Shown piece after piece: positions 1 through 64,000 of a DNA stretch of 64,000 bases (the stretch's first letter is position 1; each line of letters starts with the position of its first letter). Position numbers and translations under genes: made by a program. The DNA comes from Flavobacteriales bacterium (GTDB lineage Bacteria > Bacteroidota > Bacteroidia > Flavobacteriales_D > Parvicellaceae): assembly GCA_025210295.1 (NCBI GenBank), contig JAOASC010000018.1, positions 1 to 64,000 of the forward strand, written 5' to 3'. A model generated the notes under the pieces. That model was not told the origin of the DNA and made no database searches. It saw only the letters and a program-made list of their open reading frames with translations.

Positions 1-120
1 GCTGTAATGATTTAATGCTGTAATGGGTTGAATCTTCATCTTTGTTCTTTGTTCCATCATCTCATTAGCTTATTATCTCATCATCTAATTTCTTTGTTCT
101 TTTCTCTCTATTCTATTTTC
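1..120. repeat. Dispersed non-coding repeat, left-end copy
   Basis: Positions 45-120 are identical to 6356-6431 in the tandem repeat block at the other end of the accessory region. The core is a degenerate tandem of 8-9 base words of the type CTCATTATC / CTAATTATC. Homology stops at about 115-120, where a truncated lipoprotein gene begins on the minus strand. The repeat may extend left of the window. Confidence 0.85.
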
Positions 121-321
121 AACTAAATATTTCGACTGAGATTTATCTTTATTACTTATAAGTTCTAAACCTTTAAAGTTTTTAAAATCGAATAACTTGT
201 AATATGAATTAGTATCTACTTCCGTTTTTAATACTTCCTGTTGTTGCTCTTGATCACAACTTTGGAAAACGGTTAAAACCAATTTGCTAAGTATAATCTT
301 GTATATCAATATAATTCGCAT
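85..321 (-). pseudogene. Truncated copy of the lipoprotein gene at 1724-2455
   Basis: The first 65 or so residues are clearly paralogous to the lipoprotein at 1724-2455: signal peptide, lipobox ending in Cys, the run NSYYKLFDFKNFKG and then DKSQSKYLVE. After that the copy reads straight into the dispersed repeat, which supplies the last residues and the stop codon, giving 78 aa instead of 243. What is seen is a 5' fragment with a sharp breakpoint near 115-120. It may still make a short lipoprotein, but it lacks about two thirds of its parent. It lies at the distal end of the minus-strand gene series. Confidence 0.75.
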
Positions 322-347
322 AAACTGTTAGACTTACTCATTTTTTG

Positions 348-836
348 TTAAAACGCCTCGTAGCATTCATTAAAAAGCTCACTACTAATACATATTAAGC
401 CTTCAAATATTTCTATATCGCTACTATAAATTAATTTCTCCCTCGAAAAAACAAATATATTACCTTCTATTTTTAATGGTAAGTTTTCAGGAAGTTCGAA
501 ATCATATAAATGATAATTTTCAATATTATCTTCATCCACAACAATAAGTGCAGATTTACCTTTTATTCCATTTGCTAAAATTATTTTTTTTTGCATAGAA
601 ATGAAATGCTTAATACTATTTGAATCGGTAATTTCCCCCAAATATACCAGTGTTTCAGTTCCTAATGAACCTTTGATAGTAATGGAGCTATCTTTTGTGA
701 GTGAACCTATAGAGTTAATAAAATTAATCCTTGTGTATGTTTCATTGTTTGAGTTTATTTTTCCCTTTTCAACAGATTCATCTTGTAGAATACATCCTAG
801 AAAAAGGATTGAAAAACTGATTAATATTGTTTTCAT
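348..836 (-). CDS. Predicted lipoprotein, unknown function (162 aa)
   Basis: This short protein starts with a hydrophobic signal and a lipobox (LFLGC, Cys at about residue 15), so it is probably anchored in the cell envelope. The rest is polar with many Asn, Ile and Glu residues, and no family was recognised. Its start lies 3 bases after the stop of the upstream lipoprotein gene on the same strand, so the two are probably co-transcribed. Its place downstream of an Rhs-core protein makes an immunity or accessory role possible, but nothing in the protein shows this. Confidence 0.6.
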   Translation of the reverse strand: MKTILISFSILFLGCILQDESVEKGKINSNNETYTRINFINSIGSLTKDSSITIKGSLGTETLVYLGEITDSNSIKHFISMQKKIILANGIKGKSALIVVDEDNIENYHLYDFELPENLPLKIEGNIFVFSREKLIYSSDIEIFEGLICISSELFNECYEAF

Positions 837-839
837 AAA

Positions 840-1550
840 TCATTGTTTTTTATCTTTCATCATCTCATCTAGCTTTTCTCTACCATGCCATAATTGATCA
901 GAATCTTTGAATATCGTTGTATCATTATTGCTAATAATAAGATATTTATCATATTTAGAACTCAATAAATTCTTTTTGTTTAGTTGTTTCAACTCTTGAT
1001 AAAACTGATTTAAAAATTCTTTTTGATTGGTAGATAAAACATTGTCTATCTTATCATCATTAATCCTATAACAAATATTATTACCTTTTACCCAAAAGGA
1101 GTATTGATTCCCATTAGAACCGTTACTAATCATTGAGGTTTTAATATGTAAAGTATCAATAATTAAACTAGAAAATTCAAAGTTATCATCTAACTGTTGA
1201 AGATTTGTCCTGTCAATGTTCAAGTGATGAGTAGAGTTTTTTATTTCAATAGAGTCTGTTATTAATTCGTTAAATATATTAGAATATTTTGCTTGATATT
1301 TACCAAAAGGAATTGAGTCAAATTTATAATACTTATTGTGTTCGTCAATATGATATCCCTTTCCTAATCCCGTATATAAAATACTTATTGGCCTGCTCTC
1401 TTTCTCTAAAATAATTGAATCTTCAAAATCAAATAAATACTTCGTGTTAACTTTAATAGTTGAATATTGACTTTTATTTTTTGTGTTTTCGGATGCACAA
1501 GAAAAGATGAAAAGTGAAAAAACAATTAGACTGATATTTATATTATTCAT
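840..1550 (-). CDS. Predicted lipoprotein, unknown function (236 aa)
   Basis: A signal peptide ends in a lipobox (IFSCAS, Cys at about residue 18). The mature part is rich in Asn, Lys, Ser and Asp, with no domain I recognise. The gene is followed 3 bases later by another lipoprotein gene and preceded by a short ORF that may be a gene remnant. It belongs to the group of small envelope proteins downstream of the Rhs-core gene and shares that group's low GC content. Confidence 0.6.
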   Translation of the reverse strand: MNNINISLIVFSLFIFSCASENTKNKSQYSTIKVNTKYLFDFEDSIILEKESRPISILYTGLGKGYHIDEHNKYYKFDSIPFGKYQAKYSNIFNELITDSIEIKNSTHHLNIDRTNLQQLDDNFEFSSLIIDTLHIKTSMISNGSNGNQYSFWVKGNNICYRINDDKIDNVLSTNQKEFLNQFYQELKQLNKKNLLSSKYDKYLIISNNDTTIFKDSDQLWHGREKLDEMMKDKKQ

Positions 1551-1588
1551 TATTTTGCTTTTTTATTCAACACCTATTTTATTTTTTC

Positions 1589-1696
1589 TTATGAATCTAG
1601 TGCACTTATAATATCAGCTTCTAAACTTTTTCTATTTTGGGTTTTAAGCTCTAAAATTATCTTTTCTGCGGTACTATGACCATTAGTGAATTTCAT
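1589..1696 (-). other. Possible 35-aa ORF or gene remnant
   Basis: The frame runs from an ATG to a TAA and encodes a polar 35-residue peptide (MKFTNGHSTAEKIILELKTQ at its start). It is in the same frame as the lipoprotein gene upstream (1724-2455), separated by that gene's TAG and one more in-frame TAG. It may therefore be the decayed 3' end of a longer reading frame. There is no clear family match and no strong translation signal. Confidence 0.3.
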
Positions 1697-1723
1697 ATCA
1701 GCGTGTTTTACTTCCTACCAGTT

Positions 1724-2455
1724 CTAATAAATGTCTATTTTGATTCTTCTTTCTATTTTCATAATAGAGTAAAAATGAAAATTCAGCCAATAAGGGAGGT
1801 CATAGAATATATTCTTAGTTTTAATTGGCTCACCATAGTCTAATTTTGGATTATTTGAGTATTTACTAATCAAATTATTAATACTTGAATCAGAATAGTT
1901 AAAAGTTTGTCTTGTGGAATCTATTAAATAGATTTTTTCTTGTTCAAAACCACCTACATATTGAATTAATTGAGTTCTTGAACTTTTTCCGTAAGCTCTT
2001 GTAAAAATTATTGGATTCAGTAGAGAGTCTAAAATCACGATATTATCTCCATAAATACTAGCAACCTCATTAGTAAATAAAAGGTGACGATCTTTTAAAT
2101 ATAATCTGCTGTTAATCTTATTTTCACCAATATCACTATACTTGAATTGTGGATCAATAATTTTGATTTTATACCCTGAATCCCATAGCTTTTCCTGTGG
2201 TGTGTAGCGTGTAAATTCAATAATTGTACTGTCCCCTGTAATATATTTTACTTTATTTTTTTCAACTAAATATTTCGACTGAGATTTATCTTTATTATTT
2301 ATAATTTCTACCCCTTTAAAGTTTTTAAAATCAAATAACTTGTAATATGAATTAGTATCTACTTCTATTTTTAATACTTCCTGTTGCTCCTCTTGACCAC
2401 AACTTTGAAAAACGGTCAAAACGAATGCGCTAAATATAATTTTGTATATCATCAT
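1724..2455 (-). CDS. Predicted lipoprotein; intact parent of the truncated copy at 85-321
   Basis: A 243-aa protein with signal peptide and lipobox (VFQSC, Cys at about residue 19). It contains several short beta-rich segments such as the stretch around RLYLKDRHLLF and no domain I know. Its start is 2 bases downstream of the Rhs-core gene stop, so it is the last gene of the tight operon that begins at 6091. By position it is the best candidate for an immunity protein of the Rhs-core protein. That is an inference from order and from the existence of a second, broken copy; immunity genes are often duplicated. Confidence 0.65.
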   Translation of the reverse strand: MMIYKIIFSAFVLTVFQSCGQEEQQEVLKIEVDTNSYYKLFDFKNFKGVEIINNKDKSQSKYLVEKNKVKYITGDSTIIEFTRYTPQEKLWDSGYKIKIIDPQFKYSDIGENKINSRLYLKDRHLLFTNEVASIYGDNIVILDSLLNPIIFTRAYGKSSRTQLIQYVGGFEQEKIYLIDSTRQTFNYSDSSINNLISKYSNNPKLDYGEPIKTKNIFYDLPYWLNFHFYSIMKIERRIKIDIY

Positions 2456-2457
2456 AA

Positions 2458-3579
2458 TTAAAGAAATCTAGGGTTTTTACTTTTTCCTGTTGTACTTTGG
2501 GTTGATGTTTTTTGAAAACCTCCTTTATTTATTTTTAGATCAAACCCCATATCTTTCATGCCCGTTCCATTAAACTCGACCCAGTTAAAAGGAGTAGATT
2601 TATTTGGTATATCTGGTGTTAACGTTTGCTTTTGTTTATCCAAATGTTGTGACACACTAATATCATTAGTACTAGACAAAACACTTACAGTAGGAGCTAT
2701 TTGGAAGAACTGATGAAAATTAGCTAATTTTTCCAAATCAAGTGTAAATTGCTCAGTACTTCTATCTTGTTTAGCAGCAAAACCACAAAATGCTAAGCAT
2801 AATACTCCGTCTGCTTGAACATAGCTAAATAGTTTTGTATATGAATTAATTGTAGCTAGTTCCTTTGCTCCTACATTGTAATTAAGAGTTCTAATACTTT
2901 TAGCCTTAACATTACCTATTTTAAAAGTAGCAGGATCCTCAGTTTCTGCTTCATCTTGAATATATATTCCTCTAGTCATTAAATCACCTTCCTCATCATA
3001 AGAGGAATGCTGTCTAATCATCAGGTTTTGCGGTAATTTTGAAGAATAATTTTTATAAAGCCAGTTGTCTGCATCTTCAACTTTATCAGTAATAATATAA
3101 TCCCACCCCTCTATATCTAAGTAGTTTGCCCATTTATTACTTACATTTCTTTCTACTTGGTCTTGGTCAATAATATAAACTAGCACTCTTGTATTATTAC
3201 CAACTTTTTGATGATAAATGCTATCTCCATTTCCATCTACATAAAATATTGGATTATTACCCATTGAGTTATAAGGCGACATACTTGGATATTTTGCAGC
3301 AAGCGGATCACGACTAAACCAACGACTAACTAGATAAGGTGTAGCAGTTGCTTCCGAACGTAATTGTTCTTCAGAAACAAAATATTCTATTTCTCCAGTT
3401 ACTGAATTATACATCACTGAACCAACACGTCTTAATGTGTCATTAGGAAAAAACTCTTGATACTTACCGTTTGACAGCGTTAAAACTTTAACTTTTATAC
3501 CTATATCTTCAAATGGGTTTTGAGCCAATGACCATAATGGTAATAGCCCCAAAATTAAGATTAATAATTTGTTTTTCAT
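2458..3579 (-). CDS. Secreted Rhs-core-motif protein with unknown C-terminal domain
   Basis: A 373-aa protein with a signal peptide (cleavage near Ala19-Gln20). Residues 21-75 resemble the lead-in found in short Bacteroidota Rhs-like carriers (KVKVLTLSNGKYQEFFPNDT). Residues 89-118 carry the Rhs-repeat-associated core signature: SRDPLAAKYPSMSPY, then NNPI and VDGNGD. In known Rhs proteins this signature marks the border before a variable, often toxic, C-terminal domain. Here about 255 residues follow, with a possible His191 / Cys265 pair (MIRQHSS; LAFCGF) placed as in caspase-like folds, though this is speculative. There is no long Rhs repeat shell, so the carrier is very short. It is tightly packed between two transglutaminase-like genes and a lipoprotein gene. 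Confidence 0.7.
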   Translation of the reverse strand: MKNKLLILILGLLPLWSLAQNPFEDIGIKVKVLTLSNGKYQEFFPNDTLRRVGSVMYNSVTGEIEYFVSEEQLRSEATATPYLVSRWFSRDPLAAKYPSMSPYNSMGNNPIFYVDGNGDSIYHQKVGNNTRVLVYIIDQDQVERNVSNKWANYLDIEGWDYIITDKVEDADNWLYKNYSSKLPQNLMIRQHSSYDEEGDLMTRGIYIQDEAETEDPATFKIGNVKAKSIRTLNYNVGAKELATINSYTKLFSYVQADGVLCLAFCGFAAKQDRSTEQFTLDLEKLANFHQFFQIAPTVSVLSSTNDISVSQHLDKQKQTLTPDIPNKSTPFNWVEFNGTGMKDMGFDLKINKGGFQKTSTQSTTGKSKNPRFL

Positions 3580-3583
3580 AGCC

Positions 3584-4651
3584 TTAATTGTTTTTAACTG
3601 TACTGATTTTTTTGTTTGAGTATTTATCTAAATTGTTTGCCAACTCTTCTAACCACTTTAAGTAAACAGTCTGAGGAACATTTCGATACCCTTTTTCGAT
3701 AAGTGTTCCGTATGTTGTTTCCATTTCTTGATATAGTTTCACGGCTTCACTGTTTGTAAATAATTCACTTGGATAGATAGCATTAAATAACTTCATCATC
3801 TCTTCAAATTGCCGTTTAAGGGTTTCAGCTTTGAGTAATAGACCATTCGCATAGTTAGGGTAATATTCTAATGCTAAGTCACAGCATTGCAATACAAAAT
3901 CGAGATTTGCTTCTTCTTTTCTTTTGTGTCCCTCTGCCAAATCAATGAGGTTAATAGCTATGCTTTCTTTATCTCCCAATGTATCCATGTATAAATTGTT
4001 CATTATAGCTTCCATTGATACATATCCTGATGTCATAATCCAAGCATCTACAGGAAAGCATTTCGAGGTTAATTCTGTATTGTAAAAACCTACATCAGGT
4101 TTTTTAGAACGTTGTTTAATGTAGATATGATTAGGAGCAAATGACAAGTAAGCTTTTGTTCCAAGTTCTTCTGCCAATATTTTATATAAATAGGGCATTG
4201 AATGACAATTCCCAGTATGCTCATTAATTAACTTTATCACAAATTGATTTGACCAATCTTTTTCGCCAAAAAAGTCCTCAAAATCATACGTAAAAGGATA
4301 ATGCAATGGAATACCTTTAGTAATAAAGATTGTATCTGTCATTAAAGTAAAAATGGCTCTATTCATGGCAAAAGACAAACTGTCTTCGTAAGGATAGTTT
4401 TCAAGTTTATTTGCTTCACTCCATACTGTTGCTAATTGGGCTATTTGCGTAATAACATTATTATATTCTTTTTCAATAATTGTATTATCTAAATAAGCAT
4501 TTTCAACAAGAAAAACTGCCTTTTTGAAACTGTATTCTTGTTTATCTTCCAACATAGATTTTAATTGCTCAAATGCACTAGTGTATGCTTTTGATTGAGC
4601 AAAAGAAGTTGTCGAAAGACTTATTAATATGACTATTACGACTTGCCTCAT
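3584..4651 (-). CDS. Secreted transglutaminase-like protein (355 aa)
   Basis: A signal peptide ends near Ala18-Gln19. The transglutaminase-like core is visible as Cys149 in GNCHSMPYLYKILAEELG, His175 in FAPNHIYI and an acidic residue in YNTELTS (Glu193). This is the Cys-His-acid order of the papain-like transglutaminase-like (SirB1-type) superfamily. Members of this superfamily can be peptidases, cross-linkers or non-enzymatic; the substrate here is unknown. The C-terminal half is helical and may be TPR-like. The protein is paralogous to the product of the directly abutting gene at 4652-6091. The Rhs-core gene starts 4 bases after its stop. Confidence 0.7.
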   Translation of the reverse strand: MRQVVIVILISLSTTSFAQSKAYTSAFEQLKSMLEDKQEYSFKKAVFLVENAYLDNTIIEKEYNNVITQIAQLATVWSEANKLENYPYEDSLSFAMNRAIFTLMTDTIFITKGIPLHYPFTYDFEDFFGEKDWSNQFVIKLINEHTGNCHSMPYLYKILAEELGTKAYLSFAPNHIYIKQRSKKPDVGFYNTELTSKCFPVDAWIMTSGYVSMEAIMNNLYMDTLGDKESIAINLIDLAEGHKRKEEANLDFVLQCCDLALEYYPNYANGLLLKAETLKRQFEEMMKLFNAIYPSELFTNSEAVKLYQEMETTYGTLIEKGYRNVPQTVYLKWLEELANNLDKYSNKKISTVKNN

Positions 4652-6091
4652 TTAATCAATCTTTTTAAGATTTACTTTAATGGTTTGACCAGCATTAATA
4701 AACTGCTCACTATTTAGTGATTCAATCCAAGCTTCATAAGCTCCTGTACTAATTTCTGTATAGCCCATATCGTCAATAATTTGATACCATCCCATTAACC
4801 TATCAAATTGTTTAGATAGTTGTGGGCTTTGTTCTACTTGCTTCATTGTTGGGTATCCATGTTGCCAAAGGGTTAAATCAAGTTTGGCTGTTTCAACATT
4901 TGCTTTTTCCATTGCGCCATGAATACCAGGATAATGTTTCAAAGAAGTGTTGACACATTTTTCTAAAAATGAATCATAACCAATCTCTTGTCTATACATT
5001 CTAGCAAGAGTTAACAGTAAATGTGCAATGGTTTGCTTTTTATTAAGCGGATACATATACGCTTTGGTTTTAATGGATTCTACTTTAACGAACCCTGAAC
5101 CAACGATATAGTTCTTTGAACCAATAAAGCCATTTGTAGTTTCAAAATTGTATAGATGTCCTTTATGTTCAAATTGAATGTATGAATGTTCAGGAGCAAA
5201 TGATAAATATGCATCAACTCCCATTTCCTCAGCTAGAATTAAATACATTAATGGTAATGAACGACATTGTCCCATTCCTGTCTCTAAGAGTTTAGTAACA
5301 AATATTTGACGATAGTCATTCCGACCTAATGGGTCATTAAAATCATATTTGAGTGCATTAAGTGCTGTATCAGAATATAATCTTTGTATTGCAAAATGTT
5401 TTTTAAGATTATCATTGAGGTTTACATTATACTCTTTGGCTCTTTCTCTAGCAAATTCTTTTAGGTTATCTATTCTATTGTTATAATTCGTACGAGACAT
5501 CTTGCCTTTATTTATAACATCTTCAATAAGATAAACTGCTTCTTTAATGCTTAATGCATCTTCATCATTTAACATGCTATTTATCTTATTAAATGCTGAT
5601 TCAAAATACTCAATATTGTTTTTGTATCGCTCACTGTTGTGATCTGCAAAAAGAAAATCCCCATTATAGTGGGCTGTAGTAGTAGATTGCCTGTCTGTTT
5701 TATGACCGTCTTTTAAGGCATCATAGACAGCTTTTCTTGTTTGAGCTTGAATAGTGTTTTGTTTTTGTTGCAATTGATATCTATAGTTTCTCTTAGCTTG
5801 TAGTTCTGCTTGAATATCGGTTTCGGTTGGAGGCGGTTTATACCCCATTCTTTGCATGGTTTGACGATTGTTGTTGGCTATAACGTCTTTTGCTGTCATT
5901 CCCAGCATTGGCTGATGAATATTGGCATTCTGAAAACTGGAGTTAATGTTACTCTTTGTAACCTGATAGCTTTGAAATGAACGAACAATATTTGGAGAGT
6001 TAAATACTGGTTTTTCAACATCATTAATTTGTCCCAAATAGGTTAAATTATTTAGCAGTAAAATAGCTGTTAGGAGTGTGTTTGCTTTCAT
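4652..6091 (-). CDS. Secreted transglutaminase-like protein (479 aa)
   Basis: The first gene of the minus-strand operon. A signal peptide covers residues 1-20. A Gln-rich linker (about 90-125) precedes a transglutaminase-like core with Cys276 (GQCRSLPLMYLILAEEMG), His302 (FAPEHSYI) and Glu317 (YNFETTNG). The core and the helical C-terminal region align with the 355-aa neighbour, so the pair arose by duplication; this copy has about 120 extra N-terminal residues. The stop of this gene touches the start of the next, so translation is probably coupled. Upstream lie the tandem repeats, and no standard promoter box was found. Confidence 0.7.
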   Translation of the reverse strand: MKANTLLTAILLLNNLTYLGQINDVEKPVFNSPNIVRSFQSYQVTKSNINSSFQNANIHQPMLGMTAKDVIANNNRQTMQRMGYKPPPTETDIQAELQAKRNYRYQLQQKQNTIQAQTRKAVYDALKDGHKTDRQSTTTAHYNGDFLFADHNSERYKNNIEYFESAFNKINSMLNDEDALSIKEAVYLIEDVINKGKMSRTNYNNRIDNLKEFARERAKEYNVNLNDNLKKHFAIQRLYSDTALNALKYDFNDPLGRNDYRQIFVTKLLETGMGQCRSLPLMYLILAEEMGVDAYLSFAPEHSYIQFEHKGHLYNFETTNGFIGSKNYIVGSGFVKVESIKTKAYMYPLNKKQTIAHLLLTLARMYRQEIGYDSFLEKCVNTSLKHYPGIHGAMEKANVETAKLDLTLWQHGYPTMKQVEQSPQLSKQFDRLMGWYQIIDDMGYTEISTGAYEAWIESLNSEQFINAGQTIKVNLKKID

Positions 6092-6228
6092 GAGAGGAGG
6101 GGGGACGCTCTTCAGGACTTAAATTAATTGGATGGTTGATTAATGCAGTTTCTAAATCTCTTTATTAATTGCTCTACGTTGCTTTTTTGAGGGGTTAATC
6201 TTCGATAAAGCTAATGAATCTTGGCGGA

Positions 6229-6263
6229 GTTATAAAAAGTCTTTTGTTCTAAGTTTTTATAAC
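6229..6263. other. Perfect inverted repeat, 10-bp arms
   Basis: Arms GTTATAAAAA (6229-6238) and TTTTTATAAC (6254-6263) are perfectly complementary with a 15-base loop. It lies between the repeat block and the operon that starts at 6091. It could be a weak terminator for transcription coming from the right or a regulatory site. The rest of 6092-6323 shows no gene. Confidence 0.4.
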
Positions 6264-6323
6264 TAAAAAGTGCTTATTGAACTGCTGAAACGTAGTGTTA
6301 ATGGGGGATATGTGGAATGATGA

Positions 6324-6510
6324 AATGATGAAATGCTATAATGGGGTGAACTTTATTCTTTGTTCCATCATCTCATTAGCTTATTATCTCATCATCTAAT
6401 TTCTTTGTTCTTTTCTCTCTATTCTATTTTCTAGTTAAATAGGTCGTCCAGTTCTCGATACATCTCCTTTGTCGACACTCGAACTGACTGGATTAGTGCT
6501 GTAATGATTT
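6324..6510. repeat. Tandem dispersed repeat, unit 1 (187 bp)
   Basis: The unit starts with AATGATGAAATGCTATAATG, continues through the degenerate CTCATTATC-type words, and ends with an imperfect palindrome (CCAGTTCTCGA at 6448-6458 against TCGAACTGACTGG at 6479-6491). The second unit follows directly. Positions 6356-6431 are identical to 45-120 of the window. Confidence 0.85.
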
Positions 6511-6690
6511 AATGATGAAATGCTATAATGGGGTGAACTTTATTCTTTGTTCCATTATCTCATTAGCTTATTATCTAATTGTCTCTGTTCTTTATTCTCT
6601 ATTCTATTTTCTAGTTAAATAGGTCGTCCAGTTCTCGATACATCTCCTTTGTCGATACTCGAACTGACTGGATTAGTGCTGCAATGATTT
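6511..6690. repeat. Tandem dispersed repeat, unit 2 (180 bp)
   Basis: Nearly identical to unit 1 but about 7 bases shorter within the CTCATTATC-type words. The palindromic part (6628-6671) differs from unit 1 by a C/T change (GTCGACACTC against GTCGATACTC). Confidence 0.85.
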
Positions 6691-6832
6691 AATGATGAAA
6701 TGCTATAATGGATTGAACTTTATTCTTTGTTCCATCATCTAATTAGCTTATTATCTTATCATCTAATTTCTTTGTTCTTTTCTCTCTATTCTTTATTCCA
6801 TCATCTCATTCTCACATTAGCTAATTATCTAA
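6691..6832. repeat. Tandem dispersed repeat, unit 3 (partial)
   Basis: Repeats the first two thirds of units 1 and 2, then diverges into more CTCATTATC / CTAATTATC words and lacks the palindromic segment. It ends at the 3' end of the minus-strand gene whose stop codon is at 6833. Confidence 0.8.
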
Positions 6833-7642
6833 TTAAAAAAACAGGTTCGTTCCAAGGGCCCAGAATCCTTCTACAAAACCAAATTGTTGACTGGCTTTAT
6901 CTCCATTTCTAGTAGTTGAAATATGTGGTAAATTAATATATCCTGCTTTTCCTGTTGCTTGAAGAAAAAAGTGTTTTTTAAATTGTAATCTAAACTCTGT
7001 TTTTAATGAAGTTCCATAACCGGCAAAATTAAAAATGTTAGGTCCTTTTTCACTAAAGATTTTGACGTCTGTTCTTGGTACAATAAAACCTATTCCTACT
7101 CCTGTTCTTAATTCTAATAATAAAAGTCCCTGCTTGAAGTTAAAAACCTCATTTACATTATCAATTTCAAAAGTAAAATAGTTTAAACCATCAGTATGCT
7201 CAAACTCTAAGAAATCTTTATTCAATGTGATAGAGTCTCCTTTAGAATAATAGCCCCTATATGATCCTGCACTTTCTGACTTGATACTACCCGTGATTGC
7301 AACTCTTTGATAAGGGTTCATGACGTATTTCATGTGGTCATAACCAAAGGATAGAGCCCATTTTTCTTTCCATTGATAACCTATACGTGTGTTGAATTGA
7401 GGAATACTTAATTTACTGATGTTAAAATAGGTGTTTGCATCAAAAGGACTTGGACGATCTTTGGCGGTGATATCGTAGATGGTAAAGTTGTATCCATCTC
7501 CATCTAACTGCAATGTACTAGGAGTATAGGCACTCCAATTGTAACCATAATAAAAAAAGAATTTACGCTTTTGAGGAGTAGTATCTTGTCCCCAGCTTGT
7601 TATGGAAACAAGGATAAGCAATACAAAAAGGAAGTTTTTCAT
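6833..7642 (-). CDS. Probable outer-membrane or secreted protein (269 aa)
   Basis: A signal peptide (cleavage after about SWGQ, residue 19) is followed by alternating polar and aromatic segments typical of a small outer-membrane beta barrel, with a C-terminal ending in Phe-Phe. No named family was recognised. Its ATG overlaps the stop of the glycosyltransferase gene by 4 bases, so the two form an operon. A role in the envelope, perhaps linked to the sugar transfer step upstream, is inferred from context only. Confidence 0.6.
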   Translation of the reverse strand: MKNFLFVLLILVSITSWGQDTTPQKRKFFFYYGYNWSAYTPSTLQLDGDGYNFTIYDITAKDRPSPFDANTYFNISKLSIPQFNTRIGYQWKEKWALSFGYDHMKYVMNPYQRVAITGSIKSESAGSYRGYYSKGDSITLNKDFLEFEHTDGLNYFTFEIDNVNEVFNFKQGLLLLELRTGVGIGFIVPRTDVKIFSEKGPNIFNFAGYGTSLKTEFRLQFKKHFFLQATGKAGYINLPHISTTRNGDKASQQFGFVEGFWALGTNLFF

Positions 7643-8772
7643 TGTGATAAGTATGAGTTATAATGGTTGATAAGTTGATCTTTTATCGAATCGTTGGAGT
7701 AATGCATTACACTTTTTCTAATTCTCTCAGGAGAATATTTTGTAATGTTTTGTTGAATAGCGCTAATGGCTTCCGAAAGTTCCTGAGAATTGTTAATAGA
7801 AATTAATAGTCCGTTCGCTTTGGTAATAAATTGTTCAGGTCCTCCACATTTTGTTGCAATAACAGGAATACCAGCACTAAGCGCTTCGAGTGTAACCATA
7901 GAGTAGGTTTCTGTATAACTATTGACAAGTAATGTGTCGTATAAAGCATAAATTTGTATGACTTCTTGTTGTGCTAGTCGACCTTTAAATTCAACATGAT
8001 TTTCTAAGCTCATTTCAGTAACCAATTGTTGTAGCTTATTTCGATCAATTCCATCTCCAATAATGGTTAATGTTATATCAGGAGTATCGGTTAAAGCTAT
8101 TTTGAGTGCTTTTAGAATCCCAGAAACATTTTTAATTTTATCGACTAAATCCCCAATAAATAAGAGTCTCAATTGATTATGTTGATTGAGTTCTGTTTTT
8201 TGAATAGTTTTCTGAATAGGGTTCCTGATCACCTTAATTGGTCGGGTTACACCTAGTGATTGTAATTTTTTTTGAAGTGATTGGCTAACCGTAAAGATTT
8301 GTTGGCATTTATTAATCCGTTTTAGCGTCAACCGCTGCTTCCATTTGGGGGATGCTTCAAAGTTCCCATTTAAAAAGCCAGACCAATGTTCCGTTAAGAT
8401 ACAAGGTGTGGTATCAAAATACTTTTGAGCAATCCATAAGTTTTTATTGGCAACATGGCAATGTACTAATTCTACTTTTGCGTTCAGTTCAATAAGCTTC
8501 GAAAGTCCAGCAGTAACACTATTTAAAAAGTTTCTCAATCTTGAGAAAATACTTTTGCCAGAAGGATAAGTTACGTGAATTAGCTGTATATTGTTCTTTT
8601 CTGATACCGTTGTTTGTATCGTCTTACTTAGCGGTCTTCCTTGAATGTATAGTACTACATGGTTGAACTCATCGTTAACCAATTCGATCTGATTTTGAAT
8701 AAAAATTCCCAATTGAACATCATCTGGATTTGGATACCATGAAGGAATATGTAAAATTGTTTTTTTATTCAT
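7639..8772 (-). CDS. Glycosyltransferase, GT4 family
   Basis: A 377-aa protein with the GT-B layout of glycosyl transferase group 1. An N-terminal acceptor domain begins with a PSWYPNPDDVQLGIF stretch. The C-terminal nucleotide-sugar domain has LLFIGDLVDKIKN, then IGDGIDR, and the donor-binding stretch EALSAGIPVIATKCGGPEQF with the expected E-x7-E-like geometry. Such enzymes act at the inner face of the cytoplasmic membrane in building polysaccharide or glycolipid. The acceptor and sugar cannot be read from the sequence. It is followed with overlap by the 269-aa barrel-like protein. Confidence 0.85.
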   Translation of the reverse strand: MNKKTILHIPSWYPNPDDVQLGIFIQNQIELVNDEFNHVVLYIQGRPLSKTIQTTVSEKNNIQLIHVTYPSGKSIFSRLRNFLNSVTAGLSKLIELNAKVELVHCHVANKNLWIAQKYFDTTPCILTEHWSGFLNGNFEASPKWKQRLTLKRINKCQQIFTVSQSLQKKLQSLGVTRPIKVIRNPIQKTIQKTELNQHNQLRLLFIGDLVDKIKNVSGILKALKIALTDTPDITLTIIGDGIDRNKLQQLVTEMSLENHVEFKGRLAQQEVIQIYALYDTLLVNSYTETYSMVTLEALSAGIPVIATKCGGPEQFITKANGLLISINNSQELSEAISAIQQNITKYSPERIRKSVMHYSNDSIKDQLINHYNSYLSQ

Positions 8773-8859
8773 TAATTGTTGATTAAAACGCTATTTTTGT
8801 GGGGATACAATTGAAGTTTTCTAAAGTTAAAAATTAGTCAACCTCATTAATATAAAATG

Positions 8860-8867
8860 CAAAGATA
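8860..8867 (-). promoter_or_regulatory. Candidate -7 box for the glycosyltransferase operon
   Basis: Reads TATCTTTG on the minus strand, fitting the Bacteroidota TAnnTTTG element. It lies about 88 bases upstream of the ATG at 8772. No good TTG element was found at the usual distance. Confidence 0.3.
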
Positions 8868-8870
8868 ATA

Positions 8871-10274
8871 ATGAATTTCAATAAACTAACAGATTCTTTG
8901 ATTCAACAATTGAAATCGATTGTAGGAGAACAATACGCTATTACAAATAGTGAAGCAAGAAAAACGTATGGGAGTGATGAAACAGAGGATTTTAATTTTC
9001 CTCCAGAAGTTGTTGTAAAGCCTAAAACTAAAGAAGAAGTTAGCTTAATCATGAAATTGGCTCATCAGTATGAAATACCTGTAACACCTTTGGGAGCGAG
9101 AACAGGATTGAGTGGTGGAGCATTGCCAATTTATGGAGGAATAGGTTTGTCCATGGAGCGCTTTAATCGTATCATCGAAATTGATGAGAATAATTTACAG
9201 GTTACTGTAGAACCTGGTGTCATTACTCAAGTTTTACAAGAAGCTTGTCAAGCAAAGGGACTGTATTATGCGCCAGATCCTGCGAGTAGAGGGACTTGTT
9301 TTATTGGTGGGAATTTGGCAGAAAATTCTGGAGGCCCAAGAGCTGTAAAATATGGTGTAACCAAGGATTTTGTTCTTAATTTAGAAGTAGTTTTACCTAA
9401 TGGGGAAATCATTACAACAGGAGCTAACACTTTAAAGAATTCAACAGGTTATAATCTCACACAGTTGATGGTAGGAAGTGAAGGAACCCTGGGAATTATA
9501 ACAAAAGCTGTATTAAAGTTAATCCCATACCCTAAGAATAGACTGTTAATGTTGGTGCCGTTTAAGTCTTCCATTAAAGCTTGTGAAGCTGTATCTGCAA
9601 TCTTTAAAGCAGGAATTACTCCATCTGCATTGGAGTTTATGGAAAGAGATGCTATTGTTTGGACTATAGATTTTTTAAAGGATCAAACCTTGTCAATAGC
9701 AGAAGATGTTGCCGCACAGTTGTTGATAGAGGTGGATGGAAACAATACAGAGGTGTTGTTTAAAGATTGTGAAGTTATTGCTGAAGTTGTAGAGCAGTAT
9801 GAAGCAGGAGAGGTCATGTTTGCTGAAAGTGAAGCTCAAAAAGATGCTTTGTGGTTTTTAAGAAGAAGAGTTGGAGAAGCGGTAAAGTCTAATTCTATCT
9901 ACAAAGAAGAAGATACTGTTGTCCCTCGATTTGAATTAGCAAATTTATTATCTGGTGTTAAAAAGATAGGAGATAAATATGGTTTTAAATCGGTATGTTA
10001 TGGACATGCTGGTGATGGGAATTTACATATTAATATTATTAAAGGTAATTTATCAGACAAAGCTTGGGAGGAAGATTTACCTAGGGGAATCAGAGAAATC
10101 TTTGAATTAACAGTGGCCTTGGGAGGTACGCTTTCTGGAGAGCATGGTATTGGATATGTGCAAAAAGGGTATATGGATATCGCATTTTCGAATGTTGAGC
10201 TAGACTTAATGAAAGCAATTAAAAATGTTTTTGACCCCAAAGGCATTCTGAATCCCGGAAAAATTTTTAAATAA
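8871..10274 (+). CDS. glcD: FAD-linked oxidase (GlcD / D-lactate dehydrogenase type)
   Basis: A 467-aa flavoprotein. The N-terminal FAD-binding domain (PCMH type) has PVTPLGARTGLSGGALP at about residues 64-80, and ENSGGPRAVKYG and GSEGTLGIIT further on. The C-terminal FAD-oxidase domain has GHAGDGNLH and SGEHGIGYVQKGYM, with the conserved His residues near the substrate site. Family members oxidise 2-hydroxy acids such as glycolate or D-lactate and pass electrons to the quinone pool or another acceptor. The exact substrate is not determined by these motifs. No GlcE or GlcF partners are adjacent, so it looks like the single-subunit form. Confidence 0.88.
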   Translation: MNFNKLTDSLIQQLKSIVGEQYAITNSEARKTYGSDETEDFNFPPEVVVKPKTKEEVSLIMKLAHQYEIPVTPLGARTGLSGGALPIYGGIGLSMERFNRIIEIDENNLQVTVEPGVITQVLQEACQAKGLYYAPDPASRGTCFIGGNLAENSGGPRAVKYGVTKDFVLNLEVVLPNGEIITTGANTLKNSTGYNLTQLMVGSEGTLGIITKAVLKLIPYPKNRLLMLVPFKSSIKACEAVSAIFKAGITPSALEFMERDAIVWTIDFLKDQTLSIAEDVAAQLLIEVDGNNTEVLFKDCEVIAEVVEQYEAGEVMFAESEAQKDALWFLRRRVGEAVKSNSIYKEEDTVVPRFELANLLSGVKKIGDKYGFKSVCYGHAGDGNLHINIIKGNLSDKAWEEDLPRGIREIFELTVALGGTLSGEHGIGYVQKGYMDIAFSNVELDLMKAIKNVFDPKGILNPGKIFK

Positions 10275-10278
10275 CGAA

Positions 10279-10303
10279 GGATTTCTCGATTAAGTTCGTC
10301 TAA
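10279..10303 (+). promoter_or_regulatory. Candidate ECF-sigma promoter upstream of the sigma gene
   Basis: GGA at 10279-10281, 15 bases, then CGTCTAA at 10297-10303. The same GGA-N15-CGTCTAA arrangement lies upstream of the YHYH gene (13312-13336). CGTC is a common -10 motif for ECF sigma factors. Autoregulation of the sigma gene is therefore likely but unproven. Confidence 0.45.
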
Positions 10304-10327
10304 GTTTTAAAAGTTTAATGATATTGA

Positions 10328-10843
10328 ATGGATAAAACCATCTTTAATCAAATATATAAGGATTATAATGGGATGGTGTATAATCTTTGCCTAAGTTATC
10401 TTCAGAATATTGAAGAGGCCGAAGAAGTTATGCAAGATGTTTTCCTTAAAGTATATGAAAAGCATGATTCTTTTAGAGGTAATTCATCTTTAAAAACATG
10501 GATTTATCGAATAACGATTAATAAAAATTTAGACTTTATTAAAGCTAAAAAAAGAGTCAAACGGTTGGGCTTTTTAGCTGTGATTAATGGAGATTCAAAA
10601 AATCAAGAACGACCATTGGTTAATTTTAATCACCCAGGGGTAGAATTAGAGGATAAAGAAGCAATACAGTTGTTATTTCAAAAAATTAATACTTTACCAC
10701 CTAAACAAAAAACAGCATTGATCTTAAAATATATTGATGGGTTTTCTCAAAAAGAAATTGCTCTAACAATGGCTTTGTCTGAGAAAGCAGTAGAATCATT
10801 GTTATCAAGGGCAAAAAGAAAGTTAAAAAGTAAATTAAGATAG
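10328..10843 (+). CDS. ECF RNA polymerase sigma factor
   Basis: At 171 aa this has the two-domain ECF layout. Region 2 is at about residues 8-75 (YNLCLSYLQNIEEAEEVMQD, then FRGNSSLKTWIYRI), and region 4 is near the C-terminus (LPPKQKTALILKYIDGFSQ, SEKAVESLLSRAKRKL). It directs RNA polymerase to a dedicated promoter set when released by its anti-sigma factor. The next two genes look like a one-TM anti-sigma-type protein and a His-rich periplasmic sensor, the same architecture as CnrH-CnrY-CnrX. Metal or envelope stress control of the downstream copper-type genes is inferred from this order. Confidence 0.9.
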   Translation: MDKTIFNQIYKDYNGMVYNLCLSYLQNIEEAEEVMQDVFLKVYEKHDSFRGNSSLKTWIYRITINKNLDFIKAKKRVKRLGFLAVINGDSKNQERPLVNFNHPGVELEDKEAIQLLFQKINTLPPKQKTALILKYIDGFSQKEIALTMALSEKAVESLLSRAKRKLKSKLR

Positions 10844-10880
10844 AAGGAAATAGAAAGATTTATCGTCAGAATATATAGAA

Positions 10881-11153
10881 ATGTTAGAAAACGAGTTAAA
10901 TAAATTAAAGAACATAAAGAAAGTAGCACCATCGCCTTTTGTTTTAACAAGGATAGAGGGAAAACTAGGTAATGAGGCTTTTCAAAAAGTTTCATTGAAG
11001 CAGTTGATCCCTTTAAGTATAGGTTTTTGTTTTTTATTAGCTTTAAATATGTATACTATTTCTGTTAATAGTAGCAATCAAAGTACAAAGCGTACTACAG
11101 AACTGTCTGAAACTTTTGTAGGTGAATCTTCAAACCATTTGTATTATGAATAG
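10881..11153 (+). CDS. Short single-TM protein, candidate anti-sigma factor (90 aa)
   Basis: A cytoplasmic N-terminal segment of about 42 residues is followed by one membrane helix (about 43-61, LIPLSIGFCFLLALNMYTI) and a short Ser/Thr-rich periplasmic tail. There is no zinc-binding motif. Its size, topology and place right after an ECF sigma gene match CnrY-type anti-sigma factors, but sequence similarity was not tested. The stop overlaps the ATG of the next gene (ATGAATAG), so translation is probably coupled. Confidence 0.6.
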   Translation: MLENELNKLKNIKKVAPSPFVLTRIEGKLGNEAFQKVSLKQLIPLSIGFCFLLALNMYTISVNSSNQSTKRTTELSETFVGESSNHLYYE

Positions 11154-11601
11154 GTTGAAATTATTAAAAATTAGTGTTGTTGTTTTGGTTTTAATTAACC
11201 TAATTCTAGTTGTAATTGTTTTTATTGGTGGAAAGCATCATCCGCCTAGACATCATCAAGAAAAACAAATTATTATTGAACGTTTAGGTTTTAATAATGA
11301 TCAAGTAGATCTTTTTGAGTACTCTATAGAACAGCATATTCAGGCAATTAGAGCACAAGAAAAAGAGTTGAAACGATTAAAAAAAGAACTATATTTAACA
11401 TTAAAATCGGATGATACTGCAAGAGAAAAAGAGTTGCTAGAGGAGTTAATGCTGGTGAAAAAGGAAATTGAGGGGCTTCACCTCAAACATTTTAAGGAGA
11501 TTAAAAATCTTTGTACTGCTGAACAACTTCCAAAATTTGATGAGCTGGCAGAAGATTTAGCTCATATTTTTGCGCCTCATCCTCCTAGACCAAAACGATA
11601 A
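11146..11601 (+). CDS. Spy/CnrX-like periplasmic metal-sensor protein (151 aa)
   Basis: The start chosen is the ATG that overlaps the preceding stop; an upstream in-frame ATG at 11122 would add eight residues not typical of a signal anchor. One N-terminal membrane helix (residues 8-28) leads into a periplasmic part with a His cluster (KHHPPRHHQEK, 30-40), a helical hairpin rich in Lys and Glu with His64 and His112, and a C-terminal HPPRP tail. This is the layout of heavy-metal-resistance sensors related to CnrX, CpxP and Spy. It probably binds metal in the periplasm and signals through the preceding TM protein to the sigma factor. Confidence 0.7.
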   Translation: MNRLKLLKISVVVLVLINLILVVIVFIGGKHHPPRHHQEKQIIIERLGFNNDQVDLFEYSIEQHIQAIRAQEKELKRLKKELYLTLKSDDTAREKELLEELMLVKKEIEGLHLKHFKEIKNLCTAEQLPKFDELAEDLAHIFAPHPPRPKR

Positions 11602-11602
11602 T

Positions 11603-12274
11603 ATGAAGTATGTTTTACAAATAGTGTTCACTTTCTTAGTGATAATTGGTCATGGCCAAGAAGATTGTTTGTTTCATATTAAACCTGTTATAGGTAGTAT
11701 AAACCTCAATACACAACAAAATACATTTGAGAGTCAAAGTGTATCTGGAACTATAGAAGAATTACGATTTTACATCAGCGAAATAGCTTTGTATCATAAA
11801 GGGAGTTTAGTTTGGAAAGATAATGCTTTAGCTCATTTGATCGATTTTAAAGATAGCACTTCTCTAGATTTTTATTTCAAATTAAATGAGCAATTGAAAT
11901 ATGATGAGTTGAAACTGAAATTAGGAATAGACAGTGTCCTAAACACTTCAGGAGCTTTGGGAGGCGATTTGGATCCAACAAAAGGAATGTATTGGTCATG
12001 GCAAAGTGGTTATATCAATTTTAAATTAGAAGGTAAGACGATAAATCAGGAAAAGTTTAAATACCATATTGGAGGATACCAATATCCTTATAATGCTATA
12101 CAAGTATTATCGTTTCCTGTTAAGAAAGAAAGAGAGGGGATAGAGCTGATGATGGATTTAGAATTATTATTGTGGGATTTAGAGTTGAGTAATGGTGCAA
12201 AAATTATGCGTCCATGTAAAGAGGCTGTCGAATTCTCACAAAAGTTACCTCAGATTTTTTATATTAATGAATAG
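11603..12274 (+). CDS. mbnP: MbnP family copper-binding protein
   Basis: The start is set at the ATG 2 bases after the previous stop, which gives a clean signal peptide (residues 1-18) and a 223-aa protein. The MbnP hallmark is present as DLDPTKGMYWSWQSGYINF (about residues 122-140) with Trp131 and Trp133. In the characterised methanotroph pair, MbnH converts a tryptophan of MbnP to kynurenine and the modified protein binds copper. Which Trp is modified here cannot be told. The last bases overlap the start of the MbnH-like gene. Confidence 0.82.
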   Translation: MKYVLQIVFTFLVIIGHGQEDCLFHIKPVIGSINLNTQQNTFESQSVSGTIEELRFYISEIALYHKGSLVWKDNALAHLIDFKDSTSLDFYFKLNEQLKYDELKLKLGIDSVLNTSGALGGDLDPTKGMYWSWQSGYINFKLEGKTINQEKFKYHIGGYQYPYNAIQVLSFPVKKEREGIELMMDLELLLWDLELSNGAKIMRPCKEAVEFSQKLPQIFYINE

Positions 12275-13295
12275 TGTTTTAAAAACAATAGCACTTTTGG
12301 GGATCTTCTTTTTATTTTTCAATTTTAGCAGAGGGAAAATCAAGTATGAAATAATGGAGATAGATTTTCCTAAGAATTGGTCTAAACCTGTTTATGATTT
12401 TAAAAAGAACCCTCTAATAAAATCTAAGGTTGAATTAGGGAGAAAACTATTTTATGACCCAATACTTTCTCTAGATGGAACAATATCTTGTAGCAGTTGT
12501 CACCTTTCTTATACTGGATTTACCCATGTAGATCATGCATTAAGCCATGGAATAGGAGACCGTATTGGTAGGCGTAATTCTCCAGCATTAATTAACCTGG
12601 CATGGAATACTTCATTTATGTGGGATGGAGCAATTAATAATATTGAAGTGCAGGGAATAGCTCCTATAGAGCACCCTGACGAAATGGGGGAGAAGTTAAG
12701 TCATGTCATTGAAAAATTGCAACAAACATCAGCATACCCAGCATTATTTTTTAACGCTTTTGGAGATAGTGTAATTACAGGACAACATTTTTTGAAAGCT
12801 TTAAGCCAGTTTCAATTAACATTGGTTTCTTGTAATTCAAAATATGATCGAGTAATGAAAGGTAAAGAAACGTTTACTGAACAAGAACAAAAAGGCTATC
12901 AGCTGTTTAAAAACAAATGTGCTACTTGTCATCCAGAGCCATTGTTTACCAATGGTCGTTTTGAAAATAATGGATTACCGTTGGATACTAACTTGAAAGA
13001 TTACGGTAGAATGGAAATCTCAATGAACGAAAATGATGCCCAAAAATTTAAGGTACCTACATTGCGAAATGTACAATTTACATTCCCTTATATGCACGAT
13101 GGACGTTTTAAAAAGCTGTCAGAGGTTGTTGCACACTATAATCATGGTATTGAAGACAATAAAACATTGTCTAAAGATTTAGCAATCCCAATGAATTTAA
13201 CCCTTGAAAATCAAGTTGAAATTATTTCTTTTTTATTAACATTAACCGATAAATCCTTTTTGTTTAATCCTGATTTTGCCTATCCTCGAAAATAA
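12267..13295 (+). CDS. mbnH: MbnH-like di-heme cytochrome c peroxidase family protein
   Basis: A start at 12267, inside the MbnP stop overlap, gives a signal-anchor-like N-terminus and a 342-aa product. Two c-type heme motifs are seen, CSSCH at 75-79 and CATCH at 218-222, as in MauG and bacterial cytochrome c peroxidases. The PYMHDGRF motif near the C-terminal heme is present. Direct pairing with MbnP argues for a tryptophan-modifying MbnH role rather than simple peroxide removal. It is periplasmic and needs a cytochrome c maturation system, which is not in this window. Confidence 0.8.
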   Translation: MNSVLKTIALLGIFFLFFNFSRGKIKYEIMEIDFPKNWSKPVYDFKKNPLIKSKVELGRKLFYDPILSLDGTISCSSCHLSYTGFTHVDHALSHGIGDRIGRRNSPALINLAWNTSFMWDGAINNIEVQGIAPIEHPDEMGEKLSHVIEKLQQTSAYPALFFNAFGDSVITGQHFLKALSQFQLTLVSCNSKYDRVMKGKETFTEQEQKGYQLFKNKCATCHPEPLFTNGRFENNGLPLDTNLKDYGRMEISMNENDAQKFKVPTLRNVQFTFPYMHDGRFKKLSEVVAHYNHGIEDNKTLSKDLAIPMNLTLENQVEIISFLLTLTDKSFLFNPDFAYPRK

Positions 13296-13311
13296 ATAGC
13301 TCAATTGCAAC

Positions 13312-13336
13312 GGAAAAATTTATAACTTTCGTCTAA
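13312..13336 (+). promoter_or_regulatory. Candidate ECF-sigma promoter upstream of the YHYH gene
   Basis: GGA at 13312-13314, 15 bases, then CGTCTAA at 13330-13336. A TGCAAC element overlaps just upstream. It shares TTCGTCTAA with the site upstream of the ECF sigma gene at 10279-10303. The ATG lies 20-26 bases downstream. The YHYH gene is therefore probably a direct target of the same sigma factor. Confidence 0.5.
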
Positions 13337-13355
13337 CTACTAAACACTAATCTAA

Positions 13356-14753
13356 ATGCTTATGAAAACAAGGACACTTTTAATAGGAAGTGTATTTCTT
13401 TCTATATCGACTCTAGCACAAACAAATTCAGCAGTTTCTAGTTGGATGATAAATACAACTAACATTACTGCACGTCACTATGTGAATGGAAACTCAATTC
13501 CTATTGAAGACAATGAACCTGCCAATGTTCAAAGCGTACAATTTTCTACTAATTATTGTTATGTCAGTGCAAGTGGTTTACCAGCATATATTATTGGACC
13601 ATATTTAGATGGTAATCCTTCACAAGCTAGTAACAATGAGCATATCTTTAAAATACCACTTTCTCCAGTTGAAAATACAGGTACTTTAACGAGTACCCCT
13701 TTAGGAGCTATTGGAGCTTTTGTTAATGGTGTTCCTATGTATGATTACAAAGATGGAGTGTCGTATAGTTATAGTAGTGGTGCTGATGCAGGAGGTCCTT
13801 TAGGTGGAAATGGTGATGGTGTTTGGAATAGAGATGCAATAAAAGCTGAAAATGATGGTTTTGATTGTGCTAAAGGACATCCGTCTCCAATATTCTCTGG
13901 AGGCCCTGGTGGAGGTGGTCCAGGAGGAGGTCAAACGTTAGTTGGAGGAACTTATCATCATCATCAAAATCCTACTGCATTTAATCTAGATAGAGTTGAA
14001 GTTTCAGATGTTTGTGATTTGTATTTGGCTGATGGATTATACACTATAGATTCTACTCAACATGCTCCGTTAATAGGTTATGCATTTGATGGTTTTCCAG
14101 TTTATGGAGCTTATGGATATGCGAATACCAATGGTACGGGGGGGATTAAAAGAATAGAGTCGAGTTATCAACTAAGAAATATTACTGAAAGAACACATTA
14201 TGCTGATGGTACTGATGTCACTGACGGGCCAACAGTTAGTGCTACTTTTCCATTAGGCTATTATAGAGAAGATTATGAGTTTATAGCCAATTCAGGAGAT
14301 TTGGATATACATAATGGTCGTTTCTGTGTAACACCTGAATATCCTAATGGTATTTATTGTTATTTTGCAACAGTCGATCAGAATTGGAATTCTGCTTACC
14401 CTTATCTTGTTGGTCCAGAATATTATGGTGTAGTTGATGGAGGTAGTGTGAATAACATTAATGAAAATGTACAAACTTATACCGCTATTGAAAATGAAGA
14501 AAATGATTTGAATTTAACCATATTTCCTAATCCATCTGCTGATATTATTGCGATACAATATCAAGGTATGGTTAAAAATGATATTGAATTAACATTGTAT
14601 AATATAGCAGGAAAAGTAGTCTTGAGTAAAACAATTTATCCAGGGAGTACGATCGCTTATATTGATACTCAAACGTTATATGCAGGAAATTATATCTTGC
14701 TTGTTAAGAATGGAAAAATAGAACAGAAAAAACAAATAATTGTTACAAAATAA
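13356..14753 (+). CDS. YHYH-domain protein with type IX secretion sorting domain
   Basis: A 465-aa secreted protein. A signal peptide ends near LAQT; a second ATG at 13362 is an equally good start. The YHYH domain covers about residues 60-350, with the His motif TYHHHQNPTAF and the following GYAFDGFPVYGAYG. A Gly/Pro-rich patch (GGPGGGGPGGGQ) lies just before it. The last 80 residues are a type A sorting domain (LTIFPNPSAD, then a C-terminal Lys-rich end), so the protein should cross the outer membrane by the type IX system. The YHYH domain's function is not well known. The cluster suggests a metal-related role. Confidence 0.85.
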   Translation: MLMKTRTLLIGSVFLSISTLAQTNSAVSSWMINTTNITARHYVNGNSIPIEDNEPANVQSVQFSTNYCYVSASGLPAYIIGPYLDGNPSQASNNEHIFKIPLSPVENTGTLTSTPLGAIGAFVNGVPMYDYKDGVSYSYSSGADAGGPLGGNGDGVWNRDAIKAENDGFDCAKGHPSPIFSGGPGGGGPGGGQTLVGGTYHHHQNPTAFNLDRVEVSDVCDLYLADGLYTIDSTQHAPLIGYAFDGFPVYGAYGYANTNGTGGIKRIESSYQLRNITERTHYADGTDVTDGPTVSATFPLGYYREDYEFIANSGDLDIHNGRFCVTPEYPNGIYCYFATVDQNWNSAYPYLVGPEYYGVVDGGSVNNINENVQTYTAIENEENDLNLTIFPNPSADIIAIQYQGMVKNDIELTLYNIAGKVVLSKTIYPGSTIAYIDTQTLYAGNYILLVKNGKIEQKKQIIVTK

Positions 14754-15152
14754 GTGGTGAATTTGATCAAAAAGTTATCTCAATCTCCCCATCAACTATT
14801 TTTGATGGACGGTATAGGTGCATTGTTTTCTGCTTTATTGTTGGGAGGTGTTTTGGCGAAGTATCATACCTTCATTGGAATTCCTCCTGAAACTTTATTC
14901 TTTTTAGCAGCTTTTCCTGTCTTATACGTACTATATGATGTTTATTGCTATAGAACAATGCCTGATCACGTCCATGTAAAAATTAAAGGAGTAGTGGGGT
15001 TGAATTTATTATATACTTTAATCTCTATAGGAGTTCTTGTGTTATTTAAAGAACGTTTAACGGCTGTAGCTTATCTTTATTTTTCACTGGAACTTATGGT
15101 GATCTTTCTTCTTGTATTGCTCGAGCTTAAAGTTTTAAAACAACTCAACTGA
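14754..15152 (+). CDS. Small four-TM membrane protein
   Basis: A 132-aa protein with four hydrophobic helices (about 18-40, 45-65, 78-98, 105-125) joined by short loops. The frame starts at GTG directly after the stop of the YHYH gene, with a second GTG next to it, so translation depends on the upstream gene. No named family was recognised. As the last gene on this strand before the converging Bat operon, it probably closes the metal-cluster transcript. Confidence 0.6.
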   Translation: MVNLIKKLSQSPHQLFLMDGIGALFSALLLGGVLAKYHTFIGIPPETLFFLAAFPVLYVLYDVYCYRTMPDHVHVKIKGVVGLNLLYTLISIGVLVLFKERLTAVAYLYFSLELMVIFLLVLLELKVLKQLN

Positions 15153-15174
15153 AATATAGAACGCTTCAAGTCGT

Positions 15175-15936
15175 TTAAAATGTTTTTAAAGCTTCTTTTT
15201 TTATCCAAGCAATCTGACCTTTATCAAATGATATTTCATGCCAAGCCTCGTTTTGGTTTAACAGTTTGACTTTAGTCCCCTCATGTAAAATAAAAGCTGT
15301 ACTTGAGTTGTCTGAAGGTTCCATCTTTAACTCTACTGATGGAGCAAAAACAATCCCATATTCTTCTGAGGTTAATTTTTTATGTTGTAGTGCAGATAAA
15401 TAAATGGTCACTAGCCCAACAATAAAGCAGCCAATAGCACTATAAAATGCGATTTTTTTTGTTTTTAATTGTTGAACAAAAATAAAGAGGATGAATAGCC
15501 CGCCACTAATAAACATTACGACAATAGAGGTTTTGGCCCATAAATTAGTAGAGGTTTTGATATAGGTATAAATAACATCTTCAATTCTACTTGATGTTTT
15601 GATGGTATTCTTATCGGCTATTTTCTGATTAGCAAGTTTTAAGTTGTGAATGATTTCTTCATTACCAGGGGATAGTTTTAACGCTTTTTCAAAATAAAAA
15701 ATTGTTTCTGGTATTCTGTCCAGCTTATAATTAGTATTGCCAAGATTGTAAAATAATTCTGTTGAGTAAAAGCCTTGTGCCTCTATCATTGAATATAAAG
15801 AGTCAGCTTTAAGATAAGCTTTATTATGATAAGCAGTGTTTCCCTCAATAAAAAGTGCTTTTAGCTGATCATTTGCTTTGACAGAATAGAGCAAAGAAAA
15901 TAATGCAATCAATAATAGTAGTTTATTTCTTAACAT
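15175..15936 (-). CDS. batE: BatE, TPR and SH3 protein of the Bat operon
   Basis: A 253-aa protein with a signal peptide, then two or three TPR units (about 25-110, including FYNLGNTNYKLDRIPETIFY), two membrane helices (about 130-180) and a C-terminal SH3-like domain ending in the stretch with GQIAWIKKEAL. This layout is that of BatE. It is the last gene of the operon and overlaps the end of batD by 14 bases. The Bat proteins are linked to aerotolerance and envelope stress in Bacteroidota, but their biochemical role is not settled. Confidence 0.8.
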   Translation of the reverse strand: MLRNKLLLLIALFSLLYSVKANDQLKALFIEGNTAYHNKAYLKADSLYSMIEAQGFYSTELFYNLGNTNYKLDRIPETIFYFEKALKLSPGNEEIIHNLKLANQKIADKNTIKTSSRIEDVIYTYIKTSTNLWAKTSIVVMFISGGLFILFIFVQQLKTKKIAFYSAIGCFIVGLVTIYLSALQHKKLTSEEYGIVFAPSVELKMEPSDNSSTAFILHEGTKVKLLNQNEAWHEISFDKGQIAWIKKEALKTF

Positions 15937-17692
15937 CTTGTTCTATTTTATTAATAATTTGAATGGAGTTGTTTAGTGTTTTCTCAGCGCCGTCATGACT
16001 GATAGGGCTAAACCTAGCCATCTCACATTCACTTAAAATGGCTATTAAATCTTGGATTGTTGTTTCTTCTACCTGACTTTCTTTTAAAACTTGAATAATT
16101 GTTTCTTTACTTAGGTTAGCTTTAGCTATAGATAATTTATGAGAACAATAATTGGTGATTGCTTTATAAAGTTCTTCGTAGAACGCTAGGTGCTGGTTTT
16201 CATTTAACAATTGTGAAGCCTTTTTAAAACGGGTATTGGCATTTTTATTAGCGTTTTTGACCTTAGATGCTGATTCGTCGGAACGAGCGTTTCGTTGAAT
16301 AACAATAAAAATATAAGAAATAATTCCTATGATAAAAGGGAATACAAGCAGTAGCCAATATAGCCATGTCCCATAAAAAGAACCTTGCTTTGCATATAAA
16401 GTGGTGTCAGCTTTGATGTGTCTAATTCCTGAATTTAAGATTTCAACATTTTGCTGGTTACTAGAATGTGCAATAGCGTTACTTTCGGTTTCGTTTTCTC
16501 CTTTTTGAACTTCAATGGTTTTACCTGGTTGCGTTAACGTTTTGTATTTTTTGGAATTAACATCAAAATAAGTAAAGGTATACTCTGGAATCTGATAGGT
16601 TCCACGGTGTCTTGGGATTACTAAAAAGTTAAATGTTTTTTTGCCAGAAATACCACTGCTACTTACTTTTACTTGATCTTTTATTTCTGGATCAAAAACT
16701 TCAAAATCTGGCGGAAAATTTAGTTGAGGTGTTGAAAGTTGTTTTAAATTACCCTGACCACTTATGGTTACTTTTACATCTAAAGGATCATTTGTTTTTA
16801 ATTGAGCTGTTGAATATTGGATATCAACTTTATAATTACTACCAACTTGGTCCGAAAAATTATTTGGAATTGGAGTTGGTAAAGCTTTAACTTTTAGGGT
16901 AGGGGAGTTACTCGTAATTGATTTTTGTTTTCCTGGGTTAAAACCAAATCTTCCGATTCTAGCATCAATTTTTATGGGCTTAATTTTTATTTCACCAGTA
17001 GTTTGTGGAATCAGGACTTCTTTTTTTAGTGTGATAACATGATAAGGAGTACCATTCACCGTTTTCGTATTTTGAGGCCATCCATTTTTACCTGATTTTA
17101 TTTCTTCTTTCCATAAACCATTGGTCATTGGCATATCATAATCTTCAATTTCAAACAGGTTGTACCTTGTATAAACTCTATAGACAGCGGTAACAGGTTC
17201 TCCTTTATAAATGTTTTTTTTGTTGACCTCTATTCGTGCAAAAAGGTTAGGGTCTGAAGTTTGTATTTTTACATTTGGGTTTCCTGTTCCAACATTGATT
17301 GTAAAGATTCCTGAAGTAACGTTATCTCCATTAATGGTAAATGTTAGCGGTTGTATTTTAAACGTTCCTTTTTTCTTAGCTTGTAAAATAAAAGAATATT
17401 TGTGGAGCTCCATCTCTTGGCTACCAAAACCACCAAATCCAAACCTAGAAGATTCTTTCCCTTCATCGATAATTACAAAGCCTTTGTCAAAGTTGGGCTT
17501 GTTCATTTTTATACCATTATGGGAAATGGAAGCTACTCCTCCAGAAAGTTTCATTTTTAAAATATATGAAACCTTAAATTTGTCCCCCACACCAGGAGAT
17601 GGGTTAGTTGTTTTAATATCAACAAACATCTTTTGCCCTAAGACTGTTAGGGAAAGTAATGACGTGAAGAGTATAAGAATTATATTTTTCAT
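15923..17692 (-). CDS. batD: BatD, oxygen-tolerance membrane protein
   Basis: The start at 17692 is preferred because it begins a clear signal peptide (MKNIILILFTSLLSLTVLGQ); the longer frame adds 14 polar residues. The 589-aa protein has an extended periplasmic part of Ig-like modules, one membrane helix (about 430-455 of the shortened form, WLYWLLLVFPFIIGIISYIF) and a cytoplasmic helical tail. This is the BatD (oxygen tolerance) architecture. It lies 35 bases after batC. Confidence 0.85.
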   Translation of the reverse strand: MKNIILILFTSLLSLTVLGQKMFVDIKTTNPSPGVGDKFKVSYILKMKLSGGVASISHNGIKMNKPNFDKGFVIIDEGKESSRFGFGGFGSQEMELHKYSFILQAKKKGTFKIQPLTFTINGDNVTSGIFTINVGTGNPNVKIQTSDPNLFARIEVNKKNIYKGEPVTAVYRVYTRYNLFEIEDYDMPMTNGLWKEEIKSGKNGWPQNTKTVNGTPYHVITLKKEVLIPQTTGEIKIKPIKIDARIGRFGFNPGKQKSITSNSPTLKVKALPTPIPNNFSDQVGSNYKVDIQYSTAQLKTNDPLDVKVTISGQGNLKQLSTPQLNFPPDFEVFDPEIKDQVKVSSSGISGKKTFNFLVIPRHRGTYQIPEYTFTYFDVNSKKYKTLTQPGKTIEVQKGENETESNAIAHSSNQQNVEILNSGIRHIKADTTLYAKQGSFYGTWLYWLLLVFPFIIGIISYIFIVIQRNARSDESASKVKNANKNANTRFKKASQLLNENQHLAFYEELYKAITNYCSHKLSIAKANLSKETIIQVLKESQVEETTIQDLIAILSECEMARFSPISHDGAEKTLNNSIQIINKIEQDVKK

Positions 17693-17727
17693 TTTGTTAA
17701 TACTGCTAAATCTTGTGTTGAACTTTT

Positions 17728-18651
17728 TTACCAATCTTTTGAGGATGAGTTTTGTTGTTTTTGATCGCCTTTCTTACGATTGACTTTCATTAGTGTTTTT
17801 TGCTCATCATTATTCAGAGCATCTAAATCTTTGGTCGCTTGCATTCTCGAAATTCGCCCTTTCATTTCTTCTTCTCCCTTTTCTTTGCTTTCTTCTCCTT
17901 GTTTTCCTTTTTGCTCACCTTCTTTTTCCTGCTCTTCCTTATTTTGTTGTCCTTCTCCATCTTGCTGTTCGTCTCCTTGACCATTTTCTTGGTTCTGTTG
18001 CTCTTGGTTGTCTCCTTTATCTCCTTCTTTTTGCTGGTCCCCTTGTTTGTTTTGATCGTTTTGATTCTCGTTTTGCTGATTTTCTTGGTTTTGCTGATCC
18101 TGTTGATCCTGGTTTTGATCTTGATTTTGTTGATCCTGATTATTTTCCTGATTCTGTTGATCTTGATTCTCGTTAGGAGGAGGGAGTTTGCTCATCGCTA
18201 ACCTTAGGTTATGTCTAGCATCACTATCCTTAGGATTGTTTCTTAAGGCATTTTTATAGGATTCAATACTTTCTTTTAATGCTTTGATGGCTTCTTGACT
18301 CTTTTTAGGGTCTTTGGTTAAATTTTCATATTCTTTATACTGAACATTTCCTAAGTTGTAATGTCCTTTATTTTTTTCAGCTTTACTATCTACAACTGAG
18401 AGGTATTCTGAAAAAAGATCCTTAGCAATTTGAGTACTGTCATTCAATAAAGCTGCATTTCCAGCATTAAAGAGCGCTTTTTTATAAGCGTCATTGGTTT
18501 TGTAACTGTTATTAAACTCCTCTAGAGCTAAACCAAAGTTCCCATTGTTATAAGCTTCAACTCCCTTGTTTAACATTATTTTTTCTTCGGTTTGAGCGAA
18601 GTTTTTTAATGCAAAAACTAGGATTAATATGACGACTAATAACCTATTCAT
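17728..18651 (-). CDS. batC: BatC, TPR protein with long Gln/Glu-rich tail
   Basis: A start at 18651 gives a signal peptide (MNRLLVVILILVFALKNFAQ) and 307 aa; it overlaps the end of batB by 8 bases. TPR units occupy about residues 22-155. From about 160 to 270 the chain is low complexity, made of Asn, Gln, Asp, Glu, Lys and Gly (NQDQQNQENNQDQQ and similar), encoded by a near-repetitive CTG/TTG-rich DNA stretch on the plus strand (about 17870-18180). The low-complexity tail is common in BatC but is long here. It probably acts as a scaffold for the VWA proteins. Confidence 0.82.
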   Translation of the reverse strand: MNRLLVVILILVFALKNFAQTEEKIMLNKGVEAYNNGNFGLALEEFNNSYKTNDAYKKALFNAGNAALLNDSTQIAKDLFSEYLSVVDSKAEKNKGHYNLGNVQYKEYENLTKDPKKSQEAIKALKESIESYKNALRNNPKDSDARHNLRLAMSKLPPPNENQDQQNQENNQDQQNQDQNQDQQDQQNQENQQNENQNDQNKQGDQQKEGDKGDNQEQQNQENGQGDEQQDGEGQQNKEEQEKEGEQKGKQGEESKEKGEEEMKGRISRMQATKDLDALNNDEQKTLMKVNRKKGDQKQQNSSSKDW

Positions 18652-19807
18652 AGCTTTTAAATAAATTAAATTTGTCTGATAGTCTATTACGTTTATCAGT
18701 AATAAAAAAGTCAATCAACAGTAACAGAATCCCAATAAGCAAGTAGGGCTGAAATTGATCGTCATACCCTGTGTATTTTTCTTGACTCATCGTTGTTTTT
18801 TCGATTGAATTTAATTGGTCCACTATCCCTTCAATACCAACATTTAAACCGTTAGCTCTGGTGTATGAGCCTGATCCACTTTCAGAAATGTCAATTAAGT
18901 AGTTCTCATTTAATTTTGTCAATACAGTCTTCCCATCTTGATCTTTTTTATTGCCAACTTTTATACCATTTCTGTACAATGGTATAGGAACTCCTGTTTT
19001 AGTTCCCATTCCAATAGTGTAAATTTTAATGCCTTTTTTAGCAGCTTCTTTGGCAGCATCGATCCCTTCTTCTTCATGATCTTCACCATCGCTAAAAACA
19101 ATGATAGCTTTGTTACTTCCATCTTCCATATTGAAAGAAGAAACACATTTTTCTATCGCTAGTCCAATATTGGTTCCTTGAGCAGAAATCATCCCTGTAG
19201 AGATGTTTTTCAAAAACATTTTAGCTACGTGATAGTCAGGTGTAATAGGAACTTGTTTATATGCATCTCCTGCAAAAACAACAATTCCAATTCGATCTCC
19301 GTGTAGTTTGTCAAACAGTTTTTCAATAGACAGCTTAGTAATTTTGAGTCGATTATAGTTCTTTTGTAAATCTTCGGCCAACATACTGTTACTAACATCG
19401 ATAGCAATCATAATATCGATTCCTTTGCTCTCTACTAATTTTTCATTTTCACCATATTGAGGGTTGGCCATAGCAATCACAATAAATGCTAAGCCAAGCC
19501 GTAATAAAATAAATTTAGTGATGCTCTTGAATGAGGAAATACCTGTATAGACATAAGGCAATAGTTTTTCATTAGCATACTTAATGAGGGTTTTATTTTT
19601 CCAATGTGTGGCGTAAAAATAGAGTAAGATAGCTATAGGAATGAAAATAAGCCCATATAAGACATATTCTCGTTCAAACCTAAACTCTTCTACATTAGTC
19701 GTAAGATATCGGTAGGAAGCTATTGCAAAAGCCCAAAAGATCACCTCAATAATTAATATTAAGACGAGTGCATTACCTAGGTTGTATTTGTACTTATTAA
19801 CAGACAT
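18644..19807 (-). CDS. batB: BatB, VWA-domain membrane protein
   Basis: A 387-aa protein with N-terminal membrane helices (about 8-30, 47-65, 93-112), a von Willebrand A domain with metal-site motif DVSNSM near residue 130 and VVFSDGEDHEEEG, and a C-terminal helix near 360. BatB and BatA are paired VWA proteins. It starts 1 base after the stop of batA. Confidence 0.85.
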   Translation of the reverse strand: MSVNKYKYNLGNALVLILIIEVIFWAFAIASYRYLTTNVEEFRFEREYVLYGLIFIPIAILLYFYATHWKNKTLIKYANEKLLPYVYTGISSFKSITKFILLRLGLAFIVIAMANPQYGENEKLVESKGIDIMIAIDVSNSMLAEDLQKNYNRLKITKLSIEKLFDKLHGDRIGIVVFAGDAYKQVPITPDYHVAKMFLKNISTGMISAQGTNIGLAIEKCVSSFNMEDGSNKAIIVFSDGEDHEEEGIDAAKEAAKKGIKIYTIGMGTKTGVPIPLYRNGIKVGNKKDQDGKTVLTKLNENYLIDISESGSGSYTRANGLNVGIEGIVDQLNSIEKTTMSQEKYTGYDDQFQPYLLIGILLLLIDFFITDKRNRLSDKFNLFKSYE

Positions 19808-19808
19808 A

Positions 19809-20831
19809 CTACGATACAGATTTAAATAATGTTGACCTTAATAAAAATTCTATTAGTATTAGAATGAAACCTATTAAAATGAATGGGAAGCTCTTTTCTG
19901 GTAGATCAACTTCGTATTCAATAGTTTTAATTTTATCTTTTTCTAGTTGGTCAATTTGTTCATATATCTCTTTCAGTTTTTGGTTGTCTGTAGCTCTAAA
20001 ATATTGACCGCCAGTCATGTCTGCGATATCTGTCAATGTTTTTTCATCAATTTCAACATCAACATAATCATAGATATATTTATTGGTGAAAGGATCTATT
20101 GCTACTGGGGTTTTTGCTTTACCGTTGGTTCCAACACCAATAGTATAAACCCTAATGTTGAATTGTTTGGCGATTTCAGCGGCAGTGATAGGGTGTATTT
20201 TTCCTTGGTTATTAACGCCATCTGTTAAAAGAATAATGACTTTACTCTTGACTTTACTTTCTCTTAGCCTATTGACAGCAGTTGCTAGGCCCATACCTAT
20301 AGCTGTCCCTTCTGTTACGACTCCTTGTTCGGCTTCATCGATTAAATCATTGACAATTTTTTTATCGCTTGTTAAAGGACATTGCGTATAAGCCTCTCCT
20401 TCAAAAATCACTAATCCTATTCGATCATTTTTACGATTAGAAACAAAATCTTTGGCTACTTGTTTGGCTGCTTGAAAACGATCGGGTTTAAAGTCTATGG
20501 CTAACATACTGCCTGAAGCATCCAGTGCCATGACAATATCAATTCCCTCGTTATGATGCTCAATGAACGAGTCTGATTCAGAACTTAGCTGTGGCCTGGC
20601 TAATGCAATGATGAATAAGCTTAATGCTGCTAATCTCAAAAGCATATAAAGTGCTTTTAAATGACCCAGAATACCACTTTCTAGTCCATCAAATCCTTGT
20701 AAAGAAGATAATTTTAAAGCACTATTTTTCTTTGCTTGAAACAGAAAGAAATGAGCAGCTAATAGGGGGATTAGTAATAAAAACCAAAGCACCCAAGCAT
20801 TTGCAAATTGATATGTGCTAAATAAGTTCAT
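19809..20831 (-). CDS. batA: BatA, VWA-domain membrane protein
   Basis: A 340-aa protein with two N-terminal membrane helices, then a VWA domain with the intact metal-ion site motif DASGSM near residue 105 and LLTDGVNNQGK, and a C-terminal helix. It overlaps its upstream gene by 1 base. Together with BatB it forms the core of the Bat complex at the inner membrane. Confidence 0.85.
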   Translation of the reverse strand: MNLFSTYQFANAWVLWFLLLIPLLAAHFFLFQAKKNSALKLSSLQGFDGLESGILGHLKALYMLLRLAALSLFIIALARPQLSSESDSFIEHHNEGIDIVMALDASGSMLAIDFKPDRFQAAKQVAKDFVSNRKNDRIGLVIFEGEAYTQCPLTSDKKIVNDLIDEAEQGVVTEGTAIGMGLATAVNRLRESKVKSKVIILLTDGVNNQGKIHPITAAEIAKQFNIRVYTIGVGTNGKAKTPVAIDPFTNKYIYDYVDVEIDEKTLTDIADMTGGQYFRATDNQKLKEIYEQIDQLEKDKIKTIEYEVDLPEKSFPFILIGFILILIEFLLRSTLFKSVS

Positions 20832-21790
20832 TAATTTTCTACTGGTTTACTTACTGATTCGTATGTTGTATGAATAAATTCACGTGTAATAGATAGAACA
20901 CTTTCGTTCTCTAATGGGGTAGGAATAGTTTTGGCAAACTTAACTAAATCAGCTAGTTCCATTAGTTTTTGTAATTGGATGTAATGGTCATTTGAAACAG
21001 CTTTGTATTTCAATTGTTTTAAGATTTCATCACTTGTTTTTTCGAATGTTGCAATTTGATAGCGTTCAGATAAATATTCCCATAATACCCCTGTGATTTC
21101 TGAGTGATACTGTTTATAATCGCCTTTTTGCCATATTTTCTCTTGCTCGATGGTGTCTAATTGAGAGAGTACTCTAACGTTGAGGGGAATTACTTCTTTA
21201 ACCTCTACTTTTTCTGGTCTATTCTTTAAAATTAGATAGGCTACAATAACTCCAATTGGGAGTAGGGTAGCTACCAAAATAATGACCCAATATTCTTTTA
21301 GCCAAAGTAGGAATTTTTCCCAGTTGGTATAGGGATCCTCTTCAATTGGTTTTATGGCTTTTAGTTCGGCGTTTTCTTCTAGTGGAGCATTAAGTACAGT
21401 CAATGTAATTGCATTGGAAACAACAGTATCAGCATTAAATATTGCGATAAGTGGGTTGATGTCTACCATTCCTGTATCAAATGTAGCGACAGTAAATTCT
21501 TGCTCAATGTGCTTAACAAATGCACCATTATTTTGTTCGATTAAGGTGTCTATAACCGGTGAAGTTTCCCATATTTCAATACCATTGCCTATTTTAGAGG
21601 AATCGGTAATTAGTGGTAACACAATTTTTTGATTGCTCAATTCAGCAGGAAATTCAATCATTAGCCGTACAGATAGTGGTTCGCCCAATTCAATTTTATT
21701 TTTTTGAGCATTGAGGTTGAAACGAATACTTTCCTGACTAAAGAAAGCCGTAACAAAAAATAAACAATATATACTGATAATAAACTTCAT
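20831..21790 (-). CDS. Membrane protein between DUF58 and BatA (DUF4381-like)
   Basis: A 319-aa protein with a signal peptide, a periplasmic beta-rich domain (about 20-160), one membrane helix near 170-192 (YWVIILVATLLPIGVIVAYL) and a cytoplasmic helical domain with a Trp/Tyr-rich stretch (ITGVLWEYLSERYQI). Position and layout match the protein that sits between the DUF58 gene and batA in Bacteroidota Bat operons. The family name is inferred from context rather than a clear motif. Confidence 0.6.
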   Translation of the reverse strand: MKFIISIYCLFFVTAFFSQESIRFNLNAQKNKIELGEPLSVRLMIEFPAELSNQKIVLPLITDSSKIGNGIEIWETSPVIDTLIEQNNGAFVKHIEQEFTVATFDTGMVDINPLIAIFNADTVVSNAITLTVLNAPLEENAELKAIKPIEEDPYTNWEKFLLWLKEYWVIILVATLLPIGVIVAYLILKNRPEKVEVKEVIPLNVRVLSQLDTIEQEKIWQKGDYKQYHSEITGVLWEYLSERYQIATFEKTSDEILKQLKYKAVSNDHYIQLQKLMELADLVKFAKTIPTPLENESVLSITREFIHTTYESVSKPVEN

Positions 21791-22654
21791 TTAACGCTGT
21801 TTGAATAGGTTCATTAATGGTATAGTGTAAGGTTTATGTGTTTCGATTAAAGCATAATCTACTCCAGCTCTTCTAAATGTTTCTTTTAGTGTAGCATTTC
21901 TTCTTAATGTATTGGCTTTATAGTTTGTCCTTGTTTTTTTTCTGCTGGTATTTATCCATCGATATTTACCTGTTTCTTTATCTTCAAATTGAACAATCCC
22001 AATATTAGGCATTTCTAATTCTCTTTGATCTTGAACTTGTAAAGCTATGATGTCGTGTCTACGGTTAGCAATTTTTAAAGAGTTTTCAAAATCACTATCT
22101 ATAAAATCAGAGATGATAAAGCCTACACTTCGTTTTTTTATAACATTATTAAAATGCTTTAAGGCATTGCTAATGTTTGTTTTTTTGCTTAAAGGTTTAA
22201 ATTCAATAAGCTCTCTTATTATTCTGAGTATGTGTTTTTTACCTTTTTTAGGTGGTATAAACAATTCCACTTCTTCAGTGAATAACATTAAACCAATTTT
22301 ATCATTGTTTTGAGTCGCTGAAAAAGCAATCACGGCACACAATTCCGCGATAATTTCTTTCTTTATCACCTGATCAGAACCGAATAATTCAGAGCTAGAA
22401 ATATCAACCATCAACATGACTGTTAACTCTCTTTCTTCGTGAAAAACTTTAACGTAAGGATGGTTAAAACGTGCAGTAACGTTCCAATCAATGGTTCGAA
22501 TTTCATCTCCAGGCATATATTCTCTCACCTCAGCAAATGCCATACCTCTTCCTTTAAAGGCAGAGTGGTATTCACCAGAGAAAACCTGATTAGAGAGACC
22601 CTTAGTCTTGATCTCGATTTTACGTACTTTTTTTAATAGCTCTTTAGTGTCCAT
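21791..22654 (-). CDS. DUF58 family VWA-like protein
   Basis: A 287-aa soluble protein. The DUF58 signature is at about residues 30-60 (AFKGRGMAFAEVREYMPGDE, then RTIDWNVTARF), followed by a VWA-like fold with DISSSELFG. It lies directly downstream of moxR and upstream of the Bat genes. MoxR and DUF58 proteins are thought to act together, perhaps as a chaperone pair with the VWA partners. Confidence 0.88.
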   Translation of the reverse strand: MDTKELLKKVRKIEIKTKGLSNQVFSGEYHSAFKGRGMAFAEVREYMPGDEIRTIDWNVTARFNHPYVKVFHEERELTVMLMVDISSSELFGSDQVIKKEIIAELCAVIAFSATQNNDKIGLMLFTEEVELFIPPKKGKKHILRIIRELIEFKPLSKKTNISNALKHFNNVIKKRSVGFIISDFIDSDFENSLKIANRRHDIIALQVQDQRELEMPNIGIVQFEDKETGKYRWINTSRKKTRTNYKANTLRRNATLKETFRRAGVDYALIETHKPYTIPLMNLFKQR

Positions 22655-22696
22655 TGTGCAAATAACTTACTACAAATGATTTAGATCGTAAGGTTA

Positions 22697-23746
22697 TTAA
22701 GGTACATCTACTCGATTTAGGATAGTGTTGATAATCGTTTCAGTAGTTACATTTTCAGCTTCAGCCTCATAGCTTAAACCAATTCTGTGTCTTAGTACAT
22801 CGTGACAAACTGCTCGAATATCTTCAGGGATAACGTATCCTCTTTTCTTAATAAAAGCATAAGCTTTTGCTGTTGTAGCTAATGCAATACTAGCTCTTGG
22901 TGATCCTCCAAATTCAATTAAAGGTTCTAACTCATCTAAACCATAGTCTTTAGGAGTACGTGTGGCATAAACAATATCAACAATGTATTGCTCTATTTTT
23001 TCATCCATATAGACTTGTTTTACAACTTCTCTTGCTTTTAAAATAGTATCGGTTGTAACAACTTTATTAGGTTTAGGGAAGCCAGCTTTTGATACATTGG
23101 CTCTAATAACCAATTTTTCTTCTTCTTTAGTTGGGTACCCTAAAACGACCTTTAACATAAAACGATCGACCTGTGCTTCAGGTAATGGATAGGTTCCTTC
23201 CTGTTCTACAGGGTTTTGAGTAGCCATTACTAAAAAAGGCTCTTTTAAAGGGAAGCTCTCATCTCCAATCGTTACTTGTCTTTCTTGCATGGCTTCTAAT
23301 AAAGCACTTTGTACCTTTGCAGGAGCACGGTTGATCTCATCGGCTAAGATGAAATTAGCAAAAATAGGACCTTGCTTAGAGATAAATTCTTCTTTTTTCT
23401 GATTGTATATCATGGTTCCTAATAAATCGGCAGGCAATAAATCAGGAGTAAATTGAATACGACTAAAATCAGCATCAATTGTTTTTGATAAAGTATTAAT
23501 TGCAAGTGTTTTGGCTAGTCCTGGAACACCTTCCAATAGAATGTGACCATTCGCTAAAAGTGCTATTAATAAACGTTCAACCATGTGCGATTGACCGATA
23601 ATAACCTTGTTCATTTCTAACTTGATCAAATCTATAAAAGCACTTTCTTTTTGAATCAATTCATTTAAAGCTCTAATATCTGTATGCGCCCCACTTTCTG
23701 TTGTTTGTTGGGGTGTAGCATCATTCATTGTGTTTCCTAAATCCAT
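22697..23746 (-). CDS. moxR: MoxR-family AAA+ ATPase
   Basis: A 349-aa protein with Walker A GVPGLAKT at about residues 74-81, Walker B ILADEINRAPAK and a sensor motif with ATQNPVEQEGTYPLPEAQ. The first gene of the Bat operon; DUF58 starts 42 bases after its stop. A second in-frame ATG at codon 7 is an alternative start. MoxR ATPases probably remodel or assemble the VWA-domain partners encoded downstream. Confidence 0.92.
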   Translation of the reverse strand: MDLGNTMNDATPQQTTESGAHTDIRALNELIQKESAFIDLIKLEMNKVIIGQSHMVERLLIALLANGHILLEGVPGLAKTLAINTLSKTIDADFSRIQFTPDLLPADLLGTMIYNQKKEEFISKQGPIFANFILADEINRAPAKVQSALLEAMQERQVTIGDESFPLKEPFLVMATQNPVEQEGTYPLPEAQVDRFMLKVVLGYPTKEEEKLVIRANVSKAGFPKPNKVVTTDTILKAREVVKQVYMDEKIEQYIVDIVYATRTPKDYGLDELEPLIEFGGSPRASIALATTAKAYAFIKKRGYVIPEDIRAVCHDVLRHRIGLSYEAEAENVTTETIINTILNRVDVP

Positions 23747-23796
23747 GTTTAAACTTACTATTTTAGGTTTAAATCGTTATAATTTTCCAATAACCA

Positions 23797-23804
23797 CAAA
23801 TATA
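23797..23804 (-). promoter_or_regulatory. Candidate -7 box of the Bat operon
   Basis: TATATTTG on the minus strand fits the TAnnTTTG element exactly, about 50 bases upstream of the moxR ATG. A matching TTG element at the usual distance was not found. Confidence 0.45.
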
Positions 23805-23877
23805 AAAATACTTTAATCTTATGAAAAAAAATGTGCTGTTAAATAGTGTTAATGGGAGATAGGAGCGTAAATATTGG

Positions 23878-24948
23878 TTACTCAACAATAAAATTTTGAA
23901 AGTCTTCGGTTTGCCATGTCGTCCATTTACCTGTTGAATCACTTGAAATCAAATAGACGGATAAATGTAAATCAGGATTGTTTTGAATAAAGGTTTTTGA
24001 TTGCGCTGTCCCCATTACCATAAAAGCGGTAGCATAAGCATCAGCTAAAGCACAGTTGTCAGTAATAACTGTAGCACTTAGGAGTTGATGTTGTACTGGT
24101 TTTCCTGTATTTGGATCGATAGTATGTGAATATTTTACACCATCTTTTTCATAAAATTTTCGATAGTTACCTGAGGTTGCTAAAGCACTATTGTTTAAGC
24201 CTGCAATTATTTGAAATTCCTTTTCACCAGGTTTTGAATTTTCTATTGGTTGATCAATTCCAATTTTCCATGTTGAACCTTTTGAGTTGTTTCCTTTGGT
24301 CTTTAATTCTCCACCAACTTCTACCATATAGTGCTCTATACCAAGTTTATTAAGGTAACTAGCAATTACATCTACAGAATAGCCTTGGGCAATGGCATTA
24401 AAATCAAAGCTAGCGGTTTTGTTTTTCTGAATAATGTTGTAGTTATCACCTGGTAAAATGGTAATCGCACTGTCTGAAAAGTCTATCATTCGTAATAATG
24501 AATCAATTTTAGTTTGTTGATGTTCTTGATCTCCTTGTTCGAAATTTAAAAATCCCCAATATTTAACTAAGGGATATATGGCAGGGTTAAAAGCATAATT
24601 TGTTTTATGATATACTTCTTTAGCTAAACGGAAACATTCTTCAAAAAGAGGTTGGTTGATGAGTTGAAGACTCGTGTCCCCAGGTAGTTTATTGATTTGA
24701 GAAATCGTACTAGAGTCCACATAAATAGAAAGTTCTTGGTCAAATGCTTTTAGGATGGAATCCACGGTTGTAGACAAATCACGCTCTTTTTCATCTTTGT
24801 ATATTACATTGTAAGTCGTTCCTTGCGCATGTCCAGTTGTCTGAAAATAGTAGGATGGGCTATTGGATTTCGACTGGTTGTTACTGTCACTACAAGCTTC
24901 TAATAACAAAATATTGATCAATACTATAGAATAAAAAAATAAGCGCAT
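23878..24948 (-). CDS. apbE: FAD:protein FMN transferase (ApbE), lipoprotein form
   Basis: A 356-aa protein with signal peptide and lipobox (LLEACS, Cys at about residue 19). ApbE motifs are present: AIAQGYSVDVIA, VEVGGELKTKGN and HTIDPNTGKPVQHQLLSATV. The enzyme transfers FMN from FAD onto a Thr or Ser of target proteins such as NqrB, NqrC and RnfG, outside the cytoplasmic membrane. No target gene is next to it. It is a single-gene unit with a -7 box just upstream. Confidence 0.9.
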   Translation of the reverse strand: MRLFFYSIVLINILLLEACSDSNNQSKSNSPSYYFQTTGHAQGTTYNVIYKDEKERDLSTTVDSILKAFDQELSIYVDSSTISQINKLPGDTSLQLINQPLFEECFRLAKEVYHKTNYAFNPAIYPLVKYWGFLNFEQGDQEHQQTKIDSLLRMIDFSDSAITILPGDNYNIIQKNKTASFDFNAIAQGYSVDVIASYLNKLGIEHYMVEVGGELKTKGNNSKGSTWKIGIDQPIENSKPGEKEFQIIAGLNNSALATSGNYRKFYEKDGVKYSHTIDPNTGKPVQHQLLSATVITDNCALADAYATAFMVMGTAQSKTFIQNNPDLHLSVYLISSDSTGKWTTWQTEDFQNFIVE

Positions 24949-24970
24949 ATTTACTGGTTAAAATTTGAGG

Positions 24971-24978
24971 CAAATTTA
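24971..24978 (-). promoter_or_regulatory. Candidate -7 box of apbE
   Basis: TAAATTTG on the minus strand, 22 bases upstream of the apbE ATG, fits TAnnTTTG. The opposite strand in this gap must also hold the promoter for the gene at 25115, but its box was not identified with confidence. Confidence 0.4.
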
Positions 24979-25114
24979 CAAATCTTAAAATAAATTCATG
25001 ATAAATTGAACTTTCATTATCTTTACGGGTATATGCTATTGAATTTGAAGTTATTTAATGTCAATTTTTGAATACAAAAGATTAGGTTAAAACAACTTTT
25101 TTAATAAAACGATA

Positions 25115-26158
25115 ATGAAGTATTTAATATACATATTGCTTTTGTTTCCTTTATTAGAAGCTACTGCTCAGAGTAATTCTAATATGAATAGCAACAATGC
25201 AATAACCCCATCTAGCCCTCAAATAGAAGAAGAGTTAGAAGAAAGTAAAACAGGAGAAAGTGCCTTACCACAAAAAGATGTACTAAAAAAAGAGAGAGCT
25301 GCTAAAACCTACTCTTTATCGACTACTGCTGAAGATCAAAATTCATTTGAATACAATTACAATGCTTATTTAACTGCAACTGTAAAAAATGAAGAGACAT
25401 TTAAGTTTCTTCAAAAAGCTTATGCTGTCTATCCAGAGAATGTAGACTTGTATGATGATTTTATGGCGTATTATGAAATGACGGATAATGCTATGGATAG
25501 GAGAGTATTTTCGACTAAATTATATAAGAGCAATACCATTTCAGATTACATCATGGAATACAATTATAATGTTTTAATGTCATTACCTATTAATGCTATT
25601 TTGTTTACCAACGGATATGATGACACCTATCCAGTATGGGTAACACAGGATGTAAAAAAGGTTAGAAAAGATGTGACCATTATCAATGTAGGGCTCTTAA
25701 AGGATAAAGTTTATAAAGATAAAGTGCTTAAAAGAGCGGGGTTAAAGTATAAGAAAAAATACCAAGGAGCTGATTTAATTGTAGATGTTATTCAGAACAA
25801 CGCTGATAAAAATATTTATTTAGCAATGACCGTTGATAAGGCTGTTATTCAAAAGTTATATCAAAAACTCTATTTAACAGGGCTCGTTTTTAAATATTCT
25901 GAAGAGCCTATTGATAATGTCTTGTTGATTAAAGAGAAATGGGAAAATCAGTTTAAAAAAACAACGATTGAAAGTCCCCCTTCTTCATTCAAGCAAAAAC
26001 AAGTGTTGGCCAATTATCTTTTGCCTTTTATTTATTTACATAACTACTATGTGGAATATGGAGACATAGAGAAAGCTAAAGCATTGAAGAAAACAACATT
26101 GAAAATCGCAGCGTATAACGGGAAAAAAGCATTAGTTGAATCAAAGCTGAAAGAGTGA
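25115..26158 (+). CDS. Secreted protein with a segment resembling the DUF2723 C-terminal part
   Basis: A 347-aa protein with a signal peptide (to about residue 19) and a Ser/Glu-rich linker (about 20-75). Residues near 155-200 (INAILFTNGYDDTYPVW, then VRKDVTIINVGLL) resemble the soluble C-terminal part of DUF2723 membrane proteins, where a very similar LFTNGDNDTYP-type stretch occurs. The membrane half of DUF2723 is absent, so this is a free-standing version or a distant relative. Its stop overlaps the GTG start of an ECF sigma gene (GTGA), so the two are coupled. Function unknown. Confidence 0.6.
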   Translation: MKYLIYILLLFPLLEATAQSNSNMNSNNAITPSSPQIEEELEESKTGESALPQKDVLKKERAAKTYSLSTTAEDQNSFEYNYNAYLTATVKNEETFKFLQKAYAVYPENVDLYDDFMAYYEMTDNAMDRRVFSTKLYKSNTISDYIMEYNYNVLMSLPINAILFTNGYDDTYPVWVTQDVKKVRKDVTIINVGLLKDKVYKDKVLKRAGLKYKKKYQGADLIVDVIQNNADKNIYLAMTVDKAVIQKLYQKLYLTGLVFKYSEEPIDNVLLIKEKWENQFKKTTIESPPSSFKQKQVLANYLLPFIYLHNYYVEYGDIEKAKALKKTTLKIAAYNGKKALVESKLKE

Positions 26159-26766
26159 AATTGAATAAACAAGCATATACCACTTATACAGATGAACAGC
26201 TAATGGATGAAGTTGTTAAAGGGAATAGTCGTGCCTTTACCGAACTTTATGACCGTTATAGTAAACCGATGCTTAACTATTTTTATAGGATGTTGTGGCA
26301 AGATCAGTTAAAAGCCGAAGATTTTATGCAAGAGTTGTTTACTAAAATTATTCAAAAACCACATTTGTTTAATAGTAAATTAAAATTTAAAACTTGGATT
26401 TTTAGTATAGCCAATAATATGTGTAAGAATGAATATAGAAAGCAAGAGGTAAGAAAAGGATCTAATAATGATCTACATGAAAATATTGTGGGAGAGCATA
26501 CAGATGAATCGATAAAAAAAGTGGACCGTTCCTTATTTAATGCTCGTTTAAAGGAGGAATTGAATTTATTGAGTGAATCACACAAAAAAGTATTTATACT
26601 TCGTTTTAAGCAAGGATTAAGTTTAAAAGAAATTGCTGAGGTTTTAGAGGTGTCTGAAGGGACGGTTAAATCTAGGGTCTTTTATACGTTGAAGAAATTG
26701 AGTGCTAATTTAAAAGAGTTTAATCCAATAGCGATATCAGCTTTATTGTTATTGGGAATATTATAA
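26155..26766 (+). CDS. ECF RNA polymerase sigma factor, second in window
   Basis: A 203-aa sigma-70 ECF protein starting at GTG within the stop overlap of the upstream gene. Region 2 (ELYDRYSKPMLNYFYRML, then FKTWIFSIANNMCKNEYR) and region 4 (LLSESHKKVFILRFKQGLSL, VSEGTVKSRVFYTLKKL) are clear. A hydrophobic C-terminal end (ISALLLLGIL) is unusual. It is flanked by the secreted protein upstream and a single-TM protein downstream, the probable anti-sigma partner. No CGTCTAA-type site was found before this operon. Confidence 0.9.
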   Translation: MKLNKQAYTTYTDEQLMDEVVKGNSRAFTELYDRYSKPMLNYFYRMLWQDQLKAEDFMQELFTKIIQKPHLFNSKLKFKTWIFSIANNMCKNEYRKQEVRKGSNNDLHENIVGEHTDESIKKVDRSLFNARLKEELNLLSESHKKVFILRFKQGLSLKEIAEVLEVSEGTVKSRVFYTLKKLSANLKEFNPIAISALLLLGIL

Positions 26767-26770
26767 CATT

Positions 26771-27667
26771 ATGGAATTTAATAAGAATGACATAGAATAT
26801 TATTTGTTGACAAAAGATTATGATAACTTGTCTCCAGATGAATTGAAATTGGTTCATGAAGCCATTACTACAAAAGAAGAGTATGACGCCATGCGACAAT
26901 TACTTTTGGTAATGGAAGAAGCTCCTGTTGAAAGTGAGTTGGTTCCGAACCCAGCTTTGAAAGAAAGTTTGGTAGCTGCTTTTGAGAAAACAAGATGGGA
27001 GCAAGGAATAGAAACCAAGAATGATGTAAAAGTTGTTCCCATCCAACAAGAACAAGAACGTAAAAACAAAGGTTTTTTCTGGTTTTCAATAGCGGCTTCA
27101 ATTGCTTTGTTAATTGGGGTGTTCGTAAATAGGGAAAATCTATTTATGCCCGAACATAAAGAATTGGCCATGTTAGAGGAGGATAAGGTGGACGCGATAA
27201 AAGAGCTAGAAAAAGAAATTCATAAAGAAAAAAGCATAACGGTTGATGAAAATGTCAATGAAGAAGAAGCAGAGCTTGAAAGAGAAACTGTGGTGGTAGA
27301 ATTGGCAGAAAGTGGAAATAAAGCACCTGTTATAGCAGAAGAACCCAGTGCAAAAAAAGAGGCTCCTGCTTTTGAGTTTAGCACAGCAACTTCGCAAGGT
27401 CATACTAATCAAATGGAGGGAGACCAATTGGCTGTAAATGAAAAAAGTAATACTAGAGCTTTTGATACAGATGAGTTGGCAGATGCTGAAACTGTTGTGG
27501 TTACAAAAGAGTTAGCAGAAGAACTAGATGATTTGGCGTTTAGTGACCAAGAATTAAGTAGTGTAACTGTTGCAACTCAACAAGATAAGAAAGTAGTAAA
27601 AGCTTACAAAAGTCAATCACTAGAAAGTGATAAAGAAATGATTGATTTATTCTACACTGCTTTGTAA
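26771..27667 (+). CDS. Single-TM protein with acidic C-terminal region, candidate anti-sigma factor
   Basis: A 298-aa protein. A cytoplasmic N-terminal part (about 1-100) is followed by one membrane helix (about 101-119, FWFSIAASIALLIGVFV) and a long Glu-rich, low-complexity periplasmic part. It starts 4 bases after the sigma gene. This is the usual place and topology of an anti-sigma factor, but no zinc-finger or FecR motif is visible. The function is inferred from context only. Confidence 0.55.
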   Translation: MEFNKNDIEYYLLTKDYDNLSPDELKLVHEAITTKEEYDAMRQLLLVMEEAPVESELVPNPALKESLVAAFEKTRWEQGIETKNDVKVVPIQQEQERKNKGFFWFSIAASIALLIGVFVNRENLFMPEHKELAMLEEDKVDAIKELEKEIHKEKSITVDENVNEEEAELERETVVVELAESGNKAPVIAEEPSAKKEAPAFEFSTATSQGHTNQMEGDQLAVNEKSNTRAFDTDELADAETVVVTKELAEELDDLAFSDQELSSVTVATQQDKKVVKAYKSQSLESDKEMIDLFYTAL

Positions 27668-27693
27668 TAGAATTAGTCGATTTAATTTTCTGA

Positions 27694-28770
27694 TTATTTT
27701 TTTTTGAACGGGTTACTAAACTCGGGGTTGGTTAAAAATGAGGTATCTGTTAGTGTTTTTAAAAATGCAATAATTTTTTCTTTCTCTTCACTTGTTAGTT
27801 TTACCCCTCCTTGATGTGCATATTCCATTTTGGAGTCAATATTAAAGCTTTGATTAACACCTTCACTATAAAAATCAAGGACTTCTTTTAGTGTCTTAAA
27901 ACGCCCATCATGCATGTAGGGTGCTGTAACGGCAATATTTCTAAGAGATGGAATTCTAAATAAGCCCACATCACTATCTTTTCCTGTAAATTCAGCTTTC
28001 CCTTTATCTAAGTAATCTTCAGGTTTTAAGGCTTTACTCAGTCCATTATTACTGAGTTTAGTTGTTGTGCCTAAAATATCTGCATCAGTAGTATGGCAGT
28101 GTAAACAATCTCCTTTAGTTTGATCATTCATTAGTTCAAAGCCTTTATACTCGTCGGGGGTTAAATAAGCTTCTCCTCTTAAAACTTGATCGTATTTTGA
28201 ATTATTAGAAATCAATGTGCGTTCAAATTGAGCAATCGCTTTAGCAATAAGTAAACTGTCAATTGTACTGGTTCCAAAAGCTTTTAGAAATAAACGACGA
28301 TACAATTTATTTTTTTGAATACGTTTAGTTGCTGTTTTCCAATCTAAGTCCATTTCATTATGTGCCCTAACTGGATGAAAGACTTGCGCTTCAATACTAA
28401 GCACTCTTCCGTCCCAAAATAATGTAGGATACCAAGCAAGGTTATAGAGCGGCATGGTATTACGACTTAAAATTTGACCATCAATTCCTTGACTAAATCT
28501 ATGAGGAGCATCTGAAAAAGCAAATGCTTGTTGGTGACAGCTGGCACAAGACATTGAATGGTCTCTACTCAATGTTGAGTCGTAAAATAAGTAGCGTCCT
28601 AATTCTACGCCTTCAATCGTAGCTGGATTATTGGTCTCAGGCATCTTTGGGAATAGCGAGAGGTTTGAATAGGAATATGGGGTAGGAGTGTGTCCGCTCT
28701 TAAAGCTTAATACTGTTAGGGTTAATATTACTATAACCAAGAGATAATAAACTACTTTATGCTTCTCCAT
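27694..28770 (-). CDS. Di-heme cytochrome c peroxidase / MauG family protein
   Basis: A 358-aa protein with an N-terminal signal anchor and two c-heme motifs, CASCH at 75-79 and CLHCH at 222-226, plus PYMHDGRFKTL near the C-terminus. It is a second member of the family that includes MbnH (12267-13295), but with a different partner: it follows the secreted sorting-domain protein at 28775 by 4 bases. It may remove peroxide or carry out a MauG-type oxidation on that partner; the pairing favours the latter but does not prove it. Confidence 0.82.
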   Translation of the reverse strand: MEKHKVVYYLLVIVILTLTVLSFKSGHTPTPYSYSNLSLFPKMPETNNPATIEGVELGRYLFYDSTLSRDHSMSCASCHQQAFAFSDAPHRFSQGIDGQILSRNTMPLYNLAWYPTLFWDGRVLSIEAQVFHPVRAHNEMDLDWKTATKRIQKNKLYRRLFLKAFGTSTIDSLLIAKAIAQFERTLISNNSKYDQVLRGEAYLTPDEYKGFELMNDQTKGDCLHCHTTDADILGTTTKLSNNGLSKALKPEDYLDKGKAEFTGKDSDVGLFRIPSLRNIAVTAPYMHDGRFKTLKEVLDFYSEGVNQSFNIDSKMEYAHQGGVKLTSEEKEKIIAFLKTLTDTSFLTNPEFSNPFKKK

Positions 28771-28774
28771 AAGT

Positions 28775-29686
28775 TTAGTGCTCCAGTACTATTTTAAAGG
28801 TTTCAGCTTGTTTATTGGTTGTAATATTTAAAAGATAAATTCCATTTGGTTGGTCGCTAATATCGATATAGAATTTCGTAGGAGAAACTCCCCATTTCTT
28901 TACGGTTTTTCCTTCTAAATTGATTAATTCAATTTTTTCAATGATATGAAATTCATCAAGCTTTTTAGTCGAAATATCAATTATTCCTGAGGTCAGTTTG
29001 GGAGAAACGCTCATGTAATCTTCTTGTTTCTTCTCATTGATGGTATGAATCCATGTAACATGCATCATCATATTATCAATGAGCCAGCCTTCTTTATTGT
29101 TGTTGATAGAATCTGAAAGAAAGGTGTGGCGAATAATTATACTGTCATTTATACTAACCCAATTCATGTCGTAGCAAAGCCATATATCTTTCCAAGTACT
29201 GTCCGTTCCGGTAAAGCCTACAGAACCATTATTTAAAGTATCAATACTACTCGTATCATATCCATAAAAATTGTAAACGTAAGGGTTATTAAAGGCATTA
29301 TCCCATGTTGTTCCACCATCTGTAGAAAATTCAATTAATCCACCATCAGCTTTTTGGTCCATATCTAGTTTTTGTTTCCATTGAATAGCGATTATTCCCC
29401 ACATATGCCAGGGTAGAATTGTATATTGAAATGAAGAAGTGTTGTTGATGGGGTAAAAATTAATCGTATCCGTAACTAGTGCATTAGGCGCGGTGGCAGC
29501 ACTATCAAAAATGCTTTTTTGAGGTGGGCCTACTTGCCAAATATTGGAAGAAGTGCTGTCTAAATCAATTAAAATAGAGTTATTTACCGAAGTATCTGCA
29601 CCATCAAAGTACTGTACATAGTATTGCGCTTTAATGAATAGAGAAGAAAGTAAGAATGAAATAATTAAAATTAAATATGGTCTCAT
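28775..29686 (-). CDS. Secreted protein with type IX secretion sorting domain
   Basis: The start at 29686 gives a proper signal peptide (MRPYLILIISFLLSSLFIKA) and 303 aa; a longer frame adds 34 unlikely residues. The middle part is a beta-rich domain unusually rich in Trp (WHMWGIIAIQW, WKDIWLCYDMNWVS). The last 75 residues are a type A sorting domain (GIIDISTK, KIELINLEGKTVKKWG, PNGIYLLNI). It is followed 4 bases later by a MauG-type di-heme gene, a possible modifying enzyme. Otherwise the function is unknown. Confidence 0.75.
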   Translation of the reverse strand: MRPYLILIISFLLSSLFIKAQYYVQYFDGADTSVNNSILIDLDSTSSNIWQVGPPQKSIFDSAATAPNALVTDTINFYPINNTSSFQYTILPWHMWGIIAIQWKQKLDMDQKADGGLIEFSTDGGTTWDNAFNNPYVYNFYGYDTSSIDTLNNGSVGFTGTDSTWKDIWLCYDMNWVSINDSIIIRHTFLSDSINNNKEGWLIDNMMMHVTWIHTINEKKQEDYMSVSPKLTSGIIDISTKKLDEFHIIEKIELINLEGKTVKKWGVSPTKFYIDISDQPNGIYLLNITTNKQAETFKIVLEH

Positions 29687-29855
29687 TATAGATATTTTAG
29701 TGTAAATGTACGATGTTTTTGTGGAAAATATCGTTCGATATAGTTGAGTTGCTAATAAAAATGAGTATTTACTCAAATTTAGTATCAATTAACGGGAGTT
29801 TTTTAGGTTGCTGTTAAATTATAAATTCTTAAGATTTTAGTTTAGATACTATGTT

Positions 29856-29863
29856 TATATTTG
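29856..29863 (+). promoter_or_regulatory. Candidate -7 box of the Nfu-YigZ operon
   Basis: TATATTTG fits TAnnTTTG exactly and lies 16 bases before the Nfu ATG. A clear TTG element is not visible at the usual distance; a TTTAG is closest. Confidence 0.45.
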
Positions 29864-29878
29864 TAAAAAAATGAAATC

Positions 29879-30496
29879 ATGAGACCAGTTACAATATATG
29901 CCGAAAGCACCCCCAACCCATCTACAATGAAATTTGTAGCAGATGTTATGTTAATTAAAGGTGGCCAAACAGCAGAGTTTTTGACACAATCTTCCGCAAA
30001 TGGACATTCACAATTAGCAGTGGAGTTATTTAATTTCCCTTTTGTACAAGGCGTATTTATCGCTTCAAATTTTATTACGGTAACCAAATCAGATGCTTTA
30101 CAATGGGAGTATGTAGCCAATGAGTTGCAGTCTTTTATTGTTGATTTTGTACGAAAAAATGAGGTGATAGTAGAAAAAGTGCCTGAGGTTGTTGTAGAGG
30201 CTAATGCTTCAACAGCTCATGCAAATGCGGCAGCTAAAAAAGCTCCAGTGATCAAAACTGAGGCAGACCAAATGATTGTAAATTTATTGGAAGAGTACGT
30301 AACGCCAGCCGTTGAGAGTGATGGAGGCGCAATTCATTTTCAATCGTTTGATGAAACGACTGGAATTGTAACAGTAGTATTGAAAGGTTCTTGTAGTGGT
30401 TGTCCTTCTTCTACAGCTACTTTAAAAGGAGGTATAGAGTCCTTATTGAAGTCACATATGCCGGAAGTTCAGGAAGTTGTTGCTTTAGCTGATTGA
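29879..30496 (+). CDS. nfu: Nfu-type iron-sulfur cluster carrier
   Basis: A 205-aa protein with two domains: Nfu N-terminal (residues 5-90, YAESTPNPSTMKFVAD) and a C-terminal NifU domain with the cluster-binding CSGC at 172-175. They are joined by an Ala-rich linker (about 105-125). It carries assembled Fe-S clusters to target proteins in the cytoplasm. It probably shares a transcript with yigZ 3 bases downstream. Confidence 0.9.
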   Translation: MRPVTIYAESTPNPSTMKFVADVMLIKGGQTAEFLTQSSANGHSQLAVELFNFPFVQGVFIASNFITVTKSDALQWEYVANELQSFIVDFVRKNEVIVEKVPEVVVEANASTAHANAAAKKAPVIKTEADQMIVNLLEEYVTPAVESDGGAIHFQSFDETTGIVTVVLKGSCSGCPSSTATLKGGIESLLKSHMPEVQEVVALAD

Positions 30497-30499
30497 TAA

Positions 30500-31096
30500 A
30501 TGGAAACCGAGTTTCAAACGATAGCTACAAAATCGGATAGTTTCTTTAAGGAAAAAGGTAGTAAGTTTTATTCTTTTGCATTTCCAGTATTTTCTGAAGC
30601 AGAGGTCAAAGAATATATGCAAGGGCTAAAGGAGGAATTTAAAGATGCCGGGCATCATTGTTATGCTTTTAAATTAGGATTAAAAGGTGAGAAATATCGT
30701 TATAGTGACGATGGGGAACCTAATAATACTGCAGGTAAACCAATTTATGGACAACTCAATTCATTTGAAGTAACCAATGTATTAGTGGTTGTAGTACGTT
30801 ATTTTGGAGGAACAAAACTTGGGGTAGGTGGTTTAATTCAGGCTTATAAAGAGGGAGCAAAGCTAGCTTTAGAAAATGCTAAAATCATTACAAAAGAAGT
30901 TACCGAGCAAATTACCATTCATTTTAAATATGAAGAAATGAATGTCATGATGAGCCTTGTAAAGATTTTTGATTTGAAAATTATCACACAACAATTTGAG
31001 CTGGATTGCTTGATAACTTTGGAGTTCCCTTTAAAGAAAAAAGAAGCTTTGCTGTTGAAATTAAAAGACTACCCTCAATTGGAAATTCAGGGTTAG
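30500..31096 (+). CDS. yigZ: YigZ / IMPACT family protein
   Basis: A 198-aa protein with the UPF0029 signature: GHHCYAFKLG, SDDGEPNNTAGKPI and VVVRYFGGTKLGVGGL. The C-terminal part fits the DUF1949-type domain. The family is linked to translation and nucleic-acid binding, but its exact job is not settled. Its TAG overlaps the stop of the converging gene at 31093 (TTAG read on both strands). Confidence 0.9.
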   Translation: METEFQTIATKSDSFFKEKGSKFYSFAFPVFSEAEVKEYMQGLKEEFKDAGHHCYAFKLGLKGEKYRYSDDGEPNNTAGKPIYGQLNSFEVTNVLVVVVRYFGGTKLGVGGLIQAYKEGAKLALENAKIITKEVTEQITIHFKYEEMNVMMSLVKIFDLKIITQQFELDCLITLEFPLKKKEALLLKLKDYPQLEIQG

Positions 31097-31695
31097 TAAA
31101 GGTATTGTTCTGGCATTTCGATGGGGTAGTGCCCGCCCATTAATAAATACAAAATAATGATGGCAATAGCAGTAAAAGTTATCACAATAATGTAGAAGTG
31201 TAGGTTTGCTTTTCTTATTCCAATATAAGTGGAAATTTTTATACGATGGGTATTTGCTACGTGGAGTCCTAAACTAAAAATACCCAAAAAGTAGTAGGGA
31301 ATAAAGTAAAGTTTTAAAGGCCATTTTAGCACAACATTTGCTGCAAAATAGAAGTTAGTATCTAAACCTGTTAAAATGCGCTGTCCAACACTTACAGAAA
31401 TGTGTTGTAGTAGAAAAACACCTAAGATTAGTCCAGAATACATTTGAATTTTATCAGAAGTTGATAGATGGGAATTTTTTCTTAATTTAAAAAAGAGCAG
31501 CGTTCCTGATATCGACTGAAAAGCAAAGCAAGCCAAAAGAAATGGTTCTACCAAAGGGTGTTGGTAGATGGTACGAGCTGTTTCTAAAAAGTGTTGGTGA
31601 CTTTCTATACTTAACCATGCCATCAAATGATTGGTTAAATGAACAATAATAAATAAAGAAACAATAATGCCTGAAAGTCGATGTAAGTTTTTCAT
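31093..31695 (-). CDS. Five- or six-TM membrane protein, SdhC-like topology
   Basis: A 200-aa integral membrane protein with helices near 5-25, 50-70, 83-103, 125-148 and 170-193. His residues lie in the first helix (HRLSGIIVSLFIIVHLTNH) and near LGVFLLQHISVSVG, which could bind heme as in succinate dehydrogenase-type cytochrome b subunits. There is no flavoprotein or iron-sulfur partner next to it, so the assignment is weak. A Crp-like regulator lies just upstream on the same strand. Confidence 0.45.
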   Translation of the reverse strand: MKNLHRLSGIIVSLFIIVHLTNHLMAWLSIESHQHFLETARTIYQHPLVEPFLLACFAFQSISGTLLFFKLRKNSHLSTSDKIQMYSGLILGVFLLQHISVSVGQRILTGLDTNFYFAANVVLKWPLKLYFIPYYFLGIFSLGLHVANTHRIKISTYIGIRKANLHFYIIVITFTAIAIIILYLLMGGHYPIEMPEQYLY

Positions 31696-31774
31696 TGTGT
31701 TAAATGATTTTTTACAAAGGAAATGGATTCTTATTTAAGATCATTTGATGTATATCAAATTCGAAACGGGATTG

Positions 31775-32374
31775 TTATTTAGGAAGAGAAATTTTCTTTG
31801 AGCTTCTGATCCTACTTAACGTTTCTAATGTGATACCTAGAAAAGAAGCTAATTGCGTAAGTGGAACACGTTGTGTGATTGAAGGATAGAATTCTAATAA
31901 ACTTTGATACTTTTCTTGTGCTGTTTTAAACTGAAGTGCTACAATACGTTCTTGTAATTGAAGCATTGTTTTGGTTACTATCGCTTTTTCTAGTTGTGTA
32001 AAACTGTGGTGTTTTTGAGAAAGTTTATTAATAGTTTCTCGAGAAAATCCAACGAGAATAGTTGGCTCTAATGTTTCGATATTATAAGGGCTTGGGATGG
32101 ATAGGAAATACCCATTAATGGAAGTAATAAAGTCGTTTTCGAAAGCAAACCAGTCTGTAATTTCTTTACCATCTTTTAAATAATATGCTCTTGCACATCC
32201 TTTAACAATAAAATAAATCGTGTTGGAGTATTGTTCTGCTTTAATCAATGATGTATTTTTTTCAACAGACTGTATTTTGATGGCTTGAATAAGGTCTTTT
32301 ACACAAGGTTCAGACAATAAAACGTTATAATTTGTTTCAATCTGTTGAATAATAGCTTTATAATTCATTTCCAT
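31775..32374 (-). CDS. Crp/Fnr family transcriptional regulator
   Basis: A 199-aa protein with an N-terminal cyclic-nucleotide-binding-type beta roll (about 20-110, including EQYSNTIYFIVKGCARAYYL) and a C-terminal helix-turn-helix (about 150-190, PLTQLASFLGITLETLSRIR). There are no Fnr-type cysteines, so iron-sulfur sensing is unlikely. It follows the hydrolase gene by 1 base and may control it or the SdhC-like gene downstream. Confidence 0.85.
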   Translation of the reverse strand: MEMNYKAIIQQIETNYNVLLSEPCVKDLIQAIKIQSVEKNTSLIKAEQYSNTIYFIVKGCARAYYLKDGKEITDWFAFENDFITSINGYFLSIPSPYNIETLEPTILVGFSRETINKLSQKHHSFTQLEKAIVTKTMLQLQERIVALQFKTAQEKYQSLLEFYPSITQRVPLTQLASFLGITLETLSRIRSSKKISLPK

Positions 32375-32375
32375 A

Positions 32376-33035
32376 TTAAGAGTTCTTAAGGCTTTCTTCC
32401 AGTTCTTTAAGTGGAATAGGGAGGACCTTATGGTTTCCTTGGAAACGTATTAACGTATAATTAATATCCTTATCAGCCAGTAATTGAGTTTGCTTAGCTA
32501 CACGCTCTTTGCTATAGAAAGGGTCTTCATCTCCAATGACTAAATGTAAATTGAGAGTGTTAAAAAAATCACGTTCTTCAAAATAATCAATGTCTTCTGG
32601 AAAAGCTCCAGCCCAAAGGGTGAGGCTATCAAAATTTAAATTGGATTGTGTAACCCATCTACAAACAGTTGCTCCACCTTGTGAAAAACCAAGTACATTT
32701 AATTTTATAGTTTTGCGGTTAACGTGCTGTAAAATCGAAAGCGTAACTTGATCTAGGTAGTTAACATAATCAGCGATATCGTTTAAACGATCTTCTTTTG
32801 TCATCCAAGAAGCAACAACTTTCCCATCAAATCCTTTCCAATAAAAACGATGTAAAGCTTCAGGGGCTATAATAACGTTTTCTTCAGAGTCAATTGATTC
32901 AAACCATTTTAAAAAATGGTTAGCCAATTGTGCATAACCATGGCACACTATCCAAATGTTTTTAGTTTTTGAGCTAAGTGTACCTAATGTAAAATAGCGT
33001 GCTGTTTTTTCGGTCTTAAAGTTGATCTGTTTCAT
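32376..33035 (-). CDS. Alpha/beta hydrolase (phospholipase/carboxylesterase type)
   Basis: A start at 33035 is favoured because a promoter-like box at 33045-33052 overlaps the longer frame. The 219-aa protein has the nucleophile elbow GFSQGG, an aspartate in VIGDEDPF and a His in FQGNHKVLP, a complete Ser-Asp-His set. Near the N-terminus WIVCHGYAQLA supplies the oxyanion region. It is likely a carboxylesterase of unknown substrate. Co-transcribed with the Crp-like regulator. Confidence 0.78.
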   Translation of the reverse strand: MKQINFKTEKTARYFTLGTLSSKTKNIWIVCHGYAQLANHFLKWFESIDSEENVIIAPEALHRFYWKGFDGKVVASWMTKEDRLNDIADYVNYLDQVTLSILQHVNRKTIKLNVLGFSQGGATVCRWVTQSNLNFDSLTLWAGAFPEDIDYFEERDFFNTLNLHLVIGDEDPFYSKERVAKQTQLLADKDINYTLIRFQGNHKVLPIPLKELEESLKNS

Positions 33036-33044
33036 AGTTCGTTC

Positions 33045-33052
33045 CAAATTTA
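33045..33052 (-). promoter_or_regulatory. Candidate -7 box of the hydrolase-Crp operon
   Basis: TAAATTTG on the minus strand, 9 bases upstream of the ATG at 33035. It overlaps the more distal in-frame ATG, which supports the shorter start. A very short leader is implied. Confidence 0.4.
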
Positions 33053-33352
33053 AGAAGATTCTCTTATTCTAGTTTTAATTATTTTAAATTAATAGGTTCA
33101 CCTATTATCAAGGTTTTCATTTTCTTATTCATAATATAAAGTAAAACTGATGGGGAATGACGAAAATATCACCGAAAGGTGTTTAAGTACCAATTGGGGT
33201 AAACTAATAGTTGTTCTAGCCCCATCTCCTAGATATTCTTCTGTAAGTGGTAATATATCTATTTATTAATACTTTAGTTTGTTGGGAGCCAGACCAGATC
33301 AGCGGTAGCATTGTTATGTCGTCGATATAATGTTCTCGATATAGTGGAAAAT
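33053..33352. other. Intergenic, no gene seen
   Basis: About 300 bases between the hydrolase gene and the terminator at 33353. No ORF with a plausible start, no tRNA or repeat is visible. A short AT-rich stretch near its left end may hold upstream promoter elements of the hydrolase operon. Confidence 0.5.
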
Positions 33353-33383
33353 AAAAAACCTAAACAATTGTTTAGGTTTTTTT
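33353..33383. terminator. Intrinsic terminator, probably bidirectional
   Basis: The stem AAAAAACCTAAAC / GTTTAGGTTTTTT with a 4-base loop ends in T-runs on both strands. It lies 24 bases after the stop of the barrel-protein gene on the minus strand, which it most likely serves. Confidence 0.8.
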
Positions 33384-33406
33384 AATTAGAATATTTAGCA
33401 CTTGTT

Positions 33407-34036
33407 TTAAAACTTATAAGCAGCAGATAATTGTAAAATATTTTGAAAATCTTCAGCATTATCAAAATCAGTTTTTGTTTGCAGTCCTCTAACATATCTT
33501 AGACCTAGTCCCAGGTTTTCAGAAAGGTTATATTCTCCCCCTAAAGCAATCCCCAACTCCATACTTCTCATTCCATTAGTTGAGCTAGAAGTACTTTTTG
33601 TTTCAACAGGATCAAGACTTCCAACGGTTGTTTTTGTAGTAAATTTACTAGAGTTAGAGGCTATAAAAGATAGTTGTGGCCCCGCCATAAAAGATAGGTT
33701 GTCGTTGATATCGTAATGATATAATATAGGAATAGCAATATACAATGGGTTAGCAGAACCACTTATTTCGGTTTTAACGTTAAAAACTTCTGTTTTTTCT
33801 GTAAATGCAATTCTACGGTTAGATAATAATAACTCTGTTCTAAAGTTTAAGACATCAGATAAACCAATATCAACTAACCCTCCAATATGATATCCTATAC
33901 CATTAGAATTATCAGTGTTAGCAATTGTGGTATAATTAATTCCTCCTTTTGCTCCAAAAGAAAGCTCTTGAGCCATGATACTATTAATACTAGCAAAGAA
34001 AATAAGCCCTAAGATTGTAGTTTTAATTGTTTTCAT
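33407..34036 (-). CDS. Outer-membrane beta-barrel protein, PorT-type
   Basis: A 209-aa protein with a signal peptide (cleavage after about MAQ, residue 22) and repeated amphipathic strands ending in a C-terminal aromatic (AAYKF). The layout is that of outer-membrane PorT-type or OmpA-barrel-type proteins: GAKGGINYTTI near the N-terminus, ELLLSNRRIAF, and GLRYVRGLQ. It has its own terminator and a CGTCTAA-type promoter candidate upstream, so it may belong to an ECF regulon. Function not known. Confidence 0.75.
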   Translation of the reverse strand: MKTIKTTILGLIFFASINSIMAQELSFGAKGGINYTTIANTDNSNGIGYHIGGLVDIGLSDVLNFRTELLLSNRRIAFTEKTEVFNVKTEISGSANPLYIAIPILYHYDINDNLSFMAGPQLSFIASNSSKFTTKTTVGSLDPVETKSTSSSTNGMRSMELGIALGGEYNLSENLGLGLRYVRGLQTKTDFDNAEDFQNILQLSAAYKF

Positions 34037-34065
34037 AATTTTTTTAACAAAAGAAGTAGATAAAA

Positions 34066-34091
34066 TTAGACGAGGGTGTTATCGTTTCGTT
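34066..34091 (-). promoter_or_regulatory. Candidate ECF-sigma promoter upstream of the barrel gene
   Basis: On the minus strand AAC (34089-34091) is followed by 16 bases and CGTCTAA (34066-34072). This is the third TCGTCTAA in the window; the spacing fits the common ECF AAC-N16-CGTC pattern. The ATG is about 30 bases downstream. Confidence 0.4.
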
Positions 34092-34121
34092 AAATTATTT
34101 GTTGGAACTACAATTTTAAAT

Positions 34122-34154
34122 AAAAAGGCCTAATAATTGATATTAGGCCTTTTT
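34122..34154 (-). terminator. Intrinsic terminator after purA
   Basis: The stem AAAAAGGCCTAATA / TATTAGGCCTTTTT with a 5-base loop is perfect over 14 pairs. It lies about 13 bases after the purA stop on the minus strand and carries T-runs on both strands, so it could also stop plus-strand transcription. Confidence 0.85.
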
Positions 34155-34167
34155 CTGTAGTATTAGA

Positions 34168-35448
34168 TCAAACTAAAACTGAGTTGACTTCAATGGTTTG
34201 TGAACGGTCAGGTCCAACAGAAACAATTGTGATTGGAGTCTCTAGTTCTTGCTCTAAATAAGCAATATAGTCAGAAAGTTCTTTTGGAAAATCAGCTTGA
34301 TTGTTTAGTTGAGTTAAGTCAGTGTTCCATGCTTTAACTTCTTTATAGATAGGTTCTATTTCTCCATCATTAATTGAATAAGGGAAATAATCAATGATTT
34401 CACCTTTATAGTTATAATGTGTACAAACTTTTATGCTTTCAAAAGTATCTAGAACATCTGCTTTCATCATTGATAATTCTGTAACACCATTAATCATAAT
34501 AGCATATTTTAATGCAGGCAAATCAATCCATCCACATCTTCTTTCTCTACCAGTTGTAGCACCAAATTCGTGACCTAATTGTCTAATTTGCTCACCTGTT
34601 TCGTTAGCTTCTTCCGATGGGAAAGGACCACTCCCTACACGTGTACAATAAGCTTTAAAAATACCAATAACGTTGTTGATTTTATTAGGGGCAATTCCTA
34701 AACCTGTACTTGTACCAGCAGTAGTTGTATTGGAAGAAGTCACAAAAGGATAAGTACCAAAATCAACATCTAGCAGTGTACCTTGCGCTCCTTCAGCTAA
34801 AATCTTTTTCCCAGCTTTCATGGCATTGTTCAAATAATGCTCACTATCAATTGCTGTTAGACCTTTAATTGTTTTAATACCTTCGAAGAAAGGAGCTTCT
34901 AGGGCTTCTAAGTCGTATTCTAAATTATGATGTTTTAAAATGTTGATGTGTTTTTCAACTAAAGCTTGGTATTTCTCCTTAAAGTTATCGGCAAAAATAT
35001 CACCTACTCTTAGACCATTTCTCCCCGTTTTATCCATATATGTTGGACCAATACCTTTAAGAGTAGAACCTATTTTGTTTTTCCCTTTTGCAATTTCAGA
35101 TGCCTTATCTAATAATTTATGGGTGGGAAGAATTAAATGAGCTTTTTTGGAAATTAAAAGTTGTTCATTGATGTGAACTCCCATTTCGATTAATTTATCG
35201 ATTTCAACTTTTAGGATTACTGGATCAATTACGACTCCATTTCCGACAACATTTTTTACTCCTTTATGAAAAATTCCAGATGGAATAGTATGTAAAACAT
35301 GTTTAATACCTTCAAATTCTAGCGTATGTCCAGCATTTGGCCCTCCTTGAAAACGAGCAATAATATCGTATTTAGGTGTTAGTACATCTACTATTTTTCC
35401 TTTTCCTTCGTCTCCCCATTGAAGACCTAATAATACATCAACAGCCAT
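34168..35448 (-). CDS. purA: Adenylosuccinate synthase
   Basis: A 426-aa enzyme of full length. The GTP-binding start LLGLQWGDEGKGKIVD with GGPNAGHT, the IMP-site stretch GTSTGLGIAP and GRERRCGWIDLP are all present. It makes adenylosuccinate from IMP and aspartate with GTP, the first step from IMP to AMP. It is the last gene of a Fur-STAS-purA operon and starts 24 bases after the STAS gene. Confidence 0.97.
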   Translation of the reverse strand: MAVDVLLGLQWGDEGKGKIVDVLTPKYDIIARFQGGPNAGHTLEFEGIKHVLHTIPSGIFHKGVKNVVGNGVVIDPVILKVEIDKLIEMGVHINEQLLISKKAHLILPTHKLLDKASEIAKGKNKIGSTLKGIGPTYMDKTGRNGLRVGDIFADNFKEKYQALVEKHINILKHHNLEYDLEALEAPFFEGIKTIKGLTAIDSEHYLNNAMKAGKKILAEGAQGTLLDVDFGTYPFVTSSNTTTAGTSTGLGIAPNKINNVIGIFKAYCTRVGSGPFPSEEANETGEQIRQLGHEFGATTGRERRCGWIDLPALKYAIMINGVTELSMMKADVLDTFESIKVCTHYNYKGEIIDYFPYSINDGEIEPIYKEVKAWNTDLTQLNNQADFPKELSDYIAYLEQELETPITIVSVGPDRSQTIEVNSVLV

Positions 35449-35472
35449 TGTTATAGTAAGTTATAGTTAATT

Positions 35473-35829
35473 TTAAGATTTGATTAATGAAAATTCTTTT
35501 TGAGCTTCTTCAAGTGACGTTCTAATTTCAAAAACAGTATTGAGTTTTGAAATGATAAGCAGTTTATTAATTACTTCGGGAATATTGGTGATAATTGTTT
35601 CTCCCCCCTTAACGCGTGATTTAGTTAGTATGGTTATAAAGCAATTTAAGCCACTACTATTAAGGTAAGTTAACTTTTGTAGGTCTAAGATAATGTTATC
35701 ATTCTTTTCTAAAGCTTTAGTAATTGCTTCTAATAATTCAGTTATGGTGTCGTCATTCATGATTCGACCCTCTAACTGTGCAATGAAATAGTTATCGAAG
35801 TGTTTTATATTAAATGTAAAGTTCTGCAT
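35473..35829 (-). CDS. STAS-domain protein (anti-anti-sigma type)
   Basis: The start at 35829 lies 1 base after the Fur gene stop and gives 118 aa; longer in-frame starts would run back into the Fur gene. The STAS fold is seen in ILDLQKLTYLNSSGLNCFI, with the Ser-Ser pair that kinases of this family can phosphorylate, and GGETIITNIPEVINKLLI. It could be part of a partner-switching cascade, but no anti-sigma kinase is nearby. Its place between Fur and purA suggests simple co-transcription. Confidence 0.8.
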   Translation of the reverse strand: MQNFTFNIKHFDNYFIAQLEGRIMNDDTITELLEAITKALEKNDNIILDLQKLTYLNSSGLNCFITILTKSRVKGGETIITNIPEVINKLLIISKLNTVFEIRTSLEEAQKEFSLIKS

Positions 35830-35830
35830 T

Positions 35831-36283
35831 TTATTTTCTTTTTCCATAGAAGTACAGCGTGTGACTATCAATTTCTATATTGAAAACATCTTCTAAAGTA
35901 GATTTTATATGTTGGATACGTGGATCACAAAATTCAATGACTTCATTGGTGTCTTGAAGTATGATGTGGTCATGTTGTCTAGATTCGTGGGCTTTTTCAA
36001 AAAGAGAAATGTTTTGACCAAATTGGTGTTTTCTAACTAAATTACAATCTAGCAACAACTCCATGGTGTTATATAATGTAGCTCTACTTACACGGTATTT
36101 TTTTTCTTTCATATTCACATACAATGTTTCAATGTCAAAATGACCATCATAATCATAAATTTCGCTGAGTATAGCAAAGCGTTCAGGTGTTTTACGATGC
36201 ATTTTTTCCTTTAAATATTCGGAAAAAATATTTTTGACTTTTAATTGTAGCTCTGAAACTTGATCAACGGCTTCGTTATTCAT
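35831..36283 (-). CDS. Fur family transcriptional regulator
   Basis: A 150-aa protein with a winged-helix N-terminal domain (about 25-85, [20 protein letters not shown], then [18 protein letters not shown]) and a C-terminal dimerisation/metal domain with RQHDHIIL. No CxxC zinc pairs are seen, so structural zinc is absent or different. It may be Fur, PerR or another member; the metal cannot be told. First gene of the operon with STAS and purA. Confidence 0.88.
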
Positions 36284-36316
36284 ATGTATGTATAAATATT
36301 TATGCGATATATTCTA

Positions 36317-36343
36317 CAAAAATAGGGTATTTACTTTGTTCAA
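36317..36343 (-). promoter_or_regulatory. Promoter of the Fur-STAS-purA operon
   Basis: On the minus strand TTG (36341-36343), 16 bases, then TATTTTTG (36317-36324). Both Bacteroidota elements are present. The Fur ATG is about 33 bases downstream. No clear Fur-box palindrome was seen. Confidence 0.55.
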
Positions 36344-36657
36344 AATAATTTAAGTGCAAAAGATATTAAAAAAGTGTGGGTATTGTAAACAAAAAGATAG
36401 TGATGCGTAGAGAAATCATTTTTTGGAGCTTTATCTTTTTGAAGCTTATCCTAAAGTGTAGAAAGTAATTCTACTTAAATAAAAATGAGTATAAAAGCTG
36501 GTTTTCAGAGGATTTAACAAGTTTTTAGGATTTTAAATATCGAGTAGAATATGATGAAATCACCCTTAAAAACACCCGAAAATACAGGAAAAACTTTCTG
36601 CTTGTTAACATTTAACTAGAATTATTAACAAAATGTATATATTTTGGTCTATATCCC
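36344..36657. other. Intergenic between divergent Fur and HU promoters
   Basis: About 310 bases without a gene. A small hairpin with GTAGAA / TTCTAC arms lies near 36457-36473. The rest is AT-rich with no further repeat or RNA gene visible. Confidence 0.5.
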
Positions 36658-36687
36658 TTGACTGGCGTGGGATTACGTATATATTTG
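36658..36687 (+). promoter_or_regulatory. Promoter of the HU gene
   Basis: TTG (36658-36660), 19 bases, then TATATTTG (36680-36687). This is the best full match to the Bacteroidota -33/-7 consensus in the window and lies 40 bases before the ATG, as expected for a strongly expressed gene. Confidence 0.75.
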
Positions 36688-36726
36688 GGATAACAAATTA
36701 ATTATTAACCCATAAAAAATTAAATT

Positions 36727-36999
36727 ATGAACAAATCAGAATTAGTAGATGCAATTGCTGCAGATTCAGGATTAACAAAAGCAGATGCTCAAAGAGCAGT
36801 AAACAGTTTTGTAACAGTTGTTGGTGGAGCTTTAAAAGCTGACGATAGAGTTGCTTTAGTAGGATTCGGATCTTTCTCTATTTCTAAAAGAGCTGAGAGA
36901 CAAGGACGTAACCCACAAACTGGTAAAGCTATTACTATTAAAGCTAAAAACATTGTTAAGTTTAAAGCTGGTAGCGAACTTTCTGAAAAAGTAAACTAA
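36727..36999 (+). CDS. HU family DNA-binding protein
   Basis: A 90-aa histone-like protein with the HU/IHF fold: [20 protein letters not shown] at the start, [20 protein letters not shown] in the DNA-binding arm and the C-terminal helix. It bends DNA in the nucleoid. The gene is monocistronic, with a strong promoter and its own terminator. Codon use favours common codons, fitting high expression. Confidence 0.95.
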
Positions 37000-37023
37000 T
37001 TTTGTAGTAATACACAATTTGTT

Positions 37024-37052
37024 AAAACCTCCTATTTATAGGGGGTTTTTTT
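37024..37052 (+). terminator. Intrinsic terminator of the HU gene
   Basis: AAAACCTCC (37024-37032) pairs with GGGGGTTTT (37041-37049) with one G-T wobble and an 8-base loop, followed by a T-run. It starts 24 bases after the HU stop. Confidence 0.85.
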
Positions 37053-37267
37053 ATGCTTTGATATGGACAAACGCATTGATGAAATCAACGAATATTCATA
37101 AATGAATGATAAGAGTGTTATTTTTTCGTTAAAACTGTAACCTTTTTATTTTTTAGGAGTTAAAGGATACAACTGGTTACGAAGCAGAGTGGTTTCACTT
37201 CGATAAAATACTAGTTATTCTGTAAGGTGGTGAAAGCCGTTTCATAATTGAAACGGCTTTCTTTTTG
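37053..37267 (+). ncRNA. Possible small RNA between HU and the methyltransferase gene
   Basis: This stretch has no ORF but ends in a strong plus-strand terminator (37232-37267) although the HU gene already has one upstream. A bulged hairpin (CGAAG...CTTCG, 37180-37202) lies just before it. A weak -7-like TATTTTTTCG occurs near 37119. The evidence is the unexplained second terminator only. Confidence 0.25.
37232..37267 (+). terminator. Strong intrinsic terminator, 12-bp perfect stem
   Basis: GAAAGCCGTTTC (37232-37243) and GAAACGGCTTTC (37250-37261) form a perfect stem with a 6-base loop, followed by TTTTTG. The T-run is on the plus strand only. Confidence 0.85.
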
Positions 37268-37275
37268 TATTTTTG
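37248..37275 (+). promoter_or_regulatory. Candidate promoter of the methyltransferase gene, inside the terminator
   Basis: TTG (37248-37250), 17 bases, then TATTTTTG (37268-37275). The elements overlap the loop and right arm of the preceding terminator. The ATG at 37280 is 5 bases after the box, so the transcript would be leaderless or nearly so. Confidence 0.45.
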
Positions 37276-37279
37276 ATTT

Positions 37280-37891
37280 ATGGGAAAGCGATACGAAAAA
37301 CTATTTGCTCGATATTATGATTCTTTTATGGAAAATATAGAAGAACGTATTGGTTTTAGAAGAAAACGATTAATAGCTGACTTAAAGGGAAATGTCCTAG
37401 AAATTGGTAGTGGAACAGGAATTAACTTTAAATTTTACGATGAATCTTGTCGAGTAATTGGAATAGAACCATCGCTTCCAATGCTAGAAAAGGCTAAACT
37501 AAAATTGACACAGTTAAACATAAGTGTTTTTAACTATGGTATTGAGGATGAAACACTTTATGATTTAAAACCTGCAGGAGGTTTTGATGCTATTGTTTGT
37601 ACTTTGGTACTTTGTACTGTCCCCAATTTAAAACAAGCACTTTCGATTGTTAAAGGTTTGTTAAAGGAGAATGGAAAATTAATTATTTTAGAACATATTC
37701 ATTCTAAACACCCTGTTAAAAGTCAATTTCAAAACTTAATAAATCCAATTTGGAAAAGAGTAGGAGCGGGATGTAACCTGAATCGAAAAACGGATGAATT
37801 ATTAGAAGAAAATGGGTTTATAGCAATAGAAGAAGCTTACTTTAAACACGGGCTAGATTTTTATGAGGGGATATTTGTGCTAAAACCTTAG
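37280..37891 (+). CDS. Class I SAM-dependent methyltransferase
   Basis: A 203-aa protein with SAM-binding motif I VLEIGSGTGINFKFY (about residues 40-54), motif II VIGIEPS and FDAIVCTLVLCTVPN (about residues 103-117). The fold is that of the UbiE-like small-molecule methyltransferases, but the substrate is unknown. Its TAG overlaps the stop of the converging ridA gene by a TTAG read on both strands. The start is near a promoter box, so the mRNA may lack a leader. Confidence 0.82.
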   Translation: MGKRYEKLFARYYDSFMENIEERIGFRRKRLIADLKGNVLEIGSGTGINFKFYDESCRVIGIEPSLPMLEKAKLKLTQLNISVFNYGIEDETLYDLKPAGGFDAIVCTLVLCTVPNLKQALSIVKGLLKENGKLIILEHIHSKHPVKSQFQNLINPIWKRVGAGCNLNRKTDELLEENGFIAIEEAYFKHGLDFYEGIFVLKP

Positions 37892-38268
37892 TGATGAACA
37901 GCTATAAAGCTGATTTCTACATTTACATTTTTGGGTAAGCCTAATACTGCTACTGTTTCTCTTGCAGGTGGTAGATCGGTAAAATAGGAAGCGTAAACTT
38001 TATTAACAGCATCAAAATTAGCCATATCACTCAAGAAAATAGAACATTTTACAAGGTTAGAAAAGTCCATGTTGGCAGCTTCTAATACACGTTTTACATT
38101 TTCCATTACTTGAGTAGTTTCGGCTTCAATAGAAGTCAATACCAATTCATTAGTACTAGGGTTAATCGCAATTTGACCACTGGCATACAATGTATCATTT
38201 TTTAAAATAGCTTGACTGTATGGCCCAATTGGAGCAGGGGCGTTTTTATAATTGATTACTTTTTTCAT
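37888..38268 (-). CDS. ridA: RidA family enamine/imine deaminase
   Basis: A 126-aa YjgF/RidA protein: APAPIGPYSQAILKNDTLYA near the N-terminus and the signature region around ARETVAVLGLPKNVNVEISF near the C-terminus, with the Arg expected to bind the substrate carboxylate. It hydrolyses reactive enamines and imines made by PLP enzymes. It is the last gene of the five-gene operon that starts with rbfA, 20 bases after ald. Confidence 0.92.
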   Translation of the reverse strand: MKKVINYKNAPAPIGPYSQAILKNDTLYASGQIAINPSTNELVLTSIEAETTQVMENVKRVLEAANMDFSNLVKCSIFLSDMANFDAVNKVYASYFTDLPPARETVAVLGLPKNVNVEISFIAVHH

Positions 38269-38288
38269 AAAATGGTTATCGAAAAATT

Positions 38289-39509
38289 TTAAAAAGCACT
38301 AATTAATAAATCCAAATCTTTATAAGGAAGGGTAAACGTTTCTCCTAAGTAAGAAGAGGTTAATGTTCCGTTATAAATATAAACCCCATGTCTAAATCCT
38401 TTATTGACCCTAATTAGTTTTTCACAGCCACCTCCATCGGCGATATCTAATACTAAGGGAGCAAAAATATTGCTTAAGGCATAAGAAGCAGTTCTTGATA
38501 CTCTTGAAGCTACATTAGGCACACAATAGTGGGTAACTCCGTGATCAACGAAAGTTGGTTTCTCATGTGTGGTAACTTTAGAGGTTTCAAAACACCCTCC
38601 TTGGTCTATACTCACATCAATGATAACAGACCCATCTTTCATGTTTTCAACCATTTCTTCTGATACAACACAAGGAGTTCGTCCATAAGAAGCCCTTAAA
38701 GCCCCAATAGCAACATCTGCTCGCATCAATGCTTTCTTTAGTACTTTTGGTTGAATAACTGAAGTAAAAATGTGTTGACCTAAATCACGTTGAAGTCTTC
38801 TTAATCGGTAAACAGAGCTATCAAAAACTTTAACAGAAGCTCCTAAAGCTAACGCACTTCTTGTCGCAAATTGACCAACTGTTCCAGCTCCAATTACCAC
38901 AACTTCTGTTGGAGTAATCCCTGCTACACCACCGAGCATTAGTCCTTTTCCTTCATTGACATTACTTAATAATTCACCGGCAATTAAAATAGATGTAGTG
39001 CCTGCTATTTCACCCATAGATCGAATAATAGGAAAAATACCTTCTTCGTCTTTAATATAGTCCCAAGCAATAGCAGTAATTTTTTTCTCCATCAATTTAC
39101 GCAAGGTATTGGCAGGTTGTACCGTCAATTGTAAAGCAGAAAATAGAGTTTGTTTATGTTTCATCATCTCAATCTCCTTAGTAGATGGAGGAGTGATTTT
39201 TAAAATAATATCAGCTTCATATACTTGTTGCGTAGAATAAGCTATTTCAGCTCCTGCTTCACTATAATCTCTATCAGAAAAATTAGCATGGCGTCCAGCA
39301 TTACTTTCGATCAAAACTCGATGCCCATTGTTGATGAGTAAAGAAACTGCTTCAGGAACTAAAGCTACACGATGTTCTTGAAATTCGGTTTCTCTCGGAA
39401 TTCCAATAAATAGACTTTGTCTTTTCTTTCCGATTTCTAGCATCTCCTCTTGTGGTAAAAGAGCAGCTTCTCTAGCTAGTGACTTTAAGGCATCTCCAGA
39501 TGTGATCAT
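38289..39509 (-). CDS. ald: Alanine dehydrogenase
   Basis: A 406-aa protein of the alanine dehydrogenase / PNT family: GIPRETEFQEHRVALVPEAV near residue 37, GGVAGITPTEVVVIGAGTVG for NAD binding, and the substrate-side HKQTLFSALQLT. The N-terminal 30 residues are longer than in typical Ald. It interconverts alanine and pyruvate plus ammonia with NAD. The start overlaps the tsaE stop by 4 bases. Confidence 0.85.
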   Translation of the reverse strand: MITSGDALKSLAREAALLPQEEMLEIGKKRQSLFIGIPRETEFQEHRVALVPEAVSLLINNGHRVLIESNAGRHANFSDRDYSEAGAEIAYSTQQVYEADIILKITPPSTKEIEMMKHKQTLFSALQLTVQPANTLRKLMEKKITAIAWDYIKDEEGIFPIIRSMGEIAGTTSILIAGELLSNVNEGKGLMLGGVAGITPTEVVVIGAGTVGQFATRSALALGASVKVFDSSVYRLRRLQRDLGQHIFTSVIQPKVLKKALMRADVAIGALRASYGRTPCVVSEEMVENMKDGSVIIDVSIDQGGCFETSKVTTHEKPTFVDHGVTHYCVPNVASRVSRTASYALSNIFAPLVLDIADGGGCEKLIRVNKGFRHGVYIYNGTLTSSYLGETFTLPYKDLDLLISAF

Positions 39510-39931
39510 AGTGTTATAGTTATTTGTCTATTAGTATTCGATAAGGTTTTTATCGTTACCTTTATATAGTTTTGTGGTAAAAGGTTGCTTATTTTCTCAG
39601 CCCATTCTACAAAGCATATACTACCATTATACAAGGGCTCATCTAATCCACTTTCAAGAGCTTCTTCTTCATCTTCTATACGATAAAAGTCAAAATGGTT
39701 TATTTCTCCAAAATCTTCAGAATAATAAGTATTTACAATACTATATGTTGGACTAGATGGTTCGTCTTCTATATTTAAATATTGGCAAGTTTTTGAAATA
39801 AGTGTTGTTTTCCCAGCCCCCATTTCTCCATCAACGACAAAAATGGTATGGGTAGAACAAAGTTTTTTTATTGCTAGAGCAACTTGGTCTAGTTCCTGAA
39901 TACTGGCAATATTAAAAACTTGTTGTTGCAT
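39506..39931 (-). CDS. tsaE: TsaE, tRNA threonylcarbamoyladenosine ATPase
   Basis: A 141-aa P-loop protein with GEMGAGKTT (35-43), SPTYSIVNTY and FVEWAEKI near the C-terminus, all typical of TsaE. It works with TsaB and TsaD to make the t6A modification in tRNAs that read ANN codons. It overlaps both neighbours: the methyltransferase stop by 1 base and the ald start by 4. Confidence 0.93.
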   Translation of the reverse strand: MQQQVFNIASIQELDQVALAIKKLCSTHTIFVVDGEMGAGKTTLISKTCQYLNIEDEPSSPTYSIVNTYYSEDFGEINHFDFYRIEDEEEALESGLDEPLYNGSICFVEWAEKISNLLPQNYIKVTIKTLSNTNRQITITL

Positions 39932-40701
39932 TATTTTTTACGTACAATATACAACATTTCTCCTTTTTGAAAACGATATCTTTGATATGTTTCTTCATCT
40001 AACTCTTTTGTAAAGTCATATTCTTCAACTTCAAAGCCTGCTGAACGCAAAACATTGGGATAGTTAGAACCATATAAACGAACATGGTCGTATTGTCCAA
40101 AATGTTTCTCTCGCTCTTTGGGATCTGTAATGCTTGGATCTTCATAGGTGGTATCCCTTGAAGTATCAATCGGTACTTGAAAAATTCCCCAACCTCCTGG
40201 TTTCATAATTCGTAACAGTTCTTTCATACATTGAACATCATTGTCAACATGTTCCATTACATGATTACAAAAAATAACATCGTATTGGTTATCTTCTAAA
40301 GGAATATTATGTAAATCAAAATGAAGATCAGCTAATGGAGACTCTAAATCTCCTGTAGTGTAATCAATATTTTTTTGATTTCTAAAAGTTTTATAAAAGC
40401 ATTGTTCAGGGGCAATATGCATGACTTTTAAATTGTCTGTAAAAAAGTTGGATTTTGTTTTTAAATAAACCCACATTAGACGGTGTCGCTCTAAGGTCAA
40501 ATCGTAGGGGCATAGCACATTATCTCTTTGATGTTCATTATACCCATAAGGAAGGAATTTTTTGAATTTCTTTTCACATACGGGACATTCGACATTGTCT
40601 CCTTTGAATATAACAGGTGCGAAAAATTTAAATACGTAACTTAAACGTATCAATAACGGTCTAGGGACAGTATTTAAAGCAAATTTAACAATCTTTTTCA
40701 T
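39931..40701 (-). CDS. SAM-dependent methyltransferase with N-terminal cysteine motif
   Basis: A 256-aa protein. Near the N-terminus a Cys set (CPVC at 39-42 and Cys64 in NVLCPYDLTLERHR) may bind zinc. The methyltransferase core has MHIAPEQCFYKTF, FDLHNIPLEDNQYDVIFCNH and LRIMKPGGWGIFQVP. The type matches methyltransferase-11 family members found in polysaccharide or lipid gene sets, but here it sits between rbfA and tsaE. Substrate unknown. Confidence 0.78.
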   Translation of the reverse strand: MKKIVKFALNTVPRPLLIRLSYVFKFFAPVIFKGDNVECPVCEKKFKKFLPYGYNEHQRDNVLCPYDLTLERHRLMWVYLKTKSNFFTDNLKVMHIAPEQCFYKTFRNQKNIDYTTGDLESPLADLHFDLHNIPLEDNQYDVIFCNHVMEHVDNDVQCMKELLRIMKPGGWGIFQVPIDTSRDTTYEDPSITDPKEREKHFGQYDHVRLYGSNYPNVLRSAGFEVEEYDFTKELDEETYQRYRFQKGEMLYIVRKK

Positions 40702-40704
40702 TGC

Positions 40705-41043
40705 TTACTTCTTTAAGAGTTGCTCAATTTCCATAGCATAATCTAAGGAATCATCAATGTAGAAATTTAAATCAGGTGTTTTTCTTAGCTGCTTTTTTAT
40801 AACTTGACTTAGCGCATGTTTAATTTTAGGCTTGTTATTTTGGATGCTTTCCAATACAGCTTGTTTGTCTTTTGCTCCAAAAATACTTAAGTAGACTTTA
40901 GCAATAGACAAATCCGGAGCTACACGAACAATTGTAACACTAACCATGGCTCCCATACAGTAGTTACGAGCCTCTCTTTGAAAAATAATACTTAATTCTT
41001 GCTGTATTAGTTCTGCTATTTTTTCTTGTCTTATACTTGCCAT
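40705..41043 (-). CDS. rbfA: Ribosome-binding factor A
   Basis: The start at 41043 gives 112 aa; an upstream ATG at 41061 lies beyond the promoter box at 41051-41058. The KH-like fold shows as IRQEKIAELIQQELSIIF, SVTIVRVAPDLSIAKVYLSI and LNFYIDDSLDYAMEIEQLL. RbfA helps 16S rRNA maturation in the 30S subunit. First gene of the rbfA-ridA operon. Confidence 0.92.
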   Translation of the reverse strand: MASIRQEKIAELIQQELSIIFQREARNYCMGAMVSVTIVRVAPDLSIAKVYLSIFGAKDKQAVLESIQNNKPKIKHALSQVIKKQLRKTPDLNFYIDDSLDYAMEIEQLLKK

Positions 41044-41050
41044 AAGGTGA

Positions 41051-41058
41051 CAAATGTA
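41051..41058 (-). promoter_or_regulatory. Candidate -7 box of the rbfA operon
   Basis: TACATTTG on the minus strand, 7 bases upstream of the ATG at 41043. It lies inside the longest reading frame, which decides the shorter start. Confidence 0.45.
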
Positions 41059-41151
41059 CAATTCTAAACGTTAATTTAAAAAGATTTTAACCATTCAGTA
41101 GCTAATAATAACCGTTTAGTCGTTTTGTTTCTAGTGAAAACCAATTTTGCT

Positions 41152-41159
41152 TATATTTG
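41152..41159 (+). promoter_or_regulatory. Candidate -7 box upstream of 41185
   Basis: TATATTTG, 25 bases before the ATG at 41185. A TTG at 41125-41127 is 24 bases upstream, slightly longer than usual spacing. It lies inside the longer reading frame that starts at 41125. Confidence 0.45.
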
Positions 41160-41184
41160 TATACAATCAGGTAATTCTTTATTT

Positions 41185-41508
41185 ATGAAAGCTCCGCTAT
41201 TAAAAACCCGTTTTTTTAAGTTGAAAAGTGCTCGGCAGTTCGATTATATTCCTATGTATTATGATGCCGATAAAGAGCGTATGGAAGAACGTAAAGCTAG
41301 AATAGCTAAGGAATTAGAATTGTCTAATGAGTCTATGTCAAGAGAAGCGTTAAGTCTACGAATGAAATTTGATAAAAATCATGCAAGAAGGCAATCAGCA
41401 AGAAGAGAAACTTGGTCTTCAGTACGTTTAATTGTTATTCTTTTGATTTTAATTTTTGTTTGTTACAAAATCTTTATCAATTTGGAGGGAGTTATTGCTG
41501 TTCTTTAA
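41185..41508 (+). CDS. Small tail-anchored membrane protein (107 aa)
   Basis: The start is set at 41185 because the -7 box at 41152 lies in the longer frame. The chain is a charged helical stretch (DADKERMEERKARIAKELEL) with one C-terminal membrane helix (about 83-100, VRLIVILLILIFVCYKIFI). Similar small proteins exist in flavobacteria and are often misnamed riboflavin synthase subunit; no such activity is supported here. Its TAA overlaps the ATG of the ketopantoate reductase gene. Confidence 0.65.
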   Translation: MKAPLLKTRFFKLKSARQFDYIPMYYDADKERMEERKARIAKELELSNESMSREALSLRMKFDKNHARRQSARRETWSSVRLIVILLILIFVCYKIFINLEGVIAVL

Positions 41509-42446
41509 TGGAAACTAAAATTGGTATATTAGGCTTGGGAGGAGTAGGCGGCTATTTTGGTGGTTTATTGGCCAAAGCCTATAAAAATGATACTCGTGTA
41601 ACGATTAGTTTTATTGCAAGACCAGCTACTTCTTCGATTATTCAAAAGAGTGGATTAAGATTAATTACTCCCGAATCAGAAGAGGTTGTATATCCAGCAG
41701 TTATTTCTAGTAATAGCTCAACAATTGGTCATTTAGATGTTATAATTGTTGCGGTTAAGAGTTACGATTTAGAAGAAGCGATTCTAAGTATTAAGGATTG
41801 TATTTCTGAAAAAACGATTATTTTACCTTTATTAAATGGGGTTGGAGCCAAAGATATTATTGAGCAGTTTTATCCAGATAATTTAGTGTTAGATGGTTGT
41901 GTTTTTGTCATCTCCAAAATTTTAGAAAAAGGGGTGATTGAGCAAAAAGCCGGGAAAGGGATTTTGTTTTTTGGTAGCTCTAAAAAAGACGCACGCTTAG
42001 AGTATTTGCATGAGTTGTTTTTGGGTGCTGGAATTAAGGCTAAGTATGCTCCCAATATACAAGAAGTAATATGGGGGAAATATCTATTTATATCAACCTT
42101 AGCAAGTATTACGAGCTATTTAGATATAACTACAGGAGAGCTAATTGAAAATGAGACTTATTTAGGTTTATTTAATAAACTTTTGGATGAGTTTAAGGCA
42201 GTAGCTGATGCTCATTCAATTTATTTGTCTGATACCATTAAAGAAGATACGATTCGAAAAGTAAAAGGACTTCCGTATGCAACAACAACATCAATGCAAC
42301 GTGACTTTCAACAAGGTAGAAGAACAGAATATTTAGCATTAACAAAGTATATCATTGATTTAGGAGAACAAGTTGGAATTCCTACCGAGACTTATAAAAC
42401 CGTATTACTAGCGCTAGAAGCTAAATCAAACAGATCGAAAAAATAG
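41508..42446 (+). CDS. panE: Ketopantoate reductase (PanE/ApbA family)
   Basis: The start at 41508 overlaps the previous stop (TAATG); the longer frame contains no credible protein. The 312-aa protein has the NADP-binding start METKIGILGLGGVGGYFGGL, the LPLLNGVGA motif, the Lys and Asn expected in the active site, and the C-terminal MQRDFQQGRRTEY motif. It reduces 2-dehydropantoate to pantoate in coenzyme A synthesis. The 3' end overlaps the converging ubiA-type gene by 26 bases. Confidence 0.88.
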   Translation: METKIGILGLGGVGGYFGGLLAKAYKNDTRVTISFIARPATSSIIQKSGLRLITPESEEVVYPAVISSNSSTIGHLDVIIVAVKSYDLEEAILSIKDCISEKTIILPLLNGVGAKDIIEQFYPDNLVLDGCVFVISKILEKGVIEQKAGKGILFFGSSKKDARLEYLHELFLGAGIKAKYAPNIQEVIWGKYLFISTLASITSYLDITTGELIENETYLGLFNKLLDEFKAVADAHSIYLSDTIKEDTIRKVKGLPYATTTSMQRDFQQGRRTEYLALTKYIIDLGEQVGIPTETYKTVLLALEAKSNRSKK

Positions 42447-43305
42447 ATAAGCCAACGATTACTTTATAAACGGTATTGATACGATCAAAGTGCTTGGGAG
42501 TTTTTGCCTTAATTAAAAGAAGTAAGCTAATAAATATGAGTAAGATTGAGGTATAAAAAAAATAAATCACTTTTGTATTGATAATTGATGGGAGGTTAAA
42601 ACTTATGAGTAGCAATGTAGTTAACATTAAAAATAAGATAATATATTTTGTTTTTCTTATTCCTAAAACAATAGGAAGTGACTGTTCCCCAACAATTAAA
42701 TCACCTTTTAAGGAAACCATTTTCTTAACAATTTCTCGAGTTAGTGTTATCGCAAATATAAATCCACTGTAAAGAAAAAAAGTACTGTTAATGTTGGGGT
42801 AAACAATGCTGAGGCTAATAAACGGTAAAATAGTTAATATAGCAGCTGTAATTTCAGCAAGTAATGTTATTTTTCTCAAACGGTGGGAGTAATACCACAA
42901 CAAAAAAGAAAAAAAGAAATTGAATAGCAAAACGCGCCACCCCAAAAAAAAGCTAAACAGTAGTCCTAAAAAAACAAAGAGTACATAGGTGTTAATGCAG
43001 GTTCTTTTACTGATAATCCTTCCAAAAATAGTTTCATTAGGACGGTTAATGATATCCTTTTCAAAATCATAAAAAGCGTTAATAAGATAACCAGCTTGTA
43101 TAAAGAAAGAGATTGCAAAAATTTCTAAATAAATTCTACCGTCATTAATGATTTCTTTCCAACCAATTGGAGTATTAATATTTAACAAGAAAATAGACGA
43201 TAACAACAACGCGATACCAACCAATAAAACGTTATACCACCTTACAAGTGATAATAAGGCTATAAGCTTAATAATGGTAGTAGATTTTTGATTGGGAGCG
43301 GTCAT
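42421..43305 (-). CDS. UbiA family prenyltransferase
   Basis: A 294-aa membrane protein with about eight helices. The two aspartate motifs are seen as NAFYDFEKDIINRPNE (first, about 95-110) and LKGDLIVGEQSLPIVLG (second). Nearest by context are geranylgeranylglycerol-phosphate geranylgeranyltransferases or menaquinone-type enzymes; this cannot be decided. It starts 12 bases after the GHMP kinase gene, linking prenyl transfer to mevalonate metabolism. Confidence 0.8.
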   Translation of the reverse strand: MTAPNQKSTTIIKLIALLSLVRWYNVLLVGIALLLSSIFLLNINTPIGWKEIINDGRIYLEIFAISFFIQAGYLINAFYDFEKDIINRPNETIFGRIISKRTCINTYVLFVFLGLLFSFFLGWRVLLFNFFFSFLLWYYSHRLRKITLLAEITAAILTILPFISLSIVYPNINSTFFLYSGFIFAITLTREIVKKMVSLKGDLIVGEQSLPIVLGIRKTKYIILFLMLTTLLLISFNLPSIINTKVIYFFYTSILLIFISLLLLIKAKTPKHFDRINTVYKVIVGLSIFSICLI

Positions 43306-43317
43306 AAGCGCACAAAT

Positions 43318-44265
43318 TTAAAATTTGTGTATCACAGCTAAATCGTATGCAGCTAGTTTTGTTTTGGCTTTATCTATATCTTCAGTAAAACCTAAGATAA
43401 AACCGCCACCTCCCGATCCACAAAGTTTAAGGTAGTAGGCATTACTATCAATTCCTTCTTGCCATAATTTATGGTAAAGGTTAGGAATCATTGGTTTAAA
43501 ATGTTCTAATGCAAGCTTAGATAAATTCTTAACGTTGGCTAAAAGAGATTTTCCGTCCTCTTGCAAAAAAGCATTGATACTTGCATCATTATACTTTTTA
43601 AATTGATTACGAATCATGTTTCTAAACCCTTCTTCTTTTAAACGGTCTAAAAAATGTTCTACTAAAGGTTGCGTTTTTCCAACCTCACCAGTGTTAAGTA
43701 AAAAAATAGCTCCTTTGTTTTCCCTTTCTTTAGGTAAACCTACGGTATTTAATTCTGATTTGGACTTGATTAAAATAGGTAAGTTTAAATAACAAATTAA
43801 AGGGTCTAGTCCAGAACTTTTTCCATGAAAATAACTTTCTAATGCTCCAAAAATAGTTTTCAAAGTTAAAATATCTTCATTGGTTTTTCCCTCAATTTTG
43901 TCAACAGCATATTTATCATAAATCGCCGCGACAATTGCTCCTGAACTTCCCACTCCATATCCCTGAGGAATAGATGAGTTAAAAGCCATTTTTTGTTCTA
44001 GATCAGCCTTAAAAGCTGCCAAATCAAGTTGACATGGCAACTTGCCAGTTGAAGCTAGTTTTGCTAAGTGTAAGTAAAATTTGCGTAGTTCACCATTAGA
44101 ATCTTTAAATTCTAAATTGTCGGAATCTTCAAAAACAAATGATCCTTGATAGTTGTTATAAGGGATCGACAACCCCATAGAATCTTCGATAATTCCATAT
44201 TCTCCGAAAAGTAAAATCTTTCCGTAAAAAAGAGAATCTTTTAATGAATTCTTTAACTTACTCAT
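43318..44265 (-). CDS. GHMP kinase, mevalonate kinase-like
   Basis: The ATG at 44265 gives 315 aa. The GHMP pattern is seen in LLFGEYGIIEDSMGLSIPY near the N-terminus, the ATP loop PQGYGVGSSGAIVAA and the C-terminal LCGSGGGGFILGF. This set fits mevalonate kinase or a related isoprenoid kinase; phosphomevalonate kinase cannot be excluded. First gene of an operon with the UbiA enzyme. Confidence 0.8.
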   Translation of the reverse strand: MSKLKNSLKDSLFYGKILLFGEYGIIEDSMGLSIPYNNYQGSFVFEDSDNLEFKDSNGELRKFYLHLAKLASTGKLPCQLDLAAFKADLEQKMAFNSSIPQGYGVGSSGAIVAAIYDKYAVDKIEGKTNEDILTLKTIFGALESYFHGKSSGLDPLICYLNLPILIKSKSELNTVGLPKERENKGAIFLLNTGEVGKTQPLVEHFLDRLKEEGFRNMIRNQFKKYNDASINAFLQEDGKSLLANVKNLSKLALEHFKPMIPNLYHKLWQEGIDSNAYYLKLCGSGGGGFILGFTEDIDKAKTKLAAYDLAVIHKF

Positions 44266-44291
44266 CTGTTTTTGTGCCAATTAAAGTTTTC

Positions 44292-44299
44292 CAAATATA
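44292..44299 (-). promoter_or_regulatory. Candidate -7 box of the GHMP kinase-UbiA operon
   Basis: TATATTTG on the minus strand, 26 bases upstream of the ATG at 44265. The TTG element is not clear. Confidence 0.45.
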
Positions 44300-44403
44300 C
44301 TGTAAAAAAATGATTCTTTATAATTCCTATTATTTTTAATCCCTAATCAAATGTTAATTTCTTATAAATAACGAATAAAAAATATTTAGTAATTTCGGAT
44401 GCA

Positions 44404-45543
44404 ATGATCAACGAGCAACATCAGTTTTATATTCTTTCAGAACTTTTTATCTCATTAATAGGAGGGATTCTACTGTTGGCTATTTGGTCAGTTGTTCAAC
44501 GGAATTTTAAGAATAAATTAGTCAATGAAATCAAAGTTAAACGGGTAGATAAAGGCTTGGTATACTTGAGTTTATCATTGTTTGTGTGGAGTTGTTCAAG
44601 TCTGGTTACACTTTTTAATTTGTCTGAGTTAAGTGATGGAGGTATTGTTTTAATTAGTCAAAATATATTTTCGATTTTAAACAGTTTGTTTTTGGTGCTA
44701 GCTCTTTATTATTTAGATAATTCACCAGCGTTTTTATATAATAATAAGCAAAATACTAATTTATTAATTCTCTTTTTTATCTTACTTTCTCTCATTTCTT
44801 TAGGTTTATCTGTTGGAATGAATGATCGTTTAGGGACAAATGGCGTTAAGTATAGTGTAATTCCAGATATTATTTTATCAGGAGTATTATCATGGTTTTT
44901 AGGTTTTTCATTATTTAGAACATTTGTAAATCGCAAGATGAAATTGGTAGCAATGATTACTGTTGTTGTTATCTTGTTGTTATTTGTTTCTCAGTTACCA
45001 TCAGTTTTTTATGTAGAAGCTTTTGGCTTTACTAGCGATTTAATGAAAATAATAGCTAAAACTGGATTAATATCTATTTTTTTAGTTTTGGGAACAAGTT
45101 GGGGACTAGCATTGGCGCAACTGCCTAATGCGCAACAAATGAAAATATATTTTACTGATTGGAACCAAATAGTATTGTCTATTCCGTCAAAGGGTATAGA
45201 TAATAAAAAGGTAGAATTTGGAAGTAAAACAACACAATTTAATAATTTTCTCAAGTTTGCTATTCGTAGAAAGTTCGCATCTGAAAAAGAAATGTGTATT
45301 GAAGTAGTTAGTGGTGGTGAAATTTCTAGCCAAACATATTTGTCTCGCATAGTTGAAAATATCAATCAAATTTTAAAACTAGAGGGTGAGAATAAGTTAA
45401 ATCGCAACGACCTTTTTACTTTCATTGGACAAGGGCAATACCGCCTTCGATTTTTACCCAATTCTATCGAAATAGATTCTGCATTATTGACTGAATTTGT
45501 TCATAATGCCAAGAATTCTAATTATCAAGCCTTTTTAAATTAG
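44404..45543 (+). CDS. Seven-TM membrane protein with cytoplasmic C-terminal domain, unknown
   Basis: A 379-aa protein. Hydrophobic helices at about 10-30, 47-67, 80-105, 118-138, 150-170, 180-203 and 215-238 suggest a seven-TM sensor-like part. The last 125 residues are soluble, with no kinase, cyclase or DNA-binding motif that I can see (KTTQFNNFLKFAIRRKFASE). It is a single gene between the divergent GHMP kinase and a peptide transporter. It could be a receptor with an unrecognised output domain. Confidence 0.55.
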   Translation: MINEQHQFYILSELFISLIGGILLLAIWSVVQRNFKNKLVNEIKVKRVDKGLVYLSLSLFVWSCSSLVTLFNLSELSDGGIVLISQNIFSILNSLFLVLALYYLDNSPAFLYNNKQNTNLLILFFILLSLISLGLSVGMNDRLGTNGVKYSVIPDIILSGVLSWFLGFSLFRTFVNRKMKLVAMITVVVILLLFVSQLPSVFYVEAFGFTSDLMKIIAKTGLISIFLVLGTSWGLALAQLPNAQQMKIYFTDWNQIVLSIPSKGIDNKKVEFGSKTTQFNNFLKFAIRRKFASEKEMCIEVVSGGEISSQTYLSRIVENINQILKLEGENKLNRNDLFTFIGQGQYRLRFLPNSIEIDSALLTEFVHNAKNSNYQAFLN

Positions 45544-45687
45544 AGTGTTATCTATTTGTTGTTGAGTGGTTTATGTAAAATACAAAAAATTACAATTCCA
45601 TAAATATTATTATTTTTTATCACATCCTTTTTTTTTAGGGGCCTTAGTTTGCTACTTGCATTCGATGATTAATTTAAATCGAATGTT

Positions 45688-47238
45688 ATGAGCAATATAC
45701 AAAGTAAACAACAAGTACTTTGGGGACATCCTAAAGGATTATTTTTTCTGTTTTTTGCAGAATTATGGGAGCGCTTTTCTTTTTATGGAATGCGAGCATT
45801 ATTAATATTATATATGACAGAACACTTGTTGTATAGTGATGAATTCTCTTTTGGTGTTTTTGCTGCTTATGGCTCATTAGTGTATGTAACTCCGTTGATA
45901 GGCGGAGCATTGGCAGATAAACTATTAGGCTATAAAAAAGCGATAATTTTAGGAGGTGTTTTAATGGCTGTTGGGCATTTTGTGCTGGCAGTAGAGCATC
46001 CCATAGCTTTTTATTTGGCGTTAGCCTTGTTGATTATTGGAAATGGATTTTTTAAGCCTAATATTTCTTCTTTTGTAGGGGCATTATATGCGCACGGTGA
46101 TCATAGAAGAGATGCAGGATTTATGATTTTTTATATGGGAGTTAATATTGGAGGTTGGATAGCTCCATTATTATGTGGATGGCTTGGTGTGACCTATGGA
46201 TGGCATTATGGTTTTGGATTGGCAGGTATAGGAATGTTGATAGGGTTATTGGTCTTTCATCAAGCAGTAAAAAAAGGAGTCTTTTTAGGAAAAGGAAATG
46301 TGGTTAATCATGAATTGTATAATAGAGAGTTTGGGTTTATAAAAACAGGTAGCTGGGTTACAATAGGAGCCTTATTAATCGTCCCAATAATAGCTTTATT
46401 GATTCGATTTAATGAATATGAACATTATTTGGTGGGAGTTGTTTCCGTAGGAATATTAATTGTTTTGATAACTATTTACTTAAAATCCACCCAAAGAGAA
46501 AGGGGACAACTATTAGTGATTATATATTTTACAGCATTAGCATGTTTGTTTTTTACAGCTTTTGAACAAGCTGGGTCCTCGCTTACATTGTTTGCGCAGC
46601 GCAATGTTAAGTTAGTATTTATCAATGCCTCTCAATCTAATAGTTTAAATTCTGCTTATATTGTATTACTAGCATTACCCTTTTCATGGTTATGGACCTA
46701 TTTATCAAAAATCAATCGAAACCCTAACTCTCCTTTGAAAATGGGATTAGGTATGTTGCTGGTAGGATCTGGGTTTCTTATTTTTGGCTATTCAGCACAG
46801 TTTGCAGATAGTGAAGCACAAGTTCCAATGCTGTTTTTAGTTGGTGGAATATTAATTTATACACTAGGAGAATTATTACTATCACCAGTTGGGCTTTCAA
46901 AAGTAACAGAACTAGCTCCTAAGAAATATTTATCTTTTTTAATGGGAGTTTGGTTTTTAGCTTCCTTTTATGGACATTTCATAGCTGGAAAGATAGCAAA
47001 ATTAACTACGGTTAAAGAAAGTGGAAGAAACTTATTTGATGACGGGGTCTTTCAATATATAACTCCTTTTATAACAAGTTTTGATTATAACGAATTACAG
47101 GGAAAGGGAGAAGAGTTTTTACAGCTTTATTCATACGTATCTGTATTTTCTGGTATAGGGGTAATAACTCTTTTGGTGGGTGGAATAGCTATTTTTTTAG
47201 CTCCTCTCATTCAACGGTTAATGGCAGGGGTTAAATAG
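45688..47238 (+). CDS. Proton-coupled peptide transporter (POT/PTR family)
   Basis: A 516-aa protein with 12-14 helices. PTR family motifs: ELWERFSFYGMRALLILYM at residues about 26-44, then ADKLLGYKKAIILGG and NGFFKPNISSFVGALY. It imports di- and tripeptides together with protons (DtpT-like). A monocistronic unit. Confidence 0.92.
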   Translation: MSNIQSKQQVLWGHPKGLFFLFFAELWERFSFYGMRALLILYMTEHLLYSDEFSFGVFAAYGSLVYVTPLIGGALADKLLGYKKAIILGGVLMAVGHFVLAVEHPIAFYLALALLIIGNGFFKPNISSFVGALYAHGDHRRDAGFMIFYMGVNIGGWIAPLLCGWLGVTYGWHYGFGLAGIGMLIGLLVFHQAVKKGVFLGKGNVVNHELYNREFGFIKTGSWVTIGALLIVPIIALLIRFNEYEHYLVGVVSVGILIVLITIYLKSTQRERGQLLVIIYFTALACLFFTAFEQAGSSLTLFAQRNVKLVFINASQSNSLNSAYIVLLALPFSWLWTYLSKINRNPNSPLKMGLGMLLVGSGFLIFGYSAQFADSEAQVPMLFLVGGILIYTLGELLLSPVGLSKVTELAPKKYLSFLMGVWFLASFYGHFIAGKIAKLTTVKESGRNLFDDGVFQYITPFITSFDYNELQGKGEEFLQLYSYVSVFSGIGVITLLVGGIAIFLAPLIQRLMAGVK

Positions 47239-47260
47239 TTAGTGTATTGTGCTAATTTTT

Positions 47261-47268
47261 TATTTTTG
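47261..47268 (+). promoter_or_regulatory. Candidate -7 box of ychJ
   Basis: TATTTTTG, 5 bases before the ATG at 47274. If used, the transcript would be leaderless or nearly so. No good TTG at the usual distance. Confidence 0.35.
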
Positions 47269-47273
47269 TAGCC

Positions 47274-47675
47274 ATGTCTATAGAAATAAAAAAGAATTGT
47301 CCATGTGGTTTGCCTAGTTCTTACTATGATTGTTGTGCTAAAATACATGAGTCGATAGTCAATGCTGAAACTGCTGAACAATTAATGCGCTCAAGATATA
47401 CGGCTTTTACCCAAGCAGATGGTGACTATTTAATGAAAAGTCACCATCGTTCAACTCGGCCATTATCTGAAAAGAAAGCAATTGTAAAATGGGCTAAATC
47501 TGTTGAGTGGATTAAGTTAGAGGTCTTAAATACTACTCAAGGATTACAACATGATAACCGTGGTACAGTTGAGTTCAAAGCTTATTTTAAAGATAAAAGA
47601 GGGATTCAATATATACATGAACATTCTCAATTCATCAAAGAAAAAGGTGTTTGGTACTATATTGATGTTGTTTAA
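47274..47675 (+). CDS. ychJ: YchJ family SEC-C motif protein
   Basis: A 133-aa UPF0225 protein with a zinc-type Cys set near the N-terminus (CPCGLPSSYYDCC), MRSRYTAFTQADGDYLMKSH and the central beta part of the NTF2-like fold. Function unknown; possibly a zinc-binding RNA or stress protein. Its TAA shares bases with the stop of the converging lipoprotein gene (TTAA). Confidence 0.88.
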   Translation: MSIEIKKNCPCGLPSSYYDCCAKIHESIVNAETAEQLMRSRYTAFTQADGDYLMKSHHRSTRPLSEKKAIVKWAKSVEWIKLEVLNTTQGLQHDNRGTVEFKAYFKDKRGIQYIHEHSQFIKEKGVWYYIDVV

Positions 47676-49345
47676 TTTTGAGCTTTAATTGTTTCAAAAA
47701 TAAAATTAATAACTTCAGTAAGTTCTTGAGGTATAACACCATTAACATTAAACACTTCCTGCTTTAAAGATCCATTATTCCAATATGAAACAATGGCATT
47801 TTGCTCATCATTAGCAATTATCTCTTTTAATGAATTTTGATAAACTAGTCGACGGAATTGTTCTTGATTAATTTTGTGAAATATTTTTACTTTAGTATCG
47901 ATACTAATAGTACCTGAAGATTGATTTAATAATGTTTGACTTTCCTTACTACTTGAAAATTTGTAGTGGCCATCACCATATAACGTTAATTGATAATCTT
48001 CTGAATCTGGATCACCAGGAGTTAGTTGTAATTCAAGTATGACATCGGAAGGTTTATAATCATATTCTAATAAATGGAATATGTAATTGATAATCTCCAT
48101 AGTTCCGGGTGTCATGGAGTGGCCATGCCCAGACATTTCTTTTTTTAGCGTTCCATTATTCCAAAGAGAAATACTAGTAGAGGGCCCGTCGTGAATAATT
48201 TGTGTTTTTTGTTTTTTAGGGAAGTCCGTCAATTCCTCTTCGTTAAAAATCCCAGCTTTTTTAGCCTTTTCAAATATTTCGTTAAGCTCTTCTTTGCTTA
48301 GTCTTTTTTTATTTCCTGGACCATAAATAGTGGTGATACAAGTACCATCACCTAAGATTGATAAATTTTGATGCATCGAATTGGGGCCTCCTTTAGTTCT
48401 TGTTATTTTGATGATTACATCAGAGTCAGTATAGTTTATTTCTTCAAACAAAGAAGATGGAGCAGGGGCATGGAAACCATTTCTTGTTTTTCCAGTTTTT
48501 GTAAGGATTAAATCTACCAAATTTTGAACTGATTCAGGCATAGGGTTACCATACCCAAATTCACCTTGTTTTAGATAGCCATCAGACCATATTGCGACAT
48601 TGGTTTGTTGTCCATCATGAACAAAGGATAACGGTTGATTGTTAGCGGTAATATCTTTAAAATGAATAGCTTCTGCTTTTTTTAGAATTTCGTGTACACT
48701 CGTTTGAGGGATGGAACCTATTTCGCTGTTATAAGTGTAGGTTCCATTTCCTAAAATCGAAAGTTCGTAGTCATCACTTCCTGGTCCTCCTGGTGTTAAT
48801 TGAACTTTTATTACTAAATCTGTGTCTTTATAATCGGTTGTATGCATAATTTTTAAATCGTCGTTTGATTTGTTAGTGGTTAAACTCCCATGTTTTACAA
48901 GGTATTTTGTAAAATTGGGATTGAAATGAGTTAAATGATAGTTTCGATAAACATCAGATAATTCGACGGAACTTCCGTCTTTAAAAGTGAACGTTAAATT
49001 CGATATTGGTTCTCCTTGATTGAACTTGTTGTTGGGTTTGTTTTTGACTGTTTTTTCGATGAGTTTTTGGTCTTTTTCTTGAATCGCTTTAAGGTATTCA
49101 TATAATTTTACTGTATGATTAATTTCACTTGTTGTCAAAAAAGTATGGACAGTTTCTTTATGTTTTTCATTGCATTCTAGGCGAAAGGTCCTTACTTCTT
49201 CATAAGGTCCCAAACTTGGGTTAGTATGTTCTAGTCTGATCGTTTGAATAGCTATGGGGGCTACTATTTCATTTTGAGCTGTAGAACTGCATGCCAATAC
49301 CGGAAAACAAGCTACTATGGATATCGTTTTAATCAATTGATTCAT
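47672..49345 (-). CDS. Lipoprotein with three DUF6438-like repeats
   Basis: The ATG at 49345 gives 557 aa with signal peptide and lipobox (VLACSS, Cys19); 26 extra upstream codons are less likely. An N-terminal domain (about 30-160) matches the small protein encoded at 49365-49793. Three repeats of 110-125 aa follow (about 177-285, 309-425 and 434-557), each with a DxxIKxQLTPGGPxSxDYxL-like strand, IxxLGxGxY and a WxxGxLKxE strand. They resemble DUF6438-type domains of unknown function. The number of repeats suggests expansion by internal duplication. Confidence 0.6.
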   Translation of the reverse strand: MNQLIKTISIVACFPVLACSSTAQNEIVAPIAIQTIRLEHTNPSLGPYEEVRTFRLECNEKHKETVHTFLTTSEINHTVKLYEYLKAIQEKDQKLIEKTVKNKPNNKFNQGEPISNLTFTFKDGSSVELSDVYRNYHLTHFNPNFTKYLVKHGSLTTNKSNDDLKIMHTTDYKDTDLVIKVQLTPGGPGSDDYELSILGNGTYTYNSEIGSIPQTSVHEILKKAEAIHFKDITANNQPLSFVHDGQQTNVAIWSDGYLKQGEFGYGNPMPESVQNLVDLILTKTGKTRNGFHAPAPSSLFEEINYTDSDVIIKITRTKGGPNSMHQNLSILGDGTCITTIYGPGNKKRLSKEELNEIFEKAKKAGIFNEEELTDFPKKQKTQIIHDGPSTSISLWNNGTLKKEMSGHGHSMTPGTMEIINYIFHLLEYDYKPSDVILELQLTPGDPDSEDYQLTLYGDGHYKFSSSKESQTLLNQSSGTISIDTKVKIFHKINQEQFRRLVYQNSLKEIIANDEQNAIVSYWNNGSLKQEVFNVNGVIPQELTEVINFIFETIKAQN

Positions 49346-49364
49346 AAATAAGGAAAGGTTAATG

Positions 49365-49793
49365 CTATAATCGCGCTTCACCAAACATAGTGTTATCTTC
49401 TTTGGTAATAGAACCATTGGCAACCATATATTGGGTAAACTCAGGATAAAAATTAGTTAAAGAATAACGTCTATACACATCACTAATTTTAATTGTTTTT
49501 CCTGTTTCAAAATGAAAGATTAGGTTAGAAATTTGTTCTCCTTGGTTTAAAGCATTTTTGGGAGCGTTTTCTTCTACTTTATTAACAGGTTCATGATTTT
49601 CTTCAAGTTGGTTATTTAAGTAATCAGCCAAACTACAAGTGTTGTTGATTATAGCATTGCTTATAAAAGTACTGATTTCTTTTTCTGTCGAAGAATTAGC
49701 GGTAAGTGTTACGGTTGTGATAACTTCGTGGGGACCCAAAGAAGGGTTGGTGTGCTGTAATTGAATTGTTTTTATTTTCATTATTTTATTCAT
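49365..49793 (-). CDS. Paralogue of the lipoprotein's N-terminal domain, no signal peptide
   Basis: The ATG at 49793 gives 142 aa; an ATG at 49781 is nearly as good. The product matches residues 30-160 of the lipoprotein at 47672-49345 (TIQLQHTNPSLGPHE, NQGEQISNLIFHFETG, SDVYRRYSLTNFYPEF) but lacks the signal peptide and the repeats. It lies 19 bases upstream of that gene's start on the same strand. A longer frame reaches 49949 and its extra part is hydrophobic but not a credible signal. It may be a cytoplasmic partner or a duplicated fragment. Confidence 0.5.
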   Translation of the reverse strand: MNKIMKIKTIQLQHTNPSLGPHEVITTVTLTANSSTEKEISTFISNAIINNTCSLADYLNNQLEENHEPVNKVEENAPKNALNQGEQISNLIFHFETGKTIKISDVYRRYSLTNFYPEFTQYMVANGSITKEDNTMFGEARL

Positions 49794-49905
49794 TGTTATG
49801 TTAATCAATACAATTGTATGATTAAAAGGTTCATTTTTTCTACAAAGAATTGTATAGATACGAAAAAACAATAAAATGATAAAGAAGAAATAAGAGAACT
49901 TAAGC

Positions 49906-50712
49906 TTAAAGTTTTTCTCCGCAATATCTACAGTGAATAGCGTCGACATCGTGTCCGTCCATAGAACAACTTTTACAAGCTTGAGTGCTTATGTTTTTAT
50001 CATCATTTTTCACGATTTCTGCACTAACAATACCTGTAGGAACAGCAATAACTGCATATCCGATAATCATGATGATAGAAGCGATAAATTGCCCCAATAC
50101 TGTTTGTGGAGCAATATCTCCATATCCTACAGTAGTAAGCGTTACAATAGCCCAATATATACTTCTTGGGATACTAGTAAAGTCACTATTAGGTGTTGTT
50201 CCTTCTATAAGGTACATTACCGTTCCTAGGATAAAAGTTAAGCTAAGTACAGCAAATAAGAAAACAATTATTCGGGCTTGACTAGCCTTTAAGGCTTTTA
50301 CTAATGTATTAGCTTCTCCAATAAAGTGAGCAAGTTTAAGTATTCTAAAAACCCGCAGCAAGCGTAAAGAACGAATGACAATTAAAGAACGTGAACCAAC
50401 AATAAATAAACTCAAGAAAGTAGGTAGTATTGAGAGTAAATCTACCAACCCATAAAAACTAAGGATATATTTAAAAGGTTTTTGAATAGAAATAATTCTT
50501 AAAACGTATTCAATTGAAAAAAGAATGGTAAATCCCCATTCTAAAATCTCTAATTCAGTTCCGTAAATAGCTTTAATACTATTGACGCTTTCCAGCATTA
50601 CTACGGCAATACTAATTAGAATAGCCCATAACAAGGTAATGTCAAATACTCTACCAGCGGGAGTATCAGCTTCATAAACGATTTCGTGTATTTTATCTTG
50701 CCATGGTTTCAT
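49906..50712 (-). CDS. Voltage-gated-type potassium channel with zinc-ribbon tail
   Basis: A 268-aa channel with helices S1-S6. S4 carries Arg residues (RSLIVIRSLRLLRVFRILK, 108-126). The selectivity filter is TVGYGD at 194-199. After S6 a short tail holds two CxxC pairs (246-249 and 261-264), a zinc-ribbon-like end that is not part of the canonical channel. It conducts K+ across the inner membrane. It lies 42 bases downstream of the hisS stop on the same strand. Confidence 0.85.
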   Translation of the reverse strand: MKPWQDKIHEIVYEADTPAGRVFDITLLWAILISIAVVMLESVNSIKAIYGTELEILEWGFTILFSIEYVLRIISIQKPFKYILSFYGLVDLLSILPTFLSLFIVGSRSLIVIRSLRLLRVFRILKLAHFIGEANTLVKALKASQARIIVFLFAVLSLTFILGTVMYLIEGTTPNSDFTSIPRSIYWAIVTLTTVGYGDIAPQTVLGQFIASIIMIIGYAVIAVPTGIVSAEIVKNDDKNISTQACKSCSMDGHDVDAIHCRYCGEKL

Positions 50713-50754
50713 GTCTATGTAATCCTTTTAAAAAGTGCTACAATTTACAAAGTC

Positions 50755-52122
50755 TTATTTTAATAATAGAGGCAATTTCTCTAAATTAAGCTCTTCTTGC
50801 TCACCAGTTTCCATGTTTTTAATTTTAAAAGAACCGCTTTCCAATTCATTATCACCTATAAAAGCAACATAAGGAATTCCTTTAGCATTAGCGTATTTCA
50901 TTTGCTTCTTTAAGTTGGCGTTTTCAGGGTAATATTCAGCATGAATATTTTGTGCTCTTACAGTTTTTAAAATTTTCAACATTGAAGGAACGTTAGCTCC
51001 AAAGTTTGCAAATAAAACCTGAGTTGTTGAAGATTTAAATGAAGGAAAGAGGTTTAGTTCTTCCATCACATCATAAATTCTATCAGCTCCAAAAGAAATA
51101 CCTACACCAGAGATGTCTTTTAAACCAAAAATACTTGTTAAATCATCATATCTTCCACCACCACAAATACTTCCCATGTTAACATTATTCGCTTTTACTT
51201 CGAAAATGGCACCAGTATAATAGTTTAACCCACGAGCTAAGGTTACATCAAATTCTAATTTTGCAGTTGATAAACCTATAGCTTTTACAGTGTCAAATAC
51301 TTCTTTTAGTTCTTCCAAACCTTTTAATCCAATTTCAGAGTCCGTTAAAAGGGTTTTCATTTCTGATAAGATAAGCCCGATATCACCTTTTAATTGGAAT
51401 AAAGGTTTTATTTTTTCTATAGCTTGTTCACTAATCCCTTTATTGATTAATTCATTAACAACTCCCTCTTCACCAATTTTATCTAATTTATCAATGGCAA
51501 CAGTAATATCGATAATTCGGTCTGCTTCACCAGTAATTTCGGCAATACCAGTTAGAATTTTACGATTATTCACTTTTATTGTAAAATCAGGTAAACCAAG
51601 TTTAGTCAGTACCTCATCGAAAAGTTGAACTAACTCAACCTCATGTATCAAAGATTTACTTCCAATGATATCAGCATCACATTGGTAGAATTCTCTATAT
51701 CTACCTCTTTGTGGTCGGTCAGCTCTCCATACGGGTTGTATTTGAAAGCGTTTAAAAGGAAAAGCAATATCATTTCTGTGTTGCACAACATACCTGGCGA
51801 ATGGAACAGTTAAATCATATCGTAAAGCTTCAGCACATAAGGTGTGTTCTATTTTACCTTGAGATGGATTTTCTTCATTAGAAACATTGTTTAAGGCTTT
51901 CTTTAATTTATCTCCACGATTTAGAATTTTAAAAATCAAGTTATCCCCTTCTTCCCCGTATTTACCTGTCAACGTTTCTAGTTTCTCCATTGAAGGCGTC
52001 TCAATAGGTAAAAAACCAAAGTTGATAAACGATTTTTTGATGGTATCGAAAATATAGTTACGTTTTAAAATTTCGGTAGGAGAGAAGTCTCTTGTTCCCT
52101 TAGGTATAGATGGTTTGGCCAT
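50755..52122 (-). CDS. hisS: Histidyl-tRNA synthetase
   Basis: A 455-aa class II synthetase. Motif 2 region FKRFQIQPVWRADRPQRGRY, the HisA signatures RGLNYYTGAIFE and GSICGGGRYDDL, and the anticodon-binding C-terminal part are present. It charges tRNA-His. Length is typical for the bacterial family. Confidence 0.96.
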   Translation of the reverse strand: MAKPSIPKGTRDFSPTEILKRNYIFDTIKKSFINFGFLPIETPSMEKLETLTGKYGEEGDNLIFKILNRGDKLKKALNNVSNEENPSQGKIEHTLCAEALRYDLTVPFARYVVQHRNDIAFPFKRFQIQPVWRADRPQRGRYREFYQCDADIIGSKSLIHEVELVQLFDEVLTKLGLPDFTIKVNNRKILTGIAEITGEADRIIDITVAIDKLDKIGEEGVVNELINKGISEQAIEKIKPLFQLKGDIGLILSEMKTLLTDSEIGLKGLEELKEVFDTVKAIGLSTAKLEFDVTLARGLNYYTGAIFEVKANNVNMGSICGGGRYDDLTSIFGLKDISGVGISFGADRIYDVMEELNLFPSFKSSTTQVLFANFGANVPSMLKILKTVRAQNIHAEYYPENANLKKQMKYANAKGIPYVAFIGDNELESGSFKIKNMETGEQEELNLEKLPLLLK

Positions 52123-52158
52123 TGAGTTGCGTTTACACTAAATTAAATATGAAGTCAA

Positions 52159-52166
52159 CAAAATTA
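52159..52166 (-). promoter_or_regulatory. Candidate -7 box of hisS
   Basis: TAATTTTG on the minus strand, 36 bases upstream of the hisS ATG. The TTG element is not clear. Confidence 0.35.
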
Positions 52167-52270
52167 AAAATATTTTTCATCTAATTGAATACTCTGCGAA
52201 CAGATACGTTGATTTTTGTGTAAAGTCATTAGTTTTCTATTGATTCAATAATTATAATTAATGCCTACAT

Positions 52271-52316
52271 TCCTCATTATCTAATTCACTCATTATCTCA
52301 TTATCTAATTACATTA
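52271..52316. repeat. Short relative of the dispersed repeat
   Basis: A run of CTCATTAT / CTAATTAC words with a period of 8 (CTCATTATCTAATTCACTC and on). It has the same word type as the core of the repeats at 1-120 and 6324-6832 but without their flanks. It lies between the divergent hisS and cysteine desulfurase genes. Confidence 0.5.
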
Positions 52317-52358
52317 AGTATAGCTTTTCAATAATAAGAACTTTTTCTAATAGATAAA

Positions 52359-52392
52359 TTGATAGTATATATGCTTAAGTTTTTTATTTTTG
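52359..52392 (+). promoter_or_regulatory. Promoter of the cysteine desulfurase gene
   Basis: TTG (52359-52361), 23 bases, then TATTTTTG (52385-52392), 23 bases before the ATG at 52416. It lies inside the longest reading frame and so decides the start. Confidence 0.55.
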
Positions 52393-52415
52393 CAGCACTA
52401 GAATTACAACAAATT

Positions 52416-53543
52416 ATGAACGTTTACTTAGACAACGCAGCAACAACACCAATGGCACCAGAAGTTTTTGATGCAATGGTTCCCTATATGAAAGAGCATT
52501 TTGGTAATCCATCTTCAACACATGCTTTTGGAAGAAAGACGAAAAATGCAATTGAAATGGCACGAAAATCAATTGCTACGACCTTAAATGCAGAACCATC
52601 TGAAATTGTCTTTACATCTGGAGGTACTGAAGCAGATAACATGGCTTTAAGGTGTTCTGTAGTCGATTTAGGAGTTGAACGTATCATAACAAGTACGATT
52701 GAGCATCATGCTGTTGGTCATACGGCAGAAAGTCTTATAGATACCAATAATGTAGAAGTTGTATATGTAAAATTAGATCAAAGAGGAAGTGTAGATATCG
52801 CTCATTTAGAGGAATTATTAAAATCAAGTGATAAGAAAACATTAGTCTCATTGATGCATGGGAATAACGAGATTGGAAATTTATTGCCATTGGATGTGGT
52901 CTCAAAACTTTGCCAAGAAAATGATGCTTTATTTCATTCAGATACTGTTCAAACTATGGGACATTATCGTTTTGATTTAAAAGCAATTCATATTGATTTT
53001 ATTACTTGTGCAGCACATAAATTTCATGGCCCAAAAGGAGTTGGTTTTTTATATGTTAATAAAAAGAATAAACTGAATACATTGATGTTTGGAGGCGCTC
53101 AAGAAAGAGGACATAGAGGTGGAACAGAAAATCTATACGGAATTATAGGTTTAGGAAAAGCAGTCGAGTTAGCTTACGAAGATGTAGAAGCGCATCAAAC
53201 GCAAATTCAAGGATTAAAGACCTATATGAAAACTGAATTATTAAAAATAAATGATCAGATTTCATTTAATGGAGAGGTAGAGGAGAATAAATCCTTATAC
53301 ACTGTATTGAACGTTTGTTTTCCAGAAAATGAAAAAAGCGGAATGTTTTTGTTTAGTTTAGATATTAATGGTATTGCTGCTTCAGGAGGAAGTGCCTGTT
53401 CTTCTGGTAGTAATCAAGGCTCTCATGTATTATCTGCTTTAGAGAAAACAAATCCTTGTCAAGCCATTCGTTTTTCATTTGGCCGTTATACAACTAAGGA
53501 AGAAATAAACTATACTTTAGAAAAGATTAAAGAAATGTTATAA
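52416..53543 (+). CDS. Cysteine desulfurase (IscS/NifS type)
   Basis: The start at 52416 gives 375 aa beginning MNVYLDNAATTPMAPEVFDA. The class V aminotransferase features are seen: FGNPSSTHAFGRKT, SGGTEADNMAL, CAAHKFHGPKGVG with the PLP Lys, and the active Cys in SGGSACSSGSNQGSH. It supplies sulfur for Fe-S clusters and tRNA thiolation. No iscU is adjacent. Confidence 0.95.
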   Translation: MNVYLDNAATTPMAPEVFDAMVPYMKEHFGNPSSTHAFGRKTKNAIEMARKSIATTLNAEPSEIVFTSGGTEADNMALRCSVVDLGVERIITSTIEHHAVGHTAESLIDTNNVEVVYVKLDQRGSVDIAHLEELLKSSDKKTLVSLMHGNNEIGNLLPLDVVSKLCQENDALFHSDTVQTMGHYRFDLKAIHIDFITCAAHKFHGPKGVGFLYVNKKNKLNTLMFGGAQERGHRGGTENLYGIIGLGKAVELAYEDVEAHQTQIQGLKTYMKTELLKINDQISFNGEVEENKSLYTVLNVCFPENEKSGMFLFSLDINGIAASGGSACSSGSNQGSHVLSALEKTNPCQAIRFSFGRYTTKEEINYTLEKIKEML

Positions 53544-53563
53544 ATCATATCATAAAGGAAAAT

Positions 53564-53599
53564 AAAAAAAGCGCTTATTCATTGAAAAGCGCTTTTTTT
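53564..53599. terminator. Bidirectional terminator between convergent genes
   Basis: AAAAAAAGCGCTT (53564-53576) pairs with AAGCGCTTTTTTT (53587-53599) with a 10-base loop. T-runs on both strands. It serves the cysteine desulfurase gene and yaaA. Confidence 0.85.
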
Positions 53600-53612
53600 G
53601 TTTAATAATTGA

Positions 53613-54380
53613 TTAACCCCTTGTAAAAATATACTCCTCTTCAGAAGACAAACGTGGGTTAAAGACATAACCATCTACATCAAAAGTTTTGATTTCTTCT
53701 TTGTTTTTTAGGTCGTTTTCGATGATATAGCGCGTCATTTTACCTCTAGCATTTTTAGCGTAAGTCATCACTGTCTTATAAGTACCATTCTTATTGTCTT
53801 TAAAGTTACAAGTAATGATTTCTCCAGTAATATTTTTTGCTTTTACAGCTTTAAAATATTCGTTAGAAGCTAAGTTGATTAAAATTCCATCATCAGCTTT
53901 TAATTCTTTATTGATAGCATCAGTTAGTTTATGGTCCCAAAACTGATAGAGGTTCTTAATTTTAGCACTATAATTTAAGCGAGTCCCCATTTCTAATCGA
54001 TAGGGTTGAATTAAGTCAAGTGGTTTTAGTAAACCGTACAAACCACTCAGGATTCTTAATTTATCTTGAGCGATATCAATTTCTTTTTCTGAAAAAGAAT
54101 CAAAATCTAAGCCCCTATATACTTCACCAGTAAATACATAACCTGCCTGTTTAGCATTAGTAGTGGTGAATGGTAGCTCCCATTCTTGATAACGCTGATG
54201 GTTTAAATCAACCAATTGAGGACTTAACTTCATCAGTTCTCCTAATTTCTTTTTAGAAAGTTTTTTTAATTTATTAATTAGGAGTTGACTTTCTTTTTCA
54301 AAAATATTTTGAGAGGATAATTCAGTAGAAATTGTTTTGTCAAAATCTAAAGATTTAGCAGGAGAAATTACAATTTTCAT
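53613..54380 (-). CDS. yaaA: YaaA family peroxide-stress protein
   Basis: A 255-aa UPF0246 protein: KIVISPAKSLDFDK at the start, then GLYGLLKPLDLIQPYRLEMG and YFKAVKAKN. In Escherichia coli YaaA lowers free iron during peroxide stress; the mode of action is not well known. It starts 9 bases after the histidine kinase gene, an unusual link. Confidence 0.9.
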   Translation of the reverse strand: MKIVISPAKSLDFDKTISTELSSQNIFEKESQLLINKLKKLSKKKLGELMKLSPQLVDLNHQRYQEWELPFTTTNAKQAGYVFTGEVYRGLDFDSFSEKEIDIAQDKLRILSGLYGLLKPLDLIQPYRLEMGTRLNYSAKIKNLYQFWDHKLTDAINKELKADDGILINLASNEYFKAVKAKNITGEIITCNFKDNKNGTYKTVMTYAKNARGKMTRYIIENDLKNKEEIKTFDVDGYVFNPRLSSEEEYIFTRG

Positions 54381-54389
54381 TTTAATTTA

Positions 54390-57353
54390 TTATTTAGAAA
54401 CAAATGTAAGTAAATAGTTTGTTCCTTGACTACTGCTGTCAACAGTAATTGTACCTTCAAGTTGATCAGCTAATGTTTTAATAAGGTCTATTCCCATTGA
54501 TGTTGGGTTTTCCCAGTTGAAATCACTAGGGAGTCCTTTTCCATTGTCTCCAATATGTATGATTGTTTTTTTATCGTCGTGTTGTTTAATATTAATTTCT
54601 ATGATGTTTCCAGTTGGATTATCAAATGCATATTTTAGAGAATTAGAGATAATTTCATTGACAATTAAGGCAAAAGGAATCAGTCCGTCTAATCCAATAT
54701 GTATATTATCATCGATATTTAAATCTAAGTTGACTTCTTTGTTTACAGCATAACTTTCTTTAATATCGTTAACGAGGTTGGTAACATAAGTTTTGATATT
54801 TAGTTTTGAGAAGTCATTAGATTCATAGAGTGACTGATGAATCTTAGACATGGAAAGAATTCTGTTTTGACTTTCTTTAAACAAGGTTTTAGTTTCCTCA
54901 TTGGTAGTATAATGTGCTTGAATATTAAACAATGAGTTAATAATCTGTAAATTATTTTTTACACGATGATGTATTTCTTGTAGTAAAACCGTTTTCTCTT
55001 TATTTTGTTTACTAATTTCTTTAGTTCTTTCTCTTACTTTATCTTCCAATTCTTCTTTAGAAACCCTTAGCGCCCTGTTTCTAAGGAAAACAAGGTTATA
55101 CATGATTGAAATGATTAAAATTGAGCAAAGCAATACAAACCACCATTGATAATAAAACGGAGGTAGCGGTTCTTCAATCTTAACATAACAAGAAACAAAA
55201 TCAGGAGTAGATTGACTATTTTTCGAAGTGGCTTTTACTTTGAATGTGTATGCTCCTGGAGGAATATTAGAGTATACTGCATAGTCGGCCCCCATATTGG
55301 TAAACCACGTCGAGTCAAAATTCTCTAACTTGTATGAATACTTTATTTCTGTAGAAGATTTGAGATCTATTCCTAAAAATTCAAATGTTAAATGATTTTT
55401 GTCAGCAGGAAGAATTAAGCTGTCAGGGATACCAAAGGCATTTTTATTCCCATATTGATAGGTTTCTTCAATGTTATTGAGGAATAATTTAATGTTGGTG
55501 AGGTATAAGGGAAAACTAATGTCATTTTTTGTCGTTTTTTTAGCTTGGTATTTGAAAATTCCTTTAATTGTTGCAAAATAAAGGTTTCCTTCTTGATCTT
55601 TAAAGGTTCCTCTAGTATTATTTTCGGTGCCATAAAATCCTTCATTTTTTCCAAAAAAGTTTATGGATTCAATTTCACTTTGCTTATTGAGTTTTATTTT
55701 ATCTAAGCCTTTATTAGTTCCTACCCATAGATTGCCCTCATTATCTTTATTCATAAGGTATATAATTGTCGAATTTAGGCCATCTTTTTCAGTGTATGGT
55801 ATAAATTGTTCGTTAACAAGCTTACTAATACAACGATCAGTACCTACCCATAAAATGCCATTGTCATCTTCTATTATACTCCCCACATAAGAGTTGCAAA
55901 GTCCATCGATGATGCTATATTTTCTAAAGTTACCCTCATAATATTTTAACAGTCCATCACTTGTTCCAAACCAAATAATACCTTTATGATCCTCATAAAT
56001 GGCGTGAATCTGTTCATTGGATAATCCATTTTCATGATTGTAATTAGTGATTTTCTTATCCTGTATCATGGAGATCCCCTCGTTTGTTGCTACCCATAGT
56101 CTATCTTGTTTGTCGTAGAGAAGATAGTTTACAGCATTACTCACTAATCCTTGGGTTTTATCGATTGTATTAAATACACCATTTTTATATTGAACGATAC
56201 CTTTTCTTGTTGCCAACCAGATGGTATGATCTGGTGTTTCAATAATACTAAACACGGTATTGTTTGGGAGGTGATTTTTAGAAGTGTAATTAATCACATC
56301 TTTCCCGTCGTAGACAAAGCAACCATTGTGGCTTGTTCCAGTCCATAAATTGCCTTTAGCATCTTTGAGTATAGCAAAGTTATTAGCTTTATTGAGCCCC
56401 TCAATATTAGAATAATTGATAAAAGGAGTTTTTATATACTTAAAGATCCCTTCTCCAATAACCCCAATCCAGATATTATTTTGTCGATCGCAAAAGAGGG
56501 AATTGATCGCACTAGAGGGGATTCCATTTTGATCACAAATATTCACTAATTCATTGTTAACGTATTTGTAAACACCATGATTGTTGGTAGAAAACCAGAG
56601 CGTATTATTTAAATCGTATACAATATTGGTAATCTGAATAGGTGAGGGAAGTAGGTGGTTAAATAAAAATGGAGTTAATGAATCTACACTGTTAATGCTG
56701 TAGATTCCTTCATTTTCTAAACTCACAATTAATTCATTATTAGGAGCCCATTTTACAGTTGTAATAAACTTTTGAGTTTGAAATAACTTTTGGGATTCTT
56801 TAGTCTCTGTATTTAAAGAGTATATTTCTTTCGAGGTAAAGTAGTAGATCGAATGTTTCTGATCATAGAAGAAGCCTTTTATTTTCTCCTGATTATGCGT
56901 GGAGACACTTTGCCATATACTGTCACTTAGATAATAAATAGCTTTATTTTTTGCAGCATAGATTATTTTTTTCTGTTGATCATAAATAATATGATGAAAG
57001 CCCGTTTCTTGATCAGGTAATTGATGAATTAAACCTTTATGATAATAAGAAAGAGGTCCCCAAGTAGAGGCAAAATATATTTTATGATCTTCTCCTTCTG
57101 TGATGTCAGTTACAATATTCCCTCCAAGATTGTTATTCTCATTAAAGTTTTCAAAGTGAACTCCATCAAATTTTGATACTCCACCACCAGTCGTGGCTAT
57201 CCATAAAAACCCCAAACTATCTTGATAAATGTATGAAGCTTCAGATTGAGCCAACCCCTCAGTCACGCTATATTGAATAAGGGAATGCTGTTGTGCAATA
57301 CTTGTTAAGGCATTGAATAAAAAAAGAGTAATAAGGGGTATAAGTTTATACAT
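54390..57353 (-). CDS. Large propeller-containing histidine kinase
   Basis: A 987-aa protein with a signal peptide. Two-component-regulator propeller repeats span about residues 25-620 with many DSLGFLWIATTGGGVSKFDG-like blades. A Y_Y_Y domain follows (about 640-720), then one membrane helix (WWFVLLCSILIISIMYNLVF), a HisKA_2-type phosphorylation region (LLQEIHHRVKNNLQIINSLF) and a C-terminal ATPase domain with GDNGKGLP. It has no own receiver or DNA-binding domain, so a separate response regulator is needed and none is adjacent. The propeller suggests sensing of an outer ligand such as a sugar. Confidence 0.88.
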   Translation of the reverse strand: MYKLIPLITLFLFNALTSIAQQHSLIQYSVTEGLAQSEASYIYQDSLGFLWIATTGGGVSKFDGVHFENFNENNNLGGNIVTDITEGEDHKIYFASTWGPLSYYHKGLIHQLPDQETGFHHIIYDQQKKIIYAAKNKAIYYLSDSIWQSVSTHNQEKIKGFFYDQKHSIYYFTSKEIYSLNTETKESQKLFQTQKFITTVKWAPNNELIVSLENEGIYSINSVDSLTPFLFNHLLPSPIQITNIVYDLNNTLWFSTNNHGVYKYVNNELVNICDQNGIPSSAINSLFCDRQNNIWIGVIGEGIFKYIKTPFINYSNIEGLNKANNFAILKDAKGNLWTGTSHNGCFVYDGKDVINYTSKNHLPNNTVFSIIETPDHTIWLATRKGIVQYKNGVFNTIDKTQGLVSNAVNYLLYDKQDRLWVATNEGISMIQDKKITNYNHENGLSNEQIHAIYEDHKGIIWFGTSDGLLKYYEGNFRKYSIIDGLCNSYVGSIIEDDNGILWVGTDRCISKLVNEQFIPYTEKDGLNSTIIYLMNKDNEGNLWVGTNKGLDKIKLNKQSEIESINFFGKNEGFYGTENNTRGTFKDQEGNLYFATIKGIFKYQAKKTTKNDISFPLYLTNIKLFLNNIEETYQYGNKNAFGIPDSLILPADKNHLTFEFLGIDLKSSTEIKYSYKLENFDSTWFTNMGADYAVYSNIPPGAYTFKVKATSKNSQSTPDFVSCYVKIEEPLPPFYYQWWFVLLCSILIISIMYNLVFLRNRALRVSKEELEDKVRERTKEISKQNKEKTVLLQEIHHRVKNNLQIINSLFNIQAHYTTNEETKTLFKESQNRILSMSKIHQSLYESNDFSKLNIKTYVTNLVNDIKESYAVNKEVNLDLNIDDNIHIGLDGLIPFALIVNEIISNSLKYAFDNPTGNIIEINIKQHDDKKTIIHIGDNGKGLPSDFNWENPTSMGIDLIKTLADQLEGTITVDSSSQGTNYLLTFVSK

Positions 57354-57422
57354 TAGAATAAGATAAGTTTTAAGCTTTAATATATAAATTAAATGTTGAT
57401 TAATCGAAAAAAAATGACAAAA

Positions 57423-58751
57423 CTACTTCTTTTTTCCACTTCTTTTCTTTGGTTTTTTATATTTAGCTTTAATTATTCTTCTGTAGCTTCCACCTAGGTT
57501 AACTTTTGTGTTTTTCTCTTTCTTGTCGTGAAAAGCACCTCCACCTTCTTGTTGTTTATGTTGAGGTAGGTAGTTTTTTTGATGAAAAGAGGGAAGCTCT
57601 TCATCGGTAAAGATGTTAGAAACTTCAACTTCTTCAGGGAAGTCAAGCATCTTGATGTTCTTATTCATCAAGTCTTCAATTTCATCTTGATACATTTTTT
57701 CTACTTCATTAATAAAGGAAATGGCAACACCTTTAGCTTCGGCTCTTCCCGTTCTTCCAATTCTATGAATGTAGTTTGCTGCATTATTTGGTAAATCAAA
57801 GTTGATTACATGAGATACTTCTCTAATGTCCATACCCCTTGCAATTATTTCGGTAGCAATTAGTATTCGATAAGTTCCATCCTCAAAAGCATCTAAAGTC
57901 CTAAATCTTAAATTTTGCGCTTTATTAGAATGAATGACACCAATTTGTTCAGGATAAATAGTGTTTAATGTTTCAAATAATCTATCTGCTAACTTTTTGC
58001 TTGCTACAAAGACCAATCCTTTAGTAATTGTCTTATTGGTATCAAGAATATGATTCAATAAGTTAACCTTAGTATGATAGTTAGGTACATCGTAGGCAAA
58101 CTGATTAATCAGTTCCAATGGAGTTCCACTTTTTACAATTTCTATTTTGACAGGTTCTATAAAAAAATCATTAATAATTAATTCTATATCATCGTTTGTT
58201 GTAGCAGAAAATAAGATGTTTTGTCTACGTTCTGGTAATAAATCTAGAATATTCAAGATTTGTGGCCTAAAACCTAGGTTTAACATCTCATCCATTTCAT
58301 CAATTACAAATTGTTTGATGTTTTTAAGGCGTAATACTTTTGTTAGTGCTAAATCTACCAACCGACCAGGGGTGGCAACTAAAATATCGACACCATCATA
58401 AACAACTTGTTTTTGGGTGTTGATATTTGTCCCTCCATAAACACCAGCAATTCTGACCGACATGTATTGCGTTAAACTTTTAGCTTCTTCAACGACTTGC
58501 ATGACTAATTCTCGAGTTGGAACAATGATTAAAACTCGAGGTTGTCGTTGTTCAGAATATTTTAAATTCCTCAAGATCGGTAGTAAGTATGCAAACGTTT
58601 TTCCTGTACCAGTTTGTGCAACACCTATCATATCTTTGCCTGAAAGAATTAAAGGAAAAGCTTTTTCTTGGATAGGAGTAGGGTGCATGTATTCTAAATC
58701 TTCAAGAGCATTTAGAAGCGGTCTGGAAAGTTTTAAATCACTGAAGTTCAC
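57423..58751 (-). CDS. DEAD-box RNA helicase family protein
   Basis: A 442-aa helicase. Walker A AQTGTGKT is at 45-52, motif Ib PGR at about 128-130, motif II reads DEMD (151-154) in place of DEAD, motif III is SAT, and motif VI HRIGRTGRA. The C-terminal tail is Lys-rich and basic (KKPKKRSGKKK) and probably binds RNA. It unwinds RNA duplexes in ribosome assembly or mRNA decay. Confidence 0.92.
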   Translation of the reverse strand: MNFSDLKLSRPLLNALEDLEYMHPTPIQEKAFPLILSGKDMIGVAQTGTGKTFAYLLPILRNLKYSEQRQPRVLIIVPTRELVMQVVEEAKSLTQYMSVRIAGVYGGTNINTQKQVVYDGVDILVATPGRLVDLALTKVLRLKNIKQFVIDEMDEMLNLGFRPQILNILDLLPERRQNILFSATTNDDIELIINDFFIEPVKIEIVKSGTPLELINQFAYDVPNYHTKVNLLNHILDTNKTITKGLVFVASKKLADRLFETLNTIYPEQIGVIHSNKAQNLRFRTLDAFEDGTYRILIATEIIARGMDIREVSHVINFDLPNNAANYIHRIGRTGRAEAKGVAISFINEVEKMYQDEIEDLMNKNIKMLDFPEEVEVSNIFTDEELPSFHQKNYLPQHKQQEGGGAFHDKKEKNTKVNLGGSYRRIIKAKYKKPKKRSGKKK

Positions 58752-58767
58752 AATTGTAATTTTTGTG

Positions 58768-58775
58768 CAAAAGTA
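58768..58775 (-). promoter_or_regulatory. Candidate -7 box of the helicase gene
   Basis: TACTTTTG on the minus strand, 16 bases upstream of the ATG at 58751. The TTG element is not clear. Confidence 0.4.
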
Positions 58776-59076
58776 AACATAAAAATAAGCTTCTTTAAAA
58801 AGATGTTAAAAAGTCTTGAATAATATTAAATAAAGTTATCATTTGAAGTCCCTTTTACTTTAGAATATCGTTAATTTCTACTGCATAAGTCATGGCTATA
58901 TGATAGAAATGGAACTAAGAAAGGAATAAAGGTTGTTATTTTATCACAATTTTAAACAACTTCAAAAGCAATTTATTGAGATTTGATACGTTTCTTATCC
59001 AAGATTATATATCTTCGCAGACCGAATCATGCTATGCTAATGCAAGTTTAATATTGAAATTGACAAGGATTTACAA
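58776..59076. other. Intergenic between divergent helicase and bamD genes
   Basis: About 300 bases with no ORF or RNA gene. A TTTG (58982-58985) and a TATCTTCG (59010-59017) may be the promoter of the bamD operon, with 24-base spacing. Nothing else recognisable. Confidence 0.5.
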
Positions 59077-59898
59077 ATGGGAAAAAACATATTATTCATA
59101 ATCACACTTGTACTGTCTTTAATTCTTGGAAGTTGTTCTGAGTATAATAAGATTTTGAAAAGTAACGATTATGAATTAAAATACACAAAAGCGGTAGAGT
59201 ATTATAATGAAGGTGAATATTATAAATCTTTGCCTTTGTTTGAAGAATTGATGTCATTTTTTAGGATGACGGATAAAGGGGAGGACGTGTATTATTATTA
59301 TGCACACAATCAGTATGCTCTTAAAGAATATTATATGGCTGCGTATTATTTTAAACGTTTTGCCAAAAGTTATCCCAATAGTCCAAAGGCACAAGAGTGT
59401 GCTTTTTTAGGAGCGATCTGTAAAAAAGAACTTTCACCAGAGTATAACCTAGATCAAAGCGAAACTTATGCCGCAATAGATGAGTTTCAATTGTTCATGG
59501 ACAGGTACCCTAACAGTAATTTGGTAGACTCTTGTAATACTGAAATTCGATTATTAAGAGCGAAGTTAGAAAAGAAAAGTTATGAAAACGGAAAGTTGTT
59601 TTACCGAATGGAAAAGTACCGTTCAGCAGTTATTGCATTTAATTCAACTTTACAGACTTATCCTGACACCGATTACAAAGAAGAAATTCTATTTTTAATT
59701 GTAAAATCAAATTATTTGTTTGCAAATAATAGTATTGATTCAAAAAAAATGGAAAGATATGAGGAAACTATCAAATCTTATCATAAATTTGTAGATTCGT
59801 TTGGTAGTAGTAAATGGATCAAACAAGCTGAAAATTACTACAACTCAAGTGTAAAAGAATTAGCAAAATTAAAAAACAACCCAATATCTAACGAGTAA
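59077..59898 (+). CDS. bamD: BamD outer-membrane assembly lipoprotein
   Basis: A 273-aa lipoprotein with the lipobox LGSC (Cys20), followed by TPR-type helices (about 35-230), including the YNEGEYYKSLPLFEELMSFF repeat. It is part of the BAM complex that inserts outer-membrane barrels, anchored to the outer membrane. First gene of the block bamD-omega-coaBC-DUF4835-dapA. Confidence 0.9.
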   Translation: MGKNILFIITLVLSLILGSCSEYNKILKSNDYELKYTKAVEYYNEGEYYKSLPLFEELMSFFRMTDKGEDVYYYYAHNQYALKEYYMAAYYFKRFAKSYPNSPKAQECAFLGAICKKELSPEYNLDQSETYAAIDEFQLFMDRYPNSNLVDSCNTEIRLLRAKLEKKSYENGKLFYRMEKYRSAVIAFNSTLQTYPDTDYKEEILFLIVKSNYLFANNSIDSKKMERYEETIKSYHKFVDSFGSSKWIKQAENYYNSSVKELAKLKNNPISNE

Positions 59899-59903
59899 AG
59901 ATT

Positions 59904-60224
59904 ATGGCATATAGAGATAGCACAGCAGAAAAAACAACAATTACAAGAGATTTAGACAGCTTGTCGCAACCAGCACAAGGTAATATCTATGAATCGATTG
60001 TTGTCTTTTCTAAAAGAGCGAATCAAATTAATACTGAATTAAAAGAGGAGTTATCTTCTAAGTTAGAAGAGTTTGCTTCTTCTACTGATAATTTAGAAGA
60101 GATTTTTGAAAACAGAGAACAAATTGAGGTTTCTCGTTTTTATGAAAGACTTCCTAAGCCAGGAGCAATGGCAGTTCAAGAGTTTGAAGAAGGAAAAGTT
60201 TCTTGGAAAGCAAAAGAAAAATAA
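59904..60224 (+). CDS. rpoZ: RNA polymerase omega-type subunit
   Basis: A 106-aa protein of the Bacteroidota Rpb6/omega type: NIYESIVVFSKRANQINTEL matches the core helix, and the rest is a Glu-rich tail. It helps assemble RNA polymerase. It lies 5 bases after bamD and 3 bases before coaBC, as usual in this phylum. Confidence 0.85.
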   Translation: MAYRDSTAEKTTITRDLDSLSQPAQGNIYESIVVFSKRANQINTELKEELSSKLEEFASSTDNLEEIFENREQIEVSRFYERLPKPGAMAVQEFEEGKVSWKAKEK

Positions 60225-60227
60225 TAT

Positions 60228-61430
60228 ATGCTTAACGGCAAAAAAATAATTCTTGCAGTTTCAGGAAGTATTGCCGCTTATAAAGCTACTTATATTATTA
60301 GAGATTTAATTAAGTTAGGGGCGTCTGTCAAAGTAATTATGACAGAGGCCTCTTGTAGTTTTATAACACCGCTTACTTTATCTACCTTATCTAAGAATCC
60401 AGTGTTGATTGATTTTACTAAGGATGATCAATCTGGTGAGTGGAATAATCATGTTGATTTAGGCTTGTGGGCAGATGCTTTTTTGGTTGCTCCTGCAACA
60501 GCTAACACGTTATCAAAAATGGTAACGGGACATGCTGATAGTTTCCTATTAGCAACGTATTTATCAGCCAAGTGTCCTGTTTTTGTTGCGCCAGCAATGG
60601 ATTTGGATATGTATAAACACGGTTCAACAAAAGATAATTTAACAACGTTATCAGAACGAGGTAATTTTATTATATCTCCAGAAAGTGGTGAGTTAGCAAG
60701 TGGTTTAGTAGGAGAGGGAAGACTGGCTGAACCAGAGAATATTGTAGCGTATATTTCGGATTATTTTAAGAAAAATCAACCTTTACTAGGAAAGAAAGTG
60801 TTGATTACAGCAGGACCGACTTATGAACCCATTGATCCTGTCCGTTTTATAGGTAATCATTCTTCTGGTAAAATGGGGTTTTCAATAGCTCAAAGGGCAC
60901 AAGAGTTAGGTGCCGAGGTAACCTTAGTTGCAGGGCCAGTAGCGTTATCCACTCCTAAAAATGTAAAACGACTAAACATTACAACAGCTAAAGAGCTGTT
61001 TAATATTTGTAAAGAACATTACAGTGATCAAGACATTATCATAATGGCTGCTGCTGTTGCCGATTATACTCCCAAAAATGTGGCGACGAAAAAAATTAAG
61101 AAAAGCGAAGATGATTGGGCGATTGAACTAGAAAAAACGCAAGATGTCTTAAAGTGGGTGGGAGCACACAAACAAAAGGAACAGTTTTTGGTTGGTTTTG
61201 CTTTAGAAACCAATAATGAGCGAGAGAATGCACATAAGAAATTAGTTAAAAAGAATTTAGATTTTATTGTCTTAAATTCTCTTCAGGATAAGGGCGCAGG
61301 TTTTAAACATAACACCAATAAAGTGACAATTATTAGAAAAGATAATAAAACATTAGAATTTGAGTTAAAGAGTAAAGAAGAGGTTGCTTCAGATATTCTA
61401 AATCAAGTTGTAGCGCTCAACAAATTGTAA
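60228..61430 (+). CDS. coaBC: CoaBC bifunctional enzyme (PPC decarboxylase / PPCS)
   Basis: A 400-aa protein. The N-terminal flavoprotein part (about 1-180) starts ILAVSGSIAAYKATYIIRDL with His in WNNHVDLGLWA and the PAMDLDMYKH motif. The C-terminal synthetase part begins GKKVLITAGPTYEPIDPVRF and contains the conserved SSGKMG. It carries out two consecutive steps of coenzyme A synthesis from 4'-phosphopantothenate. PanE at 41508 acts earlier in the same pathway but is far away. Confidence 0.95.
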   Translation: MLNGKKIILAVSGSIAAYKATYIIRDLIKLGASVKVIMTEASCSFITPLTLSTLSKNPVLIDFTKDDQSGEWNNHVDLGLWADAFLVAPATANTLSKMVTGHADSFLLATYLSAKCPVFVAPAMDLDMYKHGSTKDNLTTLSERGNFIISPESGELASGLVGEGRLAEPENIVAYISDYFKKNQPLLGKKVLITAGPTYEPIDPVRFIGNHSSGKMGFSIAQRAQELGAEVTLVAGPVALSTPKNVKRLNITTAKELFNICKEHYSDQDIIIMAAAVADYTPKNVATKKIKKSEDDWAIELEKTQDVLKWVGAHKQKEQFLVGFALETNNERENAHKKLVKKNLDFIVLNSLQDKGAGFKHNTNKVTIIRKDNKTLEFELKSKEEVASDILNQVVALNKL

Positions 61431-61435
61431 AAACT

Positions 61436-62350
61436 ATGTACAAGATATTATTGACATTACTTTCGGTTACTGGGATTATATCATTAACTCAAGCGCAAGA
61501 GTTAAATTGTCAAGTGTCCGTAATTGCCCCTACATTACAGGGGAACTCCCAAAATGAAGAGGTGATAGAACAATTAAAAGCAGCTGCTTTTGAGTTCTTA
61601 AACGAAACAAAATGGACAAACGATAACTTTAAGCAAGAAGAGCGTATAGAGTGCAATGTATTGATTAATATTTCAAAGGTGGTATCTACAGATACTTATG
61701 AGGGGAGTATTCAAGTATCATCCTCTAGACCTGTTTATAATTCAAATTATAAAACACGTTTGTTTAATCATAACGATGCGAACTTAAGGTTTACTTATAT
61801 GAGAAATACGGCATTAGTATATACTCCCGATCGAGCTTCAGTTGGTGGTTTAGTCGACGTTTTGGCTTATTATGCATATATTGTTATTGGTATGGATTAT
61901 GATTCTTTTTCTTTAAAAGGAGGAGATCCATATTTTTTAAAAGCACAACAGATTGTTTCTAATTACTCTAATAATACAGGAGATAAAGGATGGGGAGCTA
62001 AGTTTTTAAATAACCGTTTTCATTTGGTTAATAACTTGTTACAAGACATGTACTCTCCGTTGAGAAATTGTCATTATAACTACCATTTGGTAGGAATGGA
62101 TAATTTATATGCTAAAAAAGAAGAGGCTGTAAATAAAATCTTAATGGCAGTTAAAGAAATTGAAAAAGTATATAAATCTCAACCAGGTTCATTTAATATT
62201 CAGTCATTTTTTAATGCAAAGTATGAAGAGTTAATCAATATCTTTATTGAGGCTCAGCCTGCAATTAGAGTGGAGGCTTACCGGGTGTTTTCTAAATTAG
62301 ATCCTGGTCATATCACTCAGTATAATGCGATAAAAAGAGGAAAAAGGTAA
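61436..62350 (+). CDS. DUF4835 family secreted protein
   Basis: A 304-aa protein with a signal peptide (to about residue 20, TQAQE). The DUF4835 start ELNCQVSVIAPTLQGN and the central DVLAYYAYIVIGMDYDSFSL are present. Usually found after coaBC in Bacteroidota, of unknown function. It is 5 bases after coaBC and 3 before dapA. Confidence 0.85.
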   Translation: MYKILLTLLSVTGIISLTQAQELNCQVSVIAPTLQGNSQNEEVIEQLKAAAFEFLNETKWTNDNFKQEERIECNVLINISKVVSTDTYEGSIQVSSSRPVYNSNYKTRLFNHNDANLRFTYMRNTALVYTPDRASVGGLVDVLAYYAYIVIGMDYDSFSLKGGDPYFLKAQQIVSNYSNNTGDKGWGAKFLNNRFHLVNNLLQDMYSPLRNCHYNYHLVGMDNLYAKKEEAVNKILMAVKEIEKVYKSQPGSFNIQSFFNAKYEELINIFIEAQPAIRVEAYRVFSKLDPGHITQYNAIKRGKR

Positions 62351-62353
62351 GGA

Positions 62354-63247
62354 ATGGAAAAGTTTAAAGGTTTAGGAGTAGCTTTGGTTACTCCATTTCA
62401 GGATAATGGAAGTGTAGATTTTGTTGGTTTACAAAAATTGGTAGAGCATCAAATAGCCAATGAGGTAGATTATTTAGTTGTTCAAGGAACTACAGGAGAA
62501 GTGGCGACATTAACTCCAGAAGAAAAGCAAGCTGTTTTAGATTTTGTAATTGAGATTAATAACAAGCGATTACCAGTAGTTTTAGGAGTAGGGGGAAATA
62601 ATACAGCAGTAATTGTAAAGACTTTAGAGGAATTAAACACTAAAAATATTGATGGAATTTTATCGGTAAGTCCATATTATAATAAGCCTTCTCAGGAGGG
62701 AATTTACCAGCATTATAAAGCTGTAGCTAATGCAACTGATTTGCCTATAATATTATACAATGTGCCAGGCAGAACAATGAGTAATATGCTTCCTGAAACA
62801 ACAATTCGATTAGCGAATGATTTTACCAATATTATAGCCATAAAAGAAGCTTCAGGTAATTTAGAGCAAGTAATGGATATTATTCAACGTAAGCCAGAAG
62901 ATTTTTTAGTGATATCAGGTGATGATGCATTAACTTTACCGATGTTAGCAAGTGGGGGAGATGGATTAATTTCTGTAGTCTCTAATGCATTTCCTAAGCG
63001 AACAGCTGATTTGGTTCATACAGGCTTAAAGGGGGATTTTGAACAGGCACGACAAAAACATTATGAATTATTTGATATCATCAATGCTTTGTTTCAAGAT
63101 GGAAACCCTGGAGGTGTTAAATTTGCCTTAACATTGTTAAACATATGTAAAAATAATGTACGTTTACCATTAGTTCCGGTGAATAAAAAAACGGAGGAAA
63201 AATTATATCAATTAATTGCAAATTTAGGAGAAACTTTAATTAGTTAA
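62354..63247 (+). CDS. dapA: 4-hydroxy-tetrahydrodipicolinate synthase
   Basis: A 297-aa TIM-barrel enzyme. GTTGEVATLTPEEK, the Tyr in YYNKPSQEG, ILYNVPGRT and the Schiff-base Lys in IIAIKEASGN are all present. It condenses pyruvate and aspartate semialdehyde in lysine and diaminopimelate synthesis. It follows DUF4835 in the same transcript. Confidence 0.96.
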   Translation: MEKFKGLGVALVTPFQDNGSVDFVGLQKLVEHQIANEVDYLVVQGTTGEVATLTPEEKQAVLDFVIEINNKRLPVVLGVGGNNTAVIVKTLEELNTKNIDGILSVSPYYNKPSQEGIYQHYKAVANATDLPIILYNVPGRTMSNMLPETTIRLANDFTNIIAIKEASGNLEQVMDIIQRKPEDFLVISGDDALTLPMLASGGDGLISVVSNAFPKRTADLVHTGLKGDFEQARQKHYELFDIINALFQDGNPGGVKFALTLLNICKNNVRLPLVPVNKKTEEKLYQLIANLGETLIS

Positions 63248-63249
63248 TC

Positions 63250-64000
63250 ATGAAAAGAGTACTTACATATTTAATTTTAGGTGTTGGGATTTTAAGCTGT
63301 TCGAAAGTTCCAATTACCAATAGAAGACAGACCAATTTAATGAAAGAGACCAATTTAATTGGAATGTCTAAACAACAATATTCAGAGTTTTTGGCTAGTG
63401 CTAAAGTATTACCGAGTTCTGATCCTAGGGCACAACGTGTCTCACGTATAGGAAACAAAATCAAAGATGCTACAGAGGCGTTTTTAAATAAAAAAGGGCA
63501 TGCTAAGAGGCTAGAAGGTTTTGAATGGGAATTTAAAACTGTTCAAGAGGATATTGTAAATGCATGGTGTATGCCAGGAGGTAAAGTATGTGTTTATACA
63601 GCGATTTTAGATTTATGCTCTACAGACGATGAGTTAGCAGTTGTAATGGGGCATGAAATAGCTCATGCAATCGCTCGACATGGTAATGAAAGGATGAGTA
63701 ATCAGCTTGTAATAAATGGAGTAAGTAGTGTACTTTCACCTCAAGATACGACCCAAGTTAGTATTTTCCAACAAGTATTTATGGGGTCTGCAACTTTAGG
63801 TATGTTAAAGTATGGAAGAAATCATGAAACTGAATCCGATAAATTGGGGTTAGTATTTATGTATTTAGCTGGGTATAACCCTGAAGCAGCCATAGGTTTT
63901 TGGGAAAAGATGTCAGCTTCAGGAGGTCAAAAACCACCAGAAATTTTTAGTACTCACCCAAGTGATGAAAGAAGAATTGCAGATATAAAAGAATTTTTAA
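63250..64000 (+). CDS. M48 family metallopeptidase, cut by the window end
   Basis: The ATG at 63250 follows the dapA stop by 2 bases. The frame stays open to the last base (250 residues seen), so the 3' end lies outside. It has a signal peptide and lipobox (ILSCSK, Cys17), the zinc motif HEIAH at 135-139 and the third ligand in ETESDKLG near residue 195. It is a periplasmic lipoprotein peptidase like LoiP or BepA-type M48 proteins, probably acting in envelope quality control. Confidence 0.9.
   Translation, partial: MKRVLTYLILGVGILSCSKVPITNRRQTNLMKETNLIGMSKQQYSEFLASAKVLPSSDPRAQRVSRIGNKIKDATEAFLNKKGHAKRLEGFEWEFKTVQEDIVNAWCMPGGKVCVYTAILDLCSTDDELAVVMGHEIAHAIARHGNERMSNQLVINGVSSVLSPQDTTQVSIFQQVFMGSATLGMLKYGRNHETESDKLGLVFMYLAGYNPEAAIGFWEKMSASGGQKPPEIFSTHPSDERRIADIKEFL

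Follow-up and report, generated by a model that had tools for sequence, protein, structure and literature searches.

A probable metal-sensing sigma factor switch linked to MbnP and a type IX-secreted YHYH protein in Bacteroidota

An earlier note on the 64,000-nucleotide stretch of Flavobacteriales DNA analyzed here (the window) had described a CnrYXH-like sigma module followed by genes for MbnP, a member of a family chiefly familiar from methanotrophs, an MbnH-like enzyme, and a secreted YHYH protein. This raises the question of whether these neighbors form one regulatory system and, if so, which signal it answers. All the genes that the note had named were located at positions 10279 to 15152, where the ECF sigma factor, the 90-aa protein with one transmembrane helix (TM), the sensor, MbnP, the MbnH-like enzyme, and the YHYH protein are encoded in a row, together with the domain matches given in Table 1. 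From the putative anti-sigma gene through mbnH, the genes abut or overlap (by 8 bp at the anti-sigma/sensor and MbnP/MbnH junctions), while spacers of 37 bp and 60 bp lie between sigma and anti-sigma and 5' of YHYH, respectively. The sensor probably starts at the ATG at 11146, the mechanical GTG start at 11122 being too early.

Table 1. Genes and predicted promoters of the locus, in window positions
Feature	Position	Strand	Support
Predicted ECF promoter 1, CGAAGGA-N15-CGTCTAA, 5' of sigma gene	10275..10303	+	0 mismatches
ECF sigma factor of 171 aa in a CnrH-like role	10328..10843	+	PF04542 58.8 bits, PF08281 62.4 bits, both above cut-off
Predicted promoter 2, degenerate (AGAAGGA-N15-CGTCAGA), sigma/anti-sigma boundary	10842..10870	+	3 mismatches; positional conservation
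Putative anti-sigma factor, 90 aa, one TM, CnrY-like role	10881..11153	+	Place in the clusters, length, and single TM all conserved
Periplasmic sensor of 151 aa with one TM and a CnrX fold; H64, H115, and C123 as candidate metal residues	11146..11601	+	AlphaFold, PDB fold matches, residue conservation
MbnP with M129, W131-x-W133, H155	11603..12274	+	PF20243 128.8 bits (cut-off 27)
MbnH-like enzyme with two heme motifs (CxxCH, residues 75 and 218) and Tyr291	12267..13295	+	CCP_MauG 184.9 bits
Predicted promoter 3, CAACGGA-N15-CGTCTAA, 5' of YHYH	13308..13336	+	2 mismatches
YHYH protein, secreted, carrying a type IX sorting domain and the sequence YHHH at residue 200	13356..14753	+	PF14240 184 bits, PF18962 (Por_Secre_tail) 41.5 bits
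Membrane protein, 132 aa, 3-4 TM	14754..15152	+	No homologue in collected loci

The linkage between the sigma module and MbnP is strongly conserved, as the earlier note had supposed. The gene-order check found the two side by side in 26 loci of the taxonomic order and in 53 of the 127 distinct MbnP loci collected, mostly from Bacteroidota, and the pairing recurs in many named Bacteroidota MAGs belonging to many families, so that the neighborhood is not a matter of chance. The system is widespread across many Bacteroidota. Among 199 genomes, 61 carry a strong MbnP, 58 the sensor, and 44 both (odds ratio of 23, P = 3e-18, uncorrected for relatedness), with sensor and MbnP adjacent in 38 of these 44. 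Strong MbnP is absent from 14 of the 58 module genomes and, conversely, the module from 17 of the 61 MbnP genomes. The latter count would suit a reading in which the sigma module and MbnP/MbnH are merely unrelated neighbors, which we regard as extremely improbable in view of a gene order kept in many families, a specific promoter in common, and the trans tests reported below. In several MbnP loci without the sigma gene, the genes 5' of MbnP are unrelated. On a quick and poorly resolved MbnP tree, the presence or absence of sigma in cis changes ~28 times, showing a scattered linkage for which we thus claim no single origin.

The motif CGAAGGA-N15-CGTCTAA, the likely target promoter of the sigma factor, occurs in 17 exact copies in 27 whole genomes (~90 Mb), all of them inside the cluster, against 4 scattered sites for the reversed control pattern. 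Promoter 1 of the window is the sole exact copy in its own genome and is predicted to confer positive autoregulation on the sigma gene. When a promoter profile was scored leave-one-out against the 99% control level, sites above this level were found at the sigma/anti-sigma boundary in 42 of 53 sigma loci and 5' of YHYH in 30 of 42. On this profile, promoter 2 of the window, though degenerate, reached 13.7 against 6.1, and promoter 3 reached 18.3. The association extends to genes in trans, since 7 of 8 genomes with the sensor module elsewhere have a site 5' of MbnP or YHYH, compared to 1 of 15 genomes without the sensor (P = 2.5e-4). A variant motif, CGCAAG-N16-CATCTAA, is present in exactly two copies in two 4.6-Mb genomes, 5' of a distant sigma gene and of MbnP. 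In one genome, a variant site is located 71 bp 5' of a TonB-dependent receptor gene. A 605-aa ABC exporter encoded near four clusters was discarded as a candidate target, its match being to a loose motif and not to the promoter.

Altogether, the promoters common to MbnP/MbnH and YHYH argue that the sigma factor very probably turns on both. The proposal that the module drives MbnP and a type IX cargo is thus supported for these genes, with the amendment that YHYH, judging by its own promoter copy, is a separate transcription unit. The cargo assignment itself was borne out by a C-terminal sorting domain above the cut-offs (PF18962, 41.5 bits versus 27; TIGR04183, 35.7 bits versus 23). This domain was the only part of YHYH that its profile matched in the PDB, and the AlphaFold model of the protein is poor (pLDDT of 51). 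Type IX proteins of the CotH kind are an apparent additional output of the sigma factor. The 132-aa membrane protein, the four-TM protein of the earlier note, had no homologue among the genes of any collected locus; it may be cotranscribed with YHYH and probably lies outside the system.

The identities of MbnP and of its di-heme partner both held. MbnP is placed by PF20243 well above the cut-off (Table 1), and at 37.6 bits against the trusted cut-off of 140 of NCBIfam TIGR04052, it is therefore not the NCBI equivalog. Its residues M129, W131, W133, and H155, invariant in 17 sequences, are the presumed copper residues. Searches of the PDB by sequence and by profile gave no usable match for MbnP, so that M129 and H155 cannot be mapped onto the solved MbnP copper site. 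The MbnH-like enzyme has two CxxCH motifs, MbnH itself (6e1c, 2e-58) as its best PDB profile match, and NCBIfam TIGR04039 as the best of all models (215.9 bits, below the trusted 362.85). Its invariant Tyr291, which aligns with a Tyr of 6e1c and with a Met of the peroxidases 3o5c and 1iqc, is presumably a heme ligand like Tyr294 of MauG.

Which signal the module answers depends on the sensor, whose likeness to CnrX was confirmed. Its AlphaFold model (pLDDT of 92.4) has CnrX structures as all of its 13 best PDB fold matches (TM score of 0.69 to 0.75 on target length, with modest Foldseek E values of 0.014 to 0.08), followed by a VirG-like protein and NccX. The description "His-rich" applies to the sensor of the window (9 His in 151 aa) and less to the family. 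CnrX binds its metal through H42, H46, E63, H119, and M123, a set that does not recur here. In a weak alignment with NccX (E value of 0.085), H115 of the sensor aligns with the His of the HVFEM motif, the Met of this motif falls on I/L, C123 falls on a Leu, and the N-terminal His columns of CnrX/NccX are not kept. Across the family, H64 and C123 are near-invariant. Thus, the metal residues of the sensor likely differ from those of CnrX. Moreover, H115 or C123 is missing from some members of the family and the CnrX ligands are not all kept, so that the signal could differ as well. A sensor detecting nickel, cobalt, or zinc as CnrX does, with MbnP as one of several general metal-stress outputs, would agree with the fold and with the alignment of H115. 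We nevertheless hold it to be very unlikely, given the missing HVFEM Met and N-terminal His columns, the gained Cys, and the lack of recurring metal efflux genes in the mapped neighborhoods, where individual annotation covered a minority of the neighbors. A sensor that answers redox or envelope stress instead of a metal, either by way of Cys123 or by acting as a chaperone like Spy, also appears unlikely. The single Cys of 46 of the 76 sensors, the match of the sensor profile to the chaperone Spy (2.5e-7), and the oxidant that MbnH chemistry requires according to family knowledge would all favor it, but the metal sensors CnrX and NccX rank first by fold, H64 is as conserved as C123, and a copper protein is among the outputs.

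The sigma factor carries regions 2 and 4, and its partner would be the 90-aa protein, a candidate CnrY-like class II anti-sigma factor that is small, has one TM, and is encoded in the right place. It had no match in Pfam and NCBIfam and only chance matches in the PDB, without detectable sequence similarity to CnrY or any solved anti-sigma factor. As only 6% of Bacteroidota ECF sigma factors have a class I anti-sigma gene nearby and other anti-sigma classes are suspected (PMC7406223), the module bears on how these sigma factors are controlled.

The sigma factor, putative anti-sigma factor, and sensor are a probable metal-sensing genetic switch, most likely an envelope switch of CnrYXH type whose metal site has changed, and this site is probably for copper. 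We propose, with somewhat better than even confidence, a model in which such a module, activated by periplasmic metal, is wired to a copper-handling output, on the computed basis of gene linkage, promoter sites, co-occurrence, fold, and conserved residues. The proposed steps are the following: (i) the inner-membrane sensor, with its periplasmic helical domain of CnrX fold, would keep the small class II-like anti-sigma factor in a sigma-binding state; (ii) periplasmic metal, most likely copper(I), would bind at H64, H115, and C123, possibly with linker histidines, whereupon the anti-sigma factor would release sigma; (iii) RNA polymerase with sigma would transcribe from the CGAAGGA-N15-CGTCTAA promoters, that at the boundary yielding anti-sigma, sensor, MbnP, and MbnH, and further ones lying 5' of YHYH, 5' of sigma in the genome of the window, and probably 5' of a CotH type IX protein; (iv) MbnH would oxidize W131, the first Trp of the WxW motif in MbnP, to kynurenine, creating the copper site; and (v) YHYH and CotH would reach the cell surface via type IX secretion. 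Family knowledge is what suggests sigma release, the copper signal, the formation of kynurenine, and a response switched on by the presence and not the shortage of metal.

The opposite sign of response has to be weighed. In a copper-starvation (uptake) switch, the apo sensor would free sigma, and MbnP, MbnH, and surface proteins would be produced under copper scarcity. CorA and MopE, kynurenine copper proteins of methanotrophs with a similar function, are copper-repressed and proposed to serve acquisition (PMC3912023), methanobactin operons hold MbnP/MbnH beside FecIR-type ECF sigma/anti-sigma genes (PMC3621798), and the variant site near the TonB-dependent receptor gene would fit as well. However, it is established for CnrX that metal binding activates the system, and the mapped neighborhoods show no conserved TonB receptor in the cluster, which makes the starvation switch doubtful, though a real possibility. 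Taking activation by metal further, we give even chances to a sigma system, spread throughout Bacteroidota, that senses periplasmic copper(I) and combines a CnrX fold bearing a new His/His/Cys site, a class II-like anti-sigma factor, and a compact, conserved regulon joining a kynurenine copper protein built post-translationally to the type IX proteins YHYH and CotH.

We found no description of the module in the freely searchable literature on MbnP and YHYH, on CnrX in Bacteroidetes, or on ECF factors for copper. The MbnP family gains a likely dedicated regulator in Bacteroidota, where MbnP is common, and the precise promoter makes the regulon testable. Moreover, our findings suggest a part in metal handling at the cell surface for the type IX proteins YHYH and CotH, as well as a CnrX fold re-tuned for another metal.

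Four known systems resemble parts of this one. For MopE/CorA with SACCP/CorB of Methylococcus and Methylomicrobium, we know of no dedicated sigma module. They share with the present system a Trp-derived kynurenine copper protein, here predicted, and a di-heme MauG-like partner (PMC3912023), but copper represses them, and their sequences show no marked similarity to MbnP (PMC3621798). The Methylosinus methanobactin operons with MbnI/MbnR have the MbnP-MbnH pair with ECF sigma/anti-sigma genes nearby (PMC3621798, PMC9601215); these are of FecI/FecR type and work with a TonB receptor signaling domain, whereas the cluster described here lacks a receptor and has a sensor of CnrX fold. CorE of Myxococcus xanthus is likewise an ECF sigma factor for copper (PMC3107203, PMC10141476), a role inferred here, but CorE binds copper itself via a Cys-rich C-terminal extension, which our sigma factor does not have, and acts without an anti-sigma factor. 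Finally, CnrYXH/NccYXH of Cupriavidus metallidurans, for nickel-cobalt resistance, also encode together an ECF sigma factor, a small one-TM anti-sigma factor, here putative, and a one-TM sensor of the same fold. The label "CnrYXH-like" of the earlier note fits the module by its sensor fold and not the gene order, which is sigma, anti-sigma, sensor here instead of Y-X-H. The host here belongs to Bacteroidota, the likely output consists of MbnP/MbnH and type IX proteins instead of a CzcCBA-type efflux pump, and the sensor has lost the Met ligand of CnrX and gained a Cys.

We found the order sigma, putative anti-sigma, sensor, MbnP and MbnH, with small variations, in 26 loci of one taxonomic order including the window, most of which continue with YHYH; relatives' whole-genome loci were gathered with the window MbnP as query, and named loci were added from public genomes. 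The same order occurs in many loci labelled Chitinophagaceae, Saprospiraceae, Crocinitomicaceae, Ignavibacteria and Kapaibacterium, and a sigma gene lies in cis at 53 of 127 distinct MbnP loci. Among 199 genomes of that taxonomic order, the sensor profile was strong in 58, the MbnP profile in 61 and both in 44 (Fisher p = 3e-18, not corrected for relatedness), the two genes being side by side in 38 of these 44. The earlier note named lack of conservation of the sigma-to-MbnP linkage as a refutation; by these counts the linkage is conserved, and that refutation fails. Modules of sigma, anti-sigma and sensor also occur without adjoining MbnP (L233 in genome G016, L234 in G048, and L238-L240 in G053, G074 and G070), and a 389-aa response-regulator-like gene recurs near the last three. 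The window's own genome carries two further MbnP/MbnH pairs, lacking both sigma module and promoter motif (C20:9972-10553, L074; C22:11235-11795, L075), the second adjoined by weak YHYH-profile matches. Upstream, the neighbour of the cluster is a GlcD-like FAD oxidase; downstream lies a minus-strand operon (15175-20831) coding for TPR, BatD-like and two VWA-like proteins, judged by eye to be of Bat type.

Genes and predicted promoters of the cluster in the window
Feature	Positions	Strand	Remark
Predicted promoter	10275-10303	+	exact match; before sigma gene
ECF sigma gene	10328-10843	+	
Predicted promoter	10842-10870	+	three mismatches; sigma/anti-sigma boundary
90-aa one-TM protein (putative anti-sigma)	10881-11153	+	
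Sensor	11146-11601	+	151 aa, one TM
MbnP	11603-12274	+	
MbnH-like di-heme enzyme	12267-13295	+	
Predicted promoter	13308-13336	+	two mismatches; before YHYH
YHYH protein	13356-14753	+	type IX sorting domain
Small membrane protein	14754-15152	+	

The upstream regions of the cluster loci share the motif gCGAAGGA-N15-CGTCTAAcc, placed both at the sigma/anti-sigma boundary and before YHYH. At the boundary, its -35 part frequently shares bases with the stop codon of the sigma gene (GAA GGA TAA, Glu-Gly-stop); the copy before YHYH frequently does so with the stop codon of mbnH. At a loose threshold the window holds 6 sites vs 2.7 expected, a count not beyond chance by itself, and it is placement and comparison that carry the weight. 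Across 27 whole genomes, CGARGGD-N15-CGTCTAA matched at 17 sites, spread over 11 genomes and every one inside the cluster, vs 4 scattered sites for the pattern read backwards. With a leave-one-out profile and a 99% level set on 762 control windows, sites stood above that level at 42 of 53 sigma/anti-sigma boundaries and in 30 of 42 YHYH upstream regions; at MbnP loci without sigma in cis this held for 9 of 74 directly before MbnP and 23 of 55 before YHYH, raising the question of whether the module sits elsewhere in those genomes. Tandem YHYH-family gene pairs (L044, L050) have a site only at the second, longer gene.

Since the motif was chosen after inspecting these same loci, independent tests weigh more. 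A site before MbnP or YHYH was present in 7 of 8 genomes with a sensor module elsewhere vs 1 of 15 without sensor (p = 2.5e-4; part of the loci were fetched for the test, two of the eight genomes have weak sensor matches only, and one site was counted by a variant pattern). In each of two 4.6-4.7-Mb genomes of one genus, CGCAAG-N16-CATCTAA occurs exactly twice, before a distant sigma gene and before MbnP. Similar sites seem to be used by a second sigma subgroup (L047, L067, L070, L077, L080, L081, L136, L142, L190), in several of whose sensors H115 is replaced by Tyr or Phe.

A further output of the sigma is likely the CotH-LTD protein (797 aa, type IX sorting domain) at L272 in the window's own genome, whose gene follows a single-mismatch site (G000:C2:88691-88719) by 82 bp; such sites number two there, the other lying inside a gene, where chance predicts about one. 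CotH-LTD type IX proteins of identical three-domain layout lie between the sensor and MbnP genes at two loci (L051:6021-8270, L156:2444-4720). Strong CotH sites (21 to 29.5 bits vs a 99% control level of 8.8) were found in G048, G016, G057 and G095, each of which carries the sensor; three sensor-less genomes had none. In total, a CotH site was present in 6 of the 14 module-bearing genomes that were tested. As G016 and G048 carry the module and lack a strong MbnP, CotH may rank equally with MbnP as an output, or predate it.

The predicted sensor structure (pLDDT 92.4) had CnrX as its 13 best fold matches among 350,542 PDB chains, followed by the VirG-like protein 5io8 and NccX (TM 0.69-0.75 on target length, E 0.014 and above). 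Sequence profiles match Spy at 2.5e-7 and give weak matches to CnrX and NccX. In 56 MbnP-linked sensors, H64 is kept in 53, C123 in 54 and H115 in 45, and a His in the post-TM linker occurs in 61 of all 76 sensors. A weak NccX alignment pairs H115 with the HVFEM His, the Met of that motif with I/L, and C123 with Leu, the residue also found there in Spy-type proteins. The CnrX ligand set is, by that weak alignment, not kept in full, and the sensor is therefore not classed as a CnrX orthologue. Within the limits of the alignment, these residues suggest a metal site unlike that of CnrX and softer, which would fit copper(I). One relative of the sensor module (L248, G065:C126) lacks H115 and C123 and may detect another metal; it is followed by a gene for an EF-hand protein, which has a separate promoter-like site.

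Downstream, MbnP keeps M129, W131-x-W133 and H155 in 17 of 17 aligned sequences; by what is known of MbnP, kynurenine would form from the first of the two WxW Trp residues, and a His and a Met would bind Cu(I). MbnH (6e1c, 2e-58) is the enzyme's top PDB profile match. At the position of the enzyme's invariant Tyr291, MbnH also has a Tyr, where ordinary di-heme peroxidases have Met; this speaks for a Trp oxidase of the MauG/MbnH type and against a peroxidase. The enzyme scores under the NCBIfam trusted cut-off.

In CnrYXH, metal on the sensor relieves the anti-sigma and frees the sigma. By analogy, we propose that binding of metal to the sensor would lift inhibition by the anti-sigma protein, and that the freed sigma would switch on its own brake, the sensor, MbnP, MbnH and the secreted proteins. 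The boundary promoter of most genomes would place anti-sigma and sensor under the sigma, a negative feedback, to which the perfect site before the sigma gene would add positive feedback in the window. Either metal or, in an uptake role, its lack may be the signal; CorA/MopE of methanotrophs are copper-repressed, and a TonB-dependent receptor gene 71 bp after a variant site in one genome (G086:C2:284514-284542, L273) would fit uptake.

No description of a sigma/anti-sigma/sensor-MbnP module was found in the searchable open literature. The MbnP/MbnH pair, CnrYXH and MbnI/MbnR are already known one by one, and it is like CnrYXH, the nickel-cobalt sigma switch of Cupriavidus, that the present module would work.
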